Under the pieces are notes generated by a model, which saw only the letters and a list, made by a program, of their open reading frames with translations, did no database searches and was not told the origin of the DNA. A program made the translations under genes and the position numbers. DNA of 64,000 nucleotides from Chloroflexi bacterium HGW-Chloroflexi-10 (lineage in GTDB: Bacteria; Chloroflexota; Anaerolineae; Anaerolineales; Anaerolineaceae): contig PHBZ01000028.1 in the NCBI GenBank assembly GCA_002840755.1, positions 1 through 64,000 of the forward strand, read 5' to 3'. Of the stretch, positions 1-64,000 are shown in pieces (the first letter of the stretch is position 1; every line of letters begins with the position of its first letter).

Positions 1-78
1 CGTCTTACCATGGTCAATATGTCCCATTGTTCCCACATTAAGGTGGGGTTTGCTGCGATCGAATTTTTCCTTTGCCAT
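1..78 (-). CDS. tuf: Elongation factor Tu, N-terminal fragment
   Basis: Only the first 26 codons lie in the window. They read as the EF-Tu N-terminus: [20 protein letters not shown], followed by the start of the G1 loop. EF-Tu is the GTPase that delivers aminoacyl-tRNA to the ribosome. The ATG at 76-78 is preceded by GAGGAG at a good distance. The gene follows fusA by 39 bp, the normal end of a str operon, and probably shares its promoter. The rest of the gene is beyond the window edge. Confidence 0.95.
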
Positions 79-117
79 AAGATCAATTGCTCCTCAAAAA
101 TCCTTCGATTTATATGT

Positions 118-2190
118 TTATATATTCAAGATACGACGAGCCACGGATTCAGAAACCGGTGCGTAATGGTCAAATTCCATTGAAAAGACCCCACGCCCCT
201 GTGTTCCTGAGCGTAATTCAGTAGCGTAACCAAACATTTCTGCCAATGGCACCATTGCGCGAGCTGCATGAGAATTTCCGGGTCGAACATCCATTCCCTG
301 GATTTCTGAACGACGGGCATTTAATTGTCCCAGCACTTCGCCAAGGTATTCTTCTGGCATAACAACCTCTACCTTCATAATTGGTTCAAGTAAAACTGGG
401 TGTCCCTTTTGGAAAGCTTCTTTGAAACCAAAGACAGCAGCCATCTTGAATGCCATTTCACTTGAATCAACTTCGTGGTAGGATCCATCCACTAACGTCA
501 CTTTGAGATCAGTTACCGGGTAACCTGCCAGAATACCAGATTCGGCAGCTTCCTTTACACCATGCTCAATTGCTTTGTAATACTCTTTGGGAATGACACC
601 ACCGGTTGTTTTTTCTTCAAACACAATTCCACCACCACGAGCCAGAGGTTCCATATTGAAAACAACATGACCATATTGACCATGACCACCAGATTGCTTT
701 ACATATTTATAGCTGACTTCTTTTACTGCATTTTGAATCGTTTCGCGATAGGAAACACGTGGTTTTCCCACATTTGCTTTAACGTTAAACTCACGCAACA
801 TGCGGTCAACCAAAACATCCAGATGCAATTCTCCCATCCCACGAATGATCGTTTGACCGGTGGTATCGTCTGTATTGACTCGGAAAGTGGGGTCCTCTTC
901 AGATAAGCGACGTAAGGCTTCGCCCATCTTATCTTGATCGGCAGAAGATTTAGGTTCAATGGCGATCGAGATAACTGGTTCGGGAAAACTAATGTTTTCC
1001 AAAACAACTGGTTTATCTACATTGCATAGAGTATCACCCGTAAAGGTAAACTTTAGCCCTAGAATGGCGCCAATATCACCGGCCGGGATAAATGGAACAT
1101 CCTCACGGCGATCGGCATACATCCGGATCAAACGACCAACACGTTCTTTTTTACCTTTAACTGGGTTAATCACTGTTTCGCCTGCAATCATACGTCCGGA
1201 ATATACCCGGAAGTAAGCCAGACGCCCCACATAGGGATCAGCAACAATCTTAAAGACCAAAGCGCTCAACGGTTGATCATCTTCTGTGGGCAGTTCGATT
1301 ATTAAATCTCCATCCAATGATGTGCCTTTTACAGGTGGAACATCAAGCGGGGAAGGTAGAAAATCAATAACAGCATCAAGAATTGGCTGAACGCCCTTAT
1401 TTTTAAGAGAAGAACCGCAAAATACCAAAGTGGTTTTGCTTGCCAGAACCGCGCGTCTTAGGCCTGATTTCAATTCCTCGTTACTAATTTCATCGCCATC
1501 AAGGAATTTTTCTATCAGAACGTCATCCACTTCAGCAGCTCTTTCAAACATTGTCGCACGTGCTTTTTCGGCATCTGCAAGCATATCTGCTGGAATTTCT
1601 CGTTCGATCGGTTCGCGGCCTTCTTTATCTTCCCAGTACACCGCAACCATTTTTACTAAATCAATCACGCCAAGGAAATTAGATTCCGATCCAATGGGGA
1701 GTTGCATGATAATTGGATTTGCACCCAATCGATCTATTATGGATTGAACCGAGCGTTCAAACGAAGCACCAACGCGATCCATTTTATTAATAAAACAAAT
1801 CCGTGGAACTTCATATCGGTCTGCTTGACGCCACACAGTTTCACTTTGTGGTTCCACACCTTGCACCGCATCAAAAACAACAACCCCACCATCCAACACC
1901 CTCAATGAGCGCTGAACTTCTGCTGTAAAGTCGATATGTCCGGGTGTGTCAATGATATTGAACTGGTATCCCTTCCATTCGGCGGTAACTGAAGCGGAAA
2001 CGATCGTGATACCACGTTCGCGTTCTTGCGCCATCCAATCTGTTACGGTTGTACCATCATCAACAGAACCAATCCTATATGTTTTTCCAGTATAGAAAAG
2101 GATCCGTTCAGTAGTGGTAGTTTTCCCGGCATCAATGTGGGCAATTATTCCGATATTTCGACAACGTTCTAATGGAAAAGAGCGAACCAT
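118..2190 (-). CDS. fusA: Elongation factor G
   Basis: Translocation GTPase of the ribosome, 690 aa, the usual full length. The G1 P-loop [12 protein letters not shown] is at about residue 17, switch [10 protein letters not shown] at about 82, and NKMD at about 136. Domains II to V follow with the typical C-terminal region. It lies 18 bp after rpsG and is followed by tuf, so it is the third gene of rpsL-rpsG-fusA-tuf. The ribosome binding site is weak (GGGTG), which suggests translation coupled to rpsG. Function is certain from sequence. Confidence 0.98.
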
Positions 2191-2208
2191 CTTACACCCA
2201 ACAACCTA

Positions 2209-2676
2209 TTAAACACGATAATGTGAGAATGCACGATTTGCTTCAGCCATTTTATGGGTTTCTTCGCGCTTGCGCACGGCAGTACCCTGGCCAGAAGCTG
2301 CATCCAAAATTTCACCGGCAAACTTTTCGGAAAAAGTATGTCCGGAGCGAGAACGAGAAGAAGCAATAATCCAACGAATCGCAAGTGCCACTCGGCGATC
2401 GGAAGCAACTTCCATAGGAACCTGATAGGTTGCACCACCCACACGACGTGGGCGCACTTCCATCAAAGGACCAACATTTTTCAATGCAGCTTCCATAACT
2501 TCAATCGGGTATTTCCCGGATTTCTGTTGGACTATGTCTAATGCATCGTAAACCAAACGCAGTGCAACACTTTTCTTGCCATTTTTCATAATATGGTGAA
2601 CAAATGTTTGAACATAAACATTATTATATTTGATATCAGGAGGAGTAATTCTCCGTTCCGGATTTGTACGTCGCAT
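2209..2676 (-). CDS. rpsG: 30S ribosomal protein S7
   Basis: 155 aa, standard length for S7, the primary 16S rRNA 3' domain binder that nucleates assembly of the 30S head. The N-terminus (MRRTNPERRITPPDIKYN) and the motif LVYDALDIVQQKSGKYPIEV are S7-like. ATG start with GGAGATAAATC upstream. It sits 22 bp after rpsL in the str operon. In other bacteria S7 represses this operon translationally; no obvious S7 target was identified here. Confidence 0.97.
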   Translation of the reverse strand: MRRTNPERRITPPDIKYNNVYVQTFVHHIMKNGKKSVALRLVYDALDIVQQKSGKYPIEVMEAALKNVGPLMEVRPRRVGGATYQVPMEVASDRRVALAIRWIIASSRSRSGHTFSEKFAGEILDAASGQGTAVRKREETHKMAEANRAFSHYRV

Positions 2677-2698
2677 GATTTATCTCCGTTCTAAAAAT

Positions 2699-3124
2699 TT
2701 ATTTTTTGGCTTTCGGTCGTTTGGAACCGTATTTAGAACGACCCTGTCCTCGGTTGGCAACACCAGTGCTGTCCAAAGTGCCACGGACAATATGGTAGCG
2801 CACACCAGGCAAGTCTTTCACACGACCACCACGCACAAGCACAACCGAGTGCTCTTGCAATTGGTGACCTTCGCCAGGAATATAGGCGGTCACTTCAAGA
2901 CCATTGGTCAATCGTACACGAGCAATTTTGCGCAATGCAGAATTTGGTTTCTTCGGAGTCATGGTGCGAACAACTGTACACACACCACGTTTCTGAGGAG
3001 AACCTTTATCCTGTCGAGTACGACGCTGCTTCATAGAATTCAATGTGTATTGCAGAGCAGGTGCCTTACTCTTGGACTTTTTGGTCACACGACCTTTGCG
3101 GATCAATTGATTGATAGTTGGCAC
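2699..3124 (-). CDS. rpsL: 30S ribosomal protein S12
   Basis: 141 aa; S12 lies at the decoding centre and controls accuracy. The conserved stretches [58 protein letters not shown] are visible, including the PNSALRK region whose Lys is the classical streptomycin-resistance site (Lys present). Translation starts at GTG (3122-3124), with GGAGG 9 nt upstream. It is the first gene of the str operon and has its own strong promoter just downstream of rpoB. Confidence 0.97.
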
Positions 3125-3180
3125 GTCTTCTTGCCTCCAAGTAAGATTTTTCTAAAATAATTTGTTTATTCTCATTAATT

Positions 3181-3207
3181 AAGGCCATCTGTCTTGATGA
3201 TGGCCTC
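3181..3207 (-). promoter_or_regulatory. 5' UTR hairpin of the rpsL transcript
   Basis: GGCCATC and GATGGCC arms (3183-3189 and 3199-3205) form a 7-9 bp stem inside the roughly 130-nt leader between the rpsL promoter and its start codon. The sequence 3' of it on the minus strand is TTAATTAATG, not a clean U-tract. It could be a weak attenuator, a processing or stability element, or a read-through terminator for rpoB. Role not known. Confidence 0.5.
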
Positions 3208-3262
3208 GACACTAGCCGACACGTAATAGCAATGTTTGCTATCTGGAAGGCAACGAGGGTCG

Positions 3263-3291
3263 ATTATATCATGGGTGACTTTTCAGGTCAA
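3263..3291 (-). promoter_or_regulatory. Sigma-A promoter of the str operon
   Basis: Minus-strand TTGACC (3286-3291), 17-nt spacer, TATAAT (3263-3268). The spacer ends in TGA, giving the extended -10 form TGATATAAT. It begins 11 bp after the rpoB stop codon, so rpsL-rpsG-fusA-tuf is transcribed independently of rpoB as well as by possible read-through. Confidence 0.85.
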
Positions 3292-3301
3292 GAACATAAT
3301 T

Positions 3302-6300
3302 TTAACCCAGGCCGCCAATACCACCTCCGAGACCTAATAAACCTGTTTCCATCTTGGGAGGTTTAACGCGTTCTTCGTCTTTGCCAAACCGCACAGATTC
3401 TCCGCTGTCCATGACAGCTTCGACTGATAGGCCCAGACTTTGCAATTCTTTCACCAATACCCGGAAGGAAGCTGGCAGACCAGGTTCTTCAATCTGATCA
3501 CCTTTGACAATAGCTTCGTATGTAGCCACGCGACCCTGCACATCATCCGACTTTACAGTCAGCATTTCTTGCAGAATATAAGCAGCGCCATACGCTTCCA
3601 AAGCCCAAACTTCCATTTCACCAAAGCGCTGGCCACCAAATTGGGCTTTACCACCCAGCGGTTGCTGGGTTACGAGACTGTATGGTCCAGTTGAACGTGC
3701 ATGCACTTTGTCTTCAACCAAATGGTGAAGCTTCAGCATTGTCATTACGCCAACCGTTACCGCCTGGTCGAATGCTTTGCCGTTCTTACCATCTCGCAGA
3801 ACCATTTTGCCTAGAATTGGCATTGGTCTGTTGTTAGAGCGCATGAACTCATCGGCTTTGACACGCACATTTTCATCCGTAACATCTTGAATATCCTGGC
3901 CTTCTGCCACCAGCCATAGTTTCAAGCATGCAATGATTGCTCGATCATCACGTGCTTTAGCAGTTTTTTCGCCTTGGACTTCAACGGATTCAAAAGCGAC
4001 TATTTCATCTGGGTTATAGCCATTATCTCGCAGCCATGCTTCCATCACCGCTTGCCGTGCATATTGCCGGTCCGATGACAGACGATAAATATCATAACCC
4101 TGATCACCCAGCCACTGTTCCATATACAGTAAACGTACTTCTTCATCATCACGGATCATTTCTGGCGAATAATCCTGGTCCTTAACCCAATTCCAGGCAT
4201 TAAGTGCAGTATCGTGCCAGGAGCGGTCAATCATCCAGGCACGCGCCAGTTCCGCTTCGATTTCATGTTCAGTGGTACCATCAAACACCGGAGTAATAGC
4301 CCGGAAACCAAGCCGCAGAGCAGCCCAGCCCAGGTGTACTTCCAAAACCTGACCGATGTTCATACGACCTGGAACACCAAGTGGGTTAAGAATAATATCA
4401 ACCGGGGTACCATCTTCCAGAAATGGCATATCTTCCACTGGAACAACTCGTGAAACCACGCCTTTATTCCCATGTCGACCAGCCATTTTATCACCGGCAG
4501 TGATTTTGCGGCGCTGCGCTACTGAAACGCGCACCATCATATCCACGCCGGCGGATAGATCCGAATTATCTTCACGTGTGAAAACTTTTACATCAACTAC
4601 TTTACCACGCTCACCATGCGGCATGCGCAAAGAGGTATCTTTCACATCTCGTGATTTTTCACCAAAAATAGCTCGCAGCAAACGTTCTTCAGGTGTTAAT
4701 TCTTTTTCGCCTTTAGGAGTGATCTTGCCGACAAGAATGTCATTGGGACCAACTTCAGCACCTATTCTGATAATGCCGCTTTCATCCAGGTCTTTAATGG
4801 CATCTTCACCCACATTGGGGATATCCCGGGTAATTTCTTCCGGACCCAATTTTGTGTCACGAGCTTCCACTTCATATTTTTCAATATGCACGGAAGTAAA
4901 ACGATCTTCCTGTACCAGACGCTCAGAAATCAGAATAGCATCCTCGAAGTTACCACCTTCCCATGAGACAAAAGCAACCACTGCATTTTGTCCTAATGCC
5001 AGGTGACCATTCATCGTTGAAGATGAATCAGCAAGAACATCGCCTTTACGAACGATTTGGCCTTTCACAACTGCAGGACGTTGGTCTATACAAGTACTCT
5101 GGTTAGATCGTTGGTATTTACGCAACATATAATGCCGTAAACCATTTTCACCCCGTACCACAATCTCGCTGCCAGTCACAGAGATAACATCACCATCATC
5201 TTCTGCTACCAGTACCTGACCGGAATCTTTTGCGGCATATCGCTCCATACCAGTGGAAACCGTAGGAATATCCGGACGCAGCAATGGAACAGCTTGCGCC
5301 ATCATGTTGGAGCCCATTAATGCACGATTGGCATCATCATGTTCTAGGAAGGGAATTAATGAAGCGCTGATCCCAACCACCTGATTGGGCGCTACATCCA
5401 TATAGTTAATCGCATCCTGTCCGGAAACGATAAAATCAGAATGGTGGCGGCAGGAATTACGCTCACGCTCAAATTCAAATATTTCAGTTAATGGGGTGTT
5501 TGCCTGAGCAATAACAAATTTATCCTCTGCGTCAGCTGATAAGTATTCCACATCTTCAGAAACAAATGGTTTAACGGGGATACTCTTACGTTTCAACTTC
5601 TTCAAAGCAGGTTGCATTTCAGCAGTCACCCGCTCACCATCACTCACAATAATTTCACCGGTTTCAGAGTCCGCCAGAGTTTCTTTTACTTCACGGCCAA
5701 CCAATCGGGCATCATCCGATCCAAGATATTTAACCACACGTCGGTAAGGAGTTTCAATGAAACCATACTCATTCACCATAGCGTATGTTGCCAAACGACC
5801 AATCAAACCAATGTTTGGACCTTCCGGCGTCTCAATTGGACATATTCGGCCGTAATGGGAATGATGCACATCACGCACATCAAAACCCGCACGTTCACGA
5901 CGTAAACCGCCAGGACCTAAAGCTGATAATGTGCGTTTATGGCGCAACTCAGCTAATGGATTGGTTTGGTCCATAAACTGAGACAACTGGCTTGAACCAA
6001 AAAATTCACGTAGCGCAGCTACAACCGGGCGAATATTCACCAGGCTAGCAGGAGAAATCTGATCCTGATCACGAATGGACATACGTTCTTTGATGACACG
6101 CTCCATCCGGCGCAGACCTACACGCAGTTTGTTCTGGATTAATTCACCCACGGTCTTAACGCGGCGATTGCCGAGATGGTCTATATCGTCTTTATCTTCC
6201 TGCTCATTATTGATTAGAATTAAGCGGCGGGTTAATGCCACAATATCCCATCCTGTGACAGTCCGGTGCGATACGGGTATGTGATCGGTCAAATCCAACT

Positions 6301-7219
6301 TTTGATTAAGTTTATAGCGACCTACCCGCTCCAAATCATAATGGCGCTGGTCAATCAATTGCTCTTCCAAAAACTGACGTGCATTATCAATAGTAGCCGG
6401 GTCACCGGGGCGCATACGCTTGAAGAACTCTACTAGAGCAGCTTCGGCAATCGTCATTCCACCGCTCAAATCCCATGCCGGCTCCTGACGTATACTGTTA
6501 GCAATAAACAAACGATCTGGGTCACGGTCCACTTCCTGAAACAAAGCAATCAGTTCCTCATTAGAACCGGTTTTGATCGCTTTATCCGTCAGACCATCAT
6601 CAATCGCAGCCAGCGCCCTTAAGAATATGGTAATAGGGACTGTACGCTTACGATTAAACTTGAGAATCAAATAATCGTTTTTCCGGGTTTCAAATTCCAT
6701 CCAAGCGCCACGATCAGGAATCAATTTTGCCATCGCCAGGCGATGACCGGTTGATCGATCTATGGTAGCTTCAAAATACACACCTGGAGAACGGATCAGC
6801 TGAGATACAACAACACGTTCAGTACCATTAATAATGTAGGTACCCTTTTCGGTCATCTCAGGGAATTCGCCCAGGAATATATCCTGCTTGATCGGTTCTG
6901 GCACATCCGGGCCTGCTAAAAGCACGGAAACCCACAGGGGACTGGCGTAGGTCAAATCGCGTTCTACACATTCATCAATGCTGTGTTTCGGCGCCTCAAA
7001 CCAATATTTCAGCTCCCACTGTTTTGATTCAACAGAACGACTCGGGAAATATAATTTCATCCCCTTGTTGTATGATTCGATGGGAGATATCTCATCAAAA
7101 AGGTCCGCCAGCATATCGGTTTTCAATCGCTGGAAAGACTCCAATTGCACCTCAATTAATTGAGGCAAATCATAAATCACAGGAATACGCGCGTAAGATT
7201 TTACTGGCAAAAAAGACAT
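3302..7219 (-). CDS. rpoB: DNA-directed RNA polymerase subunit beta
   Basis: 1305 aa catalytic beta subunit. Visible landmarks are the rifampicin pocket ([20 protein letters not shown] followed by [10 protein letters not shown]-type sequence), [25 protein letters not shown], the [12 protein letters not shown] segment, and the C-terminal [27 protein letters not shown] start with AGGAGAA upstream. The rpoC gene, which normally follows directly, is absent; instead the str operon starts about 180 bp later. The upstream rplJ/rplL genes are absent too. The protein ends in a Gly-rich tail ([13 protein letters not shown]). Confidence 0.98.
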
Positions 7220-7297
7220 ATGTTTCTCCTGGCGTTGTCAACCCGATTGAAGAAAATTGCCCTATTTCTCCATTTTACAGGCGGGATGCAAACCGAT

Positions 7298-7326
7298 ATT
7301 ATATCAAAAGCGACCACACAGGTCAA
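7298..7326 (-). promoter_or_regulatory. Sigma-A promoter of rpoB
   Basis: Minus-strand TTGACC (7321-7326), 17-nt spacer and TATAAT (7298-7303) with extended -10 TGATATAAT. It is very similar to the rpsL promoter (both read CTTGACCTG, then TGATATAAT). It lies about 80 bp ahead of the rpoB ATG. This shows that rpoB is transcribed on its own rather than as part of an L10/L12 operon. Confidence 0.85.
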
Positions 7327-7419
7327 GACATCTTCTGAAATTCATGCAAATTGAGTATGCATGTTGCTATAGTAGTTAGTATATCTTTCATACCCTACTG
7401 CTATTGTACTGTATTTTCC

Positions 7420-8043
7420 TCATTCATGTAGAAACTGCCACTGGTTGTTACGCCAAATCGCTTTACGTAATGGGATGATTGTTCCTTTTATTTCTCCACT
7501 TTTAAAAATTTCTAATAAACCAATGGTTGGACCAAGTCCATCATTTCCCTTATCATAAGCTGATCCGGAATTAAAATAAAGGCAATCACCTTCTTTTCGA
7601 TTTTCTGTGTAATGTGTATGACCAAATACAACGATCTGAGCATCCTGTTTAATTTTCACCAAATGACGAAAATAACGTTCAAAATGATAACCTGCCAGCA
7701 TGTAAGGGAACTTATCAATAATATAAGAAACCCACCCGCCATGCCCGTGGGTAAGGGCAATTTTTATCCCTGCTGCTGAAACATAGCGTACCAGTTCAGC
7801 TTCTTTCCGGTTAAACCAATCACGGTTGCCGTGCACAAATTGAACTGGGGCAATTTTTTGTAAACACTCAATAATTGAATAGGAAGAGACATCCCCAGTA
7901 TGGAGGATCATATCAACCCCAAATTTTTTAAAGGAAGGCACAATATCCGGATGCAAATCACCAACACGATCCGGCACATGGGTATCCGATAGAACACCTA
8001 CACGAAACGGTCTTTCTATGCCTTCCAATTTTTCGGGTGTCAT
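7420..8043 (-). CDS. Metallophosphoesterase, YfcE/MJ0936-like
   Basis: 207 aa calcineurin-like phosphoesterase. All metal-site motifs are present in order: SDTH (D20, H22), HTGD (D51), HGNRD (N73), THGHG (H99) and GHTH near residue 139. The family hydrolyses phosphodiesters with a di-metal centre; the natural substrate cannot be told from sequence. Its ATG overlaps the stop codon of the upstream MFS gene (TAATG), so the two are translationally coupled. A 200-bp gap without another gene separates it from rpoB. Confidence 0.85.
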   Translation of the reverse strand: MTPEKLEGIERPFRVGVLSDTHVPDRVGDLHPDIVPSFKKFGVDMILHTGDVSSYSIIECLQKIAPVQFVHGNRDWFNRKEAELVRYVSAAGIKIALTHGHGGWVSYIIDKFPYMLAGYHFERYFRHLVKIKQDAQIVVFGHTHYTENRKEGDCLYFNSGSAYDKGNDGLGPTIGLLEIFKSGEIKGTIIPLRKAIWRNNQWQFLHE

Positions 8044-9308
8044 TAAAGCGTGCTGCCTTCCAAAATTGTCTGAGGCATCCCGGAGTGAATTTGTTCGGAT
8101 TTATGAAAAAATACCCAGGTGGTAATGATTGACAACCCGTATATAGTCGCCGTTGTCAAAAACAGGGGTTTAAAACCAAATTGGTTTTGGATTAATCCCG
8201 AGATAAAAGGGCCAATTGCCCAACCAGCTGTCCATGAATTACTGATCAAACTATTCACAACTCCCTGTTCCTTTTCCGGGATATTTTCCATGCAAAAGGC
8301 ATTATACAAGGGAACCGCCATATTCATTAACATACCACGCAACAAAAAACCAATTCCTGCAAGCCATGCAAATGGAGAAAAGGCCATCACCAGCAAAAAT
8401 ATCAAGCTGGATGATTGGGTTAACACCACCACCCTGATCTTACTTTTCCAATGATGCACCAAGCGTGGACCAATAATTGAACCAATCCCTACTAATAATG
8501 AACTGATACTGAATAAGATCCCTAAAACACTATTGCTAACTTTGAATTGTTCCACAAAGAATAGATTCATATACGGGATCGTAATCGCTGCCCCAAAACC
8601 CAATAACAATTCAGGCAAAATTAATTTCCAGGTTAATCCTTTATGCATGGCGCATTTTAAAAGAGAAAACTGGTTTTCTTTTAGTGTGCTTGATTTCTCC
8701 AGTTCTACATTGCCAATCAGGAACACTGGAATCAATGCAAAAAAACCTAAAAACACGCTAACCAATAAAACTGCTTGATAGGCTTCAGCACTGTTAGCTG
8801 ACACATGTAAGATTGATGAAAACCAACCCGGCATCTGTCCGCCAAACAAGTTACCTACCGCACCGGAAAGCGTACTCAAACCAAAGTTTAAACTAAACAT
8901 GAGCGAGCGGTTTTCAGGATGACTTACCTTCATCATAAACGGCGCTTGACTGATAAAATATAAAGAATTTCCGGCTCCGCCAATAAATGCCATTAGTACT
9001 AGCGCGATGGGATGATTAATCAACACTTGTAAACCCATAGACAGAGTTGACAAACTCAGTCCGATTAACATCGCTTTCCGCCGGCCAATTCTATCCGAAA
9101 GCATCCCAATTGGTATCCCTAGGATCAATCCGGCTACAGATGGGATGGAATTGATCATACCTAAAAATTCTTTATCATAACCTCTTGCCAATACAAAAAA
9201 GTTAAAAAACAATATCCACGTATTGAATATGACCCCATTAATAATCGTAGCTGTTAAGAAAAGTTTTGCTGGTTTTGGGAAAGTTTTTACTTGTTGCCAT
9301 GTACTCAT
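8043..9308 (-). CDS. MFS transporter
   Basis: 421 aa with about 12 hydrophobic segments. The loop-2 signature GMLSDRIGRRKAM marks the major facilitator superfamily. Its general shape (two six-helix halves with a central basic loop near residue 210) resembles small-molecule exporters of the drug:H+ antiporter groups, but no substrate can be assigned. It is the second last gene of the minus-strand run that includes two GNATs and a HAD hydrolase; overlap with the phosphoesterase gene suggests one transcript. Confidence 0.85.
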   Translation of the reverse strand: MSTWQQVKTFPKPAKLFLTATIINGVIFNTWILFFNFFVLARGYDKEFLGMINSIPSVAGLILGIPIGMLSDRIGRRKAMLIGLSLSTLSMGLQVLINHPIALVLMAFIGGAGNSLYFISQAPFMMKVSHPENRSLMFSLNFGLSTLSGAVGNLFGGQMPGWFSSILHVSANSAEAYQAVLLVSVFLGFFALIPVFLIGNVELEKSSTLKENQFSLLKCAMHKGLTWKLILPELLLGFGAAITIPYMNLFFVEQFKVSNSVLGILFSISSLLVGIGSIIGPRLVHHWKSKIRVVVLTQSSSLIFLLVMAFSPFAWLAGIGFLLRGMLMNMAVPLYNAFCMENIPEKEQGVVNSLISNSWTAGWAIGPFISGLIQNQFGFKPLFLTTATIYGLSIITTWVFFHKSEQIHSGMPQTILEGSTL

Positions 9309-9322
9309 AATGATGAAAAAAC

Positions 9323-9940
9323 CTATTTCGTGGTTATCAGGGTTTTTAATTCCAATAAAGTTTGTTTATTGTCTTTAAAATGAACAGTCATAAAACCTAA
9401 AGCCTGAGCAGCTTCAATATTTACCAGAAAATCATCTACAAAAATCGATTCTGCCGCTTGTACCCCCAATTTATTCAGGATCCAATCATAGAATCTGGGG
9501 TCCGGTTTGGCCATCCCTATCTCAGCGGAAAAAACGGATACATCAAATAAATGCAAGAATGAAAATTTTGAAGCCAGGCTGGCTCGGGCGCCACTCCAAG
9601 CATTGGACAATAAACCTGTTTTTTGGCTCGAATGGATTTCCTTAATGAAAGAAACCAGTTCTTGATTGAGTTCATCTCCAGTCCAGAAATCGGCTTGAAA
9701 TTGATCCAGTTCTTGTTTAGATAACTTTAACTGTACTGCAATGGAATCCCAATGATTCTCTTCAGGAATTTGGCCAACAGTTGCCAACCTGGCAGTTTCT
9801 GAGCCGAAAACCAGGGCATCGATTTCCTGGTATGTCATACCATATCTCTTTGCAAGGATGGTGCGCCTGGTTGGATCTACCGTACGCACGAGAACCCCAC
9901 CCATATCAAAAATAATTGCTTGCACTTTATTTTGGACCAT
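9323..9940 (-). CDS. HAD-superfamily hydrolase
   Basis: HAD phosphatase/dehalogenase-type hydrolase of 205 aa. Motif I is IIFDMGGVL (nucleophile D12; the usual second Asp is Gly, as in the epoxide-hydrolase-N/YihX-like branch), motif II LLSNAW, motif III KPDPRFY, motif IV FVDDFLVN. The cap is a helical C1 insert. The ATG at 9938-9940 was chosen over an ATG 21 nt upstream because AAAGGAG lies 7 nt ahead of it. Likely a small-molecule phosphatase; substrate unknown. Confidence 0.85.
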   Translation of the reverse strand: MVQNKVQAIIFDMGGVLVRTVDPTRRTILAKRYGMTYQEIDALVFGSETARLATVGQIPEENHWDSIAVQLKLSKQELDQFQADFWTGDELNQELVSFIKEIHSSQKTGLLSNAWSGARASLASKFSFLHLFDVSVFSAEIGMAKPDPRFYDWILNKLGVQAAESIFVDDFLVNIEAAQALGFMTVHFKDNKQTLLELKTLITTK

Positions 9941-9987
9941 GTTCAACTCCTTTTGAAGCACGCCAAGTATATCACGTGCAATCCGGA

Positions 9988-10551
9988 CTAATTGTGTTTA
10001 TCCAAATCAAACCACTCACGTTGTAATATACCCATACGATGCATATTCCAGCGTTTCCCATCCCGGTTAAGGAATTGCCTCTGGACACCTTCATACTGGA
10101 AACCCACTTTTTCATAGGAACGGATGGCGCGCGGATTGTAGTCAAATACGGTCAGGCTGACATGATGTAAATTTAGTATTGTAAAAGCGTATCGCAAAAT
10201 GATACGCATCGCATCACTGCCATAACCCTTGCCCCAATCATTCGGTTCACCTATCGAAATACCTACAAACGCATTGACATAATTCCCTTTGAAATCTGAA
10301 AGACCAATCTCTCCAATCAAACGTTCATCCTCCAGGGTTCGAATCATAAAAAAAGCATTTTCGTCTGAAAGTTCATCTTCTTCCAGCCACTTTTTCATTT
10401 TCTCAACAGAAAATGCTTTGGCCACACCTGCATCCATTAAGCGTAAATATTCCGAATTTTTCCGCCACCCGACAAAGTTTCTCGCGTCACGGTCCGCTTC
10501 AACAGCTACCAATTGCACTTTTTCACCCTTAAGGATATGGTTCGTCTGCAT
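9988..10551 (-). CDS. GNAT acetyltransferase, RimJ/RimL-like
   Basis: 187 aa N-acetyltransferase. The acetyl-CoA loop is GISIGEPNDWGKGYGSDAMR and the C-terminal VFDYNPRAIRSYEKVGFQYEG is the classical RimJ/RimL pattern. Members acetylate protein N-termini, amino-sugar antibiotics or small amines; the substrate is not readable here. The start at 10549-10551 is 11 bp after the stop of the preceding GNAT gene and has GGCGGAAG just upstream; a longer reading frame overlaps the neighbour and was not used. Confidence 0.85.
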   Translation of the reverse strand: MQTNHILKGEKVQLVAVEADRDARNFVGWRKNSEYLRLMDAGVAKAFSVEKMKKWLEEDELSDENAFFMIRTLEDERLIGEIGLSDFKGNYVNAFVGISIGEPNDWGKGYGSDAMRIILRYAFTILNLHHVSLTVFDYNPRAIRSYEKVGFQYEGVQRQFLNRDGKRWNMHRMGILQREWFDLDKHN

Positions 10552-10562
10552 TCTTCCGCCTT

Positions 10563-11123
10563 TCAAATACTTTTCCATTCTGGTTTTAAAATTCCAAATG
10601 TGAATCCGTTCCAATAACGTCCATCGTGATAATACACTTCACGGTTAATCGCATCACACTGAAAACCGTTTTTCTCTAAAATCGATGGATAAGCTACTTC
10701 ATAAGCAGGGACATCCATCTCTACACGAAAGAGGTTTAACTCAAGGAAGGAATAATTTAATGCCAGTGGCACCAATTGTTCCAATACCTTCTCTGTTTGT
10801 TCTTCATCCGCAATGGCAATTTTCAACCAGCCAACACCGTTAGTCCACAACACCCACTCAAAGCGCAGGTAACCAATCAGTTTTTCATCCTGCTTTTGAC
10901 GAATAGCAAAATGCATCACGCTGCCGCTTTCATCAACCTTCTTTTCGATTTTTTCATATCGTTTCTTCATTTCATTTTTTGAAAGCGGTCGGGTGAACCC
11001 ATCACACCAATATTTTGCATAACGCAAATCCAGAGTGTAACGGGCATCAACCTCAGGATCTTTCTCAAAATCAATCTCCGTTAACAAATAATCTTCTGTT
11101 TCAAATAATTTTTCATTGATCAT
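10563..11123 (-). CDS. GNAT-fold acetyltransferase
   Basis: 186 aa. The C-terminal half has the GNAT layout (HFAIRQKQDEKLIGYLRFE, then LNLFRVEMDVPAYEVAYPSILEKNGFQCDAINREVY), ending with a RimJ/RimL-like tail, but the acetyl-CoA pyrophosphate loop (R/Q-x-x-G-x-G/A) is not evident: the expected place reads IAIADEEQTEKVLEQL. It could use acyl-CoA weakly or be a divergent or inactive partner of the adjacent GNAT gene. The two are separated by 11 bp and probably co-transcribed. Confidence 0.75.
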   Translation of the reverse strand: MINEKLFETEDYLLTEIDFEKDPEVDARYTLDLRYAKYWCDGFTRPLSKNEMKKRYEKIEKKVDESGSVMHFAIRQKQDEKLIGYLRFEWVLWTNGVGWLKIAIADEEQTEKVLEQLVPLALNYSFLELNLFRVEMDVPAYEVAYPSILEKNGFQCDAINREVYYHDGRYWNGFTFGILKPEWKSI

Positions 11124-11149
11124 GGTTTTACCTCAGCTTATAAATGAAA

Positions 11150-11599
11150 CTACAAACCTAATAATTGATTCAAGGGCAATCGATTGGCTTGAAACAAATT
11201 TCCTTTCAAGTCAAAAAACTCTAATCCTTCAACCTTTTCTGATAGTTCCATCATTTTTTCATACATGGACCCATTGACGAACAATTCTTCCAGGTCTGCA
11301 AATAATACTTTATTGAAGTAACCTTTGTGCAAATCCGCTGCCAATTGCTCGAATGCCTTGCTCTGTTGTTGTCCGGAATGACAAACATCCATATAAACCG
11401 CTATCAGGTTTTTTTCATCTAAATATCGACGCACAAAATCCATACTGGCATATAAACGACGTTTTGCTTCTACGCTATAAGGCTGGTTGGCAGCCAATTG
11501 ACCACGAACGTACAAACCGAAAGCACGGCCTGATCCCACCATATCAAAATTCAGATAATCTACCCGGTGTGAATCTTTGCTTTTCAAACTACTAAACAT
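11150..11599 (-). CDS. Degenerate serine-recombinase-fold protein
   Basis: 149 aa, start ATG at 11597-11599 with GAGGAGG 7 nt upstream. No family is recognised with certainty. The order of elements resembles the N-terminal catalytic domain of serine recombinases: LYVRGQL where LYVRVS is normal, then SVEAKRR, YMDVCHSG (compare D-x-x-SG), and FEQLAADLHKGYFNKVLFADLEEL with a following helix. The catalytic Ser position is not conserved and there is no DNA-binding domain. I infer a non-catalytic, repurposed domain. It heads the GNAT-HAD-MFS run. Confidence 0.6.
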   Translation of the reverse strand: MFSSLKSKDSHRVDYLNFDMVGSGRAFGLYVRGQLAANQPYSVEAKRRLYASMDFVRRYLDEKNLIAVYMDVCHSGQQQSKAFEQLAADLHKGYFNKVLFADLEELFVNGSMYEKMMELSEKVEGLEFFDLKGNLFQANRLPLNQLLGL

Positions 11600-11713
11600 C
11601 TCAGGCCTCCTCTTACAGATAGCCACTGCTTTATTGTTTCCAACCGATCAGGCATTTGCCTTAAATCATTCTTTTTTATGCAACCTTTTTGTTATCCATT
11701 TCATCATCCTTTG

Positions 11714-11751
11714 AAAATTAAAAGGCCACCGATTTCTCTGAAACCGTGGCC
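11714..11751 (-). terminator. Rho-independent terminator, second of a tandem pair
   Basis: Minus strand: GGCCAC...GTGGCC stem with inner GAAA/TTTC pairing (11724-11751), followed by TTTTAATTTT. It lies between a 33-codon ORF and the resolvase-like gene. Its 5' arm GGCCACGG repeats the 5' arm of the upstream hairpin. Confidence 0.75.
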
Positions 11752-11785
11752 TTTGGGTTACTGGATTACCAGTGAAAAAAGGTAT

Positions 11786-11820
11786 AAAAAAAGCCACGGG
11801 GAGCGAATGTCACCCGTGGC
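11786..11820 (-). terminator. Rho-independent terminator, first of a tandem pair
   Basis: Minus strand: GCCACGGG...CCCGTGGC, a perfect 8-bp GC-rich stem (11793-11820) followed by seven T. It begins 20 nt after the stop codon of the 33-codon ORF. The 3' arm CCGTGGC can pair with the 5' arm GCCACGG of the next hairpin, so the two terminators are mutually exclusive with a bridging structure. Confidence 0.85.
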
Positions 11821-11840
11821 CGTTACTGACTTACTTTACC

Positions 11841-11942
11841 CTAACGACAAACAGGCGCATTTCGACAAGGAACAGAAACACTACCGCCAAAACCGGCAGC
11901 TGCGTGCATAGTGATCCAGATGTTATACATTTCTTTAACCAT
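11841..11942 (-). CDS. Possible leader peptide, 33 aa
   Basis: A short frame, MVKEMYNIWITMHAAAGFGG followed by a Cys-containing end (two Cys in the last nine residues). It has AGGAAGG 9 nt upstream of its ATG and a good promoter 36 nt further up, so it is probably translated. No homologue is recognised. Two tandem terminators follow. The arrangement (promoter, mini-gene, competing hairpins, then GNAT and MFS genes) resembles ribosome-mediated attenuation; that role is inferred. A stand-alone small protein with its own terminator is the alternative. Confidence 0.55.
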   Translation of the reverse strand: MVKEMYNIWITMHAAAGFGGSVSVPCRNAPVCR

Positions 11943-11977
11943 TTAAATGCGCCTTCCTTTCTTTTGAAGATGGGAAT

Positions 11978-12007
11978 AGTTTAGCATATTGAATATGGAG
12001 TTGTCAA
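11978..12007 (-). promoter_or_regulatory. Promoter of the mini-gene and GNAT/MFS run
   Basis: Minus strand TTGACA (12002-12007), 18-nt spacer, TAAACT (11978-11983). It is the only strong promoter seen between the tRNA gene and the minus-strand operon, so it presumably also serves the genes down to the phosphoesterase if transcription passes the two terminators. Confidence 0.7.
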
Positions 12008-12065
12008 GACTTTAATCAAGTTTTCCTAACAGACTTTAATCAGGTTTTTTAATTCTTTTCTAACC

Positions 12066-12093
12066 TTGACGTCATCACAGAGTGAGATAAAAT
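12066..12093 (+). promoter_or_regulatory. Promoter of tRNA-Leu
   Basis: TTGACG (12066-12071), 16-nt spacer, TAAAAT (12088-12093), ending 11 bp before the mature tRNA 5' end. Confidence 0.65.
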
Positions 12094-12104
12094 TACTCTT
12101 GTAT

Positions 12105-12188
12105 GGGGCGGTGGCGAAATTGGCAGACGCAGAGGACTTAAAATCCTCCGGTGGAGACACCTTGCGGGTTCAAGTCCCGCCCGCCCCA
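12105..12188 (+). tRNA. tRNA-Leu (UAA)
   Basis: The 84-nt sequence folds as a class II tRNA: acceptor GGGGCGG/CCGCCCC, anticodon stem GAGGA/TCCTC with loop CTTAAAA and anticodon TAA, a long variable arm (CGGTGGAGACACCTTG) and T-arm GCGGG/CCCGC with TTCAAGT. Long variable arm and UAA anticodon identify leucine. The 3' CCA is not encoded (the genome reads ACA), so it must be added after transcription. Confidence 0.95.
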
Positions 12189-12191
12189 CAG

Positions 12192-12231
12192 GACTCTGGT
12201 TTTCACCAGAGTCTATTTATTTAATTTTTTT
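12192..12231 (+). terminator. Terminator of tRNA-Leu
   Basis: GACTCTGG/CCAGAGTC 8-bp stem with a TTTTCA loop starts 4 nt after the tRNA and is followed by a T-rich stretch. Confidence 0.9.
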
Positions 12232-12296
12232 GCAACCTCTTCTGCATCTTTTCGTATATAGAATAGTCACAAAAACATGAACAAATGGAGAGAGAG

Positions 12297-12737
12297 ATGG
12301 ATCAGGCTAAACAGGATTTTATAAATTGCAAACGTATTGCTGTTGTGGGTATTTCCCGGTCGGACGCCAAGTTTGGAAATATGACATTTAAGGAACTCAA
12401 GAGCCGCGGTTATGATGTGATTCCGGTTCACCATGAAATGGAAACTTTTGATGGCGACCGCTGCTATAAACAAGTTTCGGATATTTCTCCAAAGGTAGAG
12501 GGTGTTTTTATCAATGTAACCCCTGGCCGTGTTCCTGAAATTTTACAGGATGCGGCTGGCGCTGGCGTAAAAAATATCTGGCTGCAGCAGGGCTCCGAAT
12601 CCGCTGCTGCGATTGAATTAGGAAAAGTGCTTGGCATGAGCCTGGCAACACATGGTTGCATTTTGATGTATGCCGAACCAGTGAAGAGCTTCCATTCATT
12701 TCACCGCTGGGTTTGGAAATTAGCAAAAAAATACTAA
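12297..12737 (+). CDS. CoA-binding protein (CoA_binding_2, YccU-like)
   Basis: 146 aa single Rossmann-like domain. KRIAVVGISRSDAKFGNMTFKELKSRGYDVIPVHH near the N-terminus and VEGVFINVTPGRVPEI... VKNIWLQQGSES match the YccU/CoA_binding_2 family, which binds CoA in succinyl-CoA-synthetase-like fashion; biological role unknown. The second ATG (12297) is chosen since GGAGAG lies just ahead; an in-frame ATG at 12285 would put that site inside the gene. It is monocistronic, with a terminator behind it. Confidence 0.85.
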   Translation: MDQAKQDFINCKRIAVVGISRSDAKFGNMTFKELKSRGYDVIPVHHEMETFDGDRCYKQVSDISPKVEGVFINVTPGRVPEILQDAAGAGVKNIWLQQGSESAAAIELGKVLGMSLATHGCILMYAEPVKSFHSFHRWVWKLAKKY

Positions 12738-12758
12738 CCTGCTAAGAAAACACAATTG

Positions 12759-12790
12759 ATCGGCTGCTCAAAATGGCAGTCGATTTTTTA
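12759..12790 (+). terminator. Terminator after the CoA-binding gene
   Basis: ATCGGCTGC/GCAGTCGAT 9-bp stem (one G-U pair) with loop TCAAAATG and a following run of T. Confidence 0.85.
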
Positions 12791-12919
12791 TATGTTCCGA
12801 TTGTCCTCTTTTGAAAAGTTGTTTGCAACTTGATTTTTTATTTACTCTGATCTTTAATTGTTTTACAATACTATAACCAATCCCCGAAATCCCTTATTGT
12901 CTAAAAAAGGAGTAAATTA

Positions 12920-14845
12920 ATGAGTTTGGAAACCGGTCACGTAAAGCGTCCATTTAGCCCTACCAGGCTGAAGCGTGTAAACCCTGTCCCATCCGATATT
13001 GAAATCGCCCAGGCTGCAGAATTAAAACTAATAACTCGCATTGCTGAAGAGCTCGGACTGACAAGCGATGAACTGGAACCATACGGTAAGTACAAAGCCA
13101 AAGTAAACCTGGAAGTTTTGGACCGTCTCAAAAACAAGCCTAATGGGAAATATATCGATGTGACGGCAATTACACCCACCCCATTAGGTGAAGGTAAGAC
13201 AACCACCACAGTTGGGCTTAGCCAGGCGTTAGGTGCGCACCTGGGTAAAAGTGTAATCACATGTATTCGTCAACCCAGCCAGGGACCTACTTTTGGAATC
13301 AAAGGTGGTGCTGCGGGTGGTGGTTATAGCCAGGTTATTCCGATGGATGAGTTCAATCTGCACCTCACAGGCGATAATCATGCCATCACAGCGGCAAATA
13401 ATCTTTTGGCCGCAGCCATCGACGCACGTATGCTCCATGAGGCTACCCAGTCTGATGAGCGCTTATTTGAAAACCTCTTCCCCAAAGATAAACAAGGCAA
13501 ACGCCATTTTTCGATCGGGATGCAGCACCGCAAAAAGAAACTGGGAATCCGGAGTGATAATCCCGAAGATATGACCCCTGCAGAACGCAGCTGTTTTGTT
13601 CGCTTGGATATCAATCCGGATTCGATCACTTGGCATCGTGTCGTTGATACCAATGATCGTTTTCTGCGCGGTATCACCGTTGGCCAGGGACCCGATGAAA
13701 AAGGCGCTGCCCGTGAAACCAGTTTTGATATAACTGTCGCTAGTGAAATTATGGCTGTTCTCGCTCTGACCACTGATTTGAAAGATATGCGCGAACGTTT
13801 CGGAAGAATGGTGATTGGCACCAGTAAGCAAGGTGAACCAATCGATGCCAATGATATCGGGGCTGCCGGTGCTTTAACAGTCTTGATGAAGGATGCAATT
13901 AAACCAAACTTAATGCAAACTCTGGAAGGCACACCGGTTTTCGTTCATGCCGGTCCCTTTGCCAATATAGCTCATGGGAACAGCTCCATTCTCGCAGATA
14001 AAATCGCGCTCAAATTAGCCGATTATGTGATCACAGAATCCGGTTTTGGAGCAGATATGGGTATGGAGAAATTCTTCAATATCAAATGCCGTTATTCCGG
14101 GCTGGTACCCGATGTGGTAGTGCTTGTGGCTACCGTCCGTGCGCTAAAAATGCACGGCGGTGGACCAAAAGTTGTGGCCGGGAAACCCCTCGACAAAGCT
14201 TACACAGCCGAAAATCTGGATCTTCTCGAATCCGGACTTCCCAACATGTTACACCACATCAAGATAGCCAAAAAATTTGGGGTTCCAGTAGTAGTGGCAG
14301 TAAATCGCTTCTATACAGATTCCCAATCCGAGCTGGATATGGTTTGTAAAGCTGCAATCGAACAAGGCGGAGCGGACGCCGCCGTGGTTAGCGAACATTG
14401 GGAATTTGGTGGTGAGGGCGCAATTCAACTGGCTCATGCGGTCGCCCAGGCGGCTGAAAAACCACATGATTTCAAATTCCTTTATCCATTGACAGCCAGT
14501 ATTAAAGAGAAGATAGAAACCATCGCCAAAGAAATTTATGGTGCGGATGGTGTGGATTATTCGCCGGAAGCAGAAGCCAGAATTTCGGATTACGAGCGGC
14601 TTGGGTTCGGACATAATCCGATTTGTATGGCAAAGACTCACTTGAGTCTCAGCCATGACCCCACATTAAAAGGAGTCCCTACCGGATTCCGTATACCGGT
14701 AAGAGATATCCGTGCTTCAGTGGGCGCGGGATTCTTATATCCATTACTCGGGGAAATGCGCACCATGCCAGGGTTGCCCACCCGGCCTGCCTTCTATGAT
14801 GTAGACTTGGACCCCGATACGGGTGTGGTCGTCGGGCTGTTCTAA
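12920..14845 (+). CDS. fhs: Formate--tetrahydrofolate ligase
   Basis: 641 aa; ATP-dependent formation of 10-formyl-THF from formate and THF, entry of formate into C1 metabolism. Nucleotide loop [13 protein letters not shown] is at residues 85-97, followed by [36 protein letters not shown], a hallmark of the family. Most bacterial enzymes have about 556 residues; this one has an extended N-terminus (residues 1-60) and insertions such as DKQGKRHFS...[16 protein letters not shown], as in the synthetase domain of eukaryotic C1-THF synthase. ATG with AAAGGAG upstream. Monocistronic. Confidence 0.97.
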
Positions 14846-14853
14846 AGATCAAA

Positions 14854-14883
14854 AAAGGCCACTCTCTGATGAGAGTGGCCTTT
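14854..14883. terminator. Bidirectional terminator between fhs and the response regulator
   Basis: AAAGGCCACTCTC/GAGAGTGGCCTTT with a TGAT loop, a perfect 13-bp inverted repeat flanked by A and T runs on both sides. It serves the convergent genes on either strand. Confidence 0.92.
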
Positions 14884-14893
14884 CACTTTTTTC

Positions 14894-15538
14894 TTATTTT
14901 TTTAACAATTTTTGTTGTAACGCCATTGCTACAGCTTCTGTGCGGCTGGCAACACCCAGCTTGGAAAGAATGCTGCTAACATGAAATTTTACGGTTGACC
15001 GGCTAACCACCAATCTTTCGGCGATATCCACATTACTCAATCCTTCTGTCATCAGCGCTAATACTTCCACTTCTCTCTGAGTCAGGCAATAATCCGGCTT
15101 TTCCGGACGCACAGCCGCATGGATCAACGCTTGGGCGGCTTCCGGAGCCAGCGTTGGTTTTCCATCATAAGCTGCCCGAATGGCATTTGCAAGTTCATCT
15201 GCAGAAATATTCTTTAACAAATACCCAATCGCCCCGGCCTGCAATGCCCCCTGGACCAAATCATCTTCCTTGAAGCTGGTTAATGCAACTACCTGTATCT
15301 GAGGCCATTTGTTGCGAATCGCTTTGGTTGCAGCAGCACCATCCATCACCGGCATCACCAGATCCATCAAAATCACATCCGGCATCACGGTTTCACACAT
15401 TGCCAATGCTTCTTTCCCATCCTTAGCCTCTGCCACTAGTTCCAAATCATCGAAGACATATAAGAAGGCTCCCAGACCACTACGCACAACCGCATGGTCA
15501 TCCACCAACATGACTCGAATGGGTTTGTCATTTGACAT
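14894..15538 (-). CDS. Two-component response regulator, NarL/FixJ family
   Basis: 214 aa. The receiver domain (about residues 8-125) has the acidic pair D13-D14, phosphoacceptor D59 in ILMDLVMP, ALTS switch and YLLKN lysine. A LuxR-type HTH follows (CLTQREVEVLALMTEGLSNVDIAERLVVSRSTVKFHVSSILSKLGV). It should bind DNA when phosphorylated. No histidine kinase is adjacent, so it is an orphan here. ATG with AGGAG upstream. Regulated genes cannot be told; fhs converges on it. Confidence 0.92.
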   Translation of the reverse strand: MSNDKPIRVMLVDDHAVVRSGLGAFLYVFDDLELVAEAKDGKEALAMCETVMPDVILMDLVMPVMDGAAATKAIRNKWPQIQVVALTSFKEDDLVQGALQAGAIGYLLKNISADELANAIRAAYDGKPTLAPEAAQALIHAAVRPEKPDYCLTQREVEVLALMTEGLSNVDIAERLVVSRSTVKFHVSSILSKLGVASRTEAVAMALQQKLLKK

Positions 15539-15650
15539 ATCGTTTCTCCTACCGTTTGGACTGACGCAGCCAGTTTCTTACCGGCCTTTCCACTACGGTT
15601 ATTATACCTGTTCCTACCCATTTAATAATAATGGATTAAGACACATATGC

Positions 15651-16586
15651 TTACTCTAAAATTCGATAGACCCGTTGTTTGACATCCTCAGTCACCTGAA
15701 ATAATCCGGATGCAGGTAACCGTTTTAGTAATTCCAACCAATTTTGATCATCCTGAAATACAGTTCTAAATATTGGTAAGGCATCTTCCACCTTTCCGGC
15801 TTCTGCTAATGTAACTGCTTGCCAAAATGGGATTTCGATTATTTGCGGAGCTAATAAAGCAGCCGAATGGTATGCTTGCATAGCCTCTTCTGTTTTCCCT
15901 TTGGACATATAAGTATCACCCTGGTTCATATAACCATAAGCCTGATGCAGGAAAACTAAACGTTTCAGTTCCATTACAGGTTCACTATGATCCTCAATTC
16001 GCAGTTCTAGCACACGATCTTCCCAGGGTTTCCCACTGGATACTCCTTTTACAATTAATATGGCTGCGCTTTGTTTCCCGCGAATATCTCCTCCGGAAGC
16101 CTGGGCTGCCTCCAAAGCAGCCACCAACCGCTCCGCGAACGATCCATGCTGATTTTGGTAAGCGTATGCCATTGCCGGCCAAACGCTTTCATTCAGCATC
16201 ATATTGGCCTGGACTGAAAAACCTGACCCGCAAACATGCCCGGCTGCCTGGATACAGCGTTCACCAGTATGAGTTGCCACAATTCCCTGTGCATCAATCA
16301 TGGCCACTTGCCGTAGAGCCGCACCATCGTCTATGGCAAGCAACGAATCCAGTGCCTGCCGTGAGGATTTGCCTGCACGCATTAAATCCAAACCCAATGG
16401 GCCGTAAGTCACTTCAACCATCGATTGCGTTGCCACCACGCCTACACCAGCCTCAGCCCAGGTAACCAGCGAACCTACCGAGAACCAATGTGACTGCACA
16501 GCTACACCCAGCATCCCACTTTCTGCGTCTCTTGCAACAATTGAATAGGTGTGTGCATAAGGAAACCGAGAATTCTTAGTTTTCAT
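15651..16586 (-). CDS. DUF1028 protein with C-terminal TPR-like region
   Basis: 311 aa. Residues 10-215 match the DUF1028 family, thought to be Ntn-hydrolase-like: HTYSIVARDAESGMLGVAVQS, WAEAGVGVVATQSMVEVTYGPLGLDLMRAG, and the DIRGKQSAAILIV end. The rest (FLHQAYGYMNQGDTYMSKGK... EEAMQAYHSAALLAPQ... AEAGKVEDALPIF) looks like two or three tetratricopeptide repeats. The catalytic activity of the family is not established. The ATG at 16584-16586 with GGAG 8 nt upstream was preferred to an upstream TTG. Confidence 0.8.
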   Translation of the reverse strand: MKTKNSRFPYAHTYSIVARDAESGMLGVAVQSHWFSVGSLVTWAEAGVGVVATQSMVEVTYGPLGLDLMRAGKSSRQALDSLLAIDDGAALRQVAMIDAQGIVATHTGERCIQAAGHVCGSGFSVQANMMLNESVWPAMAYAYQNQHGSFAERLVAALEAAQASGGDIRGKQSAAILIVKGVSSGKPWEDRVLELRIEDHSEPVMELKRLVFLHQAYGYMNQGDTYMSKGKTEEAMQAYHSAALLAPQIIEIPFWQAVTLAEAGKVEDALPIFRTVFQDDQNWLELLKRLPASGLFQVTEDVKQRVYRILE

Positions 16587-16897
16587 GTTTTTCTCCAATC
16601 CATTATTGTTCAGGTCTGTTAATAGACCACCAAGTATTTTTCGCTATATATAGCATACACTCACTATTTTCACTAAAACACAGGAAATTGCAATTTTTTA
16701 TAATCTTAAAAAAATGTAATCCACATTCAATCATTCGATATTGGATCAGGCAGCTTCATTGTTTAATTTATTTTCTAACCAATTAACCAAAAAGCTAATT
16801 GCCTGTTTAAATAATTCCATTCATGAAAAAAATAATTATTAATTCCTTTCTTAAATAGTGCTATAATGTAGCCCAGAATATATTAAAGGAGTATTTT
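16587..16897. other. Intergenic region between divergent DUF1028 gene and tatA
   Basis: An AT-rich stretch of 311 bp. A TATAAT at 16862-16867 lies 30 bp ahead of tatA, with only a poor -35 (TTAATT). On the minus side there is a short GGTCT/AGACC inverted repeat (about 16613-16628) and a GCTATATATAGC palindrome near 16640-16655 close to the likely DUF1028 promoter. No gene or RNA was recognised. Confidence 0.6.
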
Positions 16898-17083
16898 ATG
16901 CTTGGTCGTTTTGGTCCCACTGAACTGATAATCATCCTGGTTATCATAATATTACTTTTTGGTGTAGGGCGTATTAGCAAGATCGCTGGCGAGTTGGGTA
17001 GCGGAATCCGTTCATTCAAGAATGGACTTCAATCTGATAAAGACAAAGAAGACAAAGAAGAAGACAAAGAAAATACAAAATAA
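16898..17083 (+). CDS. tatA: Twin-arginine translocase subunit TatA
   Basis: 61 aa: short N-terminus with FGPTELIIILVIIILLFG transmembrane helix (residues 5-22), the FG hinge, an amphipathic helix (GRISKIAGELGSGIRSFKNGL) and a highly charged Asp/Glu/Lys tail. This is the standard TatA/E plan; TatA oligomers form the protein-conducting element for folded proteins. AAAGGAG precedes the ATG. First gene of tatABC. Confidence 0.93.
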   Translation: MLGRFGPTELIIILVIIILLFGVGRISKIAGELGSGIRSFKNGLQSDKDKEDKEEDKENTK

Positions 17084-17105
17084 TCATCGCTGAAACGGAT
17101 TTCCA

Positions 17106-17552
17106 ATGAGTATCTTTGGCATTGGGCCACTTGAGTTAGCTTTTATAATCATCATCATGATTCTTGTTTTAGGTCCCCAACAAATGGTGACCACAGCCAG
17201 AAAAATGGGTGTTTATATCCGAAAAATTGTTAGATCCCCGATGTGGACAACCATCATGGACACTTCCCGGGAAATTCGGGATATACCAACGCGCCTGGTT
17301 CGCGAGGCCGGCCTTGAAGAAATCCGGAAAGAAGTCAAAGAGACTTCAAAATCCGTAAAGGATATAGCGAAAACTTCGGTTCCATTTACACCATTATCTA
17401 TAGATAAATCAGTTCCACCAATGGAAGAAGAACCAGAATCTGATGAAGAAAATGGTAGTAAAACAATAGATACACCGATAACACAAGGTAGCGTAAGCTT
17501 ACCAATCGAAGAGCGATCGATTAAACCTCAGGATAAAACCGGCGATTTATGA
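17106..17552 (+). CDS. tatB: Sec-independent translocase protein TatB-like
   Basis: 148 aa. N-terminal helix IGPLELAFIIIIMILVLGPQQM with the conserved Gly-Pro hinge, then an amphipathic helix and a long acidic, disordered tail. Longer than TatA and located between tatA and tatC, so TatB (substrate receptor with TatC) is the likely role. Distinction of TatA from TatB paralogues by sequence alone is imperfect. Its stop overlaps the tatC start by 4 nt (ATGA). Confidence 0.85.
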   Translation: MSIFGIGPLELAFIIIIMILVLGPQQMVTTARKMGVYIRKIVRSPMWTTIMDTSREIRDIPTRLVREAGLEEIRKEVKETSKSVKDIAKTSVPFTPLSIDKSVPPMEEEPESDEENGSKTIDTPITQGSVSLPIEERSIKPQDKTGDL

Positions 17553-18253
17553 ACGCTGAAAAAACCTTAACCATGTCAATTTGGGGGCACATTAACGAAC
17601 TGCGCAAGCGCCTTTTTGTTGCTGTTATAGCACTGGCAATCACCACACTTGCTGGTTTCTCTCTCGTTCCCTATTTGTTGGATTTGATCACAGTGCCTGT
17701 GGGTGGAATTCAGAACCTGCAATCCATAGAAATCACCGAAAATATCGGCGTTTTCATGCGCATTTCATTGCTTTCCGGCTTCATCATGGCATTTCCCATC
17801 ATCATTTATGAAATACTGGCTTTTGTTTCTCCTGGTATGAGTGCAAATGAGAAAAAATGGATTTTCATTACTATCCCGGTTGCCACAATTTTATTTCTAA
17901 GCGGTGTAGCCTTCGCTTATTTTGTGATGCTGCCTACAGCCGTACCATTTTTAATTAACTTTTTGGGAGTGCCCACGACTCCACGATTATTGAGTTATAT
18001 AAAATTCGCCACCAGTCTGATTTTTTGGCTGGGAATCGGCTTTGAACTTCCGATTGTTGTATTTGCATTGGCAAAATTTAAAATTGTTACGCCCAAAACT
18101 CTGCTGCAACAATGGCGTATCGCTGTCGTGATCATCGCAGTAATTGCTGCAGCAATCACACCGACAATCGATCCGGTCAATATGGCTATTCTAATGGTCC
18201 CTCTCTTTGTCTTATATTTGTTGAGTGTTCTATTTGCATTTATTGCCCGATAA
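17549..18253 (+). CDS. tatC: Sec-independent translocase protein TatC
   Basis: 234 aa polytopic membrane protein with about six helices. TatC signatures: MSIWGHINELRKRLF at the N-terminus (H-L/I-x-E-L-R-x-R), FMRISLLSGFIMAFPIIIYEILAFVSPGMSANEKKW, and FGIGFELPIVVF-like sequence in helix 5. It recognises twin-arginine signal peptides. Translationally coupled to tatB. Confidence 0.97.
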   Translation: MNAEKTLTMSIWGHINELRKRLFVAVIALAITTLAGFSLVPYLLDLITVPVGGIQNLQSIEITENIGVFMRISLLSGFIMAFPIIIYEILAFVSPGMSANEKKWIFITIPVATILFLSGVAFAYFVMLPTAVPFLINFLGVPTTPRLLSYIKFATSLIFWLGIGFELPIVVFALAKFKIVTPKTLLQQWRIAVVIIAVIAAAITPTIDPVNMAILMVPLFVLYLLSVLFAFIAR

Positions 18254-18285
18254 TCTCATATAATTGTATAAAAAGGAGACATACC

Positions 18286-18921
18286 ATGCCTCATATAGAA
18301 ATAAATAATAGTGAAGAACCGATTCGATTATTTAAATCGGACTTTATGGAGTTTTTTACCCATATTAGCCCAATCGCTGTTTTGGTAATCTGGGTACCGG
18401 TTGTAATTGCTTTTTTGGTTATTGGTTATCAAAAAGCCGTCAATGGGTATGGTTTCTTACCCGCAGGATTTCTCATCGGACTTTTCATCTGGACTATTTC
18501 CGAATACATTCTGCACCGATTTTTATTTCACTTTAAACCAAGCAATCCCTGGCAAGAACGTGCTGCATTTTTGTTTCATGGGGTCCATCATGCCCAACCC
18601 AAAGTTAAAACTCGCTTGGTCATGCCACCGATAGTCAGCATACCTTTAGCGTTAATTTTTCTGGGTTTGTTTTACCTGGTTTTTAATAATTTACTTTCTA
18701 CCCTGCAATGGATGTATCCTACTTTTGCCGGCTTTATTAGTGGATATCTGGTTTACGATATGATGCATTATGCCACTCACCACTTTCCCATGCGTAAAGG
18801 AATCTGGAAAACATTAAAACGTCTGCACATGCAGCACCATTATAAATATCCGGATAAACTCTATGGCGTTAGTTCTCCATTGTGGGATTACGTTTTTGAT
18901 ACCACAATGAAAGAAGAATAA
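18286..18921 (+). CDS. Fatty acid hydroxylase / sterol desaturase family protein
   Basis: 211 aa membrane enzyme, four hydrophobic segments, with the di-iron histidine clusters of the family: HRFLFH, HGVHH, HYATHH and HMQHHY. It most resembles fatty acid 2-hydroxylases of the FA_hydroxylase family, which act on acyl chains of membrane lipids using O2. An oxygen-dependent enzyme in a presumably anaerobic lineage is worth noting. AAAGGAG precedes the ATG at 18286; an in-frame upstream ATG inside tatC was rejected. 32 bp after tatC. Confidence 0.85.
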   Translation: MPHIEINNSEEPIRLFKSDFMEFFTHISPIAVLVIWVPVVIAFLVIGYQKAVNGYGFLPAGFLIGLFIWTISEYILHRFLFHFKPSNPWQERAAFLFHGVHHAQPKVKTRLVMPPIVSIPLALIFLGLFYLVFNNLLSTLQWMYPTFAGFISGYLVYDMMHYATHHFPMRKGIWKTLKRLHMQHHYKYPDKLYGVSSPLWDYVFDTTMKEE

Positions 18922-18924
18922 ACC

Positions 18925-20007
18925 ATGACTACCCGACCTGCCATACCCATCATTGAAGTAAAAGGATCTCACACGGCTATTGGACAGGCGATGGGCGAAG
19001 CGTTCCGAGAGCAAATCCAACACAATATCGAAAATGCAAAAATCCTCATCGACAAAGCCTATGACCAGTTACAACTATCTTGGGATAGCTCCATCATCCA
19101 GGCGAAAAAATACATTCCGTACGTAGAAGAACGTTACCCGCAATATGTAGATGAGATGCGAGGTATTGCGGCGGGAGCTCATGCAAAATTCGATGAAGTC
19201 TGTGTTATAAATGCATTGGAAGGTGTAACCAGTGATGCCTTACATCTGACCAAGTGCACCAGTATTGCTGTTAATCAAATGCGCACAGCCAATGGTAACG
19301 TTTTAGTTGCCCACAACGAAGATTGGACGCCTGAAGACGAACCGGATGTTTACTTGGTTAATGCCAAACCGGATAATGAACCGGCATTTCTGGCGATGAC
19401 CTACGGTGGATTGCTGCCCAACATTGGCTTTAACGAACATGGTATTGCCCAATGTTGTGATTCGGTTTATCCGGACGATTGCCGGATTGGGATTCCCCGT
19501 ATTCTTTATTCACGGGCAGTATTAGCAGCTAGTACTCCCGCAGACGCCATCCGTAGGATTCTGGTATCACAGCGTGCTGCTGGTTACAACCACATGATTG
19601 TCCATGACAGTGGCGAAATGTATAATATAGAAGTTTCAGCCAGACAATTTGGAATGTTATATGGAGAAGATGGCTACCTGGTGCATACCAATTTTTATCT
19701 CGACCCAACGATGCGCCAAATGGAAGATGAACCTGATGAATTAATCAGTGCCCGAGTACGCTATTATCGTGCTTTACGTTTGCTCAAACAAACCAATAAA
19801 CATACATCTTTAACGCTGCAGGAAATCCAGAAAGATCATGTTAATTATCCGGATTCTATTTGTAATCACGGCATTGATTCCAATCCATTGACCAGCGAAA
19901 AAACAATTTTTGCAATGGTAATTGACCTCACCAATTGTCAAATGAGTGCTTCCTGGGGATCGCCGTGTAAAAGTCCTTATAATTCTTATGTTCTTAAAAC
20001 GGATTAG
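18925..20007 (+). CDS. C45-family autoproteolytic acyltransferase/hydrolase
   Basis: 360 aa Ntn-hydrolase of the peptidase C45 (acyl-CoA:6-aminopenicillanate acyltransferase-like) family. The putative nucleophile is C111 in KCTSIAV, which would become the N-terminal residue after autoprocessing; LVAHNEDW and LLPNIGFNEHGIAQCCDSV follow as in the family. Many members cleave or transfer acyl amides; substrate unknown here. Begins 3 bp after the fatty acid hydroxylase stop, so probably co-expressed. No signal peptide. Confidence 0.85.
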   Translation: MTTRPAIPIIEVKGSHTAIGQAMGEAFREQIQHNIENAKILIDKAYDQLQLSWDSSIIQAKKYIPYVEERYPQYVDEMRGIAAGAHAKFDEVCVINALEGVTSDALHLTKCTSIAVNQMRTANGNVLVAHNEDWTPEDEPDVYLVNAKPDNEPAFLAMTYGGLLPNIGFNEHGIAQCCDSVYPDDCRIGIPRILYSRAVLAASTPADAIRRILVSQRAAGYNHMIVHDSGEMYNIEVSARQFGMLYGEDGYLVHTNFYLDPTMRQMEDEPDELISARVRYYRALRLLKQTNKHTSLTLQEIQKDHVNYPDSICNHGIDSNPLTSEKTIFAMVIDLTNCQMSASWGSPCKSPYNSYVLKTD

Positions 20008-20181
20008 AGAATAACCCCTGGAGGTTGTTTTGATTTCTCTTAGCCTCCTACAATAATCTCATAAATCAATCAATTTTCAGTAAAATTGGAAATGACAATG
20101 ACTTTTTATATTTTGCACCTGTACAGCGGTTGCAATCAATTCGATTTCAATTAAGCACACCTTCTTCAGATGAGGCAATTA

Positions 20182-23100
20182 ATGAACACAGAAAAATTTG
20201 GTTTTGAACTAATCCAGCAAGCAACCATCACGGAAATCAACAGTCAGGTATTTTTATACCGGCATATTAAAAGCGGAGCTGAGCTACTTTCAGTGGTTAA
20301 TGATGACGAAAATAAAGTTTTTGGTACCACTTTCCGTACTCCGCCAGGTGATTCCACTGGTTTACCGCATATAATGGAACATTCTGTCCTCTGTGGTTCC
20401 CGGAAGTATCCGGTTAAAGAGCCTTTCGTAGAACTGATTAAGGGTTCGTTAAATACTTTTCTGAATGCCTTCACTTACCCGGATAAAACATGTTATCCGG
20501 TAGCCAGTACCAATCTGCAGGATTTCTATAATCTGGTGGATGTATACTTGGATGCAATCTTCTATCCTCTGATTACTCCACAGACCTTGATGCAGGAAGG
20601 TTGGCATTACGAATTAGAATCTCCGGACCAGGAAATGATTTTTAAAGGGGTCGTATTTAATGAGATGAAGGGAGCCTTCTCTTCTCCGGATGATATCCTT
20701 GGAGATGAAAGCATCATTTCCTTGCTGCCGGATACGCCGTATGGTTTTCAATCCGGTGGCGACCCGGAAGTCATTCCGGATTTAACTTACACGCAATTCA
20801 AACAATTTCACACCACATTCTACCATCCATCCAATGCTCGGATTTTCTTTTATGGTGATGATGATCCACAGGAGCGTTTGCGCCTATTGGATGTGTATTT
20901 GAAAGATTTTTCAGCTAAACCCAATCCTTCTGAATTACCTATCCAGAAACCATTTTCCGCGCCGGTACGTAAAACAATCCCCTATGATAGCGGAGAAAAT
21001 AGTGAAAATGCCAAAGCTTACCTTACGATAAACTGGTTATTACCCCAGGGAAACGACCCTGAATTGGTCCTGGGATTGGGCATTCTGGATCACGTTTTAT
21101 TAGGAACACCAGCTTCCCCTTTACGAAAAAAAATGATCGAATCAGGTTTGGGAGAAGACCTTGTTGGGCGTGGCATGGAAAAAGAACTCAAACAAATGGC
21201 ATTTTCCACCGGCTTACGCGGCATAGAATTAGAGAATATTGATAGCGTAGAAAACCTGATTCTATCCAGCATTGAAGAAATTGCCCAACAGGGTATTGAT
21301 CCAAAGACAATTGAGGCATCCCTCAACACAATCGAGTTCAACCTGCGTGAAAACAATACCGGGTCTTATCCGCGTGGTCTGTTGATTATGTTGCGGGCTC
21401 TGAGTACCTGGATCTATGACCTTGATCCCATACAGCCTTTGGCTTTTGAAAAACCTCTCCAGGCGATAAAAAATCGATTTTTGCGTGGAGAAAAATATTT
21501 TGAAAATCTTATAGAGACCTATTTCCTGAATAACCAACACCGGGTCACTGTTATTCTCACACCGGATGAGAATTTAGGAAAACTACGGGCTGAAAAAGAA
21601 ACAAAGCGTTTACACGCCGCCCGTAGAAAGATGAATACTGCCGAATTAAAGGCTGTAATCGATCAAACTCTGGAACTCAAACGTCTTCAGGAGACCCCGG
21701 ATTCTCCGGAAGCACTGGCAACTATCCCCACCCTGAAACGTACCGATCTTGATCCTGAATCCAGGACTTTACCCAATCAGGTGATCAACCAAAAACCTTA
21801 CTTATTATTATTCCATGATTTATTCACCAGCAATATCCTCTACATTGATCTGGGCTTAAATCTTAAGCCTTTGTCAAAAGAACAACTCCCCTTCATGCGT
21901 CTATTTTCCAGGGCAATGGTTGAGATGGGTACTGAAACTGAAAGTTTTGTAGAACTCATCCAACGCATTGGTCGTGAGACAGGTGGAATTCATCACAACC
22001 TGTTCACCTCAGCAACTTCTAAAGCCCAGGGAACATCGGCCTTTTTATTCCTCCGCGCCAAAGCAATGACCAACCAGACACCCGCTCTATTATCTATTCT
22101 GAAAGATATCCTCACTAGCACCAACTTTAATGACCGCGAACGCTTTCGCCAAATGGCGCTGGAAGAAAAATCCAGTTTAGAAGCCGGTTTGGTACCTTCG
22201 GGTCACCGCGTGGTCAACAATCGTTTAAAAGCGCGCTTTAGTGAAGCCGCTTGGGCTACCGAACAAATGAGTGGGGTGGATTACCTGCGTTTTGTGCGCC
22301 AATTGATTGAAAGGATTGATTCCGATTGGGATGGAATCGTGGAAATTCTGCAACAGATTCGCACCACGCTGGTCAATCAATCTAATATGGTGTTCAATGT
22401 CACCTTGGATGATGCCGGCTGGCAAAGCATTGAATCGTATATTCAAACGTTTATAGGCTCTTTGCCAAACCAATCATTAATGGAACAATCCTGGCAAACA
22501 GCGATTAACGGCGCATACGAAGGTCTGACCATTCCCAGCCAGGTCAATTTTGTGGGCAAAGGTGCTAACCTCTATGAATTAGGGTACCAGCAACACGGTT
22601 CCATTAATGTAATCAGCCAATATCTGCGTTCTACCTGGTTATGGGAAAAAGTCCGCGTACAGGGTGGTGCTTATGGTGGTTTCTGTACTTTCGATCGTCT
22701 CTCCGGAATATTTACTTTTCTCTCCTACCGGGACCCGAACCTGATGAGCACACTGGAAAACTTCGACCGAACGGTTGAATTTTTACATAATTTGGAGCTC
22801 AGCGACGCGGAACTCACCAAATCACTCATCGGCTCAATCGGCGAACTCGATGCCTACCAATTGCCGGATGCAAAAGGCCACACGGCCATGCTGCGTTACC
22901 TGTTAAATATTAGTGATGCTGAACGCCAATCTTTTCGTGATGAGTTACTGCAAACCAATAGTACCCATTTCCATGCCTTCGCGGATGTACTGGAACGCTT
23001 CAATCAGGTAGCTTCAGTTATAGTTCTCGGTTCAGGGGAATCTATCCAAAAAGCCAACCAGGAAAAACCTGCGTTTTTGCAGGTTGAAAAGATCATGTAA
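20182..23100 (+). CDS. M16C insulinase-family peptidase (PreP-like)
   Basis: 972 aa zinc metallopeptidase. The inverted zinc motif HIMEHSVLCGS (H-x-x-E-H) occurs near residue 55, followed by EPFVELIKGSLNTFLNAFTYPDKTCYPVASTN and the downstream Glu in FKGVVFNEMKGAFSSPDD. The full-length two-half chamber organisation (M16C plus M16C-associated domain) fits presequence protease/Cym1-type oligopeptidases, which degrade unstructured peptides. The second ATG (20182) has GAGG 7 nt upstream. It appears cytoplasmic. Monocistronic. Confidence 0.93.
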   Translation: MNTEKFGFELIQQATITEINSQVFLYRHIKSGAELLSVVNDDENKVFGTTFRTPPGDSTGLPHIMEHSVLCGSRKYPVKEPFVELIKGSLNTFLNAFTYPDKTCYPVASTNLQDFYNLVDVYLDAIFYPLITPQTLMQEGWHYELESPDQEMIFKGVVFNEMKGAFSSPDDILGDESIISLLPDTPYGFQSGGDPEVIPDLTYTQFKQFHTTFYHPSNARIFFYGDDDPQERLRLLDVYLKDFSAKPNPSELPIQKPFSAPVRKTIPYDSGENSENAKAYLTINWLLPQGNDPELVLGLGILDHVLLGTPASPLRKKMIESGLGEDLVGRGMEKELKQMAFSTGLRGIELENIDSVENLILSSIEEIAQQGIDPKTIEASLNTIEFNLRENNTGSYPRGLLIMLRALSTWIYDLDPIQPLAFEKPLQAIKNRFLRGEKYFENLIETYFLNNQHRVTVILTPDENLGKLRAEKETKRLHAARRKMNTAELKAVIDQTLELKRLQETPDSPEALATIPTLKRTDLDPESRTLPNQVINQKPYLLLFHDLFTSNILYIDLGLNLKPLSKEQLPFMRLFSRAMVEMGTETESFVELIQRIGRETGGIHHNLFTSATSKAQGTSAFLFLRAKAMTNQTPALLSILKDILTSTNFNDRERFRQMALEEKSSLEAGLVPSGHRVVNNRLKARFSEAAWATEQMSGVDYLRFVRQLIERIDSDWDGIVEILQQIRTTLVNQSNMVFNVTLDDAGWQSIESYIQTFIGSLPNQSLMEQSWQTAINGAYEGLTIPSQVNFVGKGANLYELGYQQHGSINVISQYLRSTWLWEKVRVQGGAYGGFCTFDRLSGIFTFLSYRDPNLMSTLENFDRTVEFLHNLELSDAELTKSLIGSIGELDAYQLPDAKGHTAMLRYLLNISDAERQSFRDELLQTNSTHFHAFADVLERFNQVASVIVLGSGESIQKANQEKPAFLQVEKIM

Positions 23101-23181
23101 AGAACCCCACTGATCATTAAATCTTTGAATGACATGTACAATTCTACCGAAAAAGATATTTACACTGTAAAGAGGTGAATA

Positions 23182-23892
23182 ATGGAAAAACGTCCTGAGA
23201 ACCGTGGTAATCAGATCACTGGTGGATTGATTATTTTAATCATTGGTGTCTTTTTCCTCTTGCAACGCATGAGTATCGTAACTTTTAAGAACTGGTGGGC
23301 CGTCTTCATTCTGATCCCTGCAATTTCTTCTCTTGGCAATTTTTTCCAGGATCAAAATCGTGAACGAGTGTTTCGTTTTAGTCAGGTTAGCAATATCCTC
23401 GGAATCCTTTTTCCTGTATCGATCGCTTGCATATTTTTGTTTGAATTATCCTGGCAAGTCTACTGGCCGATTCTAGTAATTTTAGCCGGTTTTTCAATGT
23501 TCCTCTCAGGCTTTATAGACAGCGTAGAACCAGTAGGACGCTTCGTTAACCAGATCCGCCCTTGGTTTTTAGCCTGGGGTGGAGCCGTTATTCTGCTTGG
23601 CATCTTTTTCCTTCTGAACAATATGAACTGGTTTGATTTATCCAGCATACTCACCAACTGGTGGGGCATTCCCATCCTGGTAGCAGCTACTGGCGGAATT
23701 ATTTCTGCCTTGCAAACCGCTCGTGAAAATCCTCGTTTTCGGCTCGTGGTGGCAGCGAATTTGTTCACAAGCCTGGTTCTGGCTATTCCTGGTATCCTCG
23801 CACTCACTGGTGTTCGCCTGGATTTGGTTGGCTCAATATTGATTATCGCCATAGGGATCATATTAATCGTGAGTATCATTTCTAAAAAATAG
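23182..23892 (+). CDS. Multi-pass membrane protein, DUF5668/LiaF-N-like
   Basis: 236 aa with about seven hydrophobic stretches. The opening ITGGLIILIIGVFFLLQRM...NWWAVFILIPAISSLG is of the small DUF5668-type two-helix modules found in LiaF-like proteins; the module is repeated near residue 130 (AWGGAVILLGIFFLLNNM...NWWGIPILV). No soluble catalytic domain. Function unknown; similar proteins are linked to envelope-stress sensing. AGAGGTG precedes the ATG. Confidence 0.75.
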   Translation: MEKRPENRGNQITGGLIILIIGVFFLLQRMSIVTFKNWWAVFILIPAISSLGNFFQDQNRERVFRFSQVSNILGILFPVSIACIFLFELSWQVYWPILVILAGFSMFLSGFIDSVEPVGRFVNQIRPWFLAWGGAVILLGIFFLLNNMNWFDLSSILTNWWGIPILVAATGGIISALQTARENPRFRLVVAANLFTSLVLAIPGILALTGVRLDLVGSILIIAIGIILIVSIISKK

Positions 23893-23972
23893 GATTGATT
23901 CAAATCTGATTACTTCTGCCGTCCATTAATCCTGGCTAATCGCCACAACCTTATACAATTTATTATAATTAT

Positions 23973-24001
23973 TTGACATTAAACTATTTTTCGTTTATTA
24001 T
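23973..24001 (+). promoter_or_regulatory. Promoter of the yceI-like gene
   Basis: TTGACA (23973-23978), 17-nt spacer, TATTAT (23996-24001), 46 bp ahead of the start codon. Confidence 0.8.
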
Positions 24002-24047
24002 TTCGATATCAAATTATTTAATATCATAACAACAAGGAGAAAATAAT

Positions 24048-24569
24048 ATGGCTTACCTTATCGATCCTGCACATTCTTTAATTCAATTTTCAGTGAATCA
24101 CATGATGATCTCAAAAGTACGTGGGACTTTTGATAATTTCACCGGTACCGTAAATCTGGATGAAGAAAATCCATCAAATACTATTGTCCAGGTTGAAATT
24201 GATGCTTCCAGCATCAATACCCGCACAACCCAACGTGACGATCATTTGCGTTCACCGGATTTTTTGAATGCTGCCGAATACCCCCACCTTGTTTTCCAGG
24301 GCACTGGGGTTACCTTAAAGGATCAGAAACATGCCCTTCTCGAGGGCGAATTAACCATCCGTGAAATTTCCCATCCGGTCCACTTGGATGTAGAATTCAA
24401 TGGTTTTTCCAAGAGTCCATACGGAACCACCAGCGCCGGGTTTAGTGCCACTGGCAAAATCAACCGCAAAGACTGGAACCTGGTCTGGAACCAGGCTCTC
24501 GAAACTGGCGGAATGCTGGTTGGTGACGAAATCAAAATAGATATCGAATTGGAATTAATCAAGCAATAA
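24048..24569 (+). CDS. YceI-like lipocalin-fold protein
   Basis: 173 aa YceI family beta-barrel (YceI in Escherichia coli is periplasmic and binds polyisoprenoids). Motifs: IDPAHSLIQFSVNHMMISKVRGTFDNFTG at the N-terminus, RDDHLRSPDFLNAAEYPHLVFQG and a C-terminal barrel. There is no signal peptide, so this member should be cytoplasmic. Lipid or quinone-like ligand binding is inferred from the family. Own promoter and terminator. Confidence 0.88.
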   Translation: MAYLIDPAHSLIQFSVNHMMISKVRGTFDNFTGTVNLDEENPSNTIVQVEIDASSINTRTTQRDDHLRSPDFLNAAEYPHLVFQGTGVTLKDQKHALLEGELTIREISHPVHLDVEFNGFSKSPYGTTSAGFSATGKINRKDWNLVWNQALETGGMLVGDEIKIDIELELIKQ

Positions 24570-24592
24570 CAGCCCGTGCTTTCTCCCCTTCC

Positions 24593-24623
24593 AAAGCGGT
24601 CATTAAAAGATGACCGCTTTTTT
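24593..24623 (+). terminator. Terminator after yceI-like gene
   Basis: AAAGCGGTCAT/ATGACCGCTTT perfect 11-bp stem, loop of 6 nt, followed by T residues. The A-run on the left makes it potentially bidirectional. Confidence 0.92.
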
Positions 24624-24684
24624 GCAACTTTTTTTCACATTCCTCGTAGATAATGTGTAAATAAAGTGCATAAAGGAGTACGCT

Positions 24685-25398
24685 ATGAATACATCCAATG
24701 AGGATCCTCTGAAAAAATATTTCGGTGTTCTTGGCCAGGCAAAAACCTATAAAAATTTCATCTATTTATTACTGGCTTTCCCTTTGGGATTGACGTATTT
24801 TATTTTTCTGGTAGTGGGCTTTTCACTTGGCCTTTCATTGATTATTATCTGGGTTGGTCTGCTTATTCTGGCCATACTTTTTCCTGCGATCTGGCTGTTG
24901 ATAAAATTTGAGCGTATTCAGGCAATCTATTTATTGGATGAATCGATTCCCCCAATGTCCTTGCCCGGAGAACCGGAAGAATCATTACTACAAAGAACCA
25001 AAAGTTTTTTTGCTAACCCGGTCACCTGGAAAGGTCTTTTGTACCTCTTCCTTAAATTCCCTATTGGGATAACCCAATTCATTTTATTGGTTACCGGCCT
25101 TTCAATTGTCTTTGCCCTCATTTTTGCTCCCTTTGCTTTTCCCTGGGTCAATGTCAGCTTTGGTTTCTGGGAAATTGATAGCCTTGCTGAAGCAATTGGT
25201 GTCAGCGTAGTTGGCCTCCTGATATTGCCAGCTGTCTTGCATGCATTCAATTTTATAGCCGTATTAAATGGCAAACTGGCCAAAATTATGCTCGGACAGG
25301 GAAATAAACCTGCAAAATCTGAAAATTCTATTGTTTCACTAAACAACATTAACGAAAATGACTCTAGCATGATTGAGTCTTTCGAACCAACAGAATGA
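24685..25398 (+). CDS. Stand-alone membrane sensor-domain protein (PF13796-like)
   Basis: 237 aa with two similar halves, each with two long hydrophobic hairpins (KNFIYLLLAFPLGLTYFIFLVVGFSLGLSL and KGLLYLFLKFPIGITQFILLVTGLSIVFAL), the internally duplicated pattern of the putative sensor domain that often precedes histidine kinases. No kinase domain follows; the tail is polar and Ser/Asn-rich. A role in membrane signalling is an inference from the family. AAAGGAG precedes the ATG. Confidence 0.7.
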   Translation: MNTSNEDPLKKYFGVLGQAKTYKNFIYLLLAFPLGLTYFIFLVVGFSLGLSLIIIWVGLLILAILFPAIWLLIKFERIQAIYLLDESIPPMSLPGEPEESLLQRTKSFFANPVTWKGLLYLFLKFPIGITQFILLVTGLSIVFALIFAPFAFPWVNVSFGFWEIDSLAEAIGVSVVGLLILPAVLHAFNFIAVLNGKLAKIMLGQGNKPAKSENSIVSLNNINENDSSMIESFEPTE

Positions 25399-25479
25399 TT
25401 TCCAGAAATTTTCGAATTATTCAATCAATAATCTTTTTTTCTGGTTGAAACTTTAATAAATATTTGAGGAGAGTGTAAA

Positions 25480-25977
25480 ATGGAAAATCGTAAAACGAGT
25501 TACGCTTGGGGAATCATTCTGGTTCTATTCGGTGGTCTCTTGTTAGCCAATCAATTGATCCCTAATCTGCGTATTTCACTGGATTGGCCATGGATCGTAA
25601 TGGGAGTTGGAGCCGTATTCATCCTCCTTGCTATATTCACCCGCACTGGTGGTTTGGCCATACCAGGTTCCATTGTTGGCGGCATTGGCGCTATTCTTTA
25701 TTATCAGGACCTGACTGGAAACTGGGAAACCTGGTCCTTCGCCTGGACTCTAATCCCCGGTTTTATCGGGGTAGGTATTGCCCTGGCTACCCTCATTTCT
25801 CCCCGTGAAAATCCGGATGGTTGGTCCTCCAGCATTACAATGCTGGTTATTAGCTTAATTACCTTTATCCTTTTCGGTGGTAGTCTTTACTTTGGTCTGG
25901 GGAATCTGGTGCTCTGGCCAATATTGGTGATTGGCCTGGGATTGTTCCTATTGGTAAAAGGTCTTTTGAAAAAATAA
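25480..25977 (+). CDS. Small membrane protein, DUF5668-like
   Basis: 165 aa, five or six transmembrane segments: SYAWGIILVLFGGLLLANQ opens with the WG-x(3)-LVLFGG-type motif seen in LiaF-like membrane modules, then two more helix pairs and a short KGLLKK tail. Related in layout to the genes at 23182 and 25988. No enzymatic motif. It ends 10 bp before the next gene and is probably co-transcribed with it. Confidence 0.7.
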   Translation: MENRKTSYAWGIILVLFGGLLLANQLIPNLRISLDWPWIVMGVGAVFILLAIFTRTGGLAIPGSIVGGIGAILYYQDLTGNWETWSFAWTLIPGFIGVGIALATLISPRENPDGWSSSITMLVISLITFILFGGSLYFGLGNLVLWPILVIGLGLFLLVKGLLKK

Positions 25978-25987
25978 GCGAGGTGAT

Positions 25988-26557
25988 ATGAACGAACTCA
26001 ATTTCCAAGACAAACCTGACGAAACAAATGGTTCTATGAAGACTACATCTAATAAATTTTCGTTGCTTTTTGGCGGGATGTTGGTTGGATTGGGCATTAT
26101 CATTCTGCTGGGTCAAATTTTCCATTTCAATGTAGCGCGGCTCATCTGGCCATTTTTCATCATCACCCCTGGTGTTATTCTGCTGGTGGTTGCCAATCGG
26201 CCAAAGGCGCAGGCCAGCGAGCCATTAATCGTCATCGGCAGCATCATCACTATGACCGGATTATTATTGTTATACCAAACCCTCACTCATCATTGGGCAT
26301 CCTGGGCATATGCCTGGGCATTAATTGCACCTACATCTTTTGGTTTGGGTTTCTGGTGGCACGGACATTATCACCATCGACCCGATCTCAAAAAAAACGG
26401 TAAAGAACTTACCAAAATTGGGATGATCATTTTCTCTATAATGGCTGTTTTCTTTGAAGTGATCCTTGGCTTTAGTAGTTTTGGAAAAGTTATCGTACCT
26501 GTTCTCGTAATCGGATTTGGTGCGTACCTTTTATACGAAGCCAATCGAAAAAAATAA
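25988..26557 (+). CDS. Small membrane protein, DUF5668-like
   Basis: 189 aa. After a polar 20-residue N-terminus come FSLLFGGMLVGLGIIILLGQIFHFNVARLIWPFFIITPGVILLVV and further helices, again the LiaF/DUF5668 type of paired segments. Contains a short His-rich loop (HGHYHHRPD). Follows its paralogue by 10 bp with GAGGTG as ribosome binding site. Function unknown. Confidence 0.7.
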   Translation: MNELNFQDKPDETNGSMKTTSNKFSLLFGGMLVGLGIIILLGQIFHFNVARLIWPFFIITPGVILLVVANRPKAQASEPLIVIGSIITMTGLLLLYQTLTHHWASWAYAWALIAPTSFGLGFWWHGHYHHRPDLKKNGKELTKIGMIIFSIMAVFFEVILGFSSFGKVIVPVLVIGFGAYLLYEANRKK

Positions 26558-26566
26558 GCTCTATTT

Positions 26567-26610
26567 ATACCAGGCCGCTAAAATCTGGTAGCGGTCTGGT
26601 ATTCTTGTTT
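26567..26610 (+). terminator. Terminator after the membrane-protein pair
   Basis: ATACCAGGCCGCTA/TAGCGGTCTGGTAT, a 14-bp stem with one G-U pair, then TCTTGTTT. Confidence 0.85.
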
Positions 26611-26638
26611 CAGGCAAAATATTCCCAACCAAAAAATA

Positions 26639-26667
26639 TTGACAATATCTAGTAAAAGTTGTAATAT
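26639..26667 (+). promoter_or_regulatory. Promoter of the celR-like gene
   Basis: TTGACA (26639-26644), 17-nt spacer, TAATAT (26662-26667). The leader is about 95 nt and contains a TCCTGAA/TTCAGGA hairpin and, near its end, the CelR-type operator. Confidence 0.75.
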
Positions 26668-26743
26668 TTGTCATCGCTCCTGAATGGAATCTGTTCAGGA
26701 ATCTAAAAAAGACATCTCGAATGCCTTTTTTTAGCAAAGACCG

Positions 26744-26757
26744 TGGGAGCGCTCCCA
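26744..26757. promoter_or_regulatory. CelR-type operator
   Basis: The 14-bp perfect palindrome TGGGAGCGCTCCCA lies 10 bp ahead of the celR-like ATG. It is identical to the operator described for the cellobiose-responsive repressor CelR of Thermobifida fusca. Its position downstream of the promoter would allow roadblock autoregulation. Confidence 0.85.
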
Positions 26758-26767
26758 AAAAAATATC

Positions 26768-27790
26768 ATGAATCTTGAAACAATTGCCAAACTTGCCGGA
26801 GTGTCCCGTTCCACCGTTTCCCGGGTAATCAACAACTCGCCCAATGTAAGCGATGAGGCACGTGATCGAGTGCAGATCGTGCTCACTCAGACCAATTTCC
26901 AACCTAATATTGCTGCCCGTTCGCTAGCTGCCGGTCATACCCAGGTGATTGGATTGGTCATTCCAGCAACCATTTCACGCTTGTTTTCCGATCCCTTCTT
27001 TCCTTTACTCATCCAGGGTGTCAGTTCTGCCTGCAACAGTCGCGATCATTCGGTGATGCTTTGGTTGGCTGAACCTGAATATGAACGTAGGATGATCCGT
27101 CAGATTCTATATAACGGTATCATTGATGGCGTTATCATCAGTTCTGCCATCATCAATGACCCGTTGGTAGATGCGCTGCAAGAGCGCAACATTCCATTCG
27201 TAATGGTCGGTGAACCGCGCGCAGCCCAGCATATCAATTTTATCGATGTAGACAATGACGCCGGCGCTCAGCGTGCTGTTATGCATTTAGCCAGACTGGG
27301 TTATAAACGCATTGCCACTATCACCTGTGCACTTAATACCGAAGTCGGTCTCGCTCGCCTGGCCGGTTATCGTCAAGCGCTCTACCTTTCCGGTCTGCAA
27401 GAAGAATCCGCATTGATCTATGAAGGAGATTTCTCCACCGAAAGCGGTTATCAAGGAGCAAAACGCCTTTTGCCTATAAAACCGGATGCCATTTTTGTCG
27501 CGTCAGACCCGATGACTCAGGGCACTTACCGTGCATTGGCCGAATCTGGCATCCGTATTCCGGAGGATATTGCCATTGTAGGCTTCGATGATCTACCGTT
27601 CTCAGCTCATCTCACCCCCCCACTGACCACCGTTCGCCAACCAGTTATAAATATGGGTTCTGTTGCAGTCGAAACTCTGATCGATGCCATTGAACACCCC
27701 GAACGCCCTGTCCGTCATGTTCGCCTCCCAACCGAACTGGTCATTCGCTCCTCCTGTGGACTTTCACTCCACTCCCAAATTAAAAAATAA
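26768..27790 (+). CDS. LacI-family repressor, CelR-like
   Basis: 340 aa. N-terminal HTH and hinge (MNLETIAKLAGVSRSTVSRVINN... FQPNIAARSLA) and a periplasmic-binding-protein-like sensor domain ending DIAIVGFDDLPFSAHLTPPLTTVRQP. The adjoining operator and the GH94 gene downstream indicate a cellobiose- or beta-glucan-sensing repressor. No Shine-Dalgarno site is visible in front of the ATG. The 131-bp gap to the GH94 gene has no terminator, so read-through is likely and both genes would answer to the one operator. Confidence 0.9.
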   Translation: MNLETIAKLAGVSRSTVSRVINNSPNVSDEARDRVQIVLTQTNFQPNIAARSLAAGHTQVIGLVIPATISRLFSDPFFPLLIQGVSSACNSRDHSVMLWLAEPEYERRMIRQILYNGIIDGVIISSAIINDPLVDALQERNIPFVMVGEPRAAQHINFIDVDNDAGAQRAVMHLARLGYKRIATITCALNTEVGLARLAGYRQALYLSGLQEESALIYEGDFSTESGYQGAKRLLPIKPDAIFVASDPMTQGTYRALAESGIRIPEDIAIVGFDDLPFSAHLTPPLTTVRQPVINMGSVAVETLIDAIEHPERPVRHVRLPTELVIRSSCGLSLHSQIKK

Positions 27791-27920
27791 AAATTTTACA
27801 CAGATTATGAGGCAACGGGGTCCACTGTAAGTGCTAATCCTCCCGTCTGATTACAAATTATTTTCTATATTAACGTATTCATCCCACTTTCTTAGCAATC
27901 ATTCCTGATCAGGAGCAACT

Positions 27921-30332
27921 ATGAAATACGGCTATTTTGACCACACCAATCACGAATATGTAATCACCACCCCTAAAACTCCGGTGAAATGGGTTAATTA
28001 CATTGGCACACTGAAATTTGGGGGTATCGTGGATCACACCGGTGGCGCTCTTTTATGCAAAAAAGATCCTGCTCTGAACCGCATGACCAAATACATTACT
28101 CAGATGCCAGATGCAGATTTTAAAGGCGAAACCCTTTATCTGCGCATCCACACGCCAAAAGGCATCCAGATTTTTTCGCCATTCTTTGTGCCTACTCTGA
28201 CACCTTATGAACAATACGAGTGTCATGTTGGTCTGGGTTACAGCCGCTTCATCTCAATCATAGCTGGTATTCGTTGTGAAATTACGGTTTTTGTCCCGCA
28301 AAATGCCGAAATAGAAATCCGTGATATCCGCGTAACCAACTTGCGCAAGGATTCAGTGCATTGTGACGTTATCCCACTCGTAGAGTACACCCATCCGGAT
28401 GCACTCAAGCAGCTTACCAACGCCGATTGGGTTCCACAAACCATGCAAAGTTCCGCTTTGATTGAAGATGGCCTGACCACCCTGGTTCAGTACCCCTTCA
28501 TGAACAAGGAAACCCAGGTAAATTATTTCACTGCCAACCTGTCCGCTTCCTCCTTTGAAACCGACCGGCGTCATTTTCTGGGAGATAATGGCTACGGCAC
28601 CTTCCAAAATCCAACCTCGCTTCAAAACCCCGAATTGGGCAACCATCAGGCTAACCGCGGTGACAACATCGCCGCCTTACTCATTCCGCTCGGAAATATC
28701 CGGCCTCAAGAAACTCACCAGGTAATAACCTTGTTTGGGCAAAGCAGCAGTCTCAATAGCGCTAAAAGCCAGATCAATCACTACCGTAACCCACAGGTAG
28801 TTCACAGCGCATTTCAACAGCTAAAAGAATATTGGAAAGCCTTCCTCAGCCATTTGCAGGTCAATACGCCGGATGAGAACATGAACAACATGCTCAATAC
28901 ATTTAATCCTTACCAATGTGCCATGACTGCCAATTGGTCGCGTTATTTGTCCCTCTACCAGTTGGGCTATGGTTCATCCCGTGGGATTGGATTTCGTGAT
29001 AATGCCCAGGATATTATGGGTGTAATGACCAACGACCCGATCTTTGCGCGCCAATTGTTGGCCAGATTAATCAGCACACAAAAACGTGATGGATCCGCAA
29101 TGCATCAGTTTAATCCGCTAAGCATGGAAGCCAGTGTCGGCGATTCAGCAGAATATGAAGACCGTCCCCATTTTTATAGTGACGATCATCTCTGGATGGT
29201 GTTGGCTGTCTGCGCTTATCTTAAGGAAAGCGGAGATTTTGCTTTTCTTGAGGAGTACATCCCCTTTTACGATAAAAACAAACAGGGAAAGGCTGTGGAA
29301 TGTGGCACCGTATTGGAACATTTGCAGCGTGGATTAAATTTTACTCGGGAACATGTTGGTGCTCACCAGCTGCCGTTGCTTGGATTTGCCGATTGGAATG
29401 ATACCATTAACCTACCAACCGGTGCGGAATCGGTTTTCACAGCATGTCTGTACGGTCGCGCTTTGAATGAGATTTCAGCTTTGTATGATTTTTTGGAAGA
29501 TGAAAAGCATGTCGAATTATACCGTGCCTGGTTTGCCGAGATGCAAAACCGTGTTGAAACCCACGCATGGGATGGTGCTTGGTATCTGCGTTATTTCGAT
29601 GCTGATGGCATACCGCTTGGGTCCCACCAAAACACTTTTTCGCAAATTTTTACCAATGCCCAGTCCTGGGCGGTAATCTCTGGATTCGCCGCACCGGGTA
29701 GAGCCAAACAGGCACTCAACGCAGTAAACCAGCGGCTCAATACTGCCCATGGCATTAAACTCAGCACGCCAGGCTTCAATGGCTATGATCGCGAAATCGG
29801 TGGCGTTACCACCTATCCCCCCGGTGCTAAAGAAAATGGTGGCATATTTCTTCATGCCAATCCCTGGGCAATGATCGCCGAAGCACTGTCGGGAAACGGA
29901 GAACGCGCTTTCCAATACTATAACCAGATCAATCCTGCAAGCAAAAACGATATGCTGGATATCTATGAATGCGAACCCTATGTTTATCCGCAAAACATTC
30001 TCGGGGATGAACACCCTCAGTTTGGTTTAGCCCGCAATTCCTGGCTTTCCGGTACTGCCTCCTGGACTTACCAGGCAGCCACACAATATATCCTCGGTAT
30101 TCAACCGGATTACCATGGTCTGCGGATAAATCCATGCATTCCGGCCAACTGGGAAGGTTTCAACATGGAACGCATAATCCGTGATGCAAGATATCAGATC
30201 ACAGTACATAACCCAAGCCATGTCCAAAAAGGTATTCGCCGCTGTCAGGTGGATGGTTTAGAACATACCGGTTCTGTTGTGCCTTACTTCTTGGATAGGG
30301 GTACGCATACAATTGAAATCTGGATGGGCTGA
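27921..30332 (+). CDS. GH94 beta-glucoside phosphorylase (cellobiose-phosphorylase-like)
   Basis: 803 aa, the length of intracellular cellobiose phosphorylases (about 810). It shares MKYGYFD-x(4)-EYVITTPKTPVKWVNYIGT at the N-terminus, GFRDNAQDIMG, the catalytic acid D491 in FADWNDTINL, and KENGGIFLHANPWAMIAEA near the phosphate site. GH94 enzymes split beta-glucosides with phosphate to a sugar 1-phosphate plus sugar, saving ATP. The segment around FGGIVDHTGGALLCKKDPAL deviates from typical cellobiose phosphorylases, so another disaccharide (for example laminaribiose or cellobionate) is possible. CelR-type control favours a cellulose-derived sugar. Confidence 0.88.
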   Translation: MKYGYFDHTNHEYVITTPKTPVKWVNYIGTLKFGGIVDHTGGALLCKKDPALNRMTKYITQMPDADFKGETLYLRIHTPKGIQIFSPFFVPTLTPYEQYECHVGLGYSRFISIIAGIRCEITVFVPQNAEIEIRDIRVTNLRKDSVHCDVIPLVEYTHPDALKQLTNADWVPQTMQSSALIEDGLTTLVQYPFMNKETQVNYFTANLSASSFETDRRHFLGDNGYGTFQNPTSLQNPELGNHQANRGDNIAALLIPLGNIRPQETHQVITLFGQSSSLNSAKSQINHYRNPQVVHSAFQQLKEYWKAFLSHLQVNTPDENMNNMLNTFNPYQCAMTANWSRYLSLYQLGYGSSRGIGFRDNAQDIMGVMTNDPIFARQLLARLISTQKRDGSAMHQFNPLSMEASVGDSAEYEDRPHFYSDDHLWMVLAVCAYLKESGDFAFLEEYIPFYDKNKQGKAVECGTVLEHLQRGLNFTREHVGAHQLPLLGFADWNDTINLPTGAESVFTACLYGRALNEISALYDFLEDEKHVELYRAWFAEMQNRVETHAWDGAWYLRYFDADGIPLGSHQNTFSQIFTNAQSWAVISGFAAPGRAKQALNAVNQRLNTAHGIKLSTPGFNGYDREIGGVTTYPPGAKENGGIFLHANPWAMIAEALSGNGERAFQYYNQINPASKNDMLDIYECEPYVYPQNILGDEHPQFGLARNSWLSGTASWTYQAATQYILGIQPDYHGLRINPCIPANWEGFNMERIIRDARYQITVHNPSHVQKGIRRCQVDGLEHTGSVVPYFLDRGTHTIEIWMG

Positions 30333-30356
30333 TGAAGATAGATTGCCCGTGGTCGC

Positions 30357-30396
30357 AAATTGCGTTTTGCCCTTCAAGAAAAAATGCGCAATTTTT
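30357..30396 (+). terminator. Probable terminator of the GH94 gene
   Basis: AAATTGCG (30357-30364) and CGCAATTT (30387-30394) form an 8-bp stem with a long 22-nt loop, followed by a few T. Moderate quality. Confidence 0.5.
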
Positions 30397-30422
30397 GAGC
30401 GAGTGAATATAGACTTATTCCA

Positions 30423-30451
30423 TTGACAAAATACCTGTCGTCAGATAAACT
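30423..30451 (+). promoter_or_regulatory. Promoter of the his operon
   Basis: TTGACA (30423-30428), 17-nt spacer, TAAACT (30446-30451). The expected transcription start (about 30458) is only about 2 nt before the leader peptide ATG. Confidence 0.85.
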
Positions 30452-30459
30452 GTTGACCA

Positions 30460-30549
30460 ATGAAATCAAATTTTGCCGTTTCTCTCCATCATCATCATAC
30501 CCTCCTCCCCCAATCCAACCGGAGGCCGGTACTGCTTGATTTGGTTTAA
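30460..30549 (+). CDS. hisL: his operon leader peptide (four consecutive His codons)
   Basis: A 29-codon frame starting MKSNFAVSLHHHHTLLPQ and ending at TAA (30547-30549). Four CAT codons in a row (30487-30498) act as the sensor of histidyl-tRNA supply: the ribosome stalls there when His is scarce. It lies directly downstream of a strong promoter and upstream of an attenuator and hisG. No Shine-Dalgarno site is possible because the predicted transcript start is at or just before the ATG; translation is presumably leaderless. Not homologous to the enterobacterial peptide, only analogous in design. Confidence 0.85.
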   Translation: MKSNFAVSLHHHHTLLPQSNRRPVLLDLV

Positions 30550-30604
30550 CTCAGGCAAACCACGTACAAACAAAGCCCCCCGGTTTCGGGGGGCTTTTTA
30601 TTTT
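30501..30604 (+). promoter_or_regulatory. his attenuator (competing hairpins and terminator)
   Basis: Region 1 CCTCC (30501-30505), just after the His codons, can pair with region 2 GGAGG (30521-30525). Region 2 in the wider form AACCGGAGG (30517-30525) can instead pair with CCCCCGGTT (30577-30585) with a single A-C mismatch, which destroys the terminator. The terminator itself is AAAGCCCCCCG/CGGGGGGCTTT (30572-30582 and 30587-30597) followed by T residues. A ribosome stalled on the His codons would cover region 1 and favour the antiterminator, the classical arrangement. Confidence 0.85.
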
Positions 30605-30626
30605 CCCAGCCAAAGGACCTTAAACA

Positions 30627-31643
30627 ATGTTATCTGAGTCAAATACCGAAACTTACCGAATCTCATTACCTTCCAAGGGACGCTTGGCAGAAGACTGCCT
30701 TGAATTCCTCGCCGCCAGTGGTTTGCGCATCTACAAACCTAACCCACGCCAATACGAGGCTGTCATCCCGGCGCTGCCCGACCTGCGAGTACTTTTTCAG
30801 CGCGCAACGGATATCGTTACTAGCGTCATGAACGGCAGTGTGGATTTTGGCATTACCGGACTGGATGTAGTCGCCGAACTACAGGGACACGATCAAGAAA
30901 TTATCCTCTTGCACGAATCCCTCGGGTTTGGCGGCTGTTCTTTAAACCTGGCTATACCGGAAACCTGGGATAATGTCTGGGCAATAAATGATTTGAAAGT
31001 GTATGCCAGTAAACTGGATCGCCCCTTACGTGTCGCCACCAAATACCCGAACTTGGCATCCAAATTCTTTGAAAAACAAGGTATCACCACCCAGTTGATC
31101 GCCAATGAAGGTACGCTCGAAATTGCTCCCGCCATCGGTTATGCCGATATGATTTGTGATGTGGTTTCCTCAGGTGTCACCTTGCGTGACAATCGACTGC
31201 GCATGCTCGAGGGCGGTAAAATTCTCGATTCACAGGCAGTCCTCATTGCCAATGCAGCCACATTGCGCAAACAACCAGAAGCACTCCGGATTGCCCGAAT
31301 ATTAATTGAGTATTTTGAAGCGCATCTCCAGGCACGGGATAAATTAGCTGTTTTCGCCAATATGCGTGGTGATAGTCCGGAATCGATTGCTCAACTCATA
31401 TTTGACAATACCACCATTGTCGGTCTGCAAGGCCCAACCATATCTCCAGTCATTGTACGTAATGACGAAAGGCAGTGGTTTGCTGTGAACATCATTGTCC
31501 CGCGCAGCAAGCTTTACCAGTCCATTAATGAACTGCGTGCCATAGGTGGCAGTGGTGTGATTGTCTTGCCGGTAACTTACATCTTTGATGAAGAACCACC
31601 ACGCTACACTCGCTTGATCCAAAATCTGCAATCAATTCCTTAG
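30627..31643 (+). CDS. hisG: ATP phosphoribosyltransferase, long form
   Basis: First step of histidine synthesis: ATP + PRPP to phosphoribosyl-ATP. 338 aa. The catalytic part has SLPSKGRLAEDCLEFL and the PRPP loop in EGTLEIAPAIGYADMICDVVSSGVTLRDN. A C-terminal extension (about residues 260-338, VIVRNDERQWFAVNIIVPRSKLYQSINELRAIGGSGVIVLPVTYIF) is the ACT-like domain of HisG-L that confers histidine feedback, so HisZ is not needed and none is present. AAAGGA precedes the ATG. Confidence 0.95.
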   Translation: MLSESNTETYRISLPSKGRLAEDCLEFLAASGLRIYKPNPRQYEAVIPALPDLRVLFQRATDIVTSVMNGSVDFGITGLDVVAELQGHDQEIILLHESLGFGGCSLNLAIPETWDNVWAINDLKVYASKLDRPLRVATKYPNLASKFFEKQGITTQLIANEGTLEIAPAIGYADMICDVVSSGVTLRDNRLRMLEGGKILDSQAVLIANAATLRKQPEALRIARILIEYFEAHLQARDKLAVFANMRGDSPESIAQLIFDNTTIVGLQGPTISPVIVRNDERQWFAVNIIVPRSKLYQSINELRAIGGSGVIVLPVTYIFDEEPPRYTRLIQNLQSIP

Positions 31644-31656
31644 AGAGAGGTATTTC

Positions 31657-32979
31657 ATGTTTTCTATTAATTCCGTAGACGAAGCCAAACAAACCATTCT
31701 GCGCCGGCGCGCGATTGATGATTACGAAATTCCGTCAGCTCTGAGTGCCAGTATGCTCAGGTTTTTTGGTGAAGAACTTACGCCCGAGCAGGGTGTAGCA
31801 CGCATCCTCAAAGAAATCCGTACACAGGGAGATGTTGCCCTGCATAAATGGACACAGATTTTGGATGGCAGTACACAAACATCCTTCCGTGTACCAATTG
31901 AAACAATTCAATCCGCACCGCATCAAATCACTCCTGAACAAAAAGCAGCTTTGGAAGTCAGTATTAGCCGGGTACGTGCCTTTCACCAACACCAACCTCT
32001 TTCCTCCTGGATCAACAACGACTTGGGTGGAATTCTCGGTCAAATGGTTCGCCCTATCCGTCGGGTTGGCTTATACATCCCCGCCGGCACAGCGCCGCTG
32101 CCCTCCAGTGTGATCATGTCAGCCGTGCCAGCCCAAGTGGCAGGCGTTTCACAGATTGTCTTGGTGGCGCCACCTGATCGGAAAACCGGACAAATATCCT
32201 CACTTATTCTGGCCGCTGCGGCCCTATTGGGATTGGAAGAGGTTTATGCTGTGGGCGGCGCACAAGCAATTGGCGCATTGGCCTATGGCACCGAATCGAT
32301 CCCACCTGTTGACAAAATTTTCGGGCCAGGTAATCTCTTCGTCACCCTTGCAAAAAAACAGGTCTATGGCAGTGTGGGTATCGACAACTTGGCCGGTCCC
32401 ACCGAAACAATGGTTATCGCCGATGAATTTGCCAACCCGGCCTGGGTGGCATCTGATTTGCTTGCGCAGGCCGAACACGATCTACTGGCCTCTGCCATTC
32501 TCCTGACACCCTCCCAATCAATGGCAATGGCCGTAGCTGCTGAAATTCAAAAACAATTGGACCAACGTAGCCGGGTTGAAACTATCCGCACCTCATTACA
32601 AAATCGTGGCGGTGCAGTAATCACGCGCGACCTGGATGAAGCAATCGCCCTGGCAAACAACTATGGTGCAGAACATTTATGTCTGGCCGTACGTGACCCA
32701 TGGACTTGGGTTGAAAAAATCACTTGTGCAGGCGGTATCTTTATCGGAGAACATTCGTTTGAAGTCCTTGGCGATTATGTAGCTGGTCCCAGCCACGTGA
32801 TGCCAACCAGTGGTTCTGCGCGTTTTGCATCCCCGCTAAATGTCTGGGACTTTATCAAACTGATCAGCTTAATCGGGCTGGATGAAAAAACAGTCAGTCA
32901 GATTGCTCCCACTGCCATCATCATCGCAAATGCCGAGGGCCTGGATGCTCATGCTTCAGCCGCGGAGATGCGTCTATGA
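31657..32979 (+). CDS. hisD: Histidinol dehydrogenase
   Basis: 440 aa zinc enzyme oxidising L-histidinol to L-histidine in two NAD+ steps (last pathway step). Conserved blocks: RRVGLYIPAGTAPLPSSVIMSAVPAQVAGV, VYAVGGAQAIGALAYGTESIPPVDKIFGPGNLFVTLAKKQVYG, DNLAGPTETMVIAD, DLLAQAEHD and NNYGAEHLCL with the catalytic His, plus GDYVAGPSHVMPTSGSARF. 13 bp after hisG; ends in a 4-nt overlap with hisC. Confidence 0.97.
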   Translation: MFSINSVDEAKQTILRRRAIDDYEIPSALSASMLRFFGEELTPEQGVARILKEIRTQGDVALHKWTQILDGSTQTSFRVPIETIQSAPHQITPEQKAALEVSISRVRAFHQHQPLSSWINNDLGGILGQMVRPIRRVGLYIPAGTAPLPSSVIMSAVPAQVAGVSQIVLVAPPDRKTGQISSLILAAAALLGLEEVYAVGGAQAIGALAYGTESIPPVDKIFGPGNLFVTLAKKQVYGSVGIDNLAGPTETMVIADEFANPAWVASDLLAQAEHDLLASAILLTPSQSMAMAVAAEIQKQLDQRSRVETIRTSLQNRGGAVITRDLDEAIALANNYGAEHLCLAVRDPWTWVEKITCAGGIFIGEHSFEVLGDYVAGPSHVMPTSGSARFASPLNVWDFIKLISLIGLDEKTVSQIAPTAIIIANAEGLDAHASAAEMRL

Positions 32980-34073
32980 AAATCGCTCAACGTTTTAAAG
33001 ATTTTCCGGCCTACTCGCCTATCGAACCATTTGAAGTACTCTCGGCGCGTATTGGAAAACGTCCTGAGGAAATCATTAAACTCGATGCCAATGAAAACCC
33101 TTATGGCCCCTGCACAGCAGCCCTTCAGGCATTGACAGATACCCGTGTGTATCACATTTATCCGGACCCGGAAAGCCGTGCCTTAAGGGCAGCATTGCAG
33201 AAATTTACAGGTGTTCCCATACAGTATTTAATGGCCGGGTCCGGTGCTGATGAATTGATCGATTTAATCCTGCGCGTACTACTTGAACCAGGAGATACAG
33301 TAATAAATTGCCCACCCACCTTTGGTATGTATCCGTTCGATACCCGTTTGAATGCCGGCCAGGTCATAGATATTCCACGTAATGCCGATTTTTCAATCGA
33401 TATTGAAGCAATCGAAATCACAGTCAAAAACAACCAGCCAAAAGTAATTTTTGTCACCAGTCCCAATAATCCGGACGGCTCACTGCTCTCAAAAGCAGAT
33501 TTGCTGCACCTTCTGAAACTACCGCTGCTGGTAGTATTGGACGAAGCCTACCTGGAATTTACTGGTGACTGTGTGGCAGCTTGGCGGGAAAATTCCTGTA
33601 TGGGTTGGGTCCAAAATTTCAATAATCTTGTTGTTCTGCGCACTTTTAGCAAATGGGCCGGGCTGGCCGGTTTGCGTGTGGGATATGGTGCTTTTCCGCT
33701 CTGGCTAATGTCGGTTTTATGGGTTGCCAAACAACCTTACAATGTCAATGTCGCTGCATCGCAGGCCGCTATCGCATCACTGCAATCTTTGGAAGAATTA
33801 ATCCCTAATGTAAACAAATTGCGCAGCGAAAGAGAACGGTTGTGGCAATTGCTGCAAAATATTCCTTTTATTAATCCCTATCCATCGCAGGCCAATTTTA
33901 TTCTATGCGCATTAGAAGATGTGTCTGGCACTGAACTGAAACATTATCTGATCAGCAAAGGGATCTTCATCCGTACTTATGATACTCCAAATTTGCGTAA
34001 CACAATCCGTATCAGTGTAGGTAGGCCCGCTCAAACGGTCCAATTGATTTCTGCCCTGGAGGAATACCAATGA
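32976..34073 (+). CDS. hisC: Histidinol-phosphate aminotransferase
   Basis: 365 aa class I/II PLP aminotransferase. KLDANENPYGP at the N-terminus and YPDPESRALRAAL are characteristic; TSPNNPDGS, VLDEAYLEFTG and RTFSKWAGLAGLRVGYG (PLP lysine) follow. It converts imidazole acetol phosphate to histidinol phosphate with glutamate. ATGA overlap with hisD and with the following hisB gene suggests translational coupling on both sides. Confidence 0.95.
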   Translation: MKIAQRFKDFPAYSPIEPFEVLSARIGKRPEEIIKLDANENPYGPCTAALQALTDTRVYHIYPDPESRALRAALQKFTGVPIQYLMAGSGADELIDLILRVLLEPGDTVINCPPTFGMYPFDTRLNAGQVIDIPRNADFSIDIEAIEITVKNNQPKVIFVTSPNNPDGSLLSKADLLHLLKLPLLVVLDEAYLEFTGDCVAAWRENSCMGWVQNFNNLVVLRTFSKWAGLAGLRVGYGAFPLWLMSVLWVAKQPYNVNVAASQAAIASLQSLEELIPNVNKLRSERERLWQLLQNIPFINPYPSQANFILCALEDVSGTELKHYLISKGIFIRTYDTPNLRNTIRISVGRPAQTVQLISALEEYQ

Positions 34074-35155
34074 AAATAGCTCTGATTTTGTATCCGGGTG
34101 TCTCACTAAATGAAACATCCGCGTTTCTATCTGTTCTGGAAAGTGCTCATACCGCCAGTAAAACAACACTGTTTACTATAGAATATTGCAGTTACCTGCC
34201 GATGCACAATGGCAAACCGGGTCTGACACTTACCAGTGGTTATACCGGTTTACCCCTGACCGGTTTTGATTTGATCGTGCTCTGCGGTGGAAAAAACTTG
34301 CCCGATCTACTAAAAAACGAAGAATGGAAAACATGGCTCAGAAACGCCTCTCCCAGTCTGGGCTGGATAGGCATAAACCAGGGTGGTGCTTTTCTGAAAC
34401 AACTTGGAGTAAACATTCTTTCGCTGCCGCAATCTGAACCTACACTCAATCCATTTTTAGCTGGACTCTGGCTGGTGAACCAGATCAATAGTGAATTATG
34501 TGATATTACAGCTACAGATCAGAATCTGGGACCCGCATGGTATGCGGCGTTTGCCCGCAGCAATGGGCGTAGTGCCCGTTTCGCCCGCAGCAGCGCCGAA
34601 ACCAAAATTGAAGCAGAAATTACACTGGATGGCAGTGGAAACCAGTCAATCTCCACCGGTATACCCTTTCTGGATCACATGCTGGCTCAGATTGCCCGTC
34701 ACGGTTTGTTCGATATCCGCTTAAAGGCTTCTGGCGACCTGGAAATCGATCCACATCACACCATGGAAGATTGTGCCCTCACTCTTGGAGAAACCTTTCG
34801 CCTTGCGTTAGGTGATCGCAAAGGCATCCAGCGCATGGCTTCTACCTCTGTACCCATGGATGAAAGCTTGGCAACTGTCACCGTAGATTTCTCCGGCCGC
34901 CCTTATTGCGTATTACAAACACGCTGGAATGGTGAACTCGTCGCCGATATCCCGGTCTCTCTTGTTGATCACTTCCTGGAATCCTTTGCTAATGCGGCCC
35001 GCTGCAATCTGTTTGTCCAGGTTCAAGCTGGCCAGGATAATCATCACATGGCTGAAGCCGTTTTCAAAGCGCTTGCCCGCGCCTTAAACCAGGCTGTCAG
35101 TCTAGATCCACGCCGAGCAGGCATGATTCCATCTACAAAAGAAGTGCTCTTTTAG
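34070..35155 (+). CDS. hisB: Imidazoleglycerol-phosphate dehydratase with N-terminal DJ-1/PfpI-like domain
   Basis: 361 aa; a plain HisB is about 195. Residues 165-361 are a complete dehydratase: AETKIEAEITLDGSG, the metal motifs DHM (202), HHTMED (229-234), DHF (300), DNHHMAEA (323-330). Residues 1-160 form an extra alpha/beta domain that looks like a DJ-1/PfpI or GlxA-type class I glutamine-amidotransferase fold: MKIALILYPGVSLNETSAFL, FDLIVLCGGKNLPDLL and a nucleophile-elbow-like GWIGINQGGAFLKQLG. The usual Cys at the elbow is N103, so the domain is probably not catalytic. Start overlaps hisC by 4 nt. Confidence 0.9.
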   Translation: MKIALILYPGVSLNETSAFLSVLESAHTASKTTLFTIEYCSYLPMHNGKPGLTLTSGYTGLPLTGFDLIVLCGGKNLPDLLKNEEWKTWLRNASPSLGWIGINQGGAFLKQLGVNILSLPQSEPTLNPFLAGLWLVNQINSELCDITATDQNLGPAWYAAFARSNGRSARFARSSAETKIEAEITLDGSGNQSISTGIPFLDHMLAQIARHGLFDIRLKASGDLEIDPHHTMEDCALTLGETFRLALGDRKGIQRMASTSVPMDESLATVTVDFSGRPYCVLQTRWNGELVADIPVSLVDHFLESFANAARCNLFVQVQAGQDNHHMAEAVFKALARALNQAVSLDPRRAGMIPSTKEVLF

Positions 35156-35163
35156 GAGGCGCA

Positions 35164-35793
35164 ATGCAATCTATCCCATTATTATTGGTGGATGCCGGAA
35201 CTGGCAATCTTCACTCGGTATATCATACCCTCCAGCAGCTCAATTCCGAAGTAACTATTTCAAACAATCCGGATGATTTAATACACGCTGATCGCGTGGT
35301 ATTACCCGGCGTGGGTGCTTTCGCTCATTTCATGGATGGTTTACGCCAGCGAGCATTAGATCAGGCTATTCTGGAGTTTATCAAAAGTGGCAAACCCATG
35401 TTGGGTATATGTGTGGGCATGCAAGCATTGTTTGAATCCAGCGATGAGATGGGTTATTGTGCCGGATTGGGCTTATTAAAAGGAACTGTAAAACGCTTCT
35501 CTAAAACACCGGGGTTTAAGATCCCTCACACTGGTTGGAACCAGCTCTGGTACGACCCAAACCTCCCCATGCTGAAGCATATCATCCCCGGAGAATATGC
35601 TTATTTCAACCATTCCTATTTCTGTACAACGCACGAACCAGGTCTACAAACAGTAGAAACTGATTATTGTATCCGTTTCACATCTGCCGTTTGCCGGGAA
35701 AATTTGTTTGCTGTTCAATTTCATCCGGAAAAAAGCCAGAAAGTCGGATTGTCAATTCTGAATAACTTCTTAACCTGGGATGGTAACTCATGA
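35164..35793 (+). CDS. hisH: Imidazole glycerol phosphate synthase, glutaminase subunit
   Basis: 209 aa class I glutamine amidotransferase that supplies ammonia to HisF. The N-terminus LLLVDAGTGNLHSVYHTL, the nucleophile C83 in MLGICVGMQALFESS and the His-Glu pair in VQFHPEKSQ near residue 186 complete the triad. GGAGG lies just upstream of the ATG. Its stop overlaps the hisA start (ATGA). Confidence 0.96.
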   Translation: MQSIPLLLVDAGTGNLHSVYHTLQQLNSEVTISNNPDDLIHADRVVLPGVGAFAHFMDGLRQRALDQAILEFIKSGKPMLGICVGMQALFESSDEMGYCAGLGLLKGTVKRFSKTPGFKIPHTGWNQLWYDPNLPMLKHIIPGEYAYFNHSYFCTTHEPGLQTVETDYCIRFTSAVCRENLFAVQFHPEKSQKVGLSILNNFLTWDGNS

Positions 35794-36542
35794 AGCCTTT
35801 TACTATATACCCGGCTATCGACCTGCGTAATGGAGAGGTAGTCCGCCTGAAGTACGGCGACCCGTCCTTACAAACTACATATCCATCATCTCCAGCCGCC
35901 GCCGCTCAGCGCTGGATTGATCTCGGAGCATCCTGGCTGCATGTTGTCAACCTGGATGGTGCCTTCGCCGATCAGGACAAAATTAACCAGGCTGCTATTC
36001 GTTCGATCCTGGAAATTGCGATACCTGCCGGAGTCTGTGTGCAGCTTGGTGGCGGCATTCGTGACCTCACTTCGGCTAACGCAGCACTAAAAATGGGAGT
36101 CAGCCGCGTCATCCTCGGGACAATTGCTGTAGAAAAACCAACATTTGTCGCTGAATTAATTACAAGGGTCGGATCATCCAGGGTTGTGATCGGCGTGGAT
36201 GCACGCAATGGCCTGGTTCATACCCGTGGATGGCAAACTGCAACCGGGCTGGATGTGGAAACTTTTGCCAAAACGTTAAAAACCAATGGTGTTGAAACAA
36301 TTATTTTCACCGATATTCAGCGGGATGGAGTTGGTGGTGGAGTCAACCTGGGATCGACTAGACGCCTGGCACAAGCCAGTCAATTACAGGTTATAGCTTC
36401 AGGTGGTATCCATCGATTACAAGATGTTCAGGCGGTAAAAGATGCCGCCTTACCGGGAGTTGTCATCGGAAGGGCTTTATACGAAGGTACTCTCGACCCT
36501 CAAACAACATTTGCCTTACAAGAAGGATCTGAAACATGTTAG
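35790..36542 (+). CDS. hisA: ProFAR isomerase (HisA)
   Basis: 250 aa TIM barrel catalysing the Amadori rearrangement of ProFAR to PRFAR. The catalytic Asp pair is seen in [18 protein letters not shown] (D11) and [17 protein letters not shown] near residue 170; phosphate loops are QLGGGIRD and [13 protein letters not shown]. Overlaps hisH by 4 nt and hisF by 7 nt. PriA-type dual function is unlikely to be decided by sequence alone. Confidence 0.95.
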
Positions 36543-37309
36543 CCAAACGAATCATTCCCTGCCTGGATATCAAAGACGGCCGTGTGGTGAAAGGCGTTAA
36601 TTTTATCAACCTGCGCGATGCCGGCGACCCGGTTGAACAGGCCGCTCTGTATGATCAGTCAGGTGCCGATGAACTGGTCTTCCTGGATATTTCTGCAACC
36701 GCGGAAGGACATGCCACCGTTGTAGAAGTCGTCCGCCATGTAGCGGAAAAGATCCACATGCCACTCACTGTTGGTGGTGGTATTCGTAGCAGTGCGGATA
36801 TGCGTAAACTTCTGCTTGCTGGTGCGGATAAAATCAGCATCAATTCTGCGGCTGTAAACAATCCATCTTTAATCACCCAGGGAGCGCAACAATTCGGCAG
36901 CCAATGTATTGTATTGGCAGTGGATGCGCGCCGTATTCCAGGGACTGCAGTTGATCCGCGCTGGGAAGTCTTCGTTAGTGGTGGGCGCACCCCCACCGGG
37001 ATGGATGCCTTGGAATGGGTGAAACGCGGCGTGGAATTGGGCGCTGGAGAAATCCTGCTCACTAGCATGGATTGCGACGGTACATTGAGCGGTTATGATC
37101 TGGAGCTCAATCAGCAGGTTGCCCAATTGGTAAATGTGCCTCTCATCGCTTCTGGTGGTGCGGGCAGCATGCAGCATTTTGCTGATGTGCTTCATGCCGG
37201 TGCGGATGCCGCACTGGCTGCCTCTCTCTTTCATGATGGCATCCTCACCATTCCGGAATTGAAAGACTATCTCGCAGCCCAAAACCTGTCCATAAGGAGA
37301 AATAAATGA
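36536..37309 (+). CDS. hisF: Imidazole glycerol phosphate synthase, cyclase subunit
   Basis: 257 aa TIM barrel. [23 protein letters not shown] holds the first catalytic Asp (D11); LAVDARR near residue 130 the second. Phosphate loops: [12 protein letters not shown] and [12 protein letters not shown]. It makes imidazole glycerol phosphate and AICAR from PRFAR and ammonia from HisH. Partially overlapping with hisA and coupled to hisI. Confidence 0.97.
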
Positions 37310-37677
37310 ATTTGGATTTTTCCCAGCTAAAAACTGATCCCCTTGGTTTGATCCCGGCAGTTATTCAGGATACTGAAACGCTGCAGGTATTGATGGTCGG
37401 TTGGATGAATCGCCAGTCTTACGAAGCCACCCTGGAAACCGGTTTGGTAACCTTTTGGTCACGTAGCCGTCAACAACTGTGGCAGAAAGGCGAATCCAGC
37501 GGTAACACCTTGCACCTGTCCACCATGTGGGTGGATTGCGACAAAGACACACTATTAATCCTGGCTCACCCCGTAGGACCAACCTGCCACACTGGCAGTC
37601 AAAGTTGTTTTTTTACAACACTTGACGCAGGATCATCCAAACCCGACTCAACCATATCTCGAAAACTGAGTAAATAG
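37306..37677 (+). CDS. hisI: Phosphoribosyl-AMP cyclohydrolase
   Basis: 123 aa, single-domain HisI (not fused to HisE). Motifs: [42 protein letters not shown], the Mg-site [22 protein letters not shown] with the zinc cysteines. Third pathway step. Overlaps hisF by 4 nt. The following hisE gene is separated by 62 bp, the only sizeable gap in the operon. Confidence 0.96.
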
Positions 37678-37739
37678 CATCTATTTTTTCTGTTACCCGA
37701 TTGGAACCTTACTCGTTAGAATAAATACATGGAGAAATG

Positions 37740-38018
37740 ATGAATACATTAGTGACCCTCTATCAAACTTTGGAACAACGAAGAAATTTCGAACCCGAAA
37801 CATCCTATACGGCTAGGTTATTCCAGGCTGGAGAAGATGAAATCGTTAAAAAAATCGGTGAAGAAGCCGTAGAAGTCATTCTGGCAGTTAAAGGGCAGGG
37901 TGAAGAACGAATTATCTCCGAAATCGCCGATCTGACCTACCACACCCTGGTTTTAATGGTCTCTAAGGGAATAACCTTGGAGCAAATCGCTGCAGAACTG
38001 GAACAACGCCGAAAATAA
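37740..38018 (+). CDS. hisE: Phosphoribosyl-ATP pyrophosphatase
   Basis: 92 aa MazG-fold enzyme hydrolysing PR-ATP to PR-AMP (second step). The motif SYTARLFQAGEDEIVKKIGEEAVEVILA with the conserved E-E-x-x-E-x and the later EIADLTYHTLVLM region are diagnostic. Two adjacent ATG codons exist (37737 and 37740); GGAG at 37731 is better spaced for the second. Last gene of the his operon. No histidinol phosphatase gene is in the operon, so that step must be encoded elsewhere. Confidence 0.95.
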   Translation: MNTLVTLYQTLEQRRNFEPETSYTARLFQAGEDEIVKKIGEEAVEVILAVKGQGEERIISEIADLTYHTLVLMVSKGITLEQIAAELEQRRK

Positions 38019-38065
38019 GCAGTCGTTTCATTGTCAAAATCCCTGAATTGACAAGCTCCTGTCTG

Positions 38066-38093
38066 GACAACCTGCCTAAATAGGCAGGTTGTC
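38066..38093. repeat. Perfect inverted repeat after hisE
   Basis: GACAACCTGCCTA (38066-38078) and its exact complement TAGGCAGGTTGTC (38081-38093) with a 2-nt centre. It begins 48 bp after the hisE stop. The 3' flank is AAACAG, without a U-tract, so it is an imperfect candidate for the operon terminator; a protein-binding site or the edge of a mobile repeat is also possible. Confidence 0.7.
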
Positions 38094-38315
38094 AAACAGA
38101 TTAAAATTCGGCATAATCATTATCAAATACAGAACATAAATTCCAACGACGTAAAGCGCTCCAAATGCCACCGCTCACCAAACGTTTTTTAGCGAAAAAA
38201 GGAGAAGAATATTAATGGCAACAACTTTACACACGGAAATGAAACCCAAGTATCCGATGCCAAATATTCAAAGAAAAGCGAACTATCCTTCGTTCCAACA
38301 CCTTATTCCATCTCT

Positions 38316-38565
38316 TCCGCACTACTCAGTACTCATTACTGCTCTTCCAAATTCACTTACTCATTCGTTCCCAATCGTTTCTGACTGTTCCCATTTGTTT
38401 CAAAACAAATACCAGCATCTTTACAGACAAAAACCAACATATCGGCCTTTCCACCGAAGCCACCCCCACCCATGCCGGTCATTTTCCGGAAAAGCATTCG
38501 TTCCGATTGGAATTATTTTTACGAATACGCTAAGCATCTCCCCTTTTCGCAACTTCATGAGGTTT
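38316..38565. repeat. Degenerate non-coding repeat, copy A
   Basis: This stretch resembles, in inverted orientation, the region at about 63270-63510. The best conserved core (38475-38521) holds CCGGTCATTTTCCGGAAAA, then CATTCGTTCCGATTGGA and a T-rich end. Other shared pieces in the same order are ACTCATTACT, ATTCGTTCC, and ACCAACAT. An open frame of 129 codons (38215-38604) spans it, but its composition (His, Pro, Ser rich, no domain) suggests it is fortuitous. Likely a dispersed intergenic repeat family. Confidence 0.65.
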
Positions 38566-38699
38566 TTACTTCAAAACAGCCTGATAACTGGATGTGTTCG
38601 GTAAAAAAATGCATTCGCCAATAAACAAAATCATTATTTATGGAAGCACCATGATTATGATACAATTGCGCCGCTGATCGAATAACCGCAGACAAGTAT

Positions 38700-40433
38700 A
38701 TGGCAAACTTATTTGATGTAAATCACATTTCTTATGCACATCCCATTCCGGGAGGTGAACCTCATCCCGCATTGCGGGATATCAGTTTTCAAATTCAACA
38801 GGGGGAATATATTGCCATTGTAGGCGCTAATGGCTCTGGTAAAACTACCCTGGCTCGCCATTTGAACGCCTTGCTCGTACCTGACCAGGGCACAGTGCGT
38901 ATGCAGGGTTTAAACACTCGTGAAAAAGAGAATCATCTTTCCATCCACCAACGGGTTGGCATGGTATTTCAACACCCACAGGAACAGATGATCGCTACCA
39001 GCCTGGAAGAAGATGTTGCCTTTGGACCGGAAAACCTGGGATTGTCAACACCCGAAATTAAGGAAAGGGTTAGAACCGCCCTCACCCAGGTAGAAATGTG
39101 GGATCAGCGCAGTCGTTCTCCTCAACATCTCTCCGCCGGTCAAATGCAGCGTGTTGCACTGGCTGGAATTTTGGCTATGCGCCCGGCTTGTATCATTTTC
39201 GATGAAGCCACTGCTATGTTAGACCCAGCCGGTCGTGAAGATGTTTTGCATTTCCTGAAAGATCTGCACAAAGACGGAATTACCGTGATTACCATTACAC
39301 ATTTCATGGAGGAAGCTGCCCTGGCGGAAAGAGTTTTCGGTATGTCTCAAGGGCATTTGCTTTTTGATGGCTCACCAAGACAACTCTTTACCAATCCAGC
39401 ATTATTGGAAGAGATGAATATAGACAAGCCCCGGGTGCTTTCTTTTGCACAAGAGCTAGCCACCTGGATTCCGGAATTAAACGACCCCCTCACCCTGGCA
39501 GAATTTGACCAGCAGTTGAAACCACTACCACAAACCATTACGATGCCAGCTTTGGATATACCCGGGTATACCAAACAACCGGACATGGTCAACGCACTTG
39601 ATCTTTCTTTTACCTATTTACGCAATACCCCATTGGCTCATACTGCACTGTACGATATTGACTTCAACGTCACCGAAAACACTATTCACGGCATGATCGG
39701 CGCTACCGGCTCTGGTAAATCAACGCTGATGCAGCATCTCAACGGGCTCTATCTGCCTCAAAATGGACAACTTAAGGTGGGTCCATTCCAGGTGAATGAA
39801 AATACAGATCTTCTTCAATTGCGCCGCTTTGCCGGAATAGTATTTCAGAATCCCAATTATCAGCTGTTTGAACAATATGTGGGTGATGAAATTGCCTATG
39901 GACTGCGCCTACTCGGCTTTGCGGGACCTGAATTGCGCGAAAGGGTCCGCCACGCCATGCAATGGGTTGGTTTGGACTTTGAAGTATTCAAAGATCGGAT
40001 GACCTTTGCATTAAGCGGAGGAGAACGCAGGAAAGTAGCTTTAGCCTCCACCCTGGCGTTGGACCCAACCCTTCTTCTTCTGGATGAACCCACCGCTGGG
40101 CTCGACCCTGTCGCCCGTCGCGACATTCTTGCGCGCATTAAGTCCATTCACCAGCAAGGCAAAACTATTATAGTTTCGTCACACCAATTAGAAGATTTGG
40201 CGTTGTTAACCAGCCAGATTACCCTGCTTTCAGAAGGCCGGGTGGTCAGTAACCAGGCTTCTGGAGCTTTATTATCTGACCATCTTTTATTGGAAGCCAA
40301 CCAGATGAGCGCACCAGTTGCCGCCCATATGGCAGCTAGTCTGCGAAAAAAAGGCTGGCTCCTACCGCCAGAAATTATAATCAGCCAGCAATTAATTGGA
40401 AATTTCAAGGCATGGGGCAATCGGCATGTCTAA
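38700..40433 (+). CDS. ECF transporter, fused ATPase (EcfA-EcfA')
   Basis: 577 aa with two ABC ATPase domains in one chain. Domain 1 (residues 1-240): Walker A GANGSGKTT, Q-loop VFQHPQEQMIA, signature HLSAGQMQRVALAG, Walker B CIIFDEATAMLDP. Domain 2 (about 300-540): Walker A GATGSGKST, VFQNPNYQLFEQ, FALSGGERRKVALAS, LLLLDEPTAGLDP. Sequence type is CbiO/EcfA, energising vitamin or metal uptake of the energy-coupling factor type. It overlaps the ecfT gene by 8 nt. Substrate depends on the S component. Confidence 0.93.
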   Translation: MANLFDVNHISYAHPIPGGEPHPALRDISFQIQQGEYIAIVGANGSGKTTLARHLNALLVPDQGTVRMQGLNTREKENHLSIHQRVGMVFQHPQEQMIATSLEEDVAFGPENLGLSTPEIKERVRTALTQVEMWDQRSRSPQHLSAGQMQRVALAGILAMRPACIIFDEATAMLDPAGREDVLHFLKDLHKDGITVITITHFMEEAALAERVFGMSQGHLLFDGSPRQLFTNPALLEEMNIDKPRVLSFAQELATWIPELNDPLTLAEFDQQLKPLPQTITMPALDIPGYTKQPDMVNALDLSFTYLRNTPLAHTALYDIDFNVTENTIHGMIGATGSGKSTLMQHLNGLYLPQNGQLKVGPFQVNENTDLLQLRRFAGIVFQNPNYQLFEQYVGDEIAYGLRLLGFAGPELRERVRHAMQWVGLDFEVFKDRMTFALSGGERRKVALASTLALDPTLLLLDEPTAGLDPVARRDILARIKSIHQQGKTIIVSSHQLEDLALLTSQITLLSEGRVVSNQASGALLSDHLLLEANQMSAPVAAHMAASLRKKGWLLPPEIIISQQLIGNFKAWGNRHV

Positions 40434-41247
40434 CTTTGAATTTTCACAAAACCTCAATTTTGGGCAATACTTACCAACCAATTCACCTCTCCACAACCTG
40501 GATGCTCGCGCACGCATTTTGATCTTCACCATGCTAATGATCGCCATCATATTTGCCCAAAGTCCCATAATGGTTCTTTCCGGACTTATTTTGATGTTAA
40601 TCCTTTTCCGTCTGGCAAAAGTGCCATTAAAATATACATGGAAAGCAATCCGAACTCCATTGCCATTTCTTTTTTTTCTGGCGATCTTCCAGCTTTTTCG
40701 ATTTGCACCTGGCATTAACAACCAACAGCTTTTCTCTATCAGTTCGCTCTCATTAACTATATCCGGGGTAATTGCAGCCGTTATGCTGATCCTTCGATTT
40801 TCAGCCTTAATTATGGTGATTAGTTTGGCCAGTTTCACCCTTTCCACCAGTGACATAATTTATGGCATGCAATCCCTTCTGCGCCCTCTCAATTGGTTGC
40901 ATATCCCCAGTGAGGATATAGTGATGATTATTCAAATCACTATTCGGTTTTTACCCATGCTTGGTCAGGCCACTGAGCAAATCACGAAAGCTCAGGCAGC
41001 CCGGGGGGCCGCCTGGGGAGTAAAAGAAAAAAATCCTTTGCGTCGGATAAAATTGATCATACCGGTAATCATCCCTATGTTTCTCACCAGCTTGCAGCGC
41101 GCCGAAACAATGGCTCTGGCTATGGATGCACGCGGTTACGGTAATCATATCCAACGTGGTTCATACCAACAATTTATTTTTCAATTAAAAGACGGCTGCG
41201 CATTGGCAGCCGCCCTCTTGTTATCGTTGATTATTTTATTCCTATAA
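40426..41247 (+). CDS. ecfT: ECF transporter T component (EcfT)
   Basis: 273 aa membrane protein with five or six helices. SPLHNLDARARILIFTMLMIAIIF opens as in CbiQ/EcfT, and the coupling-helix pair with Ala-Arg-Gly motifs is visible: KAQAARGAA and AMDARGYG. It links the ATPases to the S subunit. Start ATG at 40426 overlaps the ATPase gene. The 3' end overlaps the end of the convergent S-component gene by 6 bp. Confidence 0.92.
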   Translation: MSNFEFSQNLNFGQYLPTNSPLHNLDARARILIFTMLMIAIIFAQSPIMVLSGLILMLILFRLAKVPLKYTWKAIRTPLPFLFFLAIFQLFRFAPGINNQQLFSISSLSLTISGVIAAVMLILRFSALIMVISLASFTLSTSDIIYGMQSLLRPLNWLHIPSEDIVMIIQITIRFLPMLGQATEQITKAQAARGAAWGVKEKNPLRRIKLIIPVIIPMFLTSLQRAETMALAMDARGYGNHIQRGSYQQFIFQLKDGCALAAALLLSLIILFL

Positions 41248-41799
41248 ATCTGAACCCTGGCGTTTACCTACACGTATGCGCCGCCAGGCGGCCACAACCG
41301 CGACAGTGATCACTGCCGAGAGTGCTGCTTCCAGCAAGCCGTTACTGATCACGATTCCGCCAATCACTGCCCAGGGCAATAAACCCATCAATCCTATCAC
41401 GCCCAACACCAGGACTGTATTCACCAAACTACCGGTTACTCCAGCGACTACCAAACCTACCACTGGAATTTTTTCGAGCGCTTTCCAGGCCAGATATGCT
41501 GCTGGTCCTATGAACAAACGTGGTAATACAGAAAGCAATGGATTGGTAAACCAGACATCAGCCGGGCTATTAGGCGCAACCGCAGCTTGAATCAAGCTGA
41601 ACACGCCAAAAATCAAACCAATTCCCAAACCCACAATCGGACCCTCCAAAACAGCGCCAATTATGACTGGCACATGCATAATTGTTAAGGAAATTCCACC
41701 AAACCAGGGAATAAATCCCCAATGTGTTACACCCAGCAATACTGCAATTGCCCCCATCACACCGGTAATCACCAGTTTTCTTGTACGATCTTGAGGCAT
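41242..41799 (-). CDS. ECF transporter S component
   Basis: 185 aa, six predicted helices, typical of substrate-binding S components (PF12822-like): RKLVITGVMGAIAVLLGVTHWGFIPWF, LTIMHVPVIIGAVLEGPIVGLGIGLIFGVFSLIQA. The conserved N-terminal Ala-rich helix 1 that contacts EcfT is present. Substrate cannot be named from sequence; no riboswitch was recognised upstream. It is convergent to, and slightly overlaps, ecfT instead of being in the same operon. GGAGAG precedes the ATG. Confidence 0.85.
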   Translation of the reverse strand: MPQDRTRKLVITGVMGAIAVLLGVTHWGFIPWFGGISLTIMHVPVIIGAVLEGPIVGLGIGLIFGVFSLIQAAVAPNSPADVWFTNPLLSVLPRLFIGPAAYLAWKALEKIPVVGLVVAGVTGSLVNTVLVLGVIGLMGLLPWAVIGGIVISNGLLEAALSAVITVAVVAAWRRIRVGKRQGSDL

Positions 41800-41881
41800 T
41801 TCTATCTCTCCTGTTAAAGATTTTTGTTTCAGTATAGATACAAAAAGTAACCTGTCAGTTACCAGATGGTAAAACTTGAAC

Positions 41882-41893
41882 CCATTATAATGG
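41882..41893. promoter_or_regulatory. Palindrome over the S-component -10 box
   Basis: CCATTATAATGG is a perfect 12-bp palindrome containing a minus-strand TATAAT (41884-41889), about 85 bp before the S-component start. Flanks AACC/GGTT extend the symmetry loosely. The -35 is poor (AAATAA). It may be an operator of a vitamin-responsive repressor. Regulator unknown. Confidence 0.45.
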
Positions 41894-41995
41894 TTAACCG
41901 CTAATTTTATTTACGATGTTGATTGTTCAAGATTGTAGATGAATCTTACACTTAATACAATCTATTCCATCAGGTTTGAATCGGATAACAGTTTT

Positions 41996-42418
41996 TCAGG
42001 AGATCTTCATGCAACGTACAAGAATCGTTCGCTGCTGGCGAAGTTTGCGATGTTCACATAAGTAAATTCCTTGCCAGGTACCCAGGCTGAGTCTCCCATC
42101 ATCTATCGGAATGGATAGATCAACCGGCATAATCATCGCCTTCAAATGCGAAGGTGAATCATCATCACCTTCTATTGTGTGTCGGTACCAAACCTGGTTA
42201 GCAGGTGCCAGGGTTAACAGGAATTGTTCCATATCCATGCGTGCAGTTGGATCAAAACTTTCATTTATCATAAGAGATGCACTGGTATGCTGAATAAACA
42301 GATGACACATCCCTTCCCATATCTGCCAGGTTCGGATTTGCTGATTGATTGCATCAGTGATCGGATACAAAGCCTGCCCGTGCGTCTGAAAATTCAATTC
42401 ACATTTTAGCCATTCCAT
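41996..42418 (-). CDS. YjbQ/UPF0047 family protein
   Basis: 140 aa. The family signature is visible: CHLFIQHTSASLMINESFDPTARMDMEQFL and LKAMIMPVDLSIPIDDGRLSLGTWQGIYLCEHR. Some members have weak thiamine-phosphate synthase activity; the physiological role is unclear. The ATG at 42416-42418 lies 6 bp after the LacI-type repressor stop; an in-frame TTG just upstream is an alternative. Likely co-transcribed with the repressor gene. Confidence 0.88.
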   Translation of the reverse strand: MEWLKCELNFQTHGQALYPITDAINQQIRTWQIWEGMCHLFIQHTSASLMINESFDPTARMDMEQFLLTLAPANQVWYRHTIEGDDDSPSHLKAMIMPVDLSIPIDDGRLSLGTWQGIYLCEHRKLRQQRTILVRCMKIS

Positions 42419-42424
42419 CAATGT

Positions 42425-43462
42425 TTATTCTCGCATCGTCGATTTTCGGACAATCAATTCAGGTGTCAGCAGCAAAGTATTGCTGCTGACTTCAGGGTCA
42501 ACCTGATCCGGGTCACCTATTGAAACCAGTTTCCGTACAGCCAATGCGCCTAACTCATGAAAATTCTGGCGCATCGTGGTCAATGGGGGCGATAAATAAG
42601 CAGCCTCCTGAATGTTGTCATAACCAACTACACCAAGCTGATTGGGAACAGAGATGCCCTTCTGCCAAGCGCCATTCAATACGGCCAAAGCCATCTGATC
42701 ATTCGCGGCAAAAACTGCATCCATTTGTGGATACTGAGTTAGAAGTTTATTAAAACACTCCAAACCGCTGGATGAGGACCAGTTGCCTCGGATCTGCGCT
42801 TCTTCCAGAACTGGCAACCCATTGTCCAGTAATGCCTGTATCCAGCCACGTTTCCGCTCCCTGGCTTCCCACCATTCACAAGGACCGGCTATATGGGCAA
42901 TCTGCCGGTAACCCTGTTTTATTAAATGCTGGGTGATTTGATATGCGCCGGAATAATTGTCAATTGAGATGGTAATATCTGCTGAAGTTGGGTTACCCTT
43001 TAAAAAGACAATCGGTGGAGTTTGATCGGTTAGGCTTTTTTGAATAATCTTCCAGTTCTCACCAACCTCAGGTGCTGCATAAATAATCCCCTGCACCTGG
43101 TGTGCCACCAGAGATTGAATCAACGGTTGCATTTCCAAAGAATCAAATGTCGGTAATTCTTTTAGCATGATATTAATTCCGAATGCTTCAGCAGCTTGGG
43201 TAATACCGTTCAATGTTGTAGAAATCCCAATATACCGCAGACCGGCAATAATGACACCCATTGTGTTATTACGCTGGCGCATACTTCTGGCTAATGCACT
43301 TGGCTGGTAACCCATTTGCCCGATCACTGCCAGCACCTTCTCGCGGGTTACCGAACTTACATCCACCCGATCGTTTAAAACCCGCGAGATAGTTTGAGTG
43401 GAAACCCCACAAGCTCTGGCAACATCTTTAATAGTTACTTTCGATTTAATCGTTGATTGCAT
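42425..43462 (-). CDS. araR: LacI-family repressor of the arabinose genes
   Basis: 345 aa: HTH VTIKDVARACGVSTQTISRVLNDRVDVS, hinge YQPSALARSMRQ, and a sugar-binding-fold effector domain ending in the typical GVVGYDNIQEAAYLSPPLTTMRQ. Divergent from araB; two palindromic sites in front of araB and araA and a half-site in front of its own gene make it the probable arabinose repressor. The name araR is assigned by context; it is not the GntR-type AraR of Bacillus. Confidence 0.85.
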   Translation of the reverse strand: MQSTIKSKVTIKDVARACGVSTQTISRVLNDRVDVSSVTREKVLAVIGQMGYQPSALARSMRQRNNTMGVIIAGLRYIGISTTLNGITQAAEAFGINIMLKELPTFDSLEMQPLIQSLVAHQVQGIIYAAPEVGENWKIIQKSLTDQTPPIVFLKGNPTSADITISIDNYSGAYQITQHLIKQGYRQIAHIAGPCEWWEARERKRGWIQALLDNGLPVLEEAQIRGNWSSSSGLECFNKLLTQYPQMDAVFAANDQMALAVLNGAWQKGISVPNQLGVVGYDNIQEAAYLSPPLTTMRQNFHELGALAVRKLVSIGDPDQVDPEVSSNTLLLTPELIVRKSTMRE

Positions 43463-43550
43463 AAGAATTCCTCTGGCAAAATCGGCTCAATTTTTTATAG
43501 CCCTTGTTTGAAATTCACCATTCCTGCAGATTGCTATATTTAAAAATTTG

Positions 43551-43558
43551 ATCGATAA
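43551..43558. promoter_or_regulatory. Half-site of the ara operator near the repressor gene
   Basis: TTGATCGATAAAA contains ATCGATAA, one half of the palindrome found ahead of araB and araA, about 90 bp before the repressor gene start. Possible autoregulation. Confidence 0.45.
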
Positions 43559-43626
43559 AACATTAATCCTGAAGAAAGAATTTTTCCTTTGTAATTATGT
43601 AGAACAAAATTAATCACAAAATGCTC

Positions 43627-43655
43627 TTGAAAAACCTAGTAAAATGTGCTACGAT
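43627..43655 (+). promoter_or_regulatory. Promoter of araB-araD
   Basis: TTGAAA (43627-43632), 17-nt spacer, TACGAT (43650-43655). The transcription start is expected at about 43662, at the edge of the operator. Confidence 0.75.
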
Positions 43656-43662
43656 TAATTCG

Positions 43663-43684
43663 TTATCGATAACGTTATCGATAA
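43663..43684. promoter_or_regulatory. ara operator 1 (araB)
   Basis: A perfect 22-bp palindrome with core ATCGATAACGTTATCGAT, extended by TT/AA on both sides. The central AACGTT with CG at the dyad is typical of LacI-family operators. It sits over the expected transcript start of araB, a classical position for repression. Confidence 0.88.
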
Positions 43685-43781
43685 AGTAATGTGTCTATAT
43701 TATGATACTGCAAATTTCTCCAATTTCAAGTCCATTACAGCCTGATTTCAAATAACTGCCTGATAATCTAAAGGAGTGAGC

Positions 43782-45458
43782 ATGAAATATTCAATCGGTG
43801 TTGATTTTGGCACCCTTTCCGGAAGAGCCGTCCTCGTTCGAGTCGATACAGGCGAAATTGTCGCGCAATCGGTTTTCGATTATATCAATGGCGTGATTGA
43901 TGAAAAACTACCAATTGAAGGTAAGCCAATTCATCTGGAACCGGAATGGGCACTACAAGATCCATGGGATTATGTTTTAGTTTTTCAAAAGACAATTCCA
44001 GCCGTATTGAAACAAGCTCAAGTAAGCGCAGATGATGTTATCGGAATTGGCATAGATTTTACAGCATGCACCATGCTACCAGTAGCACAGGATGGTACTG
44101 CTTTGTGTATGCTCCCAGAATACCGCCACAACCCACACGCCTGGGTAAAATTATGGAAACATCATGCTGCCCAGCCTGAAGCCGATTATATAAACGAAAC
44201 TGCTGAAAAAATGGGAGAATCCTGGTTACCTCGCTATGGTGGAAAAATTTCTTCGGAATGGTTTATGGCGAAGACGCTGCAAATCCTCAACGAAGCACCA
44301 GAGATTTATGCCGCCACCGATACCTTTATCGAAGCAGCAGATTGGGTGATATGGCAATTGACCGGCCAGAAGACGCGCAATACCTGTACAGCCGGTTACA
44401 AAGCCATTTGGTCTAAACGGGAAGGGTATCCGGATAAATCTTTCTTCGCTGCCCTACACCCTCAGTTTGAAAACCTGATTACAGAAAAAATGAGCGGTCC
44501 GATCCTACCAATTGGTAACAAAGCTGGTGGATTAACTGCTCAAGCTGCAGCCTGGACTAACCTCAATCCTGGTACAGCCGTTGCCATTGCAAATGTAGAT
44601 GCACACGTCTCTGCTCCAGCCGCAAAGGTAACTGAACCAGGCCGTATGTTGCTAATTATGGGAACATCCACATGCAATATCCTCATCGGCACTCAAGAGC
44701 ACAATGTCCCCGGGATGTGTGGGTATGTTGAAGATGGCGTTTTGCCCGGTTATATCGGTTATGAAGCAGGGCAATCCTGTGTCGGAGACCATTTCGCCTG
44801 GTTTGTAGAAACGTGTACCCCACTGGAATACTATAATGAGGCCAGCGCAAAAGGTATTTCCATCCACCAACTTATGACAGAAAAGGCAGAGCTTTTAAAA
44901 ATTGGTGAATCCGGGCTTTTGGTGTTAGATTGGTGGAATGGCAATCGTTCCGTATTGGTTGACACCAATTTGAGTGGTCTAATGATTGGTGCCACACTCT
45001 CCACCAAACCGGAGGAAATTTACCGTGCCCTAATCGAAGCCACCGCGTACGGACAACGCATGATCACAGAAACTTTTGAAAACAATGGCGTACCGATTAA
45101 CGAACTAGTTGCCTGTGGTGGTTTACCTGAAAAAAACCCAATGTTGATGCAGATCTATGCAGATGTAATTGGCAAAACAATTTGGGTAAGTGCTACTAAC
45201 CAGACTCCCGCCTTAGGTTCGGCTATGTTTGGCGCTGTTGCGGCCGGAAAAGCAGCTGGAGGTTACGAAACAATTTTTGACGCTTCCGAAAAAATGGCAC
45301 ATTTACGCGAAACCCCCTACCTCCCCAATCCTGAAAACCAGGCTACTTACGAACTTCTTTACCAGGAGTATGCAAAACTACACGATTATTTTGGACGCGG
45401 TGAAAATAACGTCATGAAAAAGCTTAAACAAATTCGTGCCAAAGCAAAAGGAATTTAA
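43782..45458 (+). CDS. araB: Ribulokinase
   Basis: 558 aa FGGY-type kinase phosphorylating L-ribulose to L-ribulose 5-phosphate. N-terminal ATP/sugar block [31 protein letters not shown], the metal/catalytic region in [28 protein letters not shown] and [21 protein letters not shown] at the C-terminal half. AAAGGAG ends 5 nt before the ATG at 43782; a GTG 6 nt upstream overlaps that site and was rejected. First gene of araBD. Confidence 0.96.
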
Positions 45459-45459
45459 T

Positions 45460-46104
45460 ATGTTATTGGAACCTTTACGAAAAGAAGTATGCAATTTAAA
45501 TCAGGCACTACCCAAAAACAATCTGGTTGTTTGGACCATGGGCAATGTCTCTGCCCGTGATCCACAAACCAATCTTGTTGTCATTAAACCATCAGGTCTG
45601 GTCTTTGAAGAACTGACACCAGAAAACATGGTAGTGGTGGACATGGAAGCTAATATCATTGAAGGCAATCTAAAATACTCTTCAGATACTAAAACACATC
45701 TCACTATATACAAACACCGCAGCGATATAAATGGAATTGTCCATACCCACTCTAATTATGCAACTGCCTTTGCCGCAGCTGGTAAACCGATTCCGGCCAA
45801 CCTAACAGAAATATGCGATGAATTTGGCGGTCCCATCCCAGTAGGTGGATTCTGCCTGATTGGCAATGAAGCCATTGGCGAAGAGGTTGTACGCTCCATC
45901 GGTAACTCCAAAGGCATCTTGATGCAAAATCATGGTGTGTTTACCATTGGTGAAACTGCAAAAGCTGCAGTTAAAGCAGCTGTCATGGTGGAAAACGCCG
46001 CGAAGACCACTTTCATTGCCAGCATGCTGGGTGGCGCACTATCAATTGATCCCGAAATGGTCAAAAGCCTTCATGACCGTTACAAAAATGAATATGGACA
46101 ATAA
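45460..46104 (+). CDS. araD: L-ribulose-5-phosphate 4-epimerase
   Basis: 214 aa class II aldolase-fold epimerase yielding D-xylulose 5-phosphate. Motifs: MGNVSARDPQTNLVVIKPSG, SSDTKTHLTIYKHRSDINGIVHTHSNYATAFAAAG with zinc His residues, and MQNHGVFTIG. AAAGGA precedes the ATG, which lies one base after the araB stop, so the two are co-translated. Confidence 0.96.
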   Translation: MLLEPLRKEVCNLNQALPKNNLVVWTMGNVSARDPQTNLVVIKPSGLVFEELTPENMVVVDMEANIIEGNLKYSSDTKTHLTIYKHRSDINGIVHTHSNYATAFAAAGKPIPANLTEICDEFGGPIPVGGFCLIGNEAIGEEVVRSIGNSKGILMQNHGVFTIGETAKAAVKAAVMVENAAKTTFIASMLGGALSIDPEMVKSLHDRYKNEYGQ

Positions 46105-46152
46105 AAACATTTACTAGATTTTCTCCAATTGGGTTTTGGGTTGTTTTGAGCA

Positions 46153-46178
46153 AAGAGGGACATCGAGCTGTCCCTCTT
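46153..46178 (+). terminator. Terminator of araBD
   Basis: AAGAGGGACA/TGTCCCTCTT, a perfect 10-bp stem with loop TCGAGC. The downstream T content is low, so efficiency is uncertain. Confidence 0.65.
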
Positions 46179-46222
46179 CTGCTGTATAGTAATATACTGG
46201 TGGAATAACTCTGAACTGGTTA

Positions 46223-46251
46223 TTGACAAACAAATTTTAATCCTGTATTAT
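46223..46251 (+). promoter_or_regulatory. Promoter of araA
   Basis: TTGACA (46223-46228), 17-nt spacer, TATTAT (46246-46251). Leader of about 140 nt up to the ATG, holding the operator at its start. Confidence 0.82.
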
Positions 46252-46259
46252 TTGCTTGA

Positions 46260-46279
46260 TATCGATAACGTTATCGATA
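46260..46279. promoter_or_regulatory. ara operator 2 (araA)
   Basis: TATCGATAACGTTATCGATA, a perfect 20-bp palindrome, same core as operator 1, located just downstream of the araA -10 box at about +2. Confidence 0.88.
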
Positions 46280-46399
46280 ACGCAAATTTATAACCAACAA
46301 TCCTCGAATTCCATACACAAATTAAAACCACAAAAAATAACCTGAATGCAATCTGGGGAGGATGTCTCTTGTTGGAAATAACATCTGAAAGGATATTCC

Positions 46400-47902
46400 A
46401 TGATTAACCTTGAACAATATGAAATCTGGTTTGTAACAGGCAGCCAACATCTCTACGGACCTGACACCTTAAAACTGGTCGCTGAAAATTCGCAAATTAT
46501 TGCTGGTTTTCTAAATAGTAATCGGCTTCCAGTTCGGGTTGTTTTTAAACCTGTGGTTACCACTTCTGAAGAAATTTTAAATGTGTGCATGGCCGCCAAT
46601 AATACACCCAATTGTATCGGGCTAGTGTGCTGGATGCACACATTTTCCCCAGCAAAAATGTGGATTGCTGGTCTGAATGCACTCAATAAACCCTTCATTC
46701 ATTTACATACACAATTCAGTCGCGAAATTCCCTGGTCAGAAATTGATATGAATTTCATGAACCTTAATCAGTCCGCTCACGGAGACCGCGAATTCGGTTT
46801 TATTGGTTCACGCATGAGGCTCAACCGTAAAGTGATCGTCGGTTATTGGCAGGATGCTGATGTTCTTGCAAAACTCAATATCTGGACACGCGCAGCTGCT
46901 GCCTGGGCAGACCTACAGGGTGCAAAAGTTGCCCGCTTTGGTGATAACATGCGCGATGTAGCCGTAACCGAGGGTGATAAGGTTGCTGGGCAAATACAAT
47001 TCGGTTATGCCGTGCATGGTTTTGGTGTCGGCGACCTGGTCAAGGTTGTCAATGAGGTAACTGATAACAGTATCGATCAACTCGTCACAGAATATATGGA
47101 TACCTACGCAATTACTGCGGATATCCGCCAGACAAAATCATTTTCCACTTTGCGTGAAGCAGCCCGGATTGAAATTGGATTACGCTGGTTCCTTGACGCC
47201 GGTGGGTTCAAAGCGTTCACAACCACATTTGAAGATCTGCATGGTCTCTCCCAACTGCCTGGACTGGCCTGTCAGCGTTTGATGAATGATGGCCTGGGGT
47301 TTGGTGCTGAAGGTGATTGGAAAACTGCCGCCTTAGTGCGTTCCATGAAAGTTATGTCAGAAGGATTATCAGGGGGAACGTCCTTTATGGAGGATTACAC
47401 CTACCACATGCCAGCCAACGGAATGGCTAAAGTCTTGGGTGCGCATATGCTGGAAGTCTGTCCATCTATTGCGGCTGGTAAACCATCCTTGCAAATCCAT
47501 CCACTATCGATTGGTGGGAAAGCCGACCCTGCTCGCCTAGTTTTTACCACACAAACCGGTCCGGCACTTAATGCCACCGTCATCGATATGGGCAATCGTT
47601 TCCGCATGATCGTCAATACGGTTGAGGTAGTGGATACAGATGCAAAGCTGCCAAAGTTGCCAGTAGCACAGGCATTTTGGGTGCCGCAGCCTAATTTGCA
47701 GGTTTCAGCCGAAGCCTGGATACTGGCAGGTGGTGCTCACCACACCGGCTTTAGTCAGGCTTTAACTGTCGAACATCTGCAAGATTTTGCTGATATCGCT
47801 AGTATCGAAATGATGGTGATTGACCAGCATACCATTATCTCTGAGTTTAAAAAGGAATTACGCTTAAACCATCTATACTATTCCCTTGCCAAAGGTTTTT
47901 AA
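46400..47902 (+). CDS. araA: L-arabinose isomerase
   Basis: 500 aa, usual length; converts L-arabinose to L-ribulose. N-terminus [18 protein letters not shown] is diagnostic; [27 protein letters not shown] and [19 protein letters not shown]-like sequence (with one change, MNFMNL) and SFMEDYTYH (metal Glu) are present. AAAGGA precedes the ATG. It is transcribed separately from araBD but under the same operator type. No arabinose transporter is in the window unless the MFS gene at 50.2 kb serves. Confidence 0.97.
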
Positions 47903-47950
47903 TAGTCAAATTCCAATATTCATTTCCATTCTCAAGAAAAAAGCTGAATG

Positions 47951-47982
47951 AAGAAACGGATTACTACACTCCGTTTCTTTTT
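47951..47982 (+). terminator. Terminator of araA
   Basis: AAGAAACGGA/TCCGTTTCTT 10-bp stem with loop of about 9 nt, followed by TTT. Confidence 0.85.
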
Positions 47983-48261
47983 CTATTAATTTTCCTCACA
48001 AAATGATTGAATTCGACCCTTTAATTTTATGATTTTTATTGCTTGTTCAAGTAAAATTTTCTTACTTATTACCGATGTTAACCATCTCGAGGATTATTGT
48101 TCATCGATGATACGTAGGAAATTACTTTATGGATATCAGCAATCTGATTTATCAAGACCCATCACCCTTTCCTGGGTCTCAGTTATCTGTTGATCAGTGC
48201 TAAAAACGACTTAGAATACAATAAAAATCCAACCCGAATTCCAGACTCTAAAAAGGATCAC
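47983..48261. other. Intergenic region without recognised content
   Basis: Between the araA terminator and the glycosidase-like gene lies an AT-rich stretch. It contains a TCATCGATGA palindrome near 48100, unlike the ara operator in its centre. No convincing promoter, RNA or small gene was found. Confidence 0.5.
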
Positions 48262-50154
48262 ATGCAGAAAAAACCAGAATATAAGATAGGCCAATATCGT
48301 CCAGTCTATTTTTGGGCCGGCCCCGGCACCATTCGCATGAATCGCTTAAAATTCATGCAAGTACCGGTGGATGAAGCTGTTCATCATACAGCTCATACTG
48401 AAGTCGGTGCAGAAGTGATTGTCAACCGCATGCACCAAAACTGGATACACTTGACCTATAGCTGGGGCTTTCCTCCGGAAGAGGAACAGGAAGATTGGGA
48501 TTCTTTTGAGACCGCTACAAAAACATATCACCAACATGGGAAGAATGTCTTCGCCTATATTCAAAGCTCCAATTGTGTCTACGATGGTAGTTTTCGAAAA
48601 AAAGATTGGTACGTTCGTGATCCTCAGGGTCGAAAACATTATTATTACTCTGGTCGTTATATGACCTGCTTTCAAAACCGGGATTGGATAAATTACCTGA
48701 AAGAAAGAGTAGCAGATGCCATAATTCGTGGAGCAGACGGAATTTTCTTCGATAATTTATGGTACGGTTGCCAACCCAGTAGCTTGTTTGGTGCCTGGTT
48801 AGGAATGGCCGGTTGTTTTTGTACCACCTGCCGAGATCGTTACACCAGGGAAGAAGGCAAAGAAATCCCGCGCCATGTCGATCTGAACGACGAAGAGGTG
48901 ATTACATATTTGCATTGGCGCGCTGCTCGGCTGACCGAAGTCGTTGCCGACCTGGCTAGTTATGCCCGGGAAGTGAAAGAAGACATTCAAATCAGTGCTA
49001 ACGATTACGATTTGGTCATGCGACCCAGTTACCTTATATACGGTATTGATTTTCCATCCCTGGCAAAAATCCAGGATGTCACTATGATTGAAAATTTCGC
49101 CTTGCCTTTGTGGACACCACATAAAAGGGAACGCCTGGCCAATAACGCACTCACAATCCGCAATGCCCGGCCATTTTTACCACCTGACAAACACCTCAGT
49201 GTGATTTCTTACGACGTTGGTATTGGATTCGATCCGGTTTACCCTGCACGCCGTATACTCCAGGGAATGGCTGAAGCGGCTGCTCTTGGCTGCAGTATGA
49301 CCACCAAAGGTACAGAATATCATGATGGCAAGAAGATGACTCTAATCAATGCTGCGGAATATGCTGATCAACAACAAGCAATTGGGGATTTTTCCCGGTG
49401 GCTGGAAAGCCATCAAACAATCTATACTAATCGTGAGAACAGCTCAAAGGTAGCCTTAATGCACCCTGCTGATTCTCTCTGGCAGAAATGGCTAACACTA
49501 GCTCCTATTTATTTCGGAGCTGCCCAAACCCTGATAAAAGCTGGTATACCCTGGAAGGTAATAAAACCGGGAGATTCGCTTGAAGGCATTAACACCTTAC
49601 TTGTTTTTAATCCAGAACAGAAAAAACAACTGGCGGCCAAACCAAATATTAGGATTATCACGGTTCCAAATCTTCCAGGATGGCAGCCCAAGCCGGATTC
49701 CTGGGTAGCCCATCACCCTTACTTTCGAAATGTCATATCTAATGTCGCAGAAGTATTAATCCGCACTTATCATGCCAACTCCTTCAGTCGTTCAGTTATG
49801 GACCATTTGGGAATGGCAAAACTCGTCACCCAAACTAATCTCTACTATTTACCAACACTACAAAAACAAACGAACTTACTGTCTGCTCTCCAACAAATGA
49901 ATTCTATTCGTGCTATTTCCAACGAACCAATATTGTTGGAAATATGGCAGCAAGATGATCTAACCCAATTACACCTGGTTAACTATGCACAACAGCCCCA
50001 ACACGTTGAAGTAATTTTGCCATGGTCTGGAACAGCTCGGATTATTACATCAGGTTTTGCGGATATCAAATCCATAGATTTCACTTCTTCTCTATTTGTA
50101 GAAGTGGACATATACACTGTTTGTTTTATCCATCAAGATAAAGGAGTCATATGA
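48262..50154 (+). CDS. Putative glycoside-hydrolase-like (TIM barrel) protein, GHL6-like
   Basis: 630 aa. No firm family assignment. The N-terminal two thirds look like a (beta/alpha)8 barrel similar to hypothetical glycosyl hydrolases and GH42-like proteins: HQHGKNVFAYIQSSN, then ADGIFFDNLWYG with D164 as a candidate catalytic residue, and a Cys cluster CFCTTC (185-190) followed by RYTREEGKEIP. A glutaminase-like region (about 395-480) and a beta-rich end follow, as in GH42-type architecture. The start ATG at 48262 has AAAAGGA upstream. Cytoplasmic, coupled to the MFS gene by a 4-nt overlap. Confidence 0.65.
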   Translation: MQKKPEYKIGQYRPVYFWAGPGTIRMNRLKFMQVPVDEAVHHTAHTEVGAEVIVNRMHQNWIHLTYSWGFPPEEEQEDWDSFETATKTYHQHGKNVFAYIQSSNCVYDGSFRKKDWYVRDPQGRKHYYYSGRYMTCFQNRDWINYLKERVADAIIRGADGIFFDNLWYGCQPSSLFGAWLGMAGCFCTTCRDRYTREEGKEIPRHVDLNDEEVITYLHWRAARLTEVVADLASYAREVKEDIQISANDYDLVMRPSYLIYGIDFPSLAKIQDVTMIENFALPLWTPHKRERLANNALTIRNARPFLPPDKHLSVISYDVGIGFDPVYPARRILQGMAEAAALGCSMTTKGTEYHDGKKMTLINAAEYADQQQAIGDFSRWLESHQTIYTNRENSSKVALMHPADSLWQKWLTLAPIYFGAAQTLIKAGIPWKVIKPGDSLEGINTLLVFNPEQKKQLAAKPNIRIITVPNLPGWQPKPDSWVAHHPYFRNVISNVAEVLIRTYHANSFSRSVMDHLGMAKLVTQTNLYYLPTLQKQTNLLSALQQMNSIRAISNEPILLEIWQQDDLTQLHLVNYAQQPQHVEVILPWSGTARIITSGFADIKSIDFTSSLFVEVDIYTVCFIHQDKGVI

Positions 50155-51572
50155 ATCGCGCATTGAAATGGTTCGATTATATTACGATCAATATATATTG
50201 GTTTGGCCTGACTACCCGTTCTCAGGTATTATCCCCTTTAATTATTCCGCTGCTGGTACAGCGATTCGTGGGTGAAGCCGCCAAAGGAGCTTACGTTGGT
50301 AATATCCGTCTCTGGGCTTTAATGGTGGCTGTCCTGGCACAGGCGCTTTTTGGGATGTTATCCGACCAATCCCATTCAAAATTTGGACGCAGGCGTCCTT
50401 TTATTGTTGCGGGTACGGTAGGTGAACTGATTATCTTTTTCCTAATTGGTTTTACTGCCGGTATGGAAGGAATGAGCGGGTATTGGTTCCTCTTTTTGCT
50501 TTATACCCTCTCAATGCTATCCTCCAATGCCGCCCATGCAGCCACCCAAGCACTGATACCTGATCTGGTCCCCGATGAAAAACGTGGTACTTTTTCCGGT
50601 ATTAAAGCCTTACTAGAATTACCAGTACCATTAATCTTTGTTTCCTTTGTCATTGGAAAAATGGTTAGCGCCGGCAATATTTGGGGGGCATTGATCATCC
50701 TGATAATTGTCTTGTTTACCTGTATGGTGATCACCCTTTGGGTACCCGAAACTGCTCAGACCACCCCAAAAGAAAAGCGTGATTGGCAACCCATATTACG
50801 ACTGTTAGCTATGACTGCCTTTTTTACAGTTATCATTCTGGCTTTAGGGGCAGCGGTTAAAGGAATCATGCTTTTTGGTATAGCAGCCGAGTGGCAAAAC
50901 GTTAAAATAACCGTAATGGTTGTAGGTTTTCTCGGTATGGTTATTGCGATTGGGATTGGTGTGTGGGTCAGCGTTGCCATCAGCATCGGAAAGCAAATCA
51001 AAGAACACAAATCGTATACATGGTGGGTGGTTAACCGCTTATTCTTCCTGACCGGGTCCACTAATCTGGCTTCTTTTATGGTTTTTTTCCTACAAGAACG
51101 CTTTCCAAACTTACAGGGTGAAAAAGCAGCCGGACCAGCCGCTACCATCACCATGTTCGTGGGTATTTTTATCTTACTATCTGCTCTTCCCAGCGGTTGG
51201 CTCAGTGATCGCTTTGGTAAAAAACCGCTTATCCTGGTCAGCGCGTTATTGGCAACAGCGGGCACAATCCTCGTCCTGACTTCACCAACCCTAAGTCTGA
51301 TGAATGTCGGAGGCAGCTTGTTAGGAGCTGGAATTGGCTTCTTTTATGCATCCAATTGGGCGCTGGGCACCGAAATTGTCCCGAAGGAACAAGCCGGCCG
51401 CTTTCTGGGAATTTCTAATCTGGCAGGCGCAGGAGCTGGCGCGGTTGGTGCTTATATTGGTGGCCCGATAGCAGACCAGATCGGCTATACCCCATTAATG
51501 ATCATCTATACAATCTTATTCATGGTTTCCTTGCTGGCACTTACTCGGATTAAAACAAAAAAGAATGGCTAA
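50151..51572 (+). CDS. MFS transporter, GPH/sugar-type
   Basis: 473 aa, about 12 hydrophobic segments. The loop-2 motif FGMLSDQSHSKFGRRRPFIVAGT and the second-half GWLSDRFGKKPLIL resemble GPH/sucrose-type cation:sugar symporters. Overlap with the glycosidase-like gene indicates that it imports that enzyme's substrate, probably an oligosaccharide or glycoside. Its 3' end overlaps the lipoprotein gene by 8 nt. Confidence 0.85.
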   Translation: MNRALKWFDYITINIYWFGLTTRSQVLSPLIIPLLVQRFVGEAAKGAYVGNIRLWALMVAVLAQALFGMLSDQSHSKFGRRRPFIVAGTVGELIIFFLIGFTAGMEGMSGYWFLFLLYTLSMLSSNAAHAATQALIPDLVPDEKRGTFSGIKALLELPVPLIFVSFVIGKMVSAGNIWGALIILIIVLFTCMVITLWVPETAQTTPKEKRDWQPILRLLAMTAFFTVIILALGAAVKGIMLFGIAAEWQNVKITVMVVGFLGMVIAIGIGVWVSVAISIGKQIKEHKSYTWWVVNRLFFLTGSTNLASFMVFFLQERFPNLQGEKAAGPAATITMFVGIFILLSALPSGWLSDRFGKKPLILVSALLATAGTILVLTSPTLSLMNVGGSLLGAGIGFFYASNWALGTEIVPKEQAGRFLGISNLAGAGAGAVGAYIGGPIADQIGYTPLMIIYTILFMVSLLALTRIKTKKNG

Positions 51573-52341
51573 TCATAAATCTGGTATCCTGTCATTCTTA
51601 ATCTATATCGCAGTGTTGTTGATAAGTGCTTGCCAAAATACACAACATCCTGCAACCCCCAACGTAGACAAATTACCCCCTAAATCCACTATTACCCCCA
51701 CACTCACACCTATCCCTACAGTAACCAGTACGTGGACACCAACAAGCACATACACTCCGCTCCCCAGTCCAACTGCTACCAATAGTGAGCCGGCTGGTTG
51801 CCAGAAACCTCCAGATGATTATGAGATTCGTACCATTAATGGAATGCTGATAAATGCCAGAACCTATTCCATGCTGCTGCATGCCCAAGAATTGTACTCA
51901 GGTGAATTGGAATTGACCGGCTATCATTTTACCCAAGGCAGTTACACCAACCTGGTCTCTGCTAGTTTTGGAACACATGATGGCGGTGGCGCCGTTGATT
52001 TATCTGTTATTCAATATGGAACTTACAAGGTTCTGTATGATGATATTGACCCATTGGTCCACGCATTGCGTGTGGCTGGCTTCGCTGCATGGCTGCGGGA
52101 TTTTGACCAGTTATACCCGGGTTCACCCATTCACATTCATGCCATAGCAATTGGGGATCGCGATTTGTCCCAGGCTGCCTCTGATCAGTTAACCGGAAAA
52201 TTTGGCTATTTCCGTGGTTATAATGGCTTACCTCAAGAAGAGTGGCAATCACCTTTTCCAGACGAGCACGGTGGCCCTGTTCTCTGTCAATGGATGATGG
52301 AGATGGGTTATGATATATTACCGATCAGCACACAGCCGTGA
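51565..52341 (+). CDS. Lipoprotein with M15-like (D-Ala-D-Ala carboxypeptidase-type) domain
   Basis: 258 aa. Signal peptide with lipobox LISAC (Cys 23), then a Thr/Pro-rich stalk (residues 35-75) as is common in Chloroflexota surface proteins. The rest contains SFGTHDGGGAVDLSV and PGSPIHIHAIAIGD, which match the zinc-ligand spacing of M15 peptidases (S-x-H-x(6)-D and a late H-x-H). Cleavage of peptidoglycan peptides is inferred; the domain is divergent. Slight overlap with the MFS gene. Confidence 0.7.
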   Translation: MANHKSGILSFLIYIAVLLISACQNTQHPATPNVDKLPPKSTITPTLTPIPTVTSTWTPTSTYTPLPSPTATNSEPAGCQKPPDDYEIRTINGMLINARTYSMLLHAQELYSGELELTGYHFTQGSYTNLVSASFGTHDGGGAVDLSVIQYGTYKVLYDDIDPLVHALRVAGFAAWLRDFDQLYPGSPIHIHAIAIGDRDLSQAASDQLTGKFGYFRGYNGLPQEEWQSPFPDEHGGPVLCQWMMEMGYDILPISTQP

Positions 52342-52347
52342 AAACAA

Positions 52348-53208
52348 TTAATCTCCGGTGAGGAGCAACAAACTCATTGGGTCAAGCGGACGATACCAGC
52401 CACTCACTCGCCAACGGCAGTATTGCATCATTTCCGGTGCAGTAGCTGAAACATCGTAATGCGCCATACTATCCGGAATTGCTTCGGAATAAGCATAACG
52501 TATTTCCACGTGCAGATGCGGCGCCAACGCATTGCCACTCATACCAATCTCACCTAAAACTTGACCGGCGAGAATTCCATCTTCCACCTGCACATCGGTT
52601 GCATTTTTAAGGTGTGCATATAGGACAAATAAATGAATTTGCTCACTTTGTTCAGGTGCATCCTCCCAACCTTGTGGGCAGGATAATGCCGGATTGGCTC
52701 GCCAAGGTGACGGGGTTTCCATTTTATTTATTGCTGTCAGCCAGTTAAGCGGAATTTCTGCCGGACCGCTGACCACCAAAACGGCATTCCCATATGGAAA
52801 GCGATCTTCCATCACCTGAACGACTCTCCCTGCCAGAATCGATTGAACAGCCATTCCTTCCAGTGTAATACGAGACTGCGGATCAACTTCACTGAAATCG
52901 ACCCCCTGGTGTGGGTCATCACTGCCAGCTTTCGGTAAGTGAAAAGGATTGTAAATTGTGGCGGGCAAATCCTGCAATGCAATCTCTTGCAAAGGCGAAA
53001 CCCAAACCACGGGTGTTGGCGTACTCGTGGATAACTGGATTGGAGTTGGCGTATAAGTTGGAATTATTGTCTCGGTTGGCGTATGCACCAATACAGGTGG
53101 CTTCTGCATTGTGGATATCAGTGTTGGTTGCTGCATAGTTGTTGTACACGAAGTCAATATTAATAACAGAATTACCAGATTCTTTTGAAATTGGAATAAT
53201 ATCCTCAT
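52348..53208 (-). CDS. M23-family peptidase lipoprotein (LytM-like)
   Basis: 286 aa. Signal peptide with lipobox LLLILTSC, Thr/Pro-rich stalk, then a LytM/M23 domain: HQGVDFSEVD (first zinc ligands) and YAHL followed by GEIGMSGNALAPHLHVEIR (H-x-H). Likely a peptidoglycan endopeptidase or a scaffold. An insertion with two Cys lies between the motifs. The ATG at 53206-53208 was chosen because AAGG precedes it; a GTG 18 nt upstream is less likely. Convergent with the M15-like lipoprotein gene. Confidence 0.85.
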   Translation of the reverse strand: MRILFQFQKNLVILLLILTSCTTTMQQPTLISTMQKPPVLVHTPTETIIPTYTPTPIQLSTSTPTPVVWVSPLQEIALQDLPATIYNPFHLPKAGSDDPHQGVDFSEVDPQSRITLEGMAVQSILAGRVVQVMEDRFPYGNAVLVVSGPAEIPLNWLTAINKMETPSPWRANPALSCPQGWEDAPEQSEQIHLFVLYAHLKNATDVQVEDGILAGQVLGEIGMSGNALAPHLHVEIRYAYSEAIPDSMAHYDVSATAPEMMQYCRWRVSGWYRPLDPMSLLLLTGD

Positions 53209-53243
53209 GAGATGCCTTGAATCCACAAGTTATCGTGATGAGC

Positions 53244-53618
53244 TTAAATTTCTGCCATACACTCAATTTCCACCAGGGCATCCAGAGGATTCTGTTTTAC
53301 CGCAATGGTCGTCCTCGCCGGCGTATGACCGTCAAACATCCGCGCATAAACTTCATTCATACCCAGAAAATCTTCCATTGATTTCAGATAAACCGTTGTT
53401 TTCACAACATTCTGAAGTGACAAATTAAATTCACCCAGCACTATCTTTAAGTTTTCTAGAACACGTTCCGTTTGTGCTCTGATTTCGACACCAACCAGTT
53501 GATTGGTCTGTGGATCCAACGGGGTCTGCCCGGAACAAATCACGAGATGACCTGTTTTAATAGCATGACAATATGGCCCAATCGCTTTTGGCGCATTTTC
53601 TACAAACTTAATTTCCAT
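53244..53618 (-). CDS. ridA: RidA family protein (enamine/imine deaminase)
   Basis: 124 aa, standard length. Motifs: AIGPYCHAIKTGHLVICSGQTPLDP, NLKIVLGEFNLSLQNVVKTTVYL, and ARTTIAV with the carboxylate-binding Arg, ending in VEIECMAEI. RidA hydrolyses reactive enamines formed by PLP enzymes. Short distance to the M23 gene (36 bp). Confidence 0.93.
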   Translation of the reverse strand: MEIKFVENAPKAIGPYCHAIKTGHLVICSGQTPLDPQTNQLVGVEIRAQTERVLENLKIVLGEFNLSLQNVVKTTVYLKSMEDFLGMNEVYARMFDGHTPARTTIAVKQNPLDALVEIECMAEI

Positions 53619-53728
53619 TGTTACTCTCCTTTTCCAGTTATTTTATTAACAAAATCTCTATAATTTTTTAACCAAATCTTTAGAAAACGGGGATATACTT
53701 TTTTCGACCACACAAAAAGGAATCTCTC

Positions 53729-54871
53729 ATGAACCCTCGTAAAATATTATATGTCCTGATCATTATTGTTGTAGCGTTGGGTAGTTCCCTATTTGGCGCC
53801 GGAGCAGGTGTCTTGCTGACGATTAATTATATCCGTAATCAAAACGACCTGTTGCCTGTTTCCACAGAAGGATCCGCACCAGATATAGCCACACAAATTT
53901 CAGTCAACAATACCATTATCGAAACAACCATTACACAGGTTGTAGACCAGGTAGAGCCTTCTGTGGTAACCGTTGTGGGCAAGATCAGCGGCACAACAAC
54001 ATTCTTTGGGGTTACTCCTGACCAGGAAAGCAGTGGGAGCGGGGTCATCATCAACGCTGACGGATATATCATCACTAATAACCATGTCATCGAAGATGCC
54101 ACATCTCTATCTGTGATATATAACGACGGCACCGAACACCCTGCTGAATTGGTTAACCGGGATGTCTTTGCAGATCTGGCCGTTTTAAAAATTGAGGGGT
54201 CAGTGCCCGGAGTTGCACAATTAGGTAATTCAGACAACTTAAAACCAGGAGAAAGTGTAATTGCCATAGGCTCTCCATTGGGTACATTCCGCAATTCAGT
54301 CACAGTTGGGGTGATCAGTGCAACAGAACGCTCCCTGGATTCCGGAAACGGGTATACCATTGAAAATCTTATTCAAACCGACGCAGCCATCAACCAGGGA
54401 AATTCGGGAGGCCCACTGGTAAATCTGGCCGGCGAAGTTATTGGAATCAACACACTGGTTATACGCGGAACTTCGACCTTCAGTACCAACGCTGAAGCAC
54501 TTGGTTTTGCCATACCATCCAACACGGTTCAAATGATAGGCTCTCAAATCATTGAAAATGGGTACTTTGCCCGACCCAATATTGGTGCTGATTATGAAAA
54601 TATCAGTCCACGCCTGGCTTCCTGGTATAACTTGCCGGTCAACTGGGGAATATATCTCACCGAAATTCAAAATGGCGGCTCAGCCGACCAGGCAGGCTTA
54701 CGGGCAGGTGATATTATCACCCGAATTGGAGATACCAGCATCGATGAAACCCATTCTTTTATCAATCTCCTTTTCGACCATCAACCCAACCAACGAATTA
54801 GCATAGAATATGTGCGCGGTAATGACGTCCGGCAAACTGAGATCACACTTGGAGAAGTAGTTTACCGCTAA
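53729..54871 (+). CDS. HtrA/DegP-like serine protease with PDZ domain
   Basis: 380 aa. N-terminal membrane anchor (residues 7-34), trypsin-like domain with the triad H119 (TNNHVIED), D149 (DLAVLK), S226 (QGNSGGPL), and one C-terminal PDZ domain (about 285-378, GSADQAGLRAGDIITRIGD). An extracytoplasmic quality-control protease tethered to the membrane. Own operon, terminator behind. Confidence 0.95.
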   Translation: MNPRKILYVLIIIVVALGSSLFGAGAGVLLTINYIRNQNDLLPVSTEGSAPDIATQISVNNTIIETTITQVVDQVEPSVVTVVGKISGTTTFFGVTPDQESSGSGVIINADGYIITNNHVIEDATSLSVIYNDGTEHPAELVNRDVFADLAVLKIEGSVPGVAQLGNSDNLKPGESVIAIGSPLGTFRNSVTVGVISATERSLDSGNGYTIENLIQTDAAINQGNSGGPLVNLAGEVIGINTLVIRGTSTFSTNAEALGFAIPSNTVQMIGSQIIENGYFARPNIGADYENISPRLASWYNLPVNWGIYLTEIQNGGSADQAGLRAGDIITRIGDTSIDETHSFINLLFDHQPNQRISIEYVRGNDVRQTEITLGEVVYR

Positions 54872-54876
54872 TTTTA

Positions 54877-54912
54877 CAAAGGCCACAAGATAAATTGCCC
54901 TTGTGGCCTTTG
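54877..54912. terminator. Bidirectional terminator between htrA and the HprK-like gene
   Basis: CAAAGGCCACAAG/CTTGTGGCCTTTG, a perfect 13-bp stem with a 10-nt loop, flanked by A- and T-rich sequence on both sides. Confidence 0.9.
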
Positions 54913-54929
54913 TTTATTTCCGGGTTTTG

Positions 54930-56708
54930 TTAGTGCATTTGCCCGGTTCGCTTGCTAACTAACATATCTAACAACGCTCGTGCCGACATTTCCGGACCAC
55001 ACATTTCCATTCCGGGAACACCTAAACGCGTTCGCATTTCACCAACAAAAATACCCTTCTCAAAAAAAGCATTAAAAAAGCGTTTGGCGATTTCATCATG
55101 TAACTCCTGGTACTGAGGTGGTCCAAAAATATTCGCAAAATATGAATGGGTTAAGCCGGTTGTAGTTGTTGTCCCCTTACTCATAACCGCGCCAGAACGA
55201 AACACTTCTAATGCATCTTCGGGGGTTTTAAAACGTTCAATAACCGGGTTTTCCTCATCAACCACATGATAATTATTGGCATATAAGACAAAATCGACTT
55301 CATATCCACGGATTACATTCTGGAACTTCGTAACAGGAATGACAACACGCGCATTTACCTGATCCGGATTCATCATAATGGTGCGGTCGATCTGACCAAG
55401 TGCGTACCCTTTCTGTAAATCATCCAGGCGCACAAATGCTCCGATCTCAGTACCATAACCAACCACTCTGCCATCCGGCAAAATATCAACAGAGCCCATG
55501 TCATCGGCGACAATCACAAGATCTTTCACCTGTTCTTCAATAATGCCACGTAATGCCTCCAATGTTTCAGATTTTCCAGCGCCGCTATCACCAATTAACA
55601 ATACATTCACCGGGCCGGTCTCTCTGAGAACAATATGAAACATGGCGCCATGGAAAGGCAATCTACCCATTTTCATCATTTTGATATTATGCAAGGTTAG
55701 AATCATCTTTTTCAGATAACCAAAATAACCATATTCTTTACGGAATGGCACTGTTCCAACCAAAATATCATTTTCCAAGTCATCATAAAATATCGTTTCG
55801 TTAACATTTGGCTCGTGCTCTGTCTCGACAGGCGTACCGAACATATAAACGGCATCCGGTTTTCTTTTTAAATCCTCATCATCAGCCAATTCAAATAAAT
55901 TACTCAAAGAATAACCCATTTCAAAATATCGGATGCTGAAATAAACCATAATGACCAAATCACCCACTTTGGCCGGATAGCATAACCATTCTTCGGGTTT
56001 AATCTCAATATCATCCAGAGGATTTGTAAAAACCCGTTCAAATTGACCACTGCGTTTATTGGTCGGAGAATTAAAAATCATCGGTGGATATATCAAAACC
56101 TGCCGGGTAACCAGGATTTTATTTAATTTTTCATATATTGGTCCCGGATAATTTATCTTTTTAAGCAATGTAATAGCAGCTACTTCTGCACCGGCGCTTA
56201 CCTGTCGATAAACTCGTGGATGATAGCCGTTCACATTTTCGAGAATGTCTCTTTGTGCGCTACGGACAACATGCATCAATTTCTCTACAGTTTCTGTGAA
56301 TGTGCGATAAGGTCGTTTATCCAACCGGTCGCCTATCGAATCACATACCAGTAAACGATGCATACCGCGCCAGAAGTTATAAAATTGCTCCACAAAGTCA
56401 CTAAAAAGTTCAACATCCTCAAAAAATGTTTCACTATCGGGAATGACCATTCTGGCCTGATCAAAGGGTAACTTACTCAACAACACCAGAGTTTTCTGCA
56501 TTGTTTTTAATTCCTGGGGAGTTACCTTTTCTTCATTCTTAAAAACTCGTAATAAGCGGGATTGTTGCCGGAACAGATAGCGAACATATTTTGCCAATAT
56601 CTCCAGAAACATGTCACTTTCAATCAGTTCCTCAACCGTATCACAAACCCGGTTACGGATACGAAGCACAAGTTTATCGCCATAAATATGATAAGAACCA
56701 TTTTCCAT
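54930..56708 (-). CDS. HPr kinase/PEPCK-superfamily P-loop protein
   Basis: 592 aa. The C-terminal part (from about residue 345) has LPFHGAMFHIVLRETGPVNVLLIGDSGAGKSETLEALR (Walker A GDSGAGKS at 373-380) and LVIVADDMG (400-403), close to the HPr kinase pattern (G-x-SG-x-GKSE ... VADD). The N-terminal 340 residues show no known domain. Databases would probably label it PEP carboxykinase-like, but PEPCK-specific substrate motifs were not seen. 13 bp after the citrate synthase gene, with AGGAGG before the ATG, so it is an operon partner and perhaps a regulatory kinase of central metabolism (inference). Confidence 0.7.
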   Translation of the reverse strand: MENGSYHIYGDKLVLRIRNRVCDTVEELIESDMFLEILAKYVRYLFRQQSRLLRVFKNEEKVTPQELKTMQKTLVLLSKLPFDQARMVIPDSETFFEDVELFSDFVEQFYNFWRGMHRLLVCDSIGDRLDKRPYRTFTETVEKLMHVVRSAQRDILENVNGYHPRVYRQVSAGAEVAAITLLKKINYPGPIYEKLNKILVTRQVLIYPPMIFNSPTNKRSGQFERVFTNPLDDIEIKPEEWLCYPAKVGDLVIMVYFSIRYFEMGYSLSNLFELADDEDLKRKPDAVYMFGTPVETEHEPNVNETIFYDDLENDILVGTVPFRKEYGYFGYLKKMILTLHNIKMMKMGRLPFHGAMFHIVLRETGPVNVLLIGDSGAGKSETLEALRGIIEEQVKDLVIVADDMGSVDILPDGRVVGYGTEIGAFVRLDDLQKGYALGQIDRTIMMNPDQVNARVVIPVTKFQNVIRGYEVDFVLYANNYHVVDEENPVIERFKTPEDALEVFRSGAVMSKGTTTTTGLTHSYFANIFGPPQYQELHDEIAKRFFNAFFEKGIFVGEMRTRLGVPGMEMCGPEMSARALLDMLVSKRTGQMH

Positions 56709-56721
56709 ATTCTACCTCCTG

Positions 56722-58032
56722 TTAATTTCCACTCGTTTGGATCATTGCTTCGAGCATTTCTGTTGTTAAGGACTTTGGCCGTTCAATTGGTTTCATGAGT
56801 GCCCGCGACCAGACAATATGGGCGGATAATCCCAGGATACGGCTAACGCCAAATAATACTGTATAAAAATCAAATTCTTTAACACCAAAATGGTATTGTA
56901 ACGCGCCGTTTATTGCATCCACATTCGGCCAAGGATTACTGACTTTATTATTTTCTTTCAACACATCCGGTAACGTATGATAAACCAGTTCAACCAGCTG
57001 TAAAAGCCCATCAGTTGGTAAATACTTGCGGGCAAAATTCAACTGCTCGGTAAAACGTGGGTCAGTCGTCCGCAAAACCGCATGCCCATAACCAGGAATC
57101 AACTTTCCACCTTCAAGCTGATGCTTAAGATAAACACGCAAATCCGCCTTGGTGGGTAATTGGCCAAAATGATCCTGAACGGACAACAACCACTTAAGAC
57201 ATTCCTGGTTAGCCAACCCATGCAAAGGGCCTGCCAAACCATTCATCCCTGCTGCACAGGACAAATACACGTCTGAGAGTGCAGAACTGACCAGATGGGC
57301 AGCATGAGCACTCACATTGCCACCTTCATGATCCGAATGCAAGAAAAAGAATAACCGGCATAAATCATGATAATCCGGGTCATCCGAGCGGTCAATCATA
57401 TGCGCAAAGTTTGCACTCCAATCGTGATCTGGCTTCGGCGGAATATAGATGCCATCCTGATAGCGCAAATTATAAATAAAAGCTGCTAATCCCGGGAGTT
57501 TGGCTGTCAGATTTAACGCATCTTCCAAATAATAGCGCCAGTAATCTTCTTTGATCACCCCAATCTCAAAATTTTTGGCAAAAACCGATTCACGCTGCAA
57601 TGCCATAAGGCCCATCGAAAATAACGTCATCGGATGGGTATCGGCAGGCATACGACGGATAGCATTGTAAACATAAGTAGGGATCAGGCAGCGCTGCCGC
57701 CATTCCTCTTCCACCATCTCTGCTTCCTCAGCGGTCGGAATCTCGTCACACAATAATAAATAAAAAAGACCACCTGCCAGAGGCATTTCTGAACCTGTTG
57801 CTTTTGGTAATGTTTTCATCAATTCAGGAACTGTATAACCACGGATCCGCAGCCCTTCGTACGGGTCCACAAAAGAAATATCGCTCACCTGAATTTGGAC
57901 CCCACGAATACCACTATAAATTTGTGAAACGGTTACGTCACAAACCTTAAAATCGCCTGACTTTCCCCGGAGGCGTTGTACCCTATCCCGCCAGCCGGGT
58001 AATTGAGCTTCAATTCGATCTGCTAAAAACAT
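56722..58032 (-). CDS. gltA: Citrate synthase, mitochondrial (type I-like)
   Basis: 436 aa. Oxaloacetate + acetyl-CoA to citrate. Active-site segments: LHSDHEGGNVSAHAAHLVSSALSDVYLSCAAGMNGLAGPLHG (both catalytic His) and IPGYGHAVLRTTDPRF (Asp). These are closer to the eukaryotic mitochondrial enzyme (SDHEGGNVSAH, LAGPLHGLANQE) than to hexameric bacterial GltA. AGGAGG is 7 nt before the ATG. Lies between iclR and the HprK-like gene on the same strand. Should feed the divergent aconitase and isocitrate dehydrogenase genes. Confidence 0.95.
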   Translation of the reverse strand: MFLADRIEAQLPGWRDRVQRLRGKSGDFKVCDVTVSQIYSGIRGVQIQVSDISFVDPYEGLRIRGYTVPELMKTLPKATGSEMPLAGGLFYLLLCDEIPTAEEAEMVEEEWRQRCLIPTYVYNAIRRMPADTHPMTLFSMGLMALQRESVFAKNFEIGVIKEDYWRYYLEDALNLTAKLPGLAAFIYNLRYQDGIYIPPKPDHDWSANFAHMIDRSDDPDYHDLCRLFFFLHSDHEGGNVSAHAAHLVSSALSDVYLSCAAGMNGLAGPLHGLANQECLKWLLSVQDHFGQLPTKADLRVYLKHQLEGGKLIPGYGHAVLRTTDPRFTEQLNFARKYLPTDGLLQLVELVYHTLPDVLKENNKVSNPWPNVDAINGALQYHFGVKEFDFYTVLFGVSRILGLSAHIVWSRALMKPIERPKSLTTEMLEAMIQTSGN

Positions 58033-58090
58033 ATAAAACCTCCTGTGGTTCTTTGGATGGGGTGATTGGTTGATAAGTAAAAAGGGAGGG

Positions 58091-58155
58091 ACCCGGATGC
58101 GTTATTGGGTTGATAACCTGAGAAAGGTATCACAACCCGGCCGACTAACGCGGGT
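58091..58155 (-). promoter_or_regulatory. Nested inverted repeat between iclR and gltA
   Basis: Symmetrical blocks pair from outside inwards: ACCC/GGGT, GCGTTA/TAACGC, GGGTT/AACCC and ACCT/AGGT, with small bulges, around a GAGAA loop. It starts at the iclR stop codon (TAG 58145-58147). No U-tract follows on the minus strand. It may terminate or stabilise the iclR transcript, or be a leader structure of gltA. Confidence 0.55.
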
Positions 58156-58978
58156 ACTTTTGAATTTGGGCATAGGCGTTGCCAATATACCCCATGTCGC
58201 GGGAAATTCTTTCGGCAGAGCGGATAATACTGCCAACATGTTTGCGGATTGTTTCAGGAGAAAAGCGGTTGGATGGACCGGAAACGGTTAAGGCCGCAAT
58301 AATATCACCTTTGTGATCAAAAATCGGTGCTGCAATCCCGGCAGCATCTGCCACCCATTCGCCATTACTGAAAGCATAACCCTGAGCGCGGATTAGTTTC
58401 AACTCCTTACGCAATTTGTCCGCTTCAATGATGGTACTTTCGGTGTAGGGTTTGAACTCAGTTTTGCGGATGATCTCTTCCTGGCGATGTGTTGGCAGAT
58501 AAGCCAATAAAACTTTTCCGGCTGACCCTGCATAAAGCGGCAACCGCCGGCCAATCCGGGCAACTATACGCACATTCTGAGCGCTTTCCATGCGTTCCAC
58601 GCATAACCGTTCATCATCATCCAAAATGTACAACGAAATTGTCTCCTGCGTTTGCAAGAGCAATTCATTTATCACCGAAAAAGCTACATTGCGAATATCC
58701 AGATTCGCGGAATATATTTCCGCCCAGCGCAGCGGCTTTGGCCCAATGGAATAACCCTTCGTCGATGCATTCTGAACCAGAATCCCCAAACCTTTCAAAG
58801 CCCCCATCAAACGCCCACACACACTGGAAGAAAGCCCTGTCATGCGCGCGACTTCACGTACACCCAATTCATATTGATCTATGGTGTAACAATCGAGTAT
58901 TTTAATGGCTCTTTCCAAAGTCTGGATTTTTTCGATGCTCATTTGTGCCACTCTTCGGGACAGCGTCCCTGAATTCAT
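58145..58978 (-). CDS. IclR-family transcriptional regulator
   Basis: 277 aa. N-terminal winged HTH (IQTLERAIKILDCYTID... LGVREVARMTGLSSSVCGRLMGALKGLGIL) and the IclR effector domain (LPLYAGSAGKVLLAYLP, GYAFSNGEWVADAAGIAAPIFDHKGDIIAALTVSGP). It separates the divergent gltA and icd-acnA units and probably controls them. Start: ATG 58976-58978 lies only about 5 nt after the predicted transcript start; the in-frame ATG at 58942 (MSIEKIQTLERA) gives a 265-aa protein that matches the family start better. Confidence 0.9.
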   Translation of the reverse strand: MNSGTLSRRVAQMSIEKIQTLERAIKILDCYTIDQYELGVREVARMTGLSSSVCGRLMGALKGLGILVQNASTKGYSIGPKPLRWAEIYSANLDIRNVAFSVINELLLQTQETISLYILDDDERLCVERMESAQNVRIVARIGRRLPLYAGSAGKVLLAYLPTHRQEEIIRKTEFKPYTESTIIEADKLRKELKLIRAQGYAFSNGEWVADAAGIAAPIFDHKGDIIAALTVSGPSNRFSPETIRKHVGSIIRSAERISRDMGYIGNAYAQIQKYPR

Positions 58979-58990
58979 TATAATGGATTT

Positions 58991-59019
58991 AGTATAGAGA
59001 TTTTGCCAGCTGCTGTCAA
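58991..59019 (-). promoter_or_regulatory. Promoter of iclR
   Basis: Minus strand TTGACA (59014-59019), 17-nt spacer, TATACT (58991-58996), close to consensus. A GGGAC/GTCCC inverted repeat lies just downstream (58960-58972). Confidence 0.82.
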
Positions 59020-59030
59020 TAGGGCCTGGG

Positions 59031-59045
59031 TTAACTTTTTGTTAA
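59031..59045. promoter_or_regulatory. Candidate IclR operator
   Basis: TTAACTTTTTGTTAA: TTAAC and GTTAA arms around five T. It lies between the iclR promoter and the icd promoter, a position compatible with an IclR-type box. Not verified. Confidence 0.35.
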
Positions 59046-59107
59046 TAAACACAGAATCTTTCTATTTTTTTTACATTTTTTTCGGTCAATACAGGTTCAG
59101 CAATTTT

Positions 59108-59136
59108 TTGTAAGCAAAATCGGATTTTTGTATAAA
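59108..59136 (+). promoter_or_regulatory. Promoter of icd-acnA
   Basis: TTGTAA (59108-59113), 17-nt spacer, TATAAA (59131-59136), followed by AGAGG ahead of the ATG at 59153. Confidence 0.65.
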
Positions 59137-59152
59137 TAAACAAGAGGTACAT

Positions 59153-60445
59153 ATGAATCATACAGATCAAGCCAACAATATTATTCAGGTACAGGACGGA
59201 AAACTAACCGTTCCCAATACCACCATCATCCCCTTCATAGCCGGTGATGGGATCGGCCCGGAAATTTGGGCAGCTACCCAAATGGTTGTCGATACAGCCG
59301 TGCAAACCGCATATGGCGGGACCCGTCTCATCCAATGGCTGCAGGTGTATGCCGGTGAAGAATCGTTTCAACTCACCGGCGAGTGGCTGCCCGCGGCCAC
59401 GTTAAAAGCGTTTGAAACTTATAAAGTGGGCATCAAAGGACCGCTCACCACCCCGATCGGTGGTGGTATCCGCTCCTTAAATGTGGCCCTACGTAAAGAT
59501 CTGGACCTGTATGTATGCTTGCGTCCAGTACGCTATTTTGAGGGTATTCCCGCTCCGGTATGCCACCCGGAAAAAGTGGATATCACCATCTTCCGCGAAA
59601 ACACTGAAGATCTTTACACCGGTATCGAATTTGCTGCAGGGTCCGAAGATGCCAAAAAATTCATGGAAATGTTCACCCAGGAGTTTCCAAAAATGGCCGA
59701 AAAATTCCGTTTCACGGAAGAGCTGGGCATCGGGCTGAAACCCGTTTCCAAGGCCGGAACCGAACGGCTGGTTCGGGCGGCGATGAACTATACGATTCAG
59801 AACAAAAAACATACTCTCACGCTGGTGCATAAAGGCAATATTATGAAGTTTACCGAAGGGGCTTTCCTGGCCTGGGGGTATGACCTGGTTGAACGTGAAT
59901 TTGGCGATCTGGTCTTTACTGACCGGCAGTGGGCTACCATTCGGGATGCCAGCGGTGAAACGGCGGCCAACCAGGCACAAAAAACGGCTCAGGCTGCGGG
60001 AAAAATCTATGTCAATGATGTAATTACCGACGCCGCTTTCCAAAAGACATTGATCAAGCCTGAAACATTTGATGTAATCGCCACTACCAATTTGAATGGA
60101 GATTACATGTCGGATGCGCTGGCCGCGCAGATTGGCGGAATTGGGATTTCCCCCGGGGCAAACATCAATTACGACACGGGGATCGCTATCTTTGAAGCGA
60201 CGCATGGCACTGCTCCGATTCACGCCGGTAAGAACAAAGCCAATCCTTCATCCTTAATCCTGTCGGCTGAACTGATGCTGCGCTATATGGGATGGAATGA
60301 GGCGGCAGATATTCTGATCGCCGCGCTGGCAGGCAGCATCAAAGTCGGAGAAGTAACCTACGATCTGGCGCGCGGTGTGGAACATGCCACCCAGTTAGGC
60401 ACACGTGAATTCGGTCTGGCAATATGCAGCCGCATGAAGAAATGA
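59153..60445 (+). CDS. icd: Isocitrate dehydrogenase
   Basis: 430 aa, of the Escherichia coli Icd type. GPLTTPIGGGIRSLNVALRKDLDL carries the substrate-binding Ser (S108), equivalent to the AceK-phosphorylated Ser113 of E. coli; FRENTEDLYTGIEF and NLNGDYMSDALAAQIGG are conserved. The cofactor region reads HGTAPIHAG...KANP with Y403 and R407: I356 and H357 replace the Lys/Tyr of NADP enzymes, while Tyr and Arg that contact the 2'-phosphate are kept. Cofactor preference is therefore uncertain. First gene of icd-acnA. Confidence 0.95.
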   Translation: MNHTDQANNIIQVQDGKLTVPNTTIIPFIAGDGIGPEIWAATQMVVDTAVQTAYGGTRLIQWLQVYAGEESFQLTGEWLPAATLKAFETYKVGIKGPLTTPIGGGIRSLNVALRKDLDLYVCLRPVRYFEGIPAPVCHPEKVDITIFRENTEDLYTGIEFAAGSEDAKKFMEMFTQEFPKMAEKFRFTEELGIGLKPVSKAGTERLVRAAMNYTIQNKKHTLTLVHKGNIMKFTEGAFLAWGYDLVEREFGDLVFTDRQWATIRDASGETAANQAQKTAQAAGKIYVNDVITDAAFQKTLIKPETFDVIATTNLNGDYMSDALAAQIGGIGISPGANINYDTGIAIFEATHGTAPIHAGKNKANPSSLILSAELMLRYMGWNEAADILIAALAGSIKVGEVTYDLARGVEHATQLGTREFGLAICSRMKK

Positions 60446-60458
60446 AACCGAGGCAAAA

Positions 60459-63155
60459 ATGAACACAGGCTTGGATAGTGTCAAAAGTAAAATAAATGAC
60501 TCAAACCAGGATTATACGATCTTCCAATTGGATCTCCTTCCCGGGACTAAAGCACAATTTTTAGAAAAACTCCCATTTTCTATTCGGATTTTACTGGAAG
60601 GTGTGCTACGGAATATCAATCATGAGACGATCACCCTGGAAACCGCTCAATATCTGGCAAACTGGAAGCCGAATGAAGAAGAACGGAAAGCCATTCCTGT
60701 TTTTCCGGGGCGGGTAGTTTTGCAGGATTTCACCGGTGTCCCGGTAATGAACGATCTGGCGGCGATGCGAAAGGCTATGGTTTCACTGGGAGAAGATCCT
60801 TTAAAAGTTAATCCGGTGATCCCGGTTGATCTGGTTATCGACCATTCCGTCATGGTGGATGAATACGGCAGCGCGGATGCACTCGCTCAAAATGCAGAGA
60901 TCGAATTCAACCGCAACGAGGAACGCTACCAATTTCTACGCTGGTGTGAACAAGCCTTCGCGAACTTTCACGTGGTGCCGCCAGCGACCGGCATCATTCA
61001 CCAGGTCAATCTGGAATATCTGGCTCAATCTCTATTAACCCGTAAAGTGAATGGCGAAACCTTGCTGTACCCGGATACATTGATCGGCACCGATTCGCAC
61101 ACGACGATGATTAACGGGTTGGGCGTGGTAGGCTGGGGCGTTGGCGGCATAGAAGCTGTGGCGGCGATGATGGGCCAACCATTGGAAATGCTGGCCCCGG
61201 ATGTGGTTGGCGTGCGTCTGGATGGACGACTGCCGGAAGGGACCACCCCGACCGATCTAACCCTGACAGTGATTGAGATGCTGCGAAGCTACGGCGTGGT
61301 GGACAAATTTGTGGAAGTCTTTGGACCCGGCCTGGATACGCTTTCTCTGGCGGACCGCGCCATGATCGCCAATATGACCCCAGAATGCGGCGCAACCATG
61401 ATTTACTTCCCGGTTGATGAGCAGACCCTCGAGTATTTACGCCTCACCGGGAAATCTGAAGATCACATTAAACTGGTTGAGGATTATTACAAAACCCAGC
61501 ACCTGTTCCGCCTGTCTGCTTCTCCTGATCCGGCCTACAGTGAAGTTCTGGAGTTGAATTTAAACACTATCGAACCGAGTTTGGCCGGACCCAAACGCCC
61601 GCAGGACCGGGTTGTGCTGAGCCAGGTACAGGCTAATTTTCGGGCGAGCCTGGCCAAGAACCGCGCTGACCGGGGTTTTGGGTTAGCGGAAGCCGATTTA
61701 AAGCGTGAGGGAGTTATTTCTCTCAAGGGCCAATCTTATATGCTTAAACACGGCTTTTTGGCCATCGCCGCGATCACGTCCTGCACCAATACGTCTAACC
61801 CTACGGTTATGCTGGCGGCCGGTTTGCTGGCCAAGAAAGCTGTTGAATTGGGATTAGAGGTACCGGCTTATGTAAAAACCAGCCTGGCACCCGGAAGCCG
61901 GGTGGTGAGTGATTATCTGGCTCAGAGCAACCTGTTACCAGCACTGGAACAACTCGGGTTTTATGTTGTGGGTTACGGCTGCACCACCTGTATCGGGAAC
62001 TCGGGTAGCCTGGCACAGCCGATCATTGACCTGGTTGAAAAAGAGAAATTGATCGCCGCAGCGGTGCTTTCCGGCAACCGCAATTTTGAAGGACGAGTGA
62101 GCCCACAGACCCAGGCGAATTATCTGGCGTCTCCTCCATTGGTAGTAGCCTATGCGCTGGCGGGCACGGTCAATATTAATTTGACCAGCGATGCGCTTGG
62201 ATATACTCCAGCCGGTAAGCCTGTTTTCTTGCGGGATATCTGGCCATCCGGAAAAGAAATTCAGGATGTTCTTCAAAGCGTGATCAAGCCGGAAATTTTT
62301 GCAAGAAACTATGCCAATGTGTATAACGGCAACAGTACGTGGAATGACATTCTACCCGGCAAAGGCAAGCTATATCACTGGGAGGACAACTCCACTTACT
62401 TGCAGGCGCCGCCATTTTTTGATAGCTTTGGTAAATCCGCTGCCACGGATGCGATTCTCAATGCCCGGGTTTTGCTCCTATTGGGTGATTCGGTCACTAC
62501 CGACCATATTTCACCGGCCGGCAATATCCCTAAAAACACACCAGCCGGCCAGTATCTGGTTGAGCGCCAGGTATTACCCCAGGACTTCAACTCATTTGGT
62601 TCGCGGCGCGGGAATGACCGGATCATGTCCCGGGGTACTTTTGCGAATATCCGCCTCAAAAACCTTCTGGTACCAGGTGTAGAGGGGGGTGTAACCCTGC
62701 ATCAACCAGACTGTGAACAAATGAGTGTTTATGCTGCCGCAGAACGCTATCGGGCAGAAGGTACGCCATTGCTGGTTATTGCCGGTAAGGAATACGGCAC
62801 CGGTTCGTCACGCGACTGGGCTGCGAAAGGCCCGCTACTATTGGGCGTAAAAGCTATTTTAGCAGAATCCTTTGAACGCATTCACCGTTCCAATCTGGTG
62901 GGTATGGGCGTGTTACCGCTGGAATTCCTGCCCGGTGAAAATGCGACCTCACTGGGATTGGATGGAACCGAGACATACTCGCTGTATAACCTGTCGCCGC
63001 TTGAACCGGGAAAACTGGTGCGGATTGAGGCACTGAAAACCGATGGGAGTATGACCGAGTTTGAAGCTGTGATGCGGATTAATACATACCTTGAGGTTCA
63101 GTATTTTAAGGATGGCGGGATCATGAACACAATCCTGCTGGAACTGGCGCAATAA
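60459..63155 (+). CDS. acnA: Aconitate hydratase (AcnA type)
   Basis: 898 aa [4Fe-4S] enzyme, citrate to isocitrate. Cluster ligands C442 (SCTNTSNP), C508 and C511 (GYGCTTCIGNSG). Other marks: TDSHTTMINGLGVVGWGVGGIEA, SGNRNFEGRVSP, TTDHISPAGNI and the swivelling domain YGTGSSRDWAAKGP. AcnA/IRP-like long form. Follows icd by 13 bp. Together with gltA it completes the route to 2-oxoglutarate. Terminator downstream. Confidence 0.97.
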   Translation: MNTGLDSVKSKINDSNQDYTIFQLDLLPGTKAQFLEKLPFSIRILLEGVLRNINHETITLETAQYLANWKPNEEERKAIPVFPGRVVLQDFTGVPVMNDLAAMRKAMVSLGEDPLKVNPVIPVDLVIDHSVMVDEYGSADALAQNAEIEFNRNEERYQFLRWCEQAFANFHVVPPATGIIHQVNLEYLAQSLLTRKVNGETLLYPDTLIGTDSHTTMINGLGVVGWGVGGIEAVAAMMGQPLEMLAPDVVGVRLDGRLPEGTTPTDLTLTVIEMLRSYGVVDKFVEVFGPGLDTLSLADRAMIANMTPECGATMIYFPVDEQTLEYLRLTGKSEDHIKLVEDYYKTQHLFRLSASPDPAYSEVLELNLNTIEPSLAGPKRPQDRVVLSQVQANFRASLAKNRADRGFGLAEADLKREGVISLKGQSYMLKHGFLAIAAITSCTNTSNPTVMLAAGLLAKKAVELGLEVPAYVKTSLAPGSRVVSDYLAQSNLLPALEQLGFYVVGYGCTTCIGNSGSLAQPIIDLVEKEKLIAAAVLSGNRNFEGRVSPQTQANYLASPPLVVAYALAGTVNINLTSDALGYTPAGKPVFLRDIWPSGKEIQDVLQSVIKPEIFARNYANVYNGNSTWNDILPGKGKLYHWEDNSTYLQAPPFFDSFGKSAATDAILNARVLLLLGDSVTTDHISPAGNIPKNTPAGQYLVERQVLPQDFNSFGSRRGNDRIMSRGTFANIRLKNLLVPGVEGGVTLHQPDCEQMSVYAAAERYRAEGTPLLVIAGKEYGTGSSRDWAAKGPLLLGVKAILAESFERIHRSNLVGMGVLPLEFLPGENATSLGLDGTETYSLYNLSPLEPGKLVRIEALKTDGSMTEFEAVMRINTYLEVQYFKDGGIMNTILLELAQ

Positions 63156-63173
63156 GAAATTGCGATCTTTTGG

Positions 63174-63205
63174 ACGGGTGCGGCTTTTCCGCACCCGTTT
63201 TTCTT
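63174..63205 (+). terminator. Terminator of icd-acnA
   Basis: ACGGGTGCGG/CCGCACCCGT 10-bp stem, loop CTTTT, then GTTTTTCTTT. Confidence 0.93.
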
Positions 63206-63269
63206 TAAAGCCATCCGAGCCCGGGCTGATTGGAATGGGTGATCATTTAGGTTTAGGCGCGCGGTAAGG

Positions 63270-63510
63270 CAAGTGGAAGTTTTTATTACGGGGAAAAGGG
63301 GTAGCTTCTCGCATGCAGCATTCGTCTATGTTAAAAAATCCAATCGGAACGAATGATTTTCCGGAAAAAAACCGGTATTTGTGGGGGAAACATTTTTTGG
63401 AACAGCAGATGTTGGGTTTTGAGGGAGTTTATTCGTTTTGGAACGAATGGGGGACGAATGGGGAAGGACAGTGAGGAGTGAGGAGTAATGAGTAATGAGT
63501 AACCCGTCCG
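63270..63510. repeat. Degenerate non-coding repeat, copy B (inverted to copy A)
   Basis: On the minus strand, 63331-63375 reads CCGGT, TTTTTTCCGGAAAA, then CATTCGTTCCGATTGGA, matching 38475-38521. Flanking matches in the same order include CCAACAT and ATTCGTTCC. A 7-bp tandem repeat, GTGAGGA twice then GTAATGA twice, lies at 63471-63502. Copy A has GAGTAATGAGT-like sequence at the same relative place. Confidence 0.65.
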
Positions 63511-64000
63511 AAAAAAGGTTTACAGATAGAAACGGGAATCAGGCAATGGGATGGTATGGGTGGGTCGTTGCGTATGCAGTTGTTAAAGTGCGATGGATAG
63601 AGATTTTACATAAACAGATTACGACTGTTTTATTATAGAATAATTGTTCTATTAAGTCAATCCCCCAATATCTAAATAAAAATAGGTTTTTTTGAATATG
63701 TGTTTTGATTTTTTAAGATTTTTGCGGTTAAAGGCGACACGGGGTTATGGAAGGTAAGAAAATATATCGCATGGTTGGTCAGAAGCCGGGTGGGTCTGGT
63801 TAAGGGCAAAATATGGTGATGCCCGGAATGGCAGCTCAACCGTGTCTAACGCCGGCAGATGGGCCATTTCAGATGATTGGAAAGAAATGGAGTTTGTTAA
63901 TTGGTAACGGATGGGGAGTATTTGTACGAGATTCGGTGGTGGGCCGGGTGGGTGGAGGGAAGAGGAAGTACCCCCCTATGTTCCCCCCAAAAATGGGGGG
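63511..64000. other. Long non-coding tail, G-rich on the plus strand
   Basis: No credible gene, RNA or promoter was recognised up to the window edge. The strand is G-rich in patches (GGGTGGGTCG, GGGCCGGGTGGGTGGAGG) and ends with alternating C6 and G6 runs. An AT-rich patch at about 63600-63730 could hold a promoter for a gene beyond the window. Confidence 0.5.

Follow-up and report, generated by a model that had tools for sequence, protein, structure and literature searches.

The hisB gene of Chloroflexi bacterium HGW-Chloroflexi-10 encodes a long N-terminal extension ahead of a complete imidazoleglycerol-phosphate dehydratase (IGPD), and the question raised by this locus is what the additional domain is, how it came to be joined to HisB and what it now does. 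The DNA analysed here, referred to as the window, is the stretch of 64,000 nucleotides that starts at position 1 of contig PHBZ01000028.1. The features on which the argument turns are as follows.

30627 to 38018, forward strand: histidine operon hisG-D-C-[DJ1-hisB]-H-A-F-I-E, genes named by eye from their translations
34058 to 34062, forward strand: GGAGG, a ribosome-binding-like site within the end of hisC, read directly from the sequence
34070 to 35155, forward strand: DJ-1-like/HisB fusion gene, 361 aa plus stop
34070 to 34558, forward strand: N-terminal DJ-1/PfpI-like pseudoenzyme domain, residues 1-163, with its second half shortened
34112 to 34114, forward strand: codon for Glu15, in the column of Asp15 of the related fusion G196, which aligns with Asp17 of isonitrile hydratase
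34376 to 34378, forward strand: codon for Asn103, in the alignment column of the nucleophile Cys (C103) of the intact relative G196
34565 to 35152, forward strand: complete IGPD, from Pfam, NCBIfam, a fold search and the alignment of 17 fusions

The open reading frame runs uninterrupted through the DJ-1-like domain and HisB, and together with the Pfam and NCBIfam matches given below it confirms the preliminary description of a 361-aa hisB gene with a complete dehydratase from about residue 165. Since the ATG overlaps the hisC stop codon (ATGA, 34070-34073) and the GGAGG lies 7 nt upstream, the extra domain lies where translation of hisB probably begins. Separate translation of two proteins in the window was rejected, since no in-frame ATG, GTG or TTG occurs within the 40 codons that precede the ETxI motif, where the dehydratase begins. 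This means that HisB of the window depends on the upstream start. Several relatives have in-frame start codons in this region (for example an ATG 13 codons before ETxI in G006 and G001), and internal starts are therefore possible in some of them. When the his genes of the window were used as queries, the matching genes were recovered around the fusions of the relatives.

The dehydratase half was matched by the Pfam model IGPD (PF00475) at residues 196-339 over all 144 model positions, with an E-value of 3.3e-59 and a score above the curated cut-off, while the NCBIfam HisB models start at residues 163-170. Nine residues (H203, H229, H230, E233, H301, H325, H326, E329 and K333) are invariant in all 17 fusions, and the first eight of these we take to be the metal-binding residues of HisB. 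The fold search gave 46-48% identity to the solved plant and Acanthamoeba IGPDs, and the fusion gene is the sole IGPD match in its genome. Judged by sequence, this half is HisB with all of the family residues in place. In having about 160 extra N-terminal residues on a complete IGPD inside a his operon, the protein resembles HisNB, the HisB of E. coli. It differs in that the domain of HisNB is a HAD phosphatase of the same pathway, whereas that of the window has a DJ-1/PfpI fold without the nucleophile. The bifunctional HisNB model (NF003937) aligned over residues 163-360 only, at 219.4 bits against a cut-off of 443, and by this test the window protein does not carry the HAD phosphatase N-terminal domain of HisNB.

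It had also been remarked that the operon holds no histidinol phosphatase gene, and the operon gene list agrees. This says little, since the genome of the window has unlinked candidates: a HAD-type candidate on contig C32 (47771-48202) scored over the cut-off of TIGR01656, a model that presumably may also cover heptose phosphatases, and an IMPase-type candidate on C80 (37953-38684) scored below its cut-off. The PHP-type model gave a partial match only, also below cut-off. With HAD-type and IMPase-type candidates at hand, the idea that the genome is missing a histidinol phosphatase is unsupported.

On its own, the N-terminal domain of the window is a poor match to any model. Residues 1-163 scored 12.8 bits against DJ-1_PfpI (E 0.11), under the Pfam cut-off of 26.6, and no NCBIfam model matched the domain at 0.01. 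Since the score is below the cut-off, the DJ-1 identity cannot rest on the window sequence alone. It is the relatives that provide it: the DJ-1_PfpI cut-off was passed by seven of the nine N-domains scanned (G196, 3.6e-18; G064, 5.3e-15; G011, 8.4e-15; G013, 2.9e-12; G018, 2e-10; G026, 6e-9; G296, 3.1e-8), with that of G020 under the cut-off and that of G158 without a match, so that the window domain belongs to the DJ-1/PfpI superfamily by descent rather than by its own score. Among the first 11 N-domains aligned, seven matched DJ-1_PfpI at E 0.5 or better, and the solved structures found by a profile of these 11 include DJ-1 homolog D (1.5e-11) and isonitrile hydratase (3.1e-10). For the intact domain of G196 the nearest solved relative by sequence was isonitrile hydratase (3non, 7.9e-32), and NCBIfam models of AraC-type regulators matched it far under their cut-offs.

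The predicted structure is consistent with this assignment. The AlphaFold2 model of residues 1-165 (mean pLDDT 79.6, pTM 0.76) has a DJ-1-type fold whose second half is shortened and of low confidence, with pLDDT per ten-residue block of 68-93 through residue 120, falling to about 50 beyond residue 140. In a Foldseek search with the domain model the best 50 matches were DJ-1/PfpI proteins, AraC-type regulators and large catalases, all at probability 1.00, and included isocyanide hydratase, DJ-1 and the large catalases KatE/HPII. A fold search with the full-length model returned IGPDs first, followed by isocyanide hydratase and DJ-1. The relatives' Pfam scores, the profile search and the predicted fold thus bear out the DJ-1/PfpI-like character that the preliminary description had given to residues 1-160; the assignment can be refined, isonitrile hydratase being the nearest solved relative of the G196 domain.

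In DJ-1/PfpI enzymes such as isonitrile hydratase, glyoxalase and deglycase, a nucleophile Cys is found at the elbow. G196 keeps SVCTGALLLGAAG, an isonitrile-hydratase-like motif with the Cys, as well as Asp at position 15, while the window has Asn103 in the column of the G196 Cys, exactly the replacement of the catalytic Cys that had been noticed from the window alone. Isonitrile hydratase (InhA) of Pseudomonas fluorescens acts via Cys101 and Asp17 according to the available text of PMC10971408; the window domain differs in having Asn103 and Glu15 and in being fused and shortened. Across the 17 fusions the Cys column holds one Cys (G196), 14 substitutions and two deletions, reading N, N, N, H, H, G, R, G, G, G, D, G, gap, gap, A, C and G in the order of alignment A3, where the placement of the A (G159) and of both gaps (G170 and G158) is uncertain. 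No common residue has replaced the Cys (N, H, G, R, D and A occur), while the elbow Gly two residues after it is kept in 13 of the 17 and column 15 is Asp or Glu in all of them. About 30 residues after the elbow are absent from the genus of the window, more are absent from G170 and G158, and the region is reworked in g8. Loss of the post-elbow region may remove the surface through which DJ-1-type proteins dimerize.

Each of the 17 fusions comes from a different genome, 15 of them from the family of the window and two from another family of its order. An assembly or frameshift artefact was rejected since the fusion is uninterrupted in every one of them, and the two doubts raised at the outset, that an assembly error had joined separate genes and that the fusion might occur in this assembly only, can be set aside. 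In all 16 loci of the relatives the fusion gene lies between hisC and hisH as it does in the window; hisD is away from its usual place in the three g8 genomes. In the genus of the window hisB was found in five of eight genomes and is fused in all five. The family as a whole had a hisB match in 43 of 147 genomes, and the DJ-1-hisB fusion accounts for a minority of these (15/43), the rest comprising six hisC-hisB fusions and 22 genomes with a match on the dehydratase side only, for 13 of which the frames were read. At the level of the order 180 of 400 genomes matched, and two more fusions, G196 and G296, both from family f14, were present among the matches listed. No further fusion was found among the matches listed for the class (285 of 396 genomes matching) or the phylum (328 of 400), and in these three surveys weaker-scoring fusions could lie beyond the matches listed. 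A hidden Markov model (HMM) of the N-domain matched none of 80 loci kept from among those listed in a dehydratase-motif contig scan, a result that says little about the distribution of the fusion.

Some observations on neighbouring his genes were made along the way. A hisB match was absent from 104 of the 147 genomes of the window's family, among them G003, G004 and G005, the remaining genomes of its genus (93-99% complete); many members of the family may be unable to make histidine. Single open frames joining hisC to hisB occur in family f1 at L007, L014, L024, L040, L164 and L165 (G009, G019, G036, G062, G089 and G088, respectively) and also at L160 (G441), from a different family of the class; the two for which a start was chosen encode 577 and 586 aa. 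At L061, L063, L064 and L069, hisH and hisA are separated by an additional open frame of 359-404 codons, and extra frames in this position appeared by eye to be NYN-domain-like in G011 and G018 and lipoprotein-like in G020 and G008. G196 has in the same place (L054:1200-3060) a 555-codon frame with a Thr/Pro-rich stretch.

Since one fusion has kept the Cys while 14 have substituted and two have deleted it, it follows that an InhA-like domain joined HisB and then lost its chemistry, and that some lineages lost pieces of it. The joining of a DJ-1/PfpI enzyme of the InhA type to hisB would have taken place within this bacterial order, and the joined domain would then have lost its nucleophile Cys and, in some lineages including the genus of the window, some 30 residues from the second half. 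A single origin of all fused domains was not rejected (AU p 0.727), with weak support. In the free N-domain tree G196 falls among free-standing homologues with the forks open, and the fused rows do not form one clade in the IGPD tree, whose deep forks are weak; nor were the fused rows more clustered than shuffled labels when counted against hisC-hisB rows only, 79 of 500 shuffles being as low. A separate event or a transfer is possible for the f14 fusions. In genus g20 the IGPD tree pairs the fused G064 with the single-domain G063 as its sister (SH-aLRT 98), and we read the single-domain state of G063 as loss of the N-domain. No DJ-1 gene that might represent the precursor was found beside hisB in the unfused relatives. 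The five unfused f14 loci (L073 and L170-L173) have a hisC-like frame directly upstream of hisB, and the HMM of the 17 N-domains had no match there, nor in the remaining single-domain hisB loci that were fetched. In the 14 genomes listed with both a separate DJ-1 match and hisB, the two were always on different contigs.

A stop codon in the N-domain would kill HisB, and the open frame alone is therefore no proof of selection. We estimated dN/dS for seven genome pairs by the Nei-Gojobori method with a bootstrap range. In G006/G001 the N-domain gave 0.22 (0.13-0.35) and the dehydratase 0.05, and in G170/G158 the values were 0.09 (0.04-0.17) and 0.04. Other his genes of the same pairs gave 0.07-0.21 (five genes) and 0.05-0.08 (four genes), respectively, placing the N-domain just above the loosest of them in both of these closest pairs. 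The value of 0.09 may be too low because it rests on a dS of 1.41, about twice that of neighbouring genes, with which it would be near 0.2. By dN the N-domain evolves faster than the dehydratase (0.15 vs 0.03 and 0.13 vs 0.03). The remaining five pairs, with values of 0.18, 0.27 and 0.42 where defined, were given no weight since their N-domain dS was 1.7 or more or undefined; among them is G159/G158, which gave 0.42 (0.20-0.74) at a dS of 1.71. The identity of the window N-domain to those of G002, G007 and G006 (0.34, 0.32 and 0.24) was above the maxima of 200 neutral simulations each (0.22, 0.21 and 0.12), and the observed identity exceeded all 200 simulations in all seven pairs, three of which include the window, bearing in mind that the alignment of diverged domains slightly inflates identity and so favours this result. 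Taken together, the dN/dS of the closest pairs and the excess over neutral simulation indicate that the dead N-domain is under amino-acid constraint that is looser than that on the dehydratase. Some of the shortfall of dN/dS below 1 could reflect nothing more than selection against misfolded forms that would poison HisB.

Since the Cys has been lost and the domain has apparently been kept by selection, it probably now serves a new purpose that is not enzymatic. We propose, with about an even chance of being right, that the pseudoenzyme is retained on the outer face of the HisB 24-mer as a module for folding, stability or assembly. Plant IGPD forms a 24-mer with the N-terminal beta-sheet on its outside, as given in the accessible part of PMC10978614, and the fused domains should therefore lie on the outside of the particle. 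Retained as a structural module, up to 24 copies of the N-domain would coat the particle and would help HisB to fold, remain soluble, be stable or assemble, much as the DJ-1-like domain does that large catalases carry. These large-size subunit enzymes (KatE/HPII type) are likewise fused to a DJ-1-superfamily domain, which gives them stability and chaperone activity as described in the available sections of PMC9137513. In the catalases this domain sits at the C-terminus and has been traced to Hsp31, whereas that of the window is N-terminal, InhA-like, joined to another enzyme and of putative function. Against a structural role stand the absence of the domain from G063, its restriction to a minority of the family and its faster evolution than the dehydratase.

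These same observations would suit a domain without function that is decaying, persists because the start and ribosome-binding site of HisB are at its front, and need only stay soluble. The fast divergence, the internal deletions and the patchy presence all fit such a passenger, as does the dependence of the window HisB, with no internal start nearby, on the upstream one. We consider this unlikely although the strongest of the alternatives, since dN/dS values of 0.22 and 0.09 only just exceed those of working his genes, identity is above neutral simulation in every pair, and the clean absence of the domain in G063 beside its fused sister G064 suggests that it is not trapped. Another explanation is that the dead DJ-1 pocket binds a metabolite, be it histidine, an intermediate or another compound, and tunes HisB as HisZ does HisG, for which it is reported in the accessible text of PMC9734150 that HisZ activates HisG and mediates histidine inhibition. 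A pseudoenzyme under constraint, with the acidic residue at column 15 universal and the elbow Gly mostly retained, would fit a regulatory module, but the lack of the post-elbow stretch in the genus of the window, its reworking in g8, the variety of residues in place of the Cys and the absence of the domain from the sister genome G063 make this rather unlikely. The link to HisH-HisF that had been suggested at the outset found no support in the analysis. That the domain still performs chemistry in some members, in or beside histidine synthesis, is very improbable: G196 keeps the whole Cys motif and its match to isonitrile hydratase (7.9e-32), but the Cys is absent from the other 16 fusions including that of the window, and we know of no histidine step that needs chemistry of the DJ-1/isonitrile-hydratase type. 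More speculatively, and in our view a long shot, the fused pseudoenzyme may be a built-in ligand sensor or assembly switch, with the series from G196 to the g1 and g8 lineages recording the change from enzyme to module. If this were true, these bacteria would control histidine synthesis at its sixth step.

Whether as the structural module that we favour or otherwise, the domain has a counterpart of a kind in HisZ, which originated as a dead relative of histidyl-tRNA synthetase and is also a non-catalytic protein serving histidine synthesis. HisZ differs in being a separate protein that acts on step 1. We found no report of a DJ-1/PfpI-IGPD fusion, nor any paper on histidine biosynthesis involving hisB of Anaerolineae, in a full-text literature whose coverage leaves most subscription journals outside. 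The fusions of his genes named in the available text of PMC1963479 are hisA/hisF, hisIE, hisHF, hisNB and hisIED, and neither 'DJ-1' nor 'hisCB' appears in its main text; for hisC-hisB fusions in Chloroflexi the literature search gave a single paper, on transcriptional regulation. In DJ-1-HisB a his gene is thus fused to an unusual partner that is catalytically dead, and this adds to those named in PMC1963479 a partner that comes from outside the pathway and is without its catalytic residue. Since intact, inactivated and shortened versions are joined to the same enzyme, this family of fusions allows the conversion of an enzyme into a structural or regulatory component to be traced.
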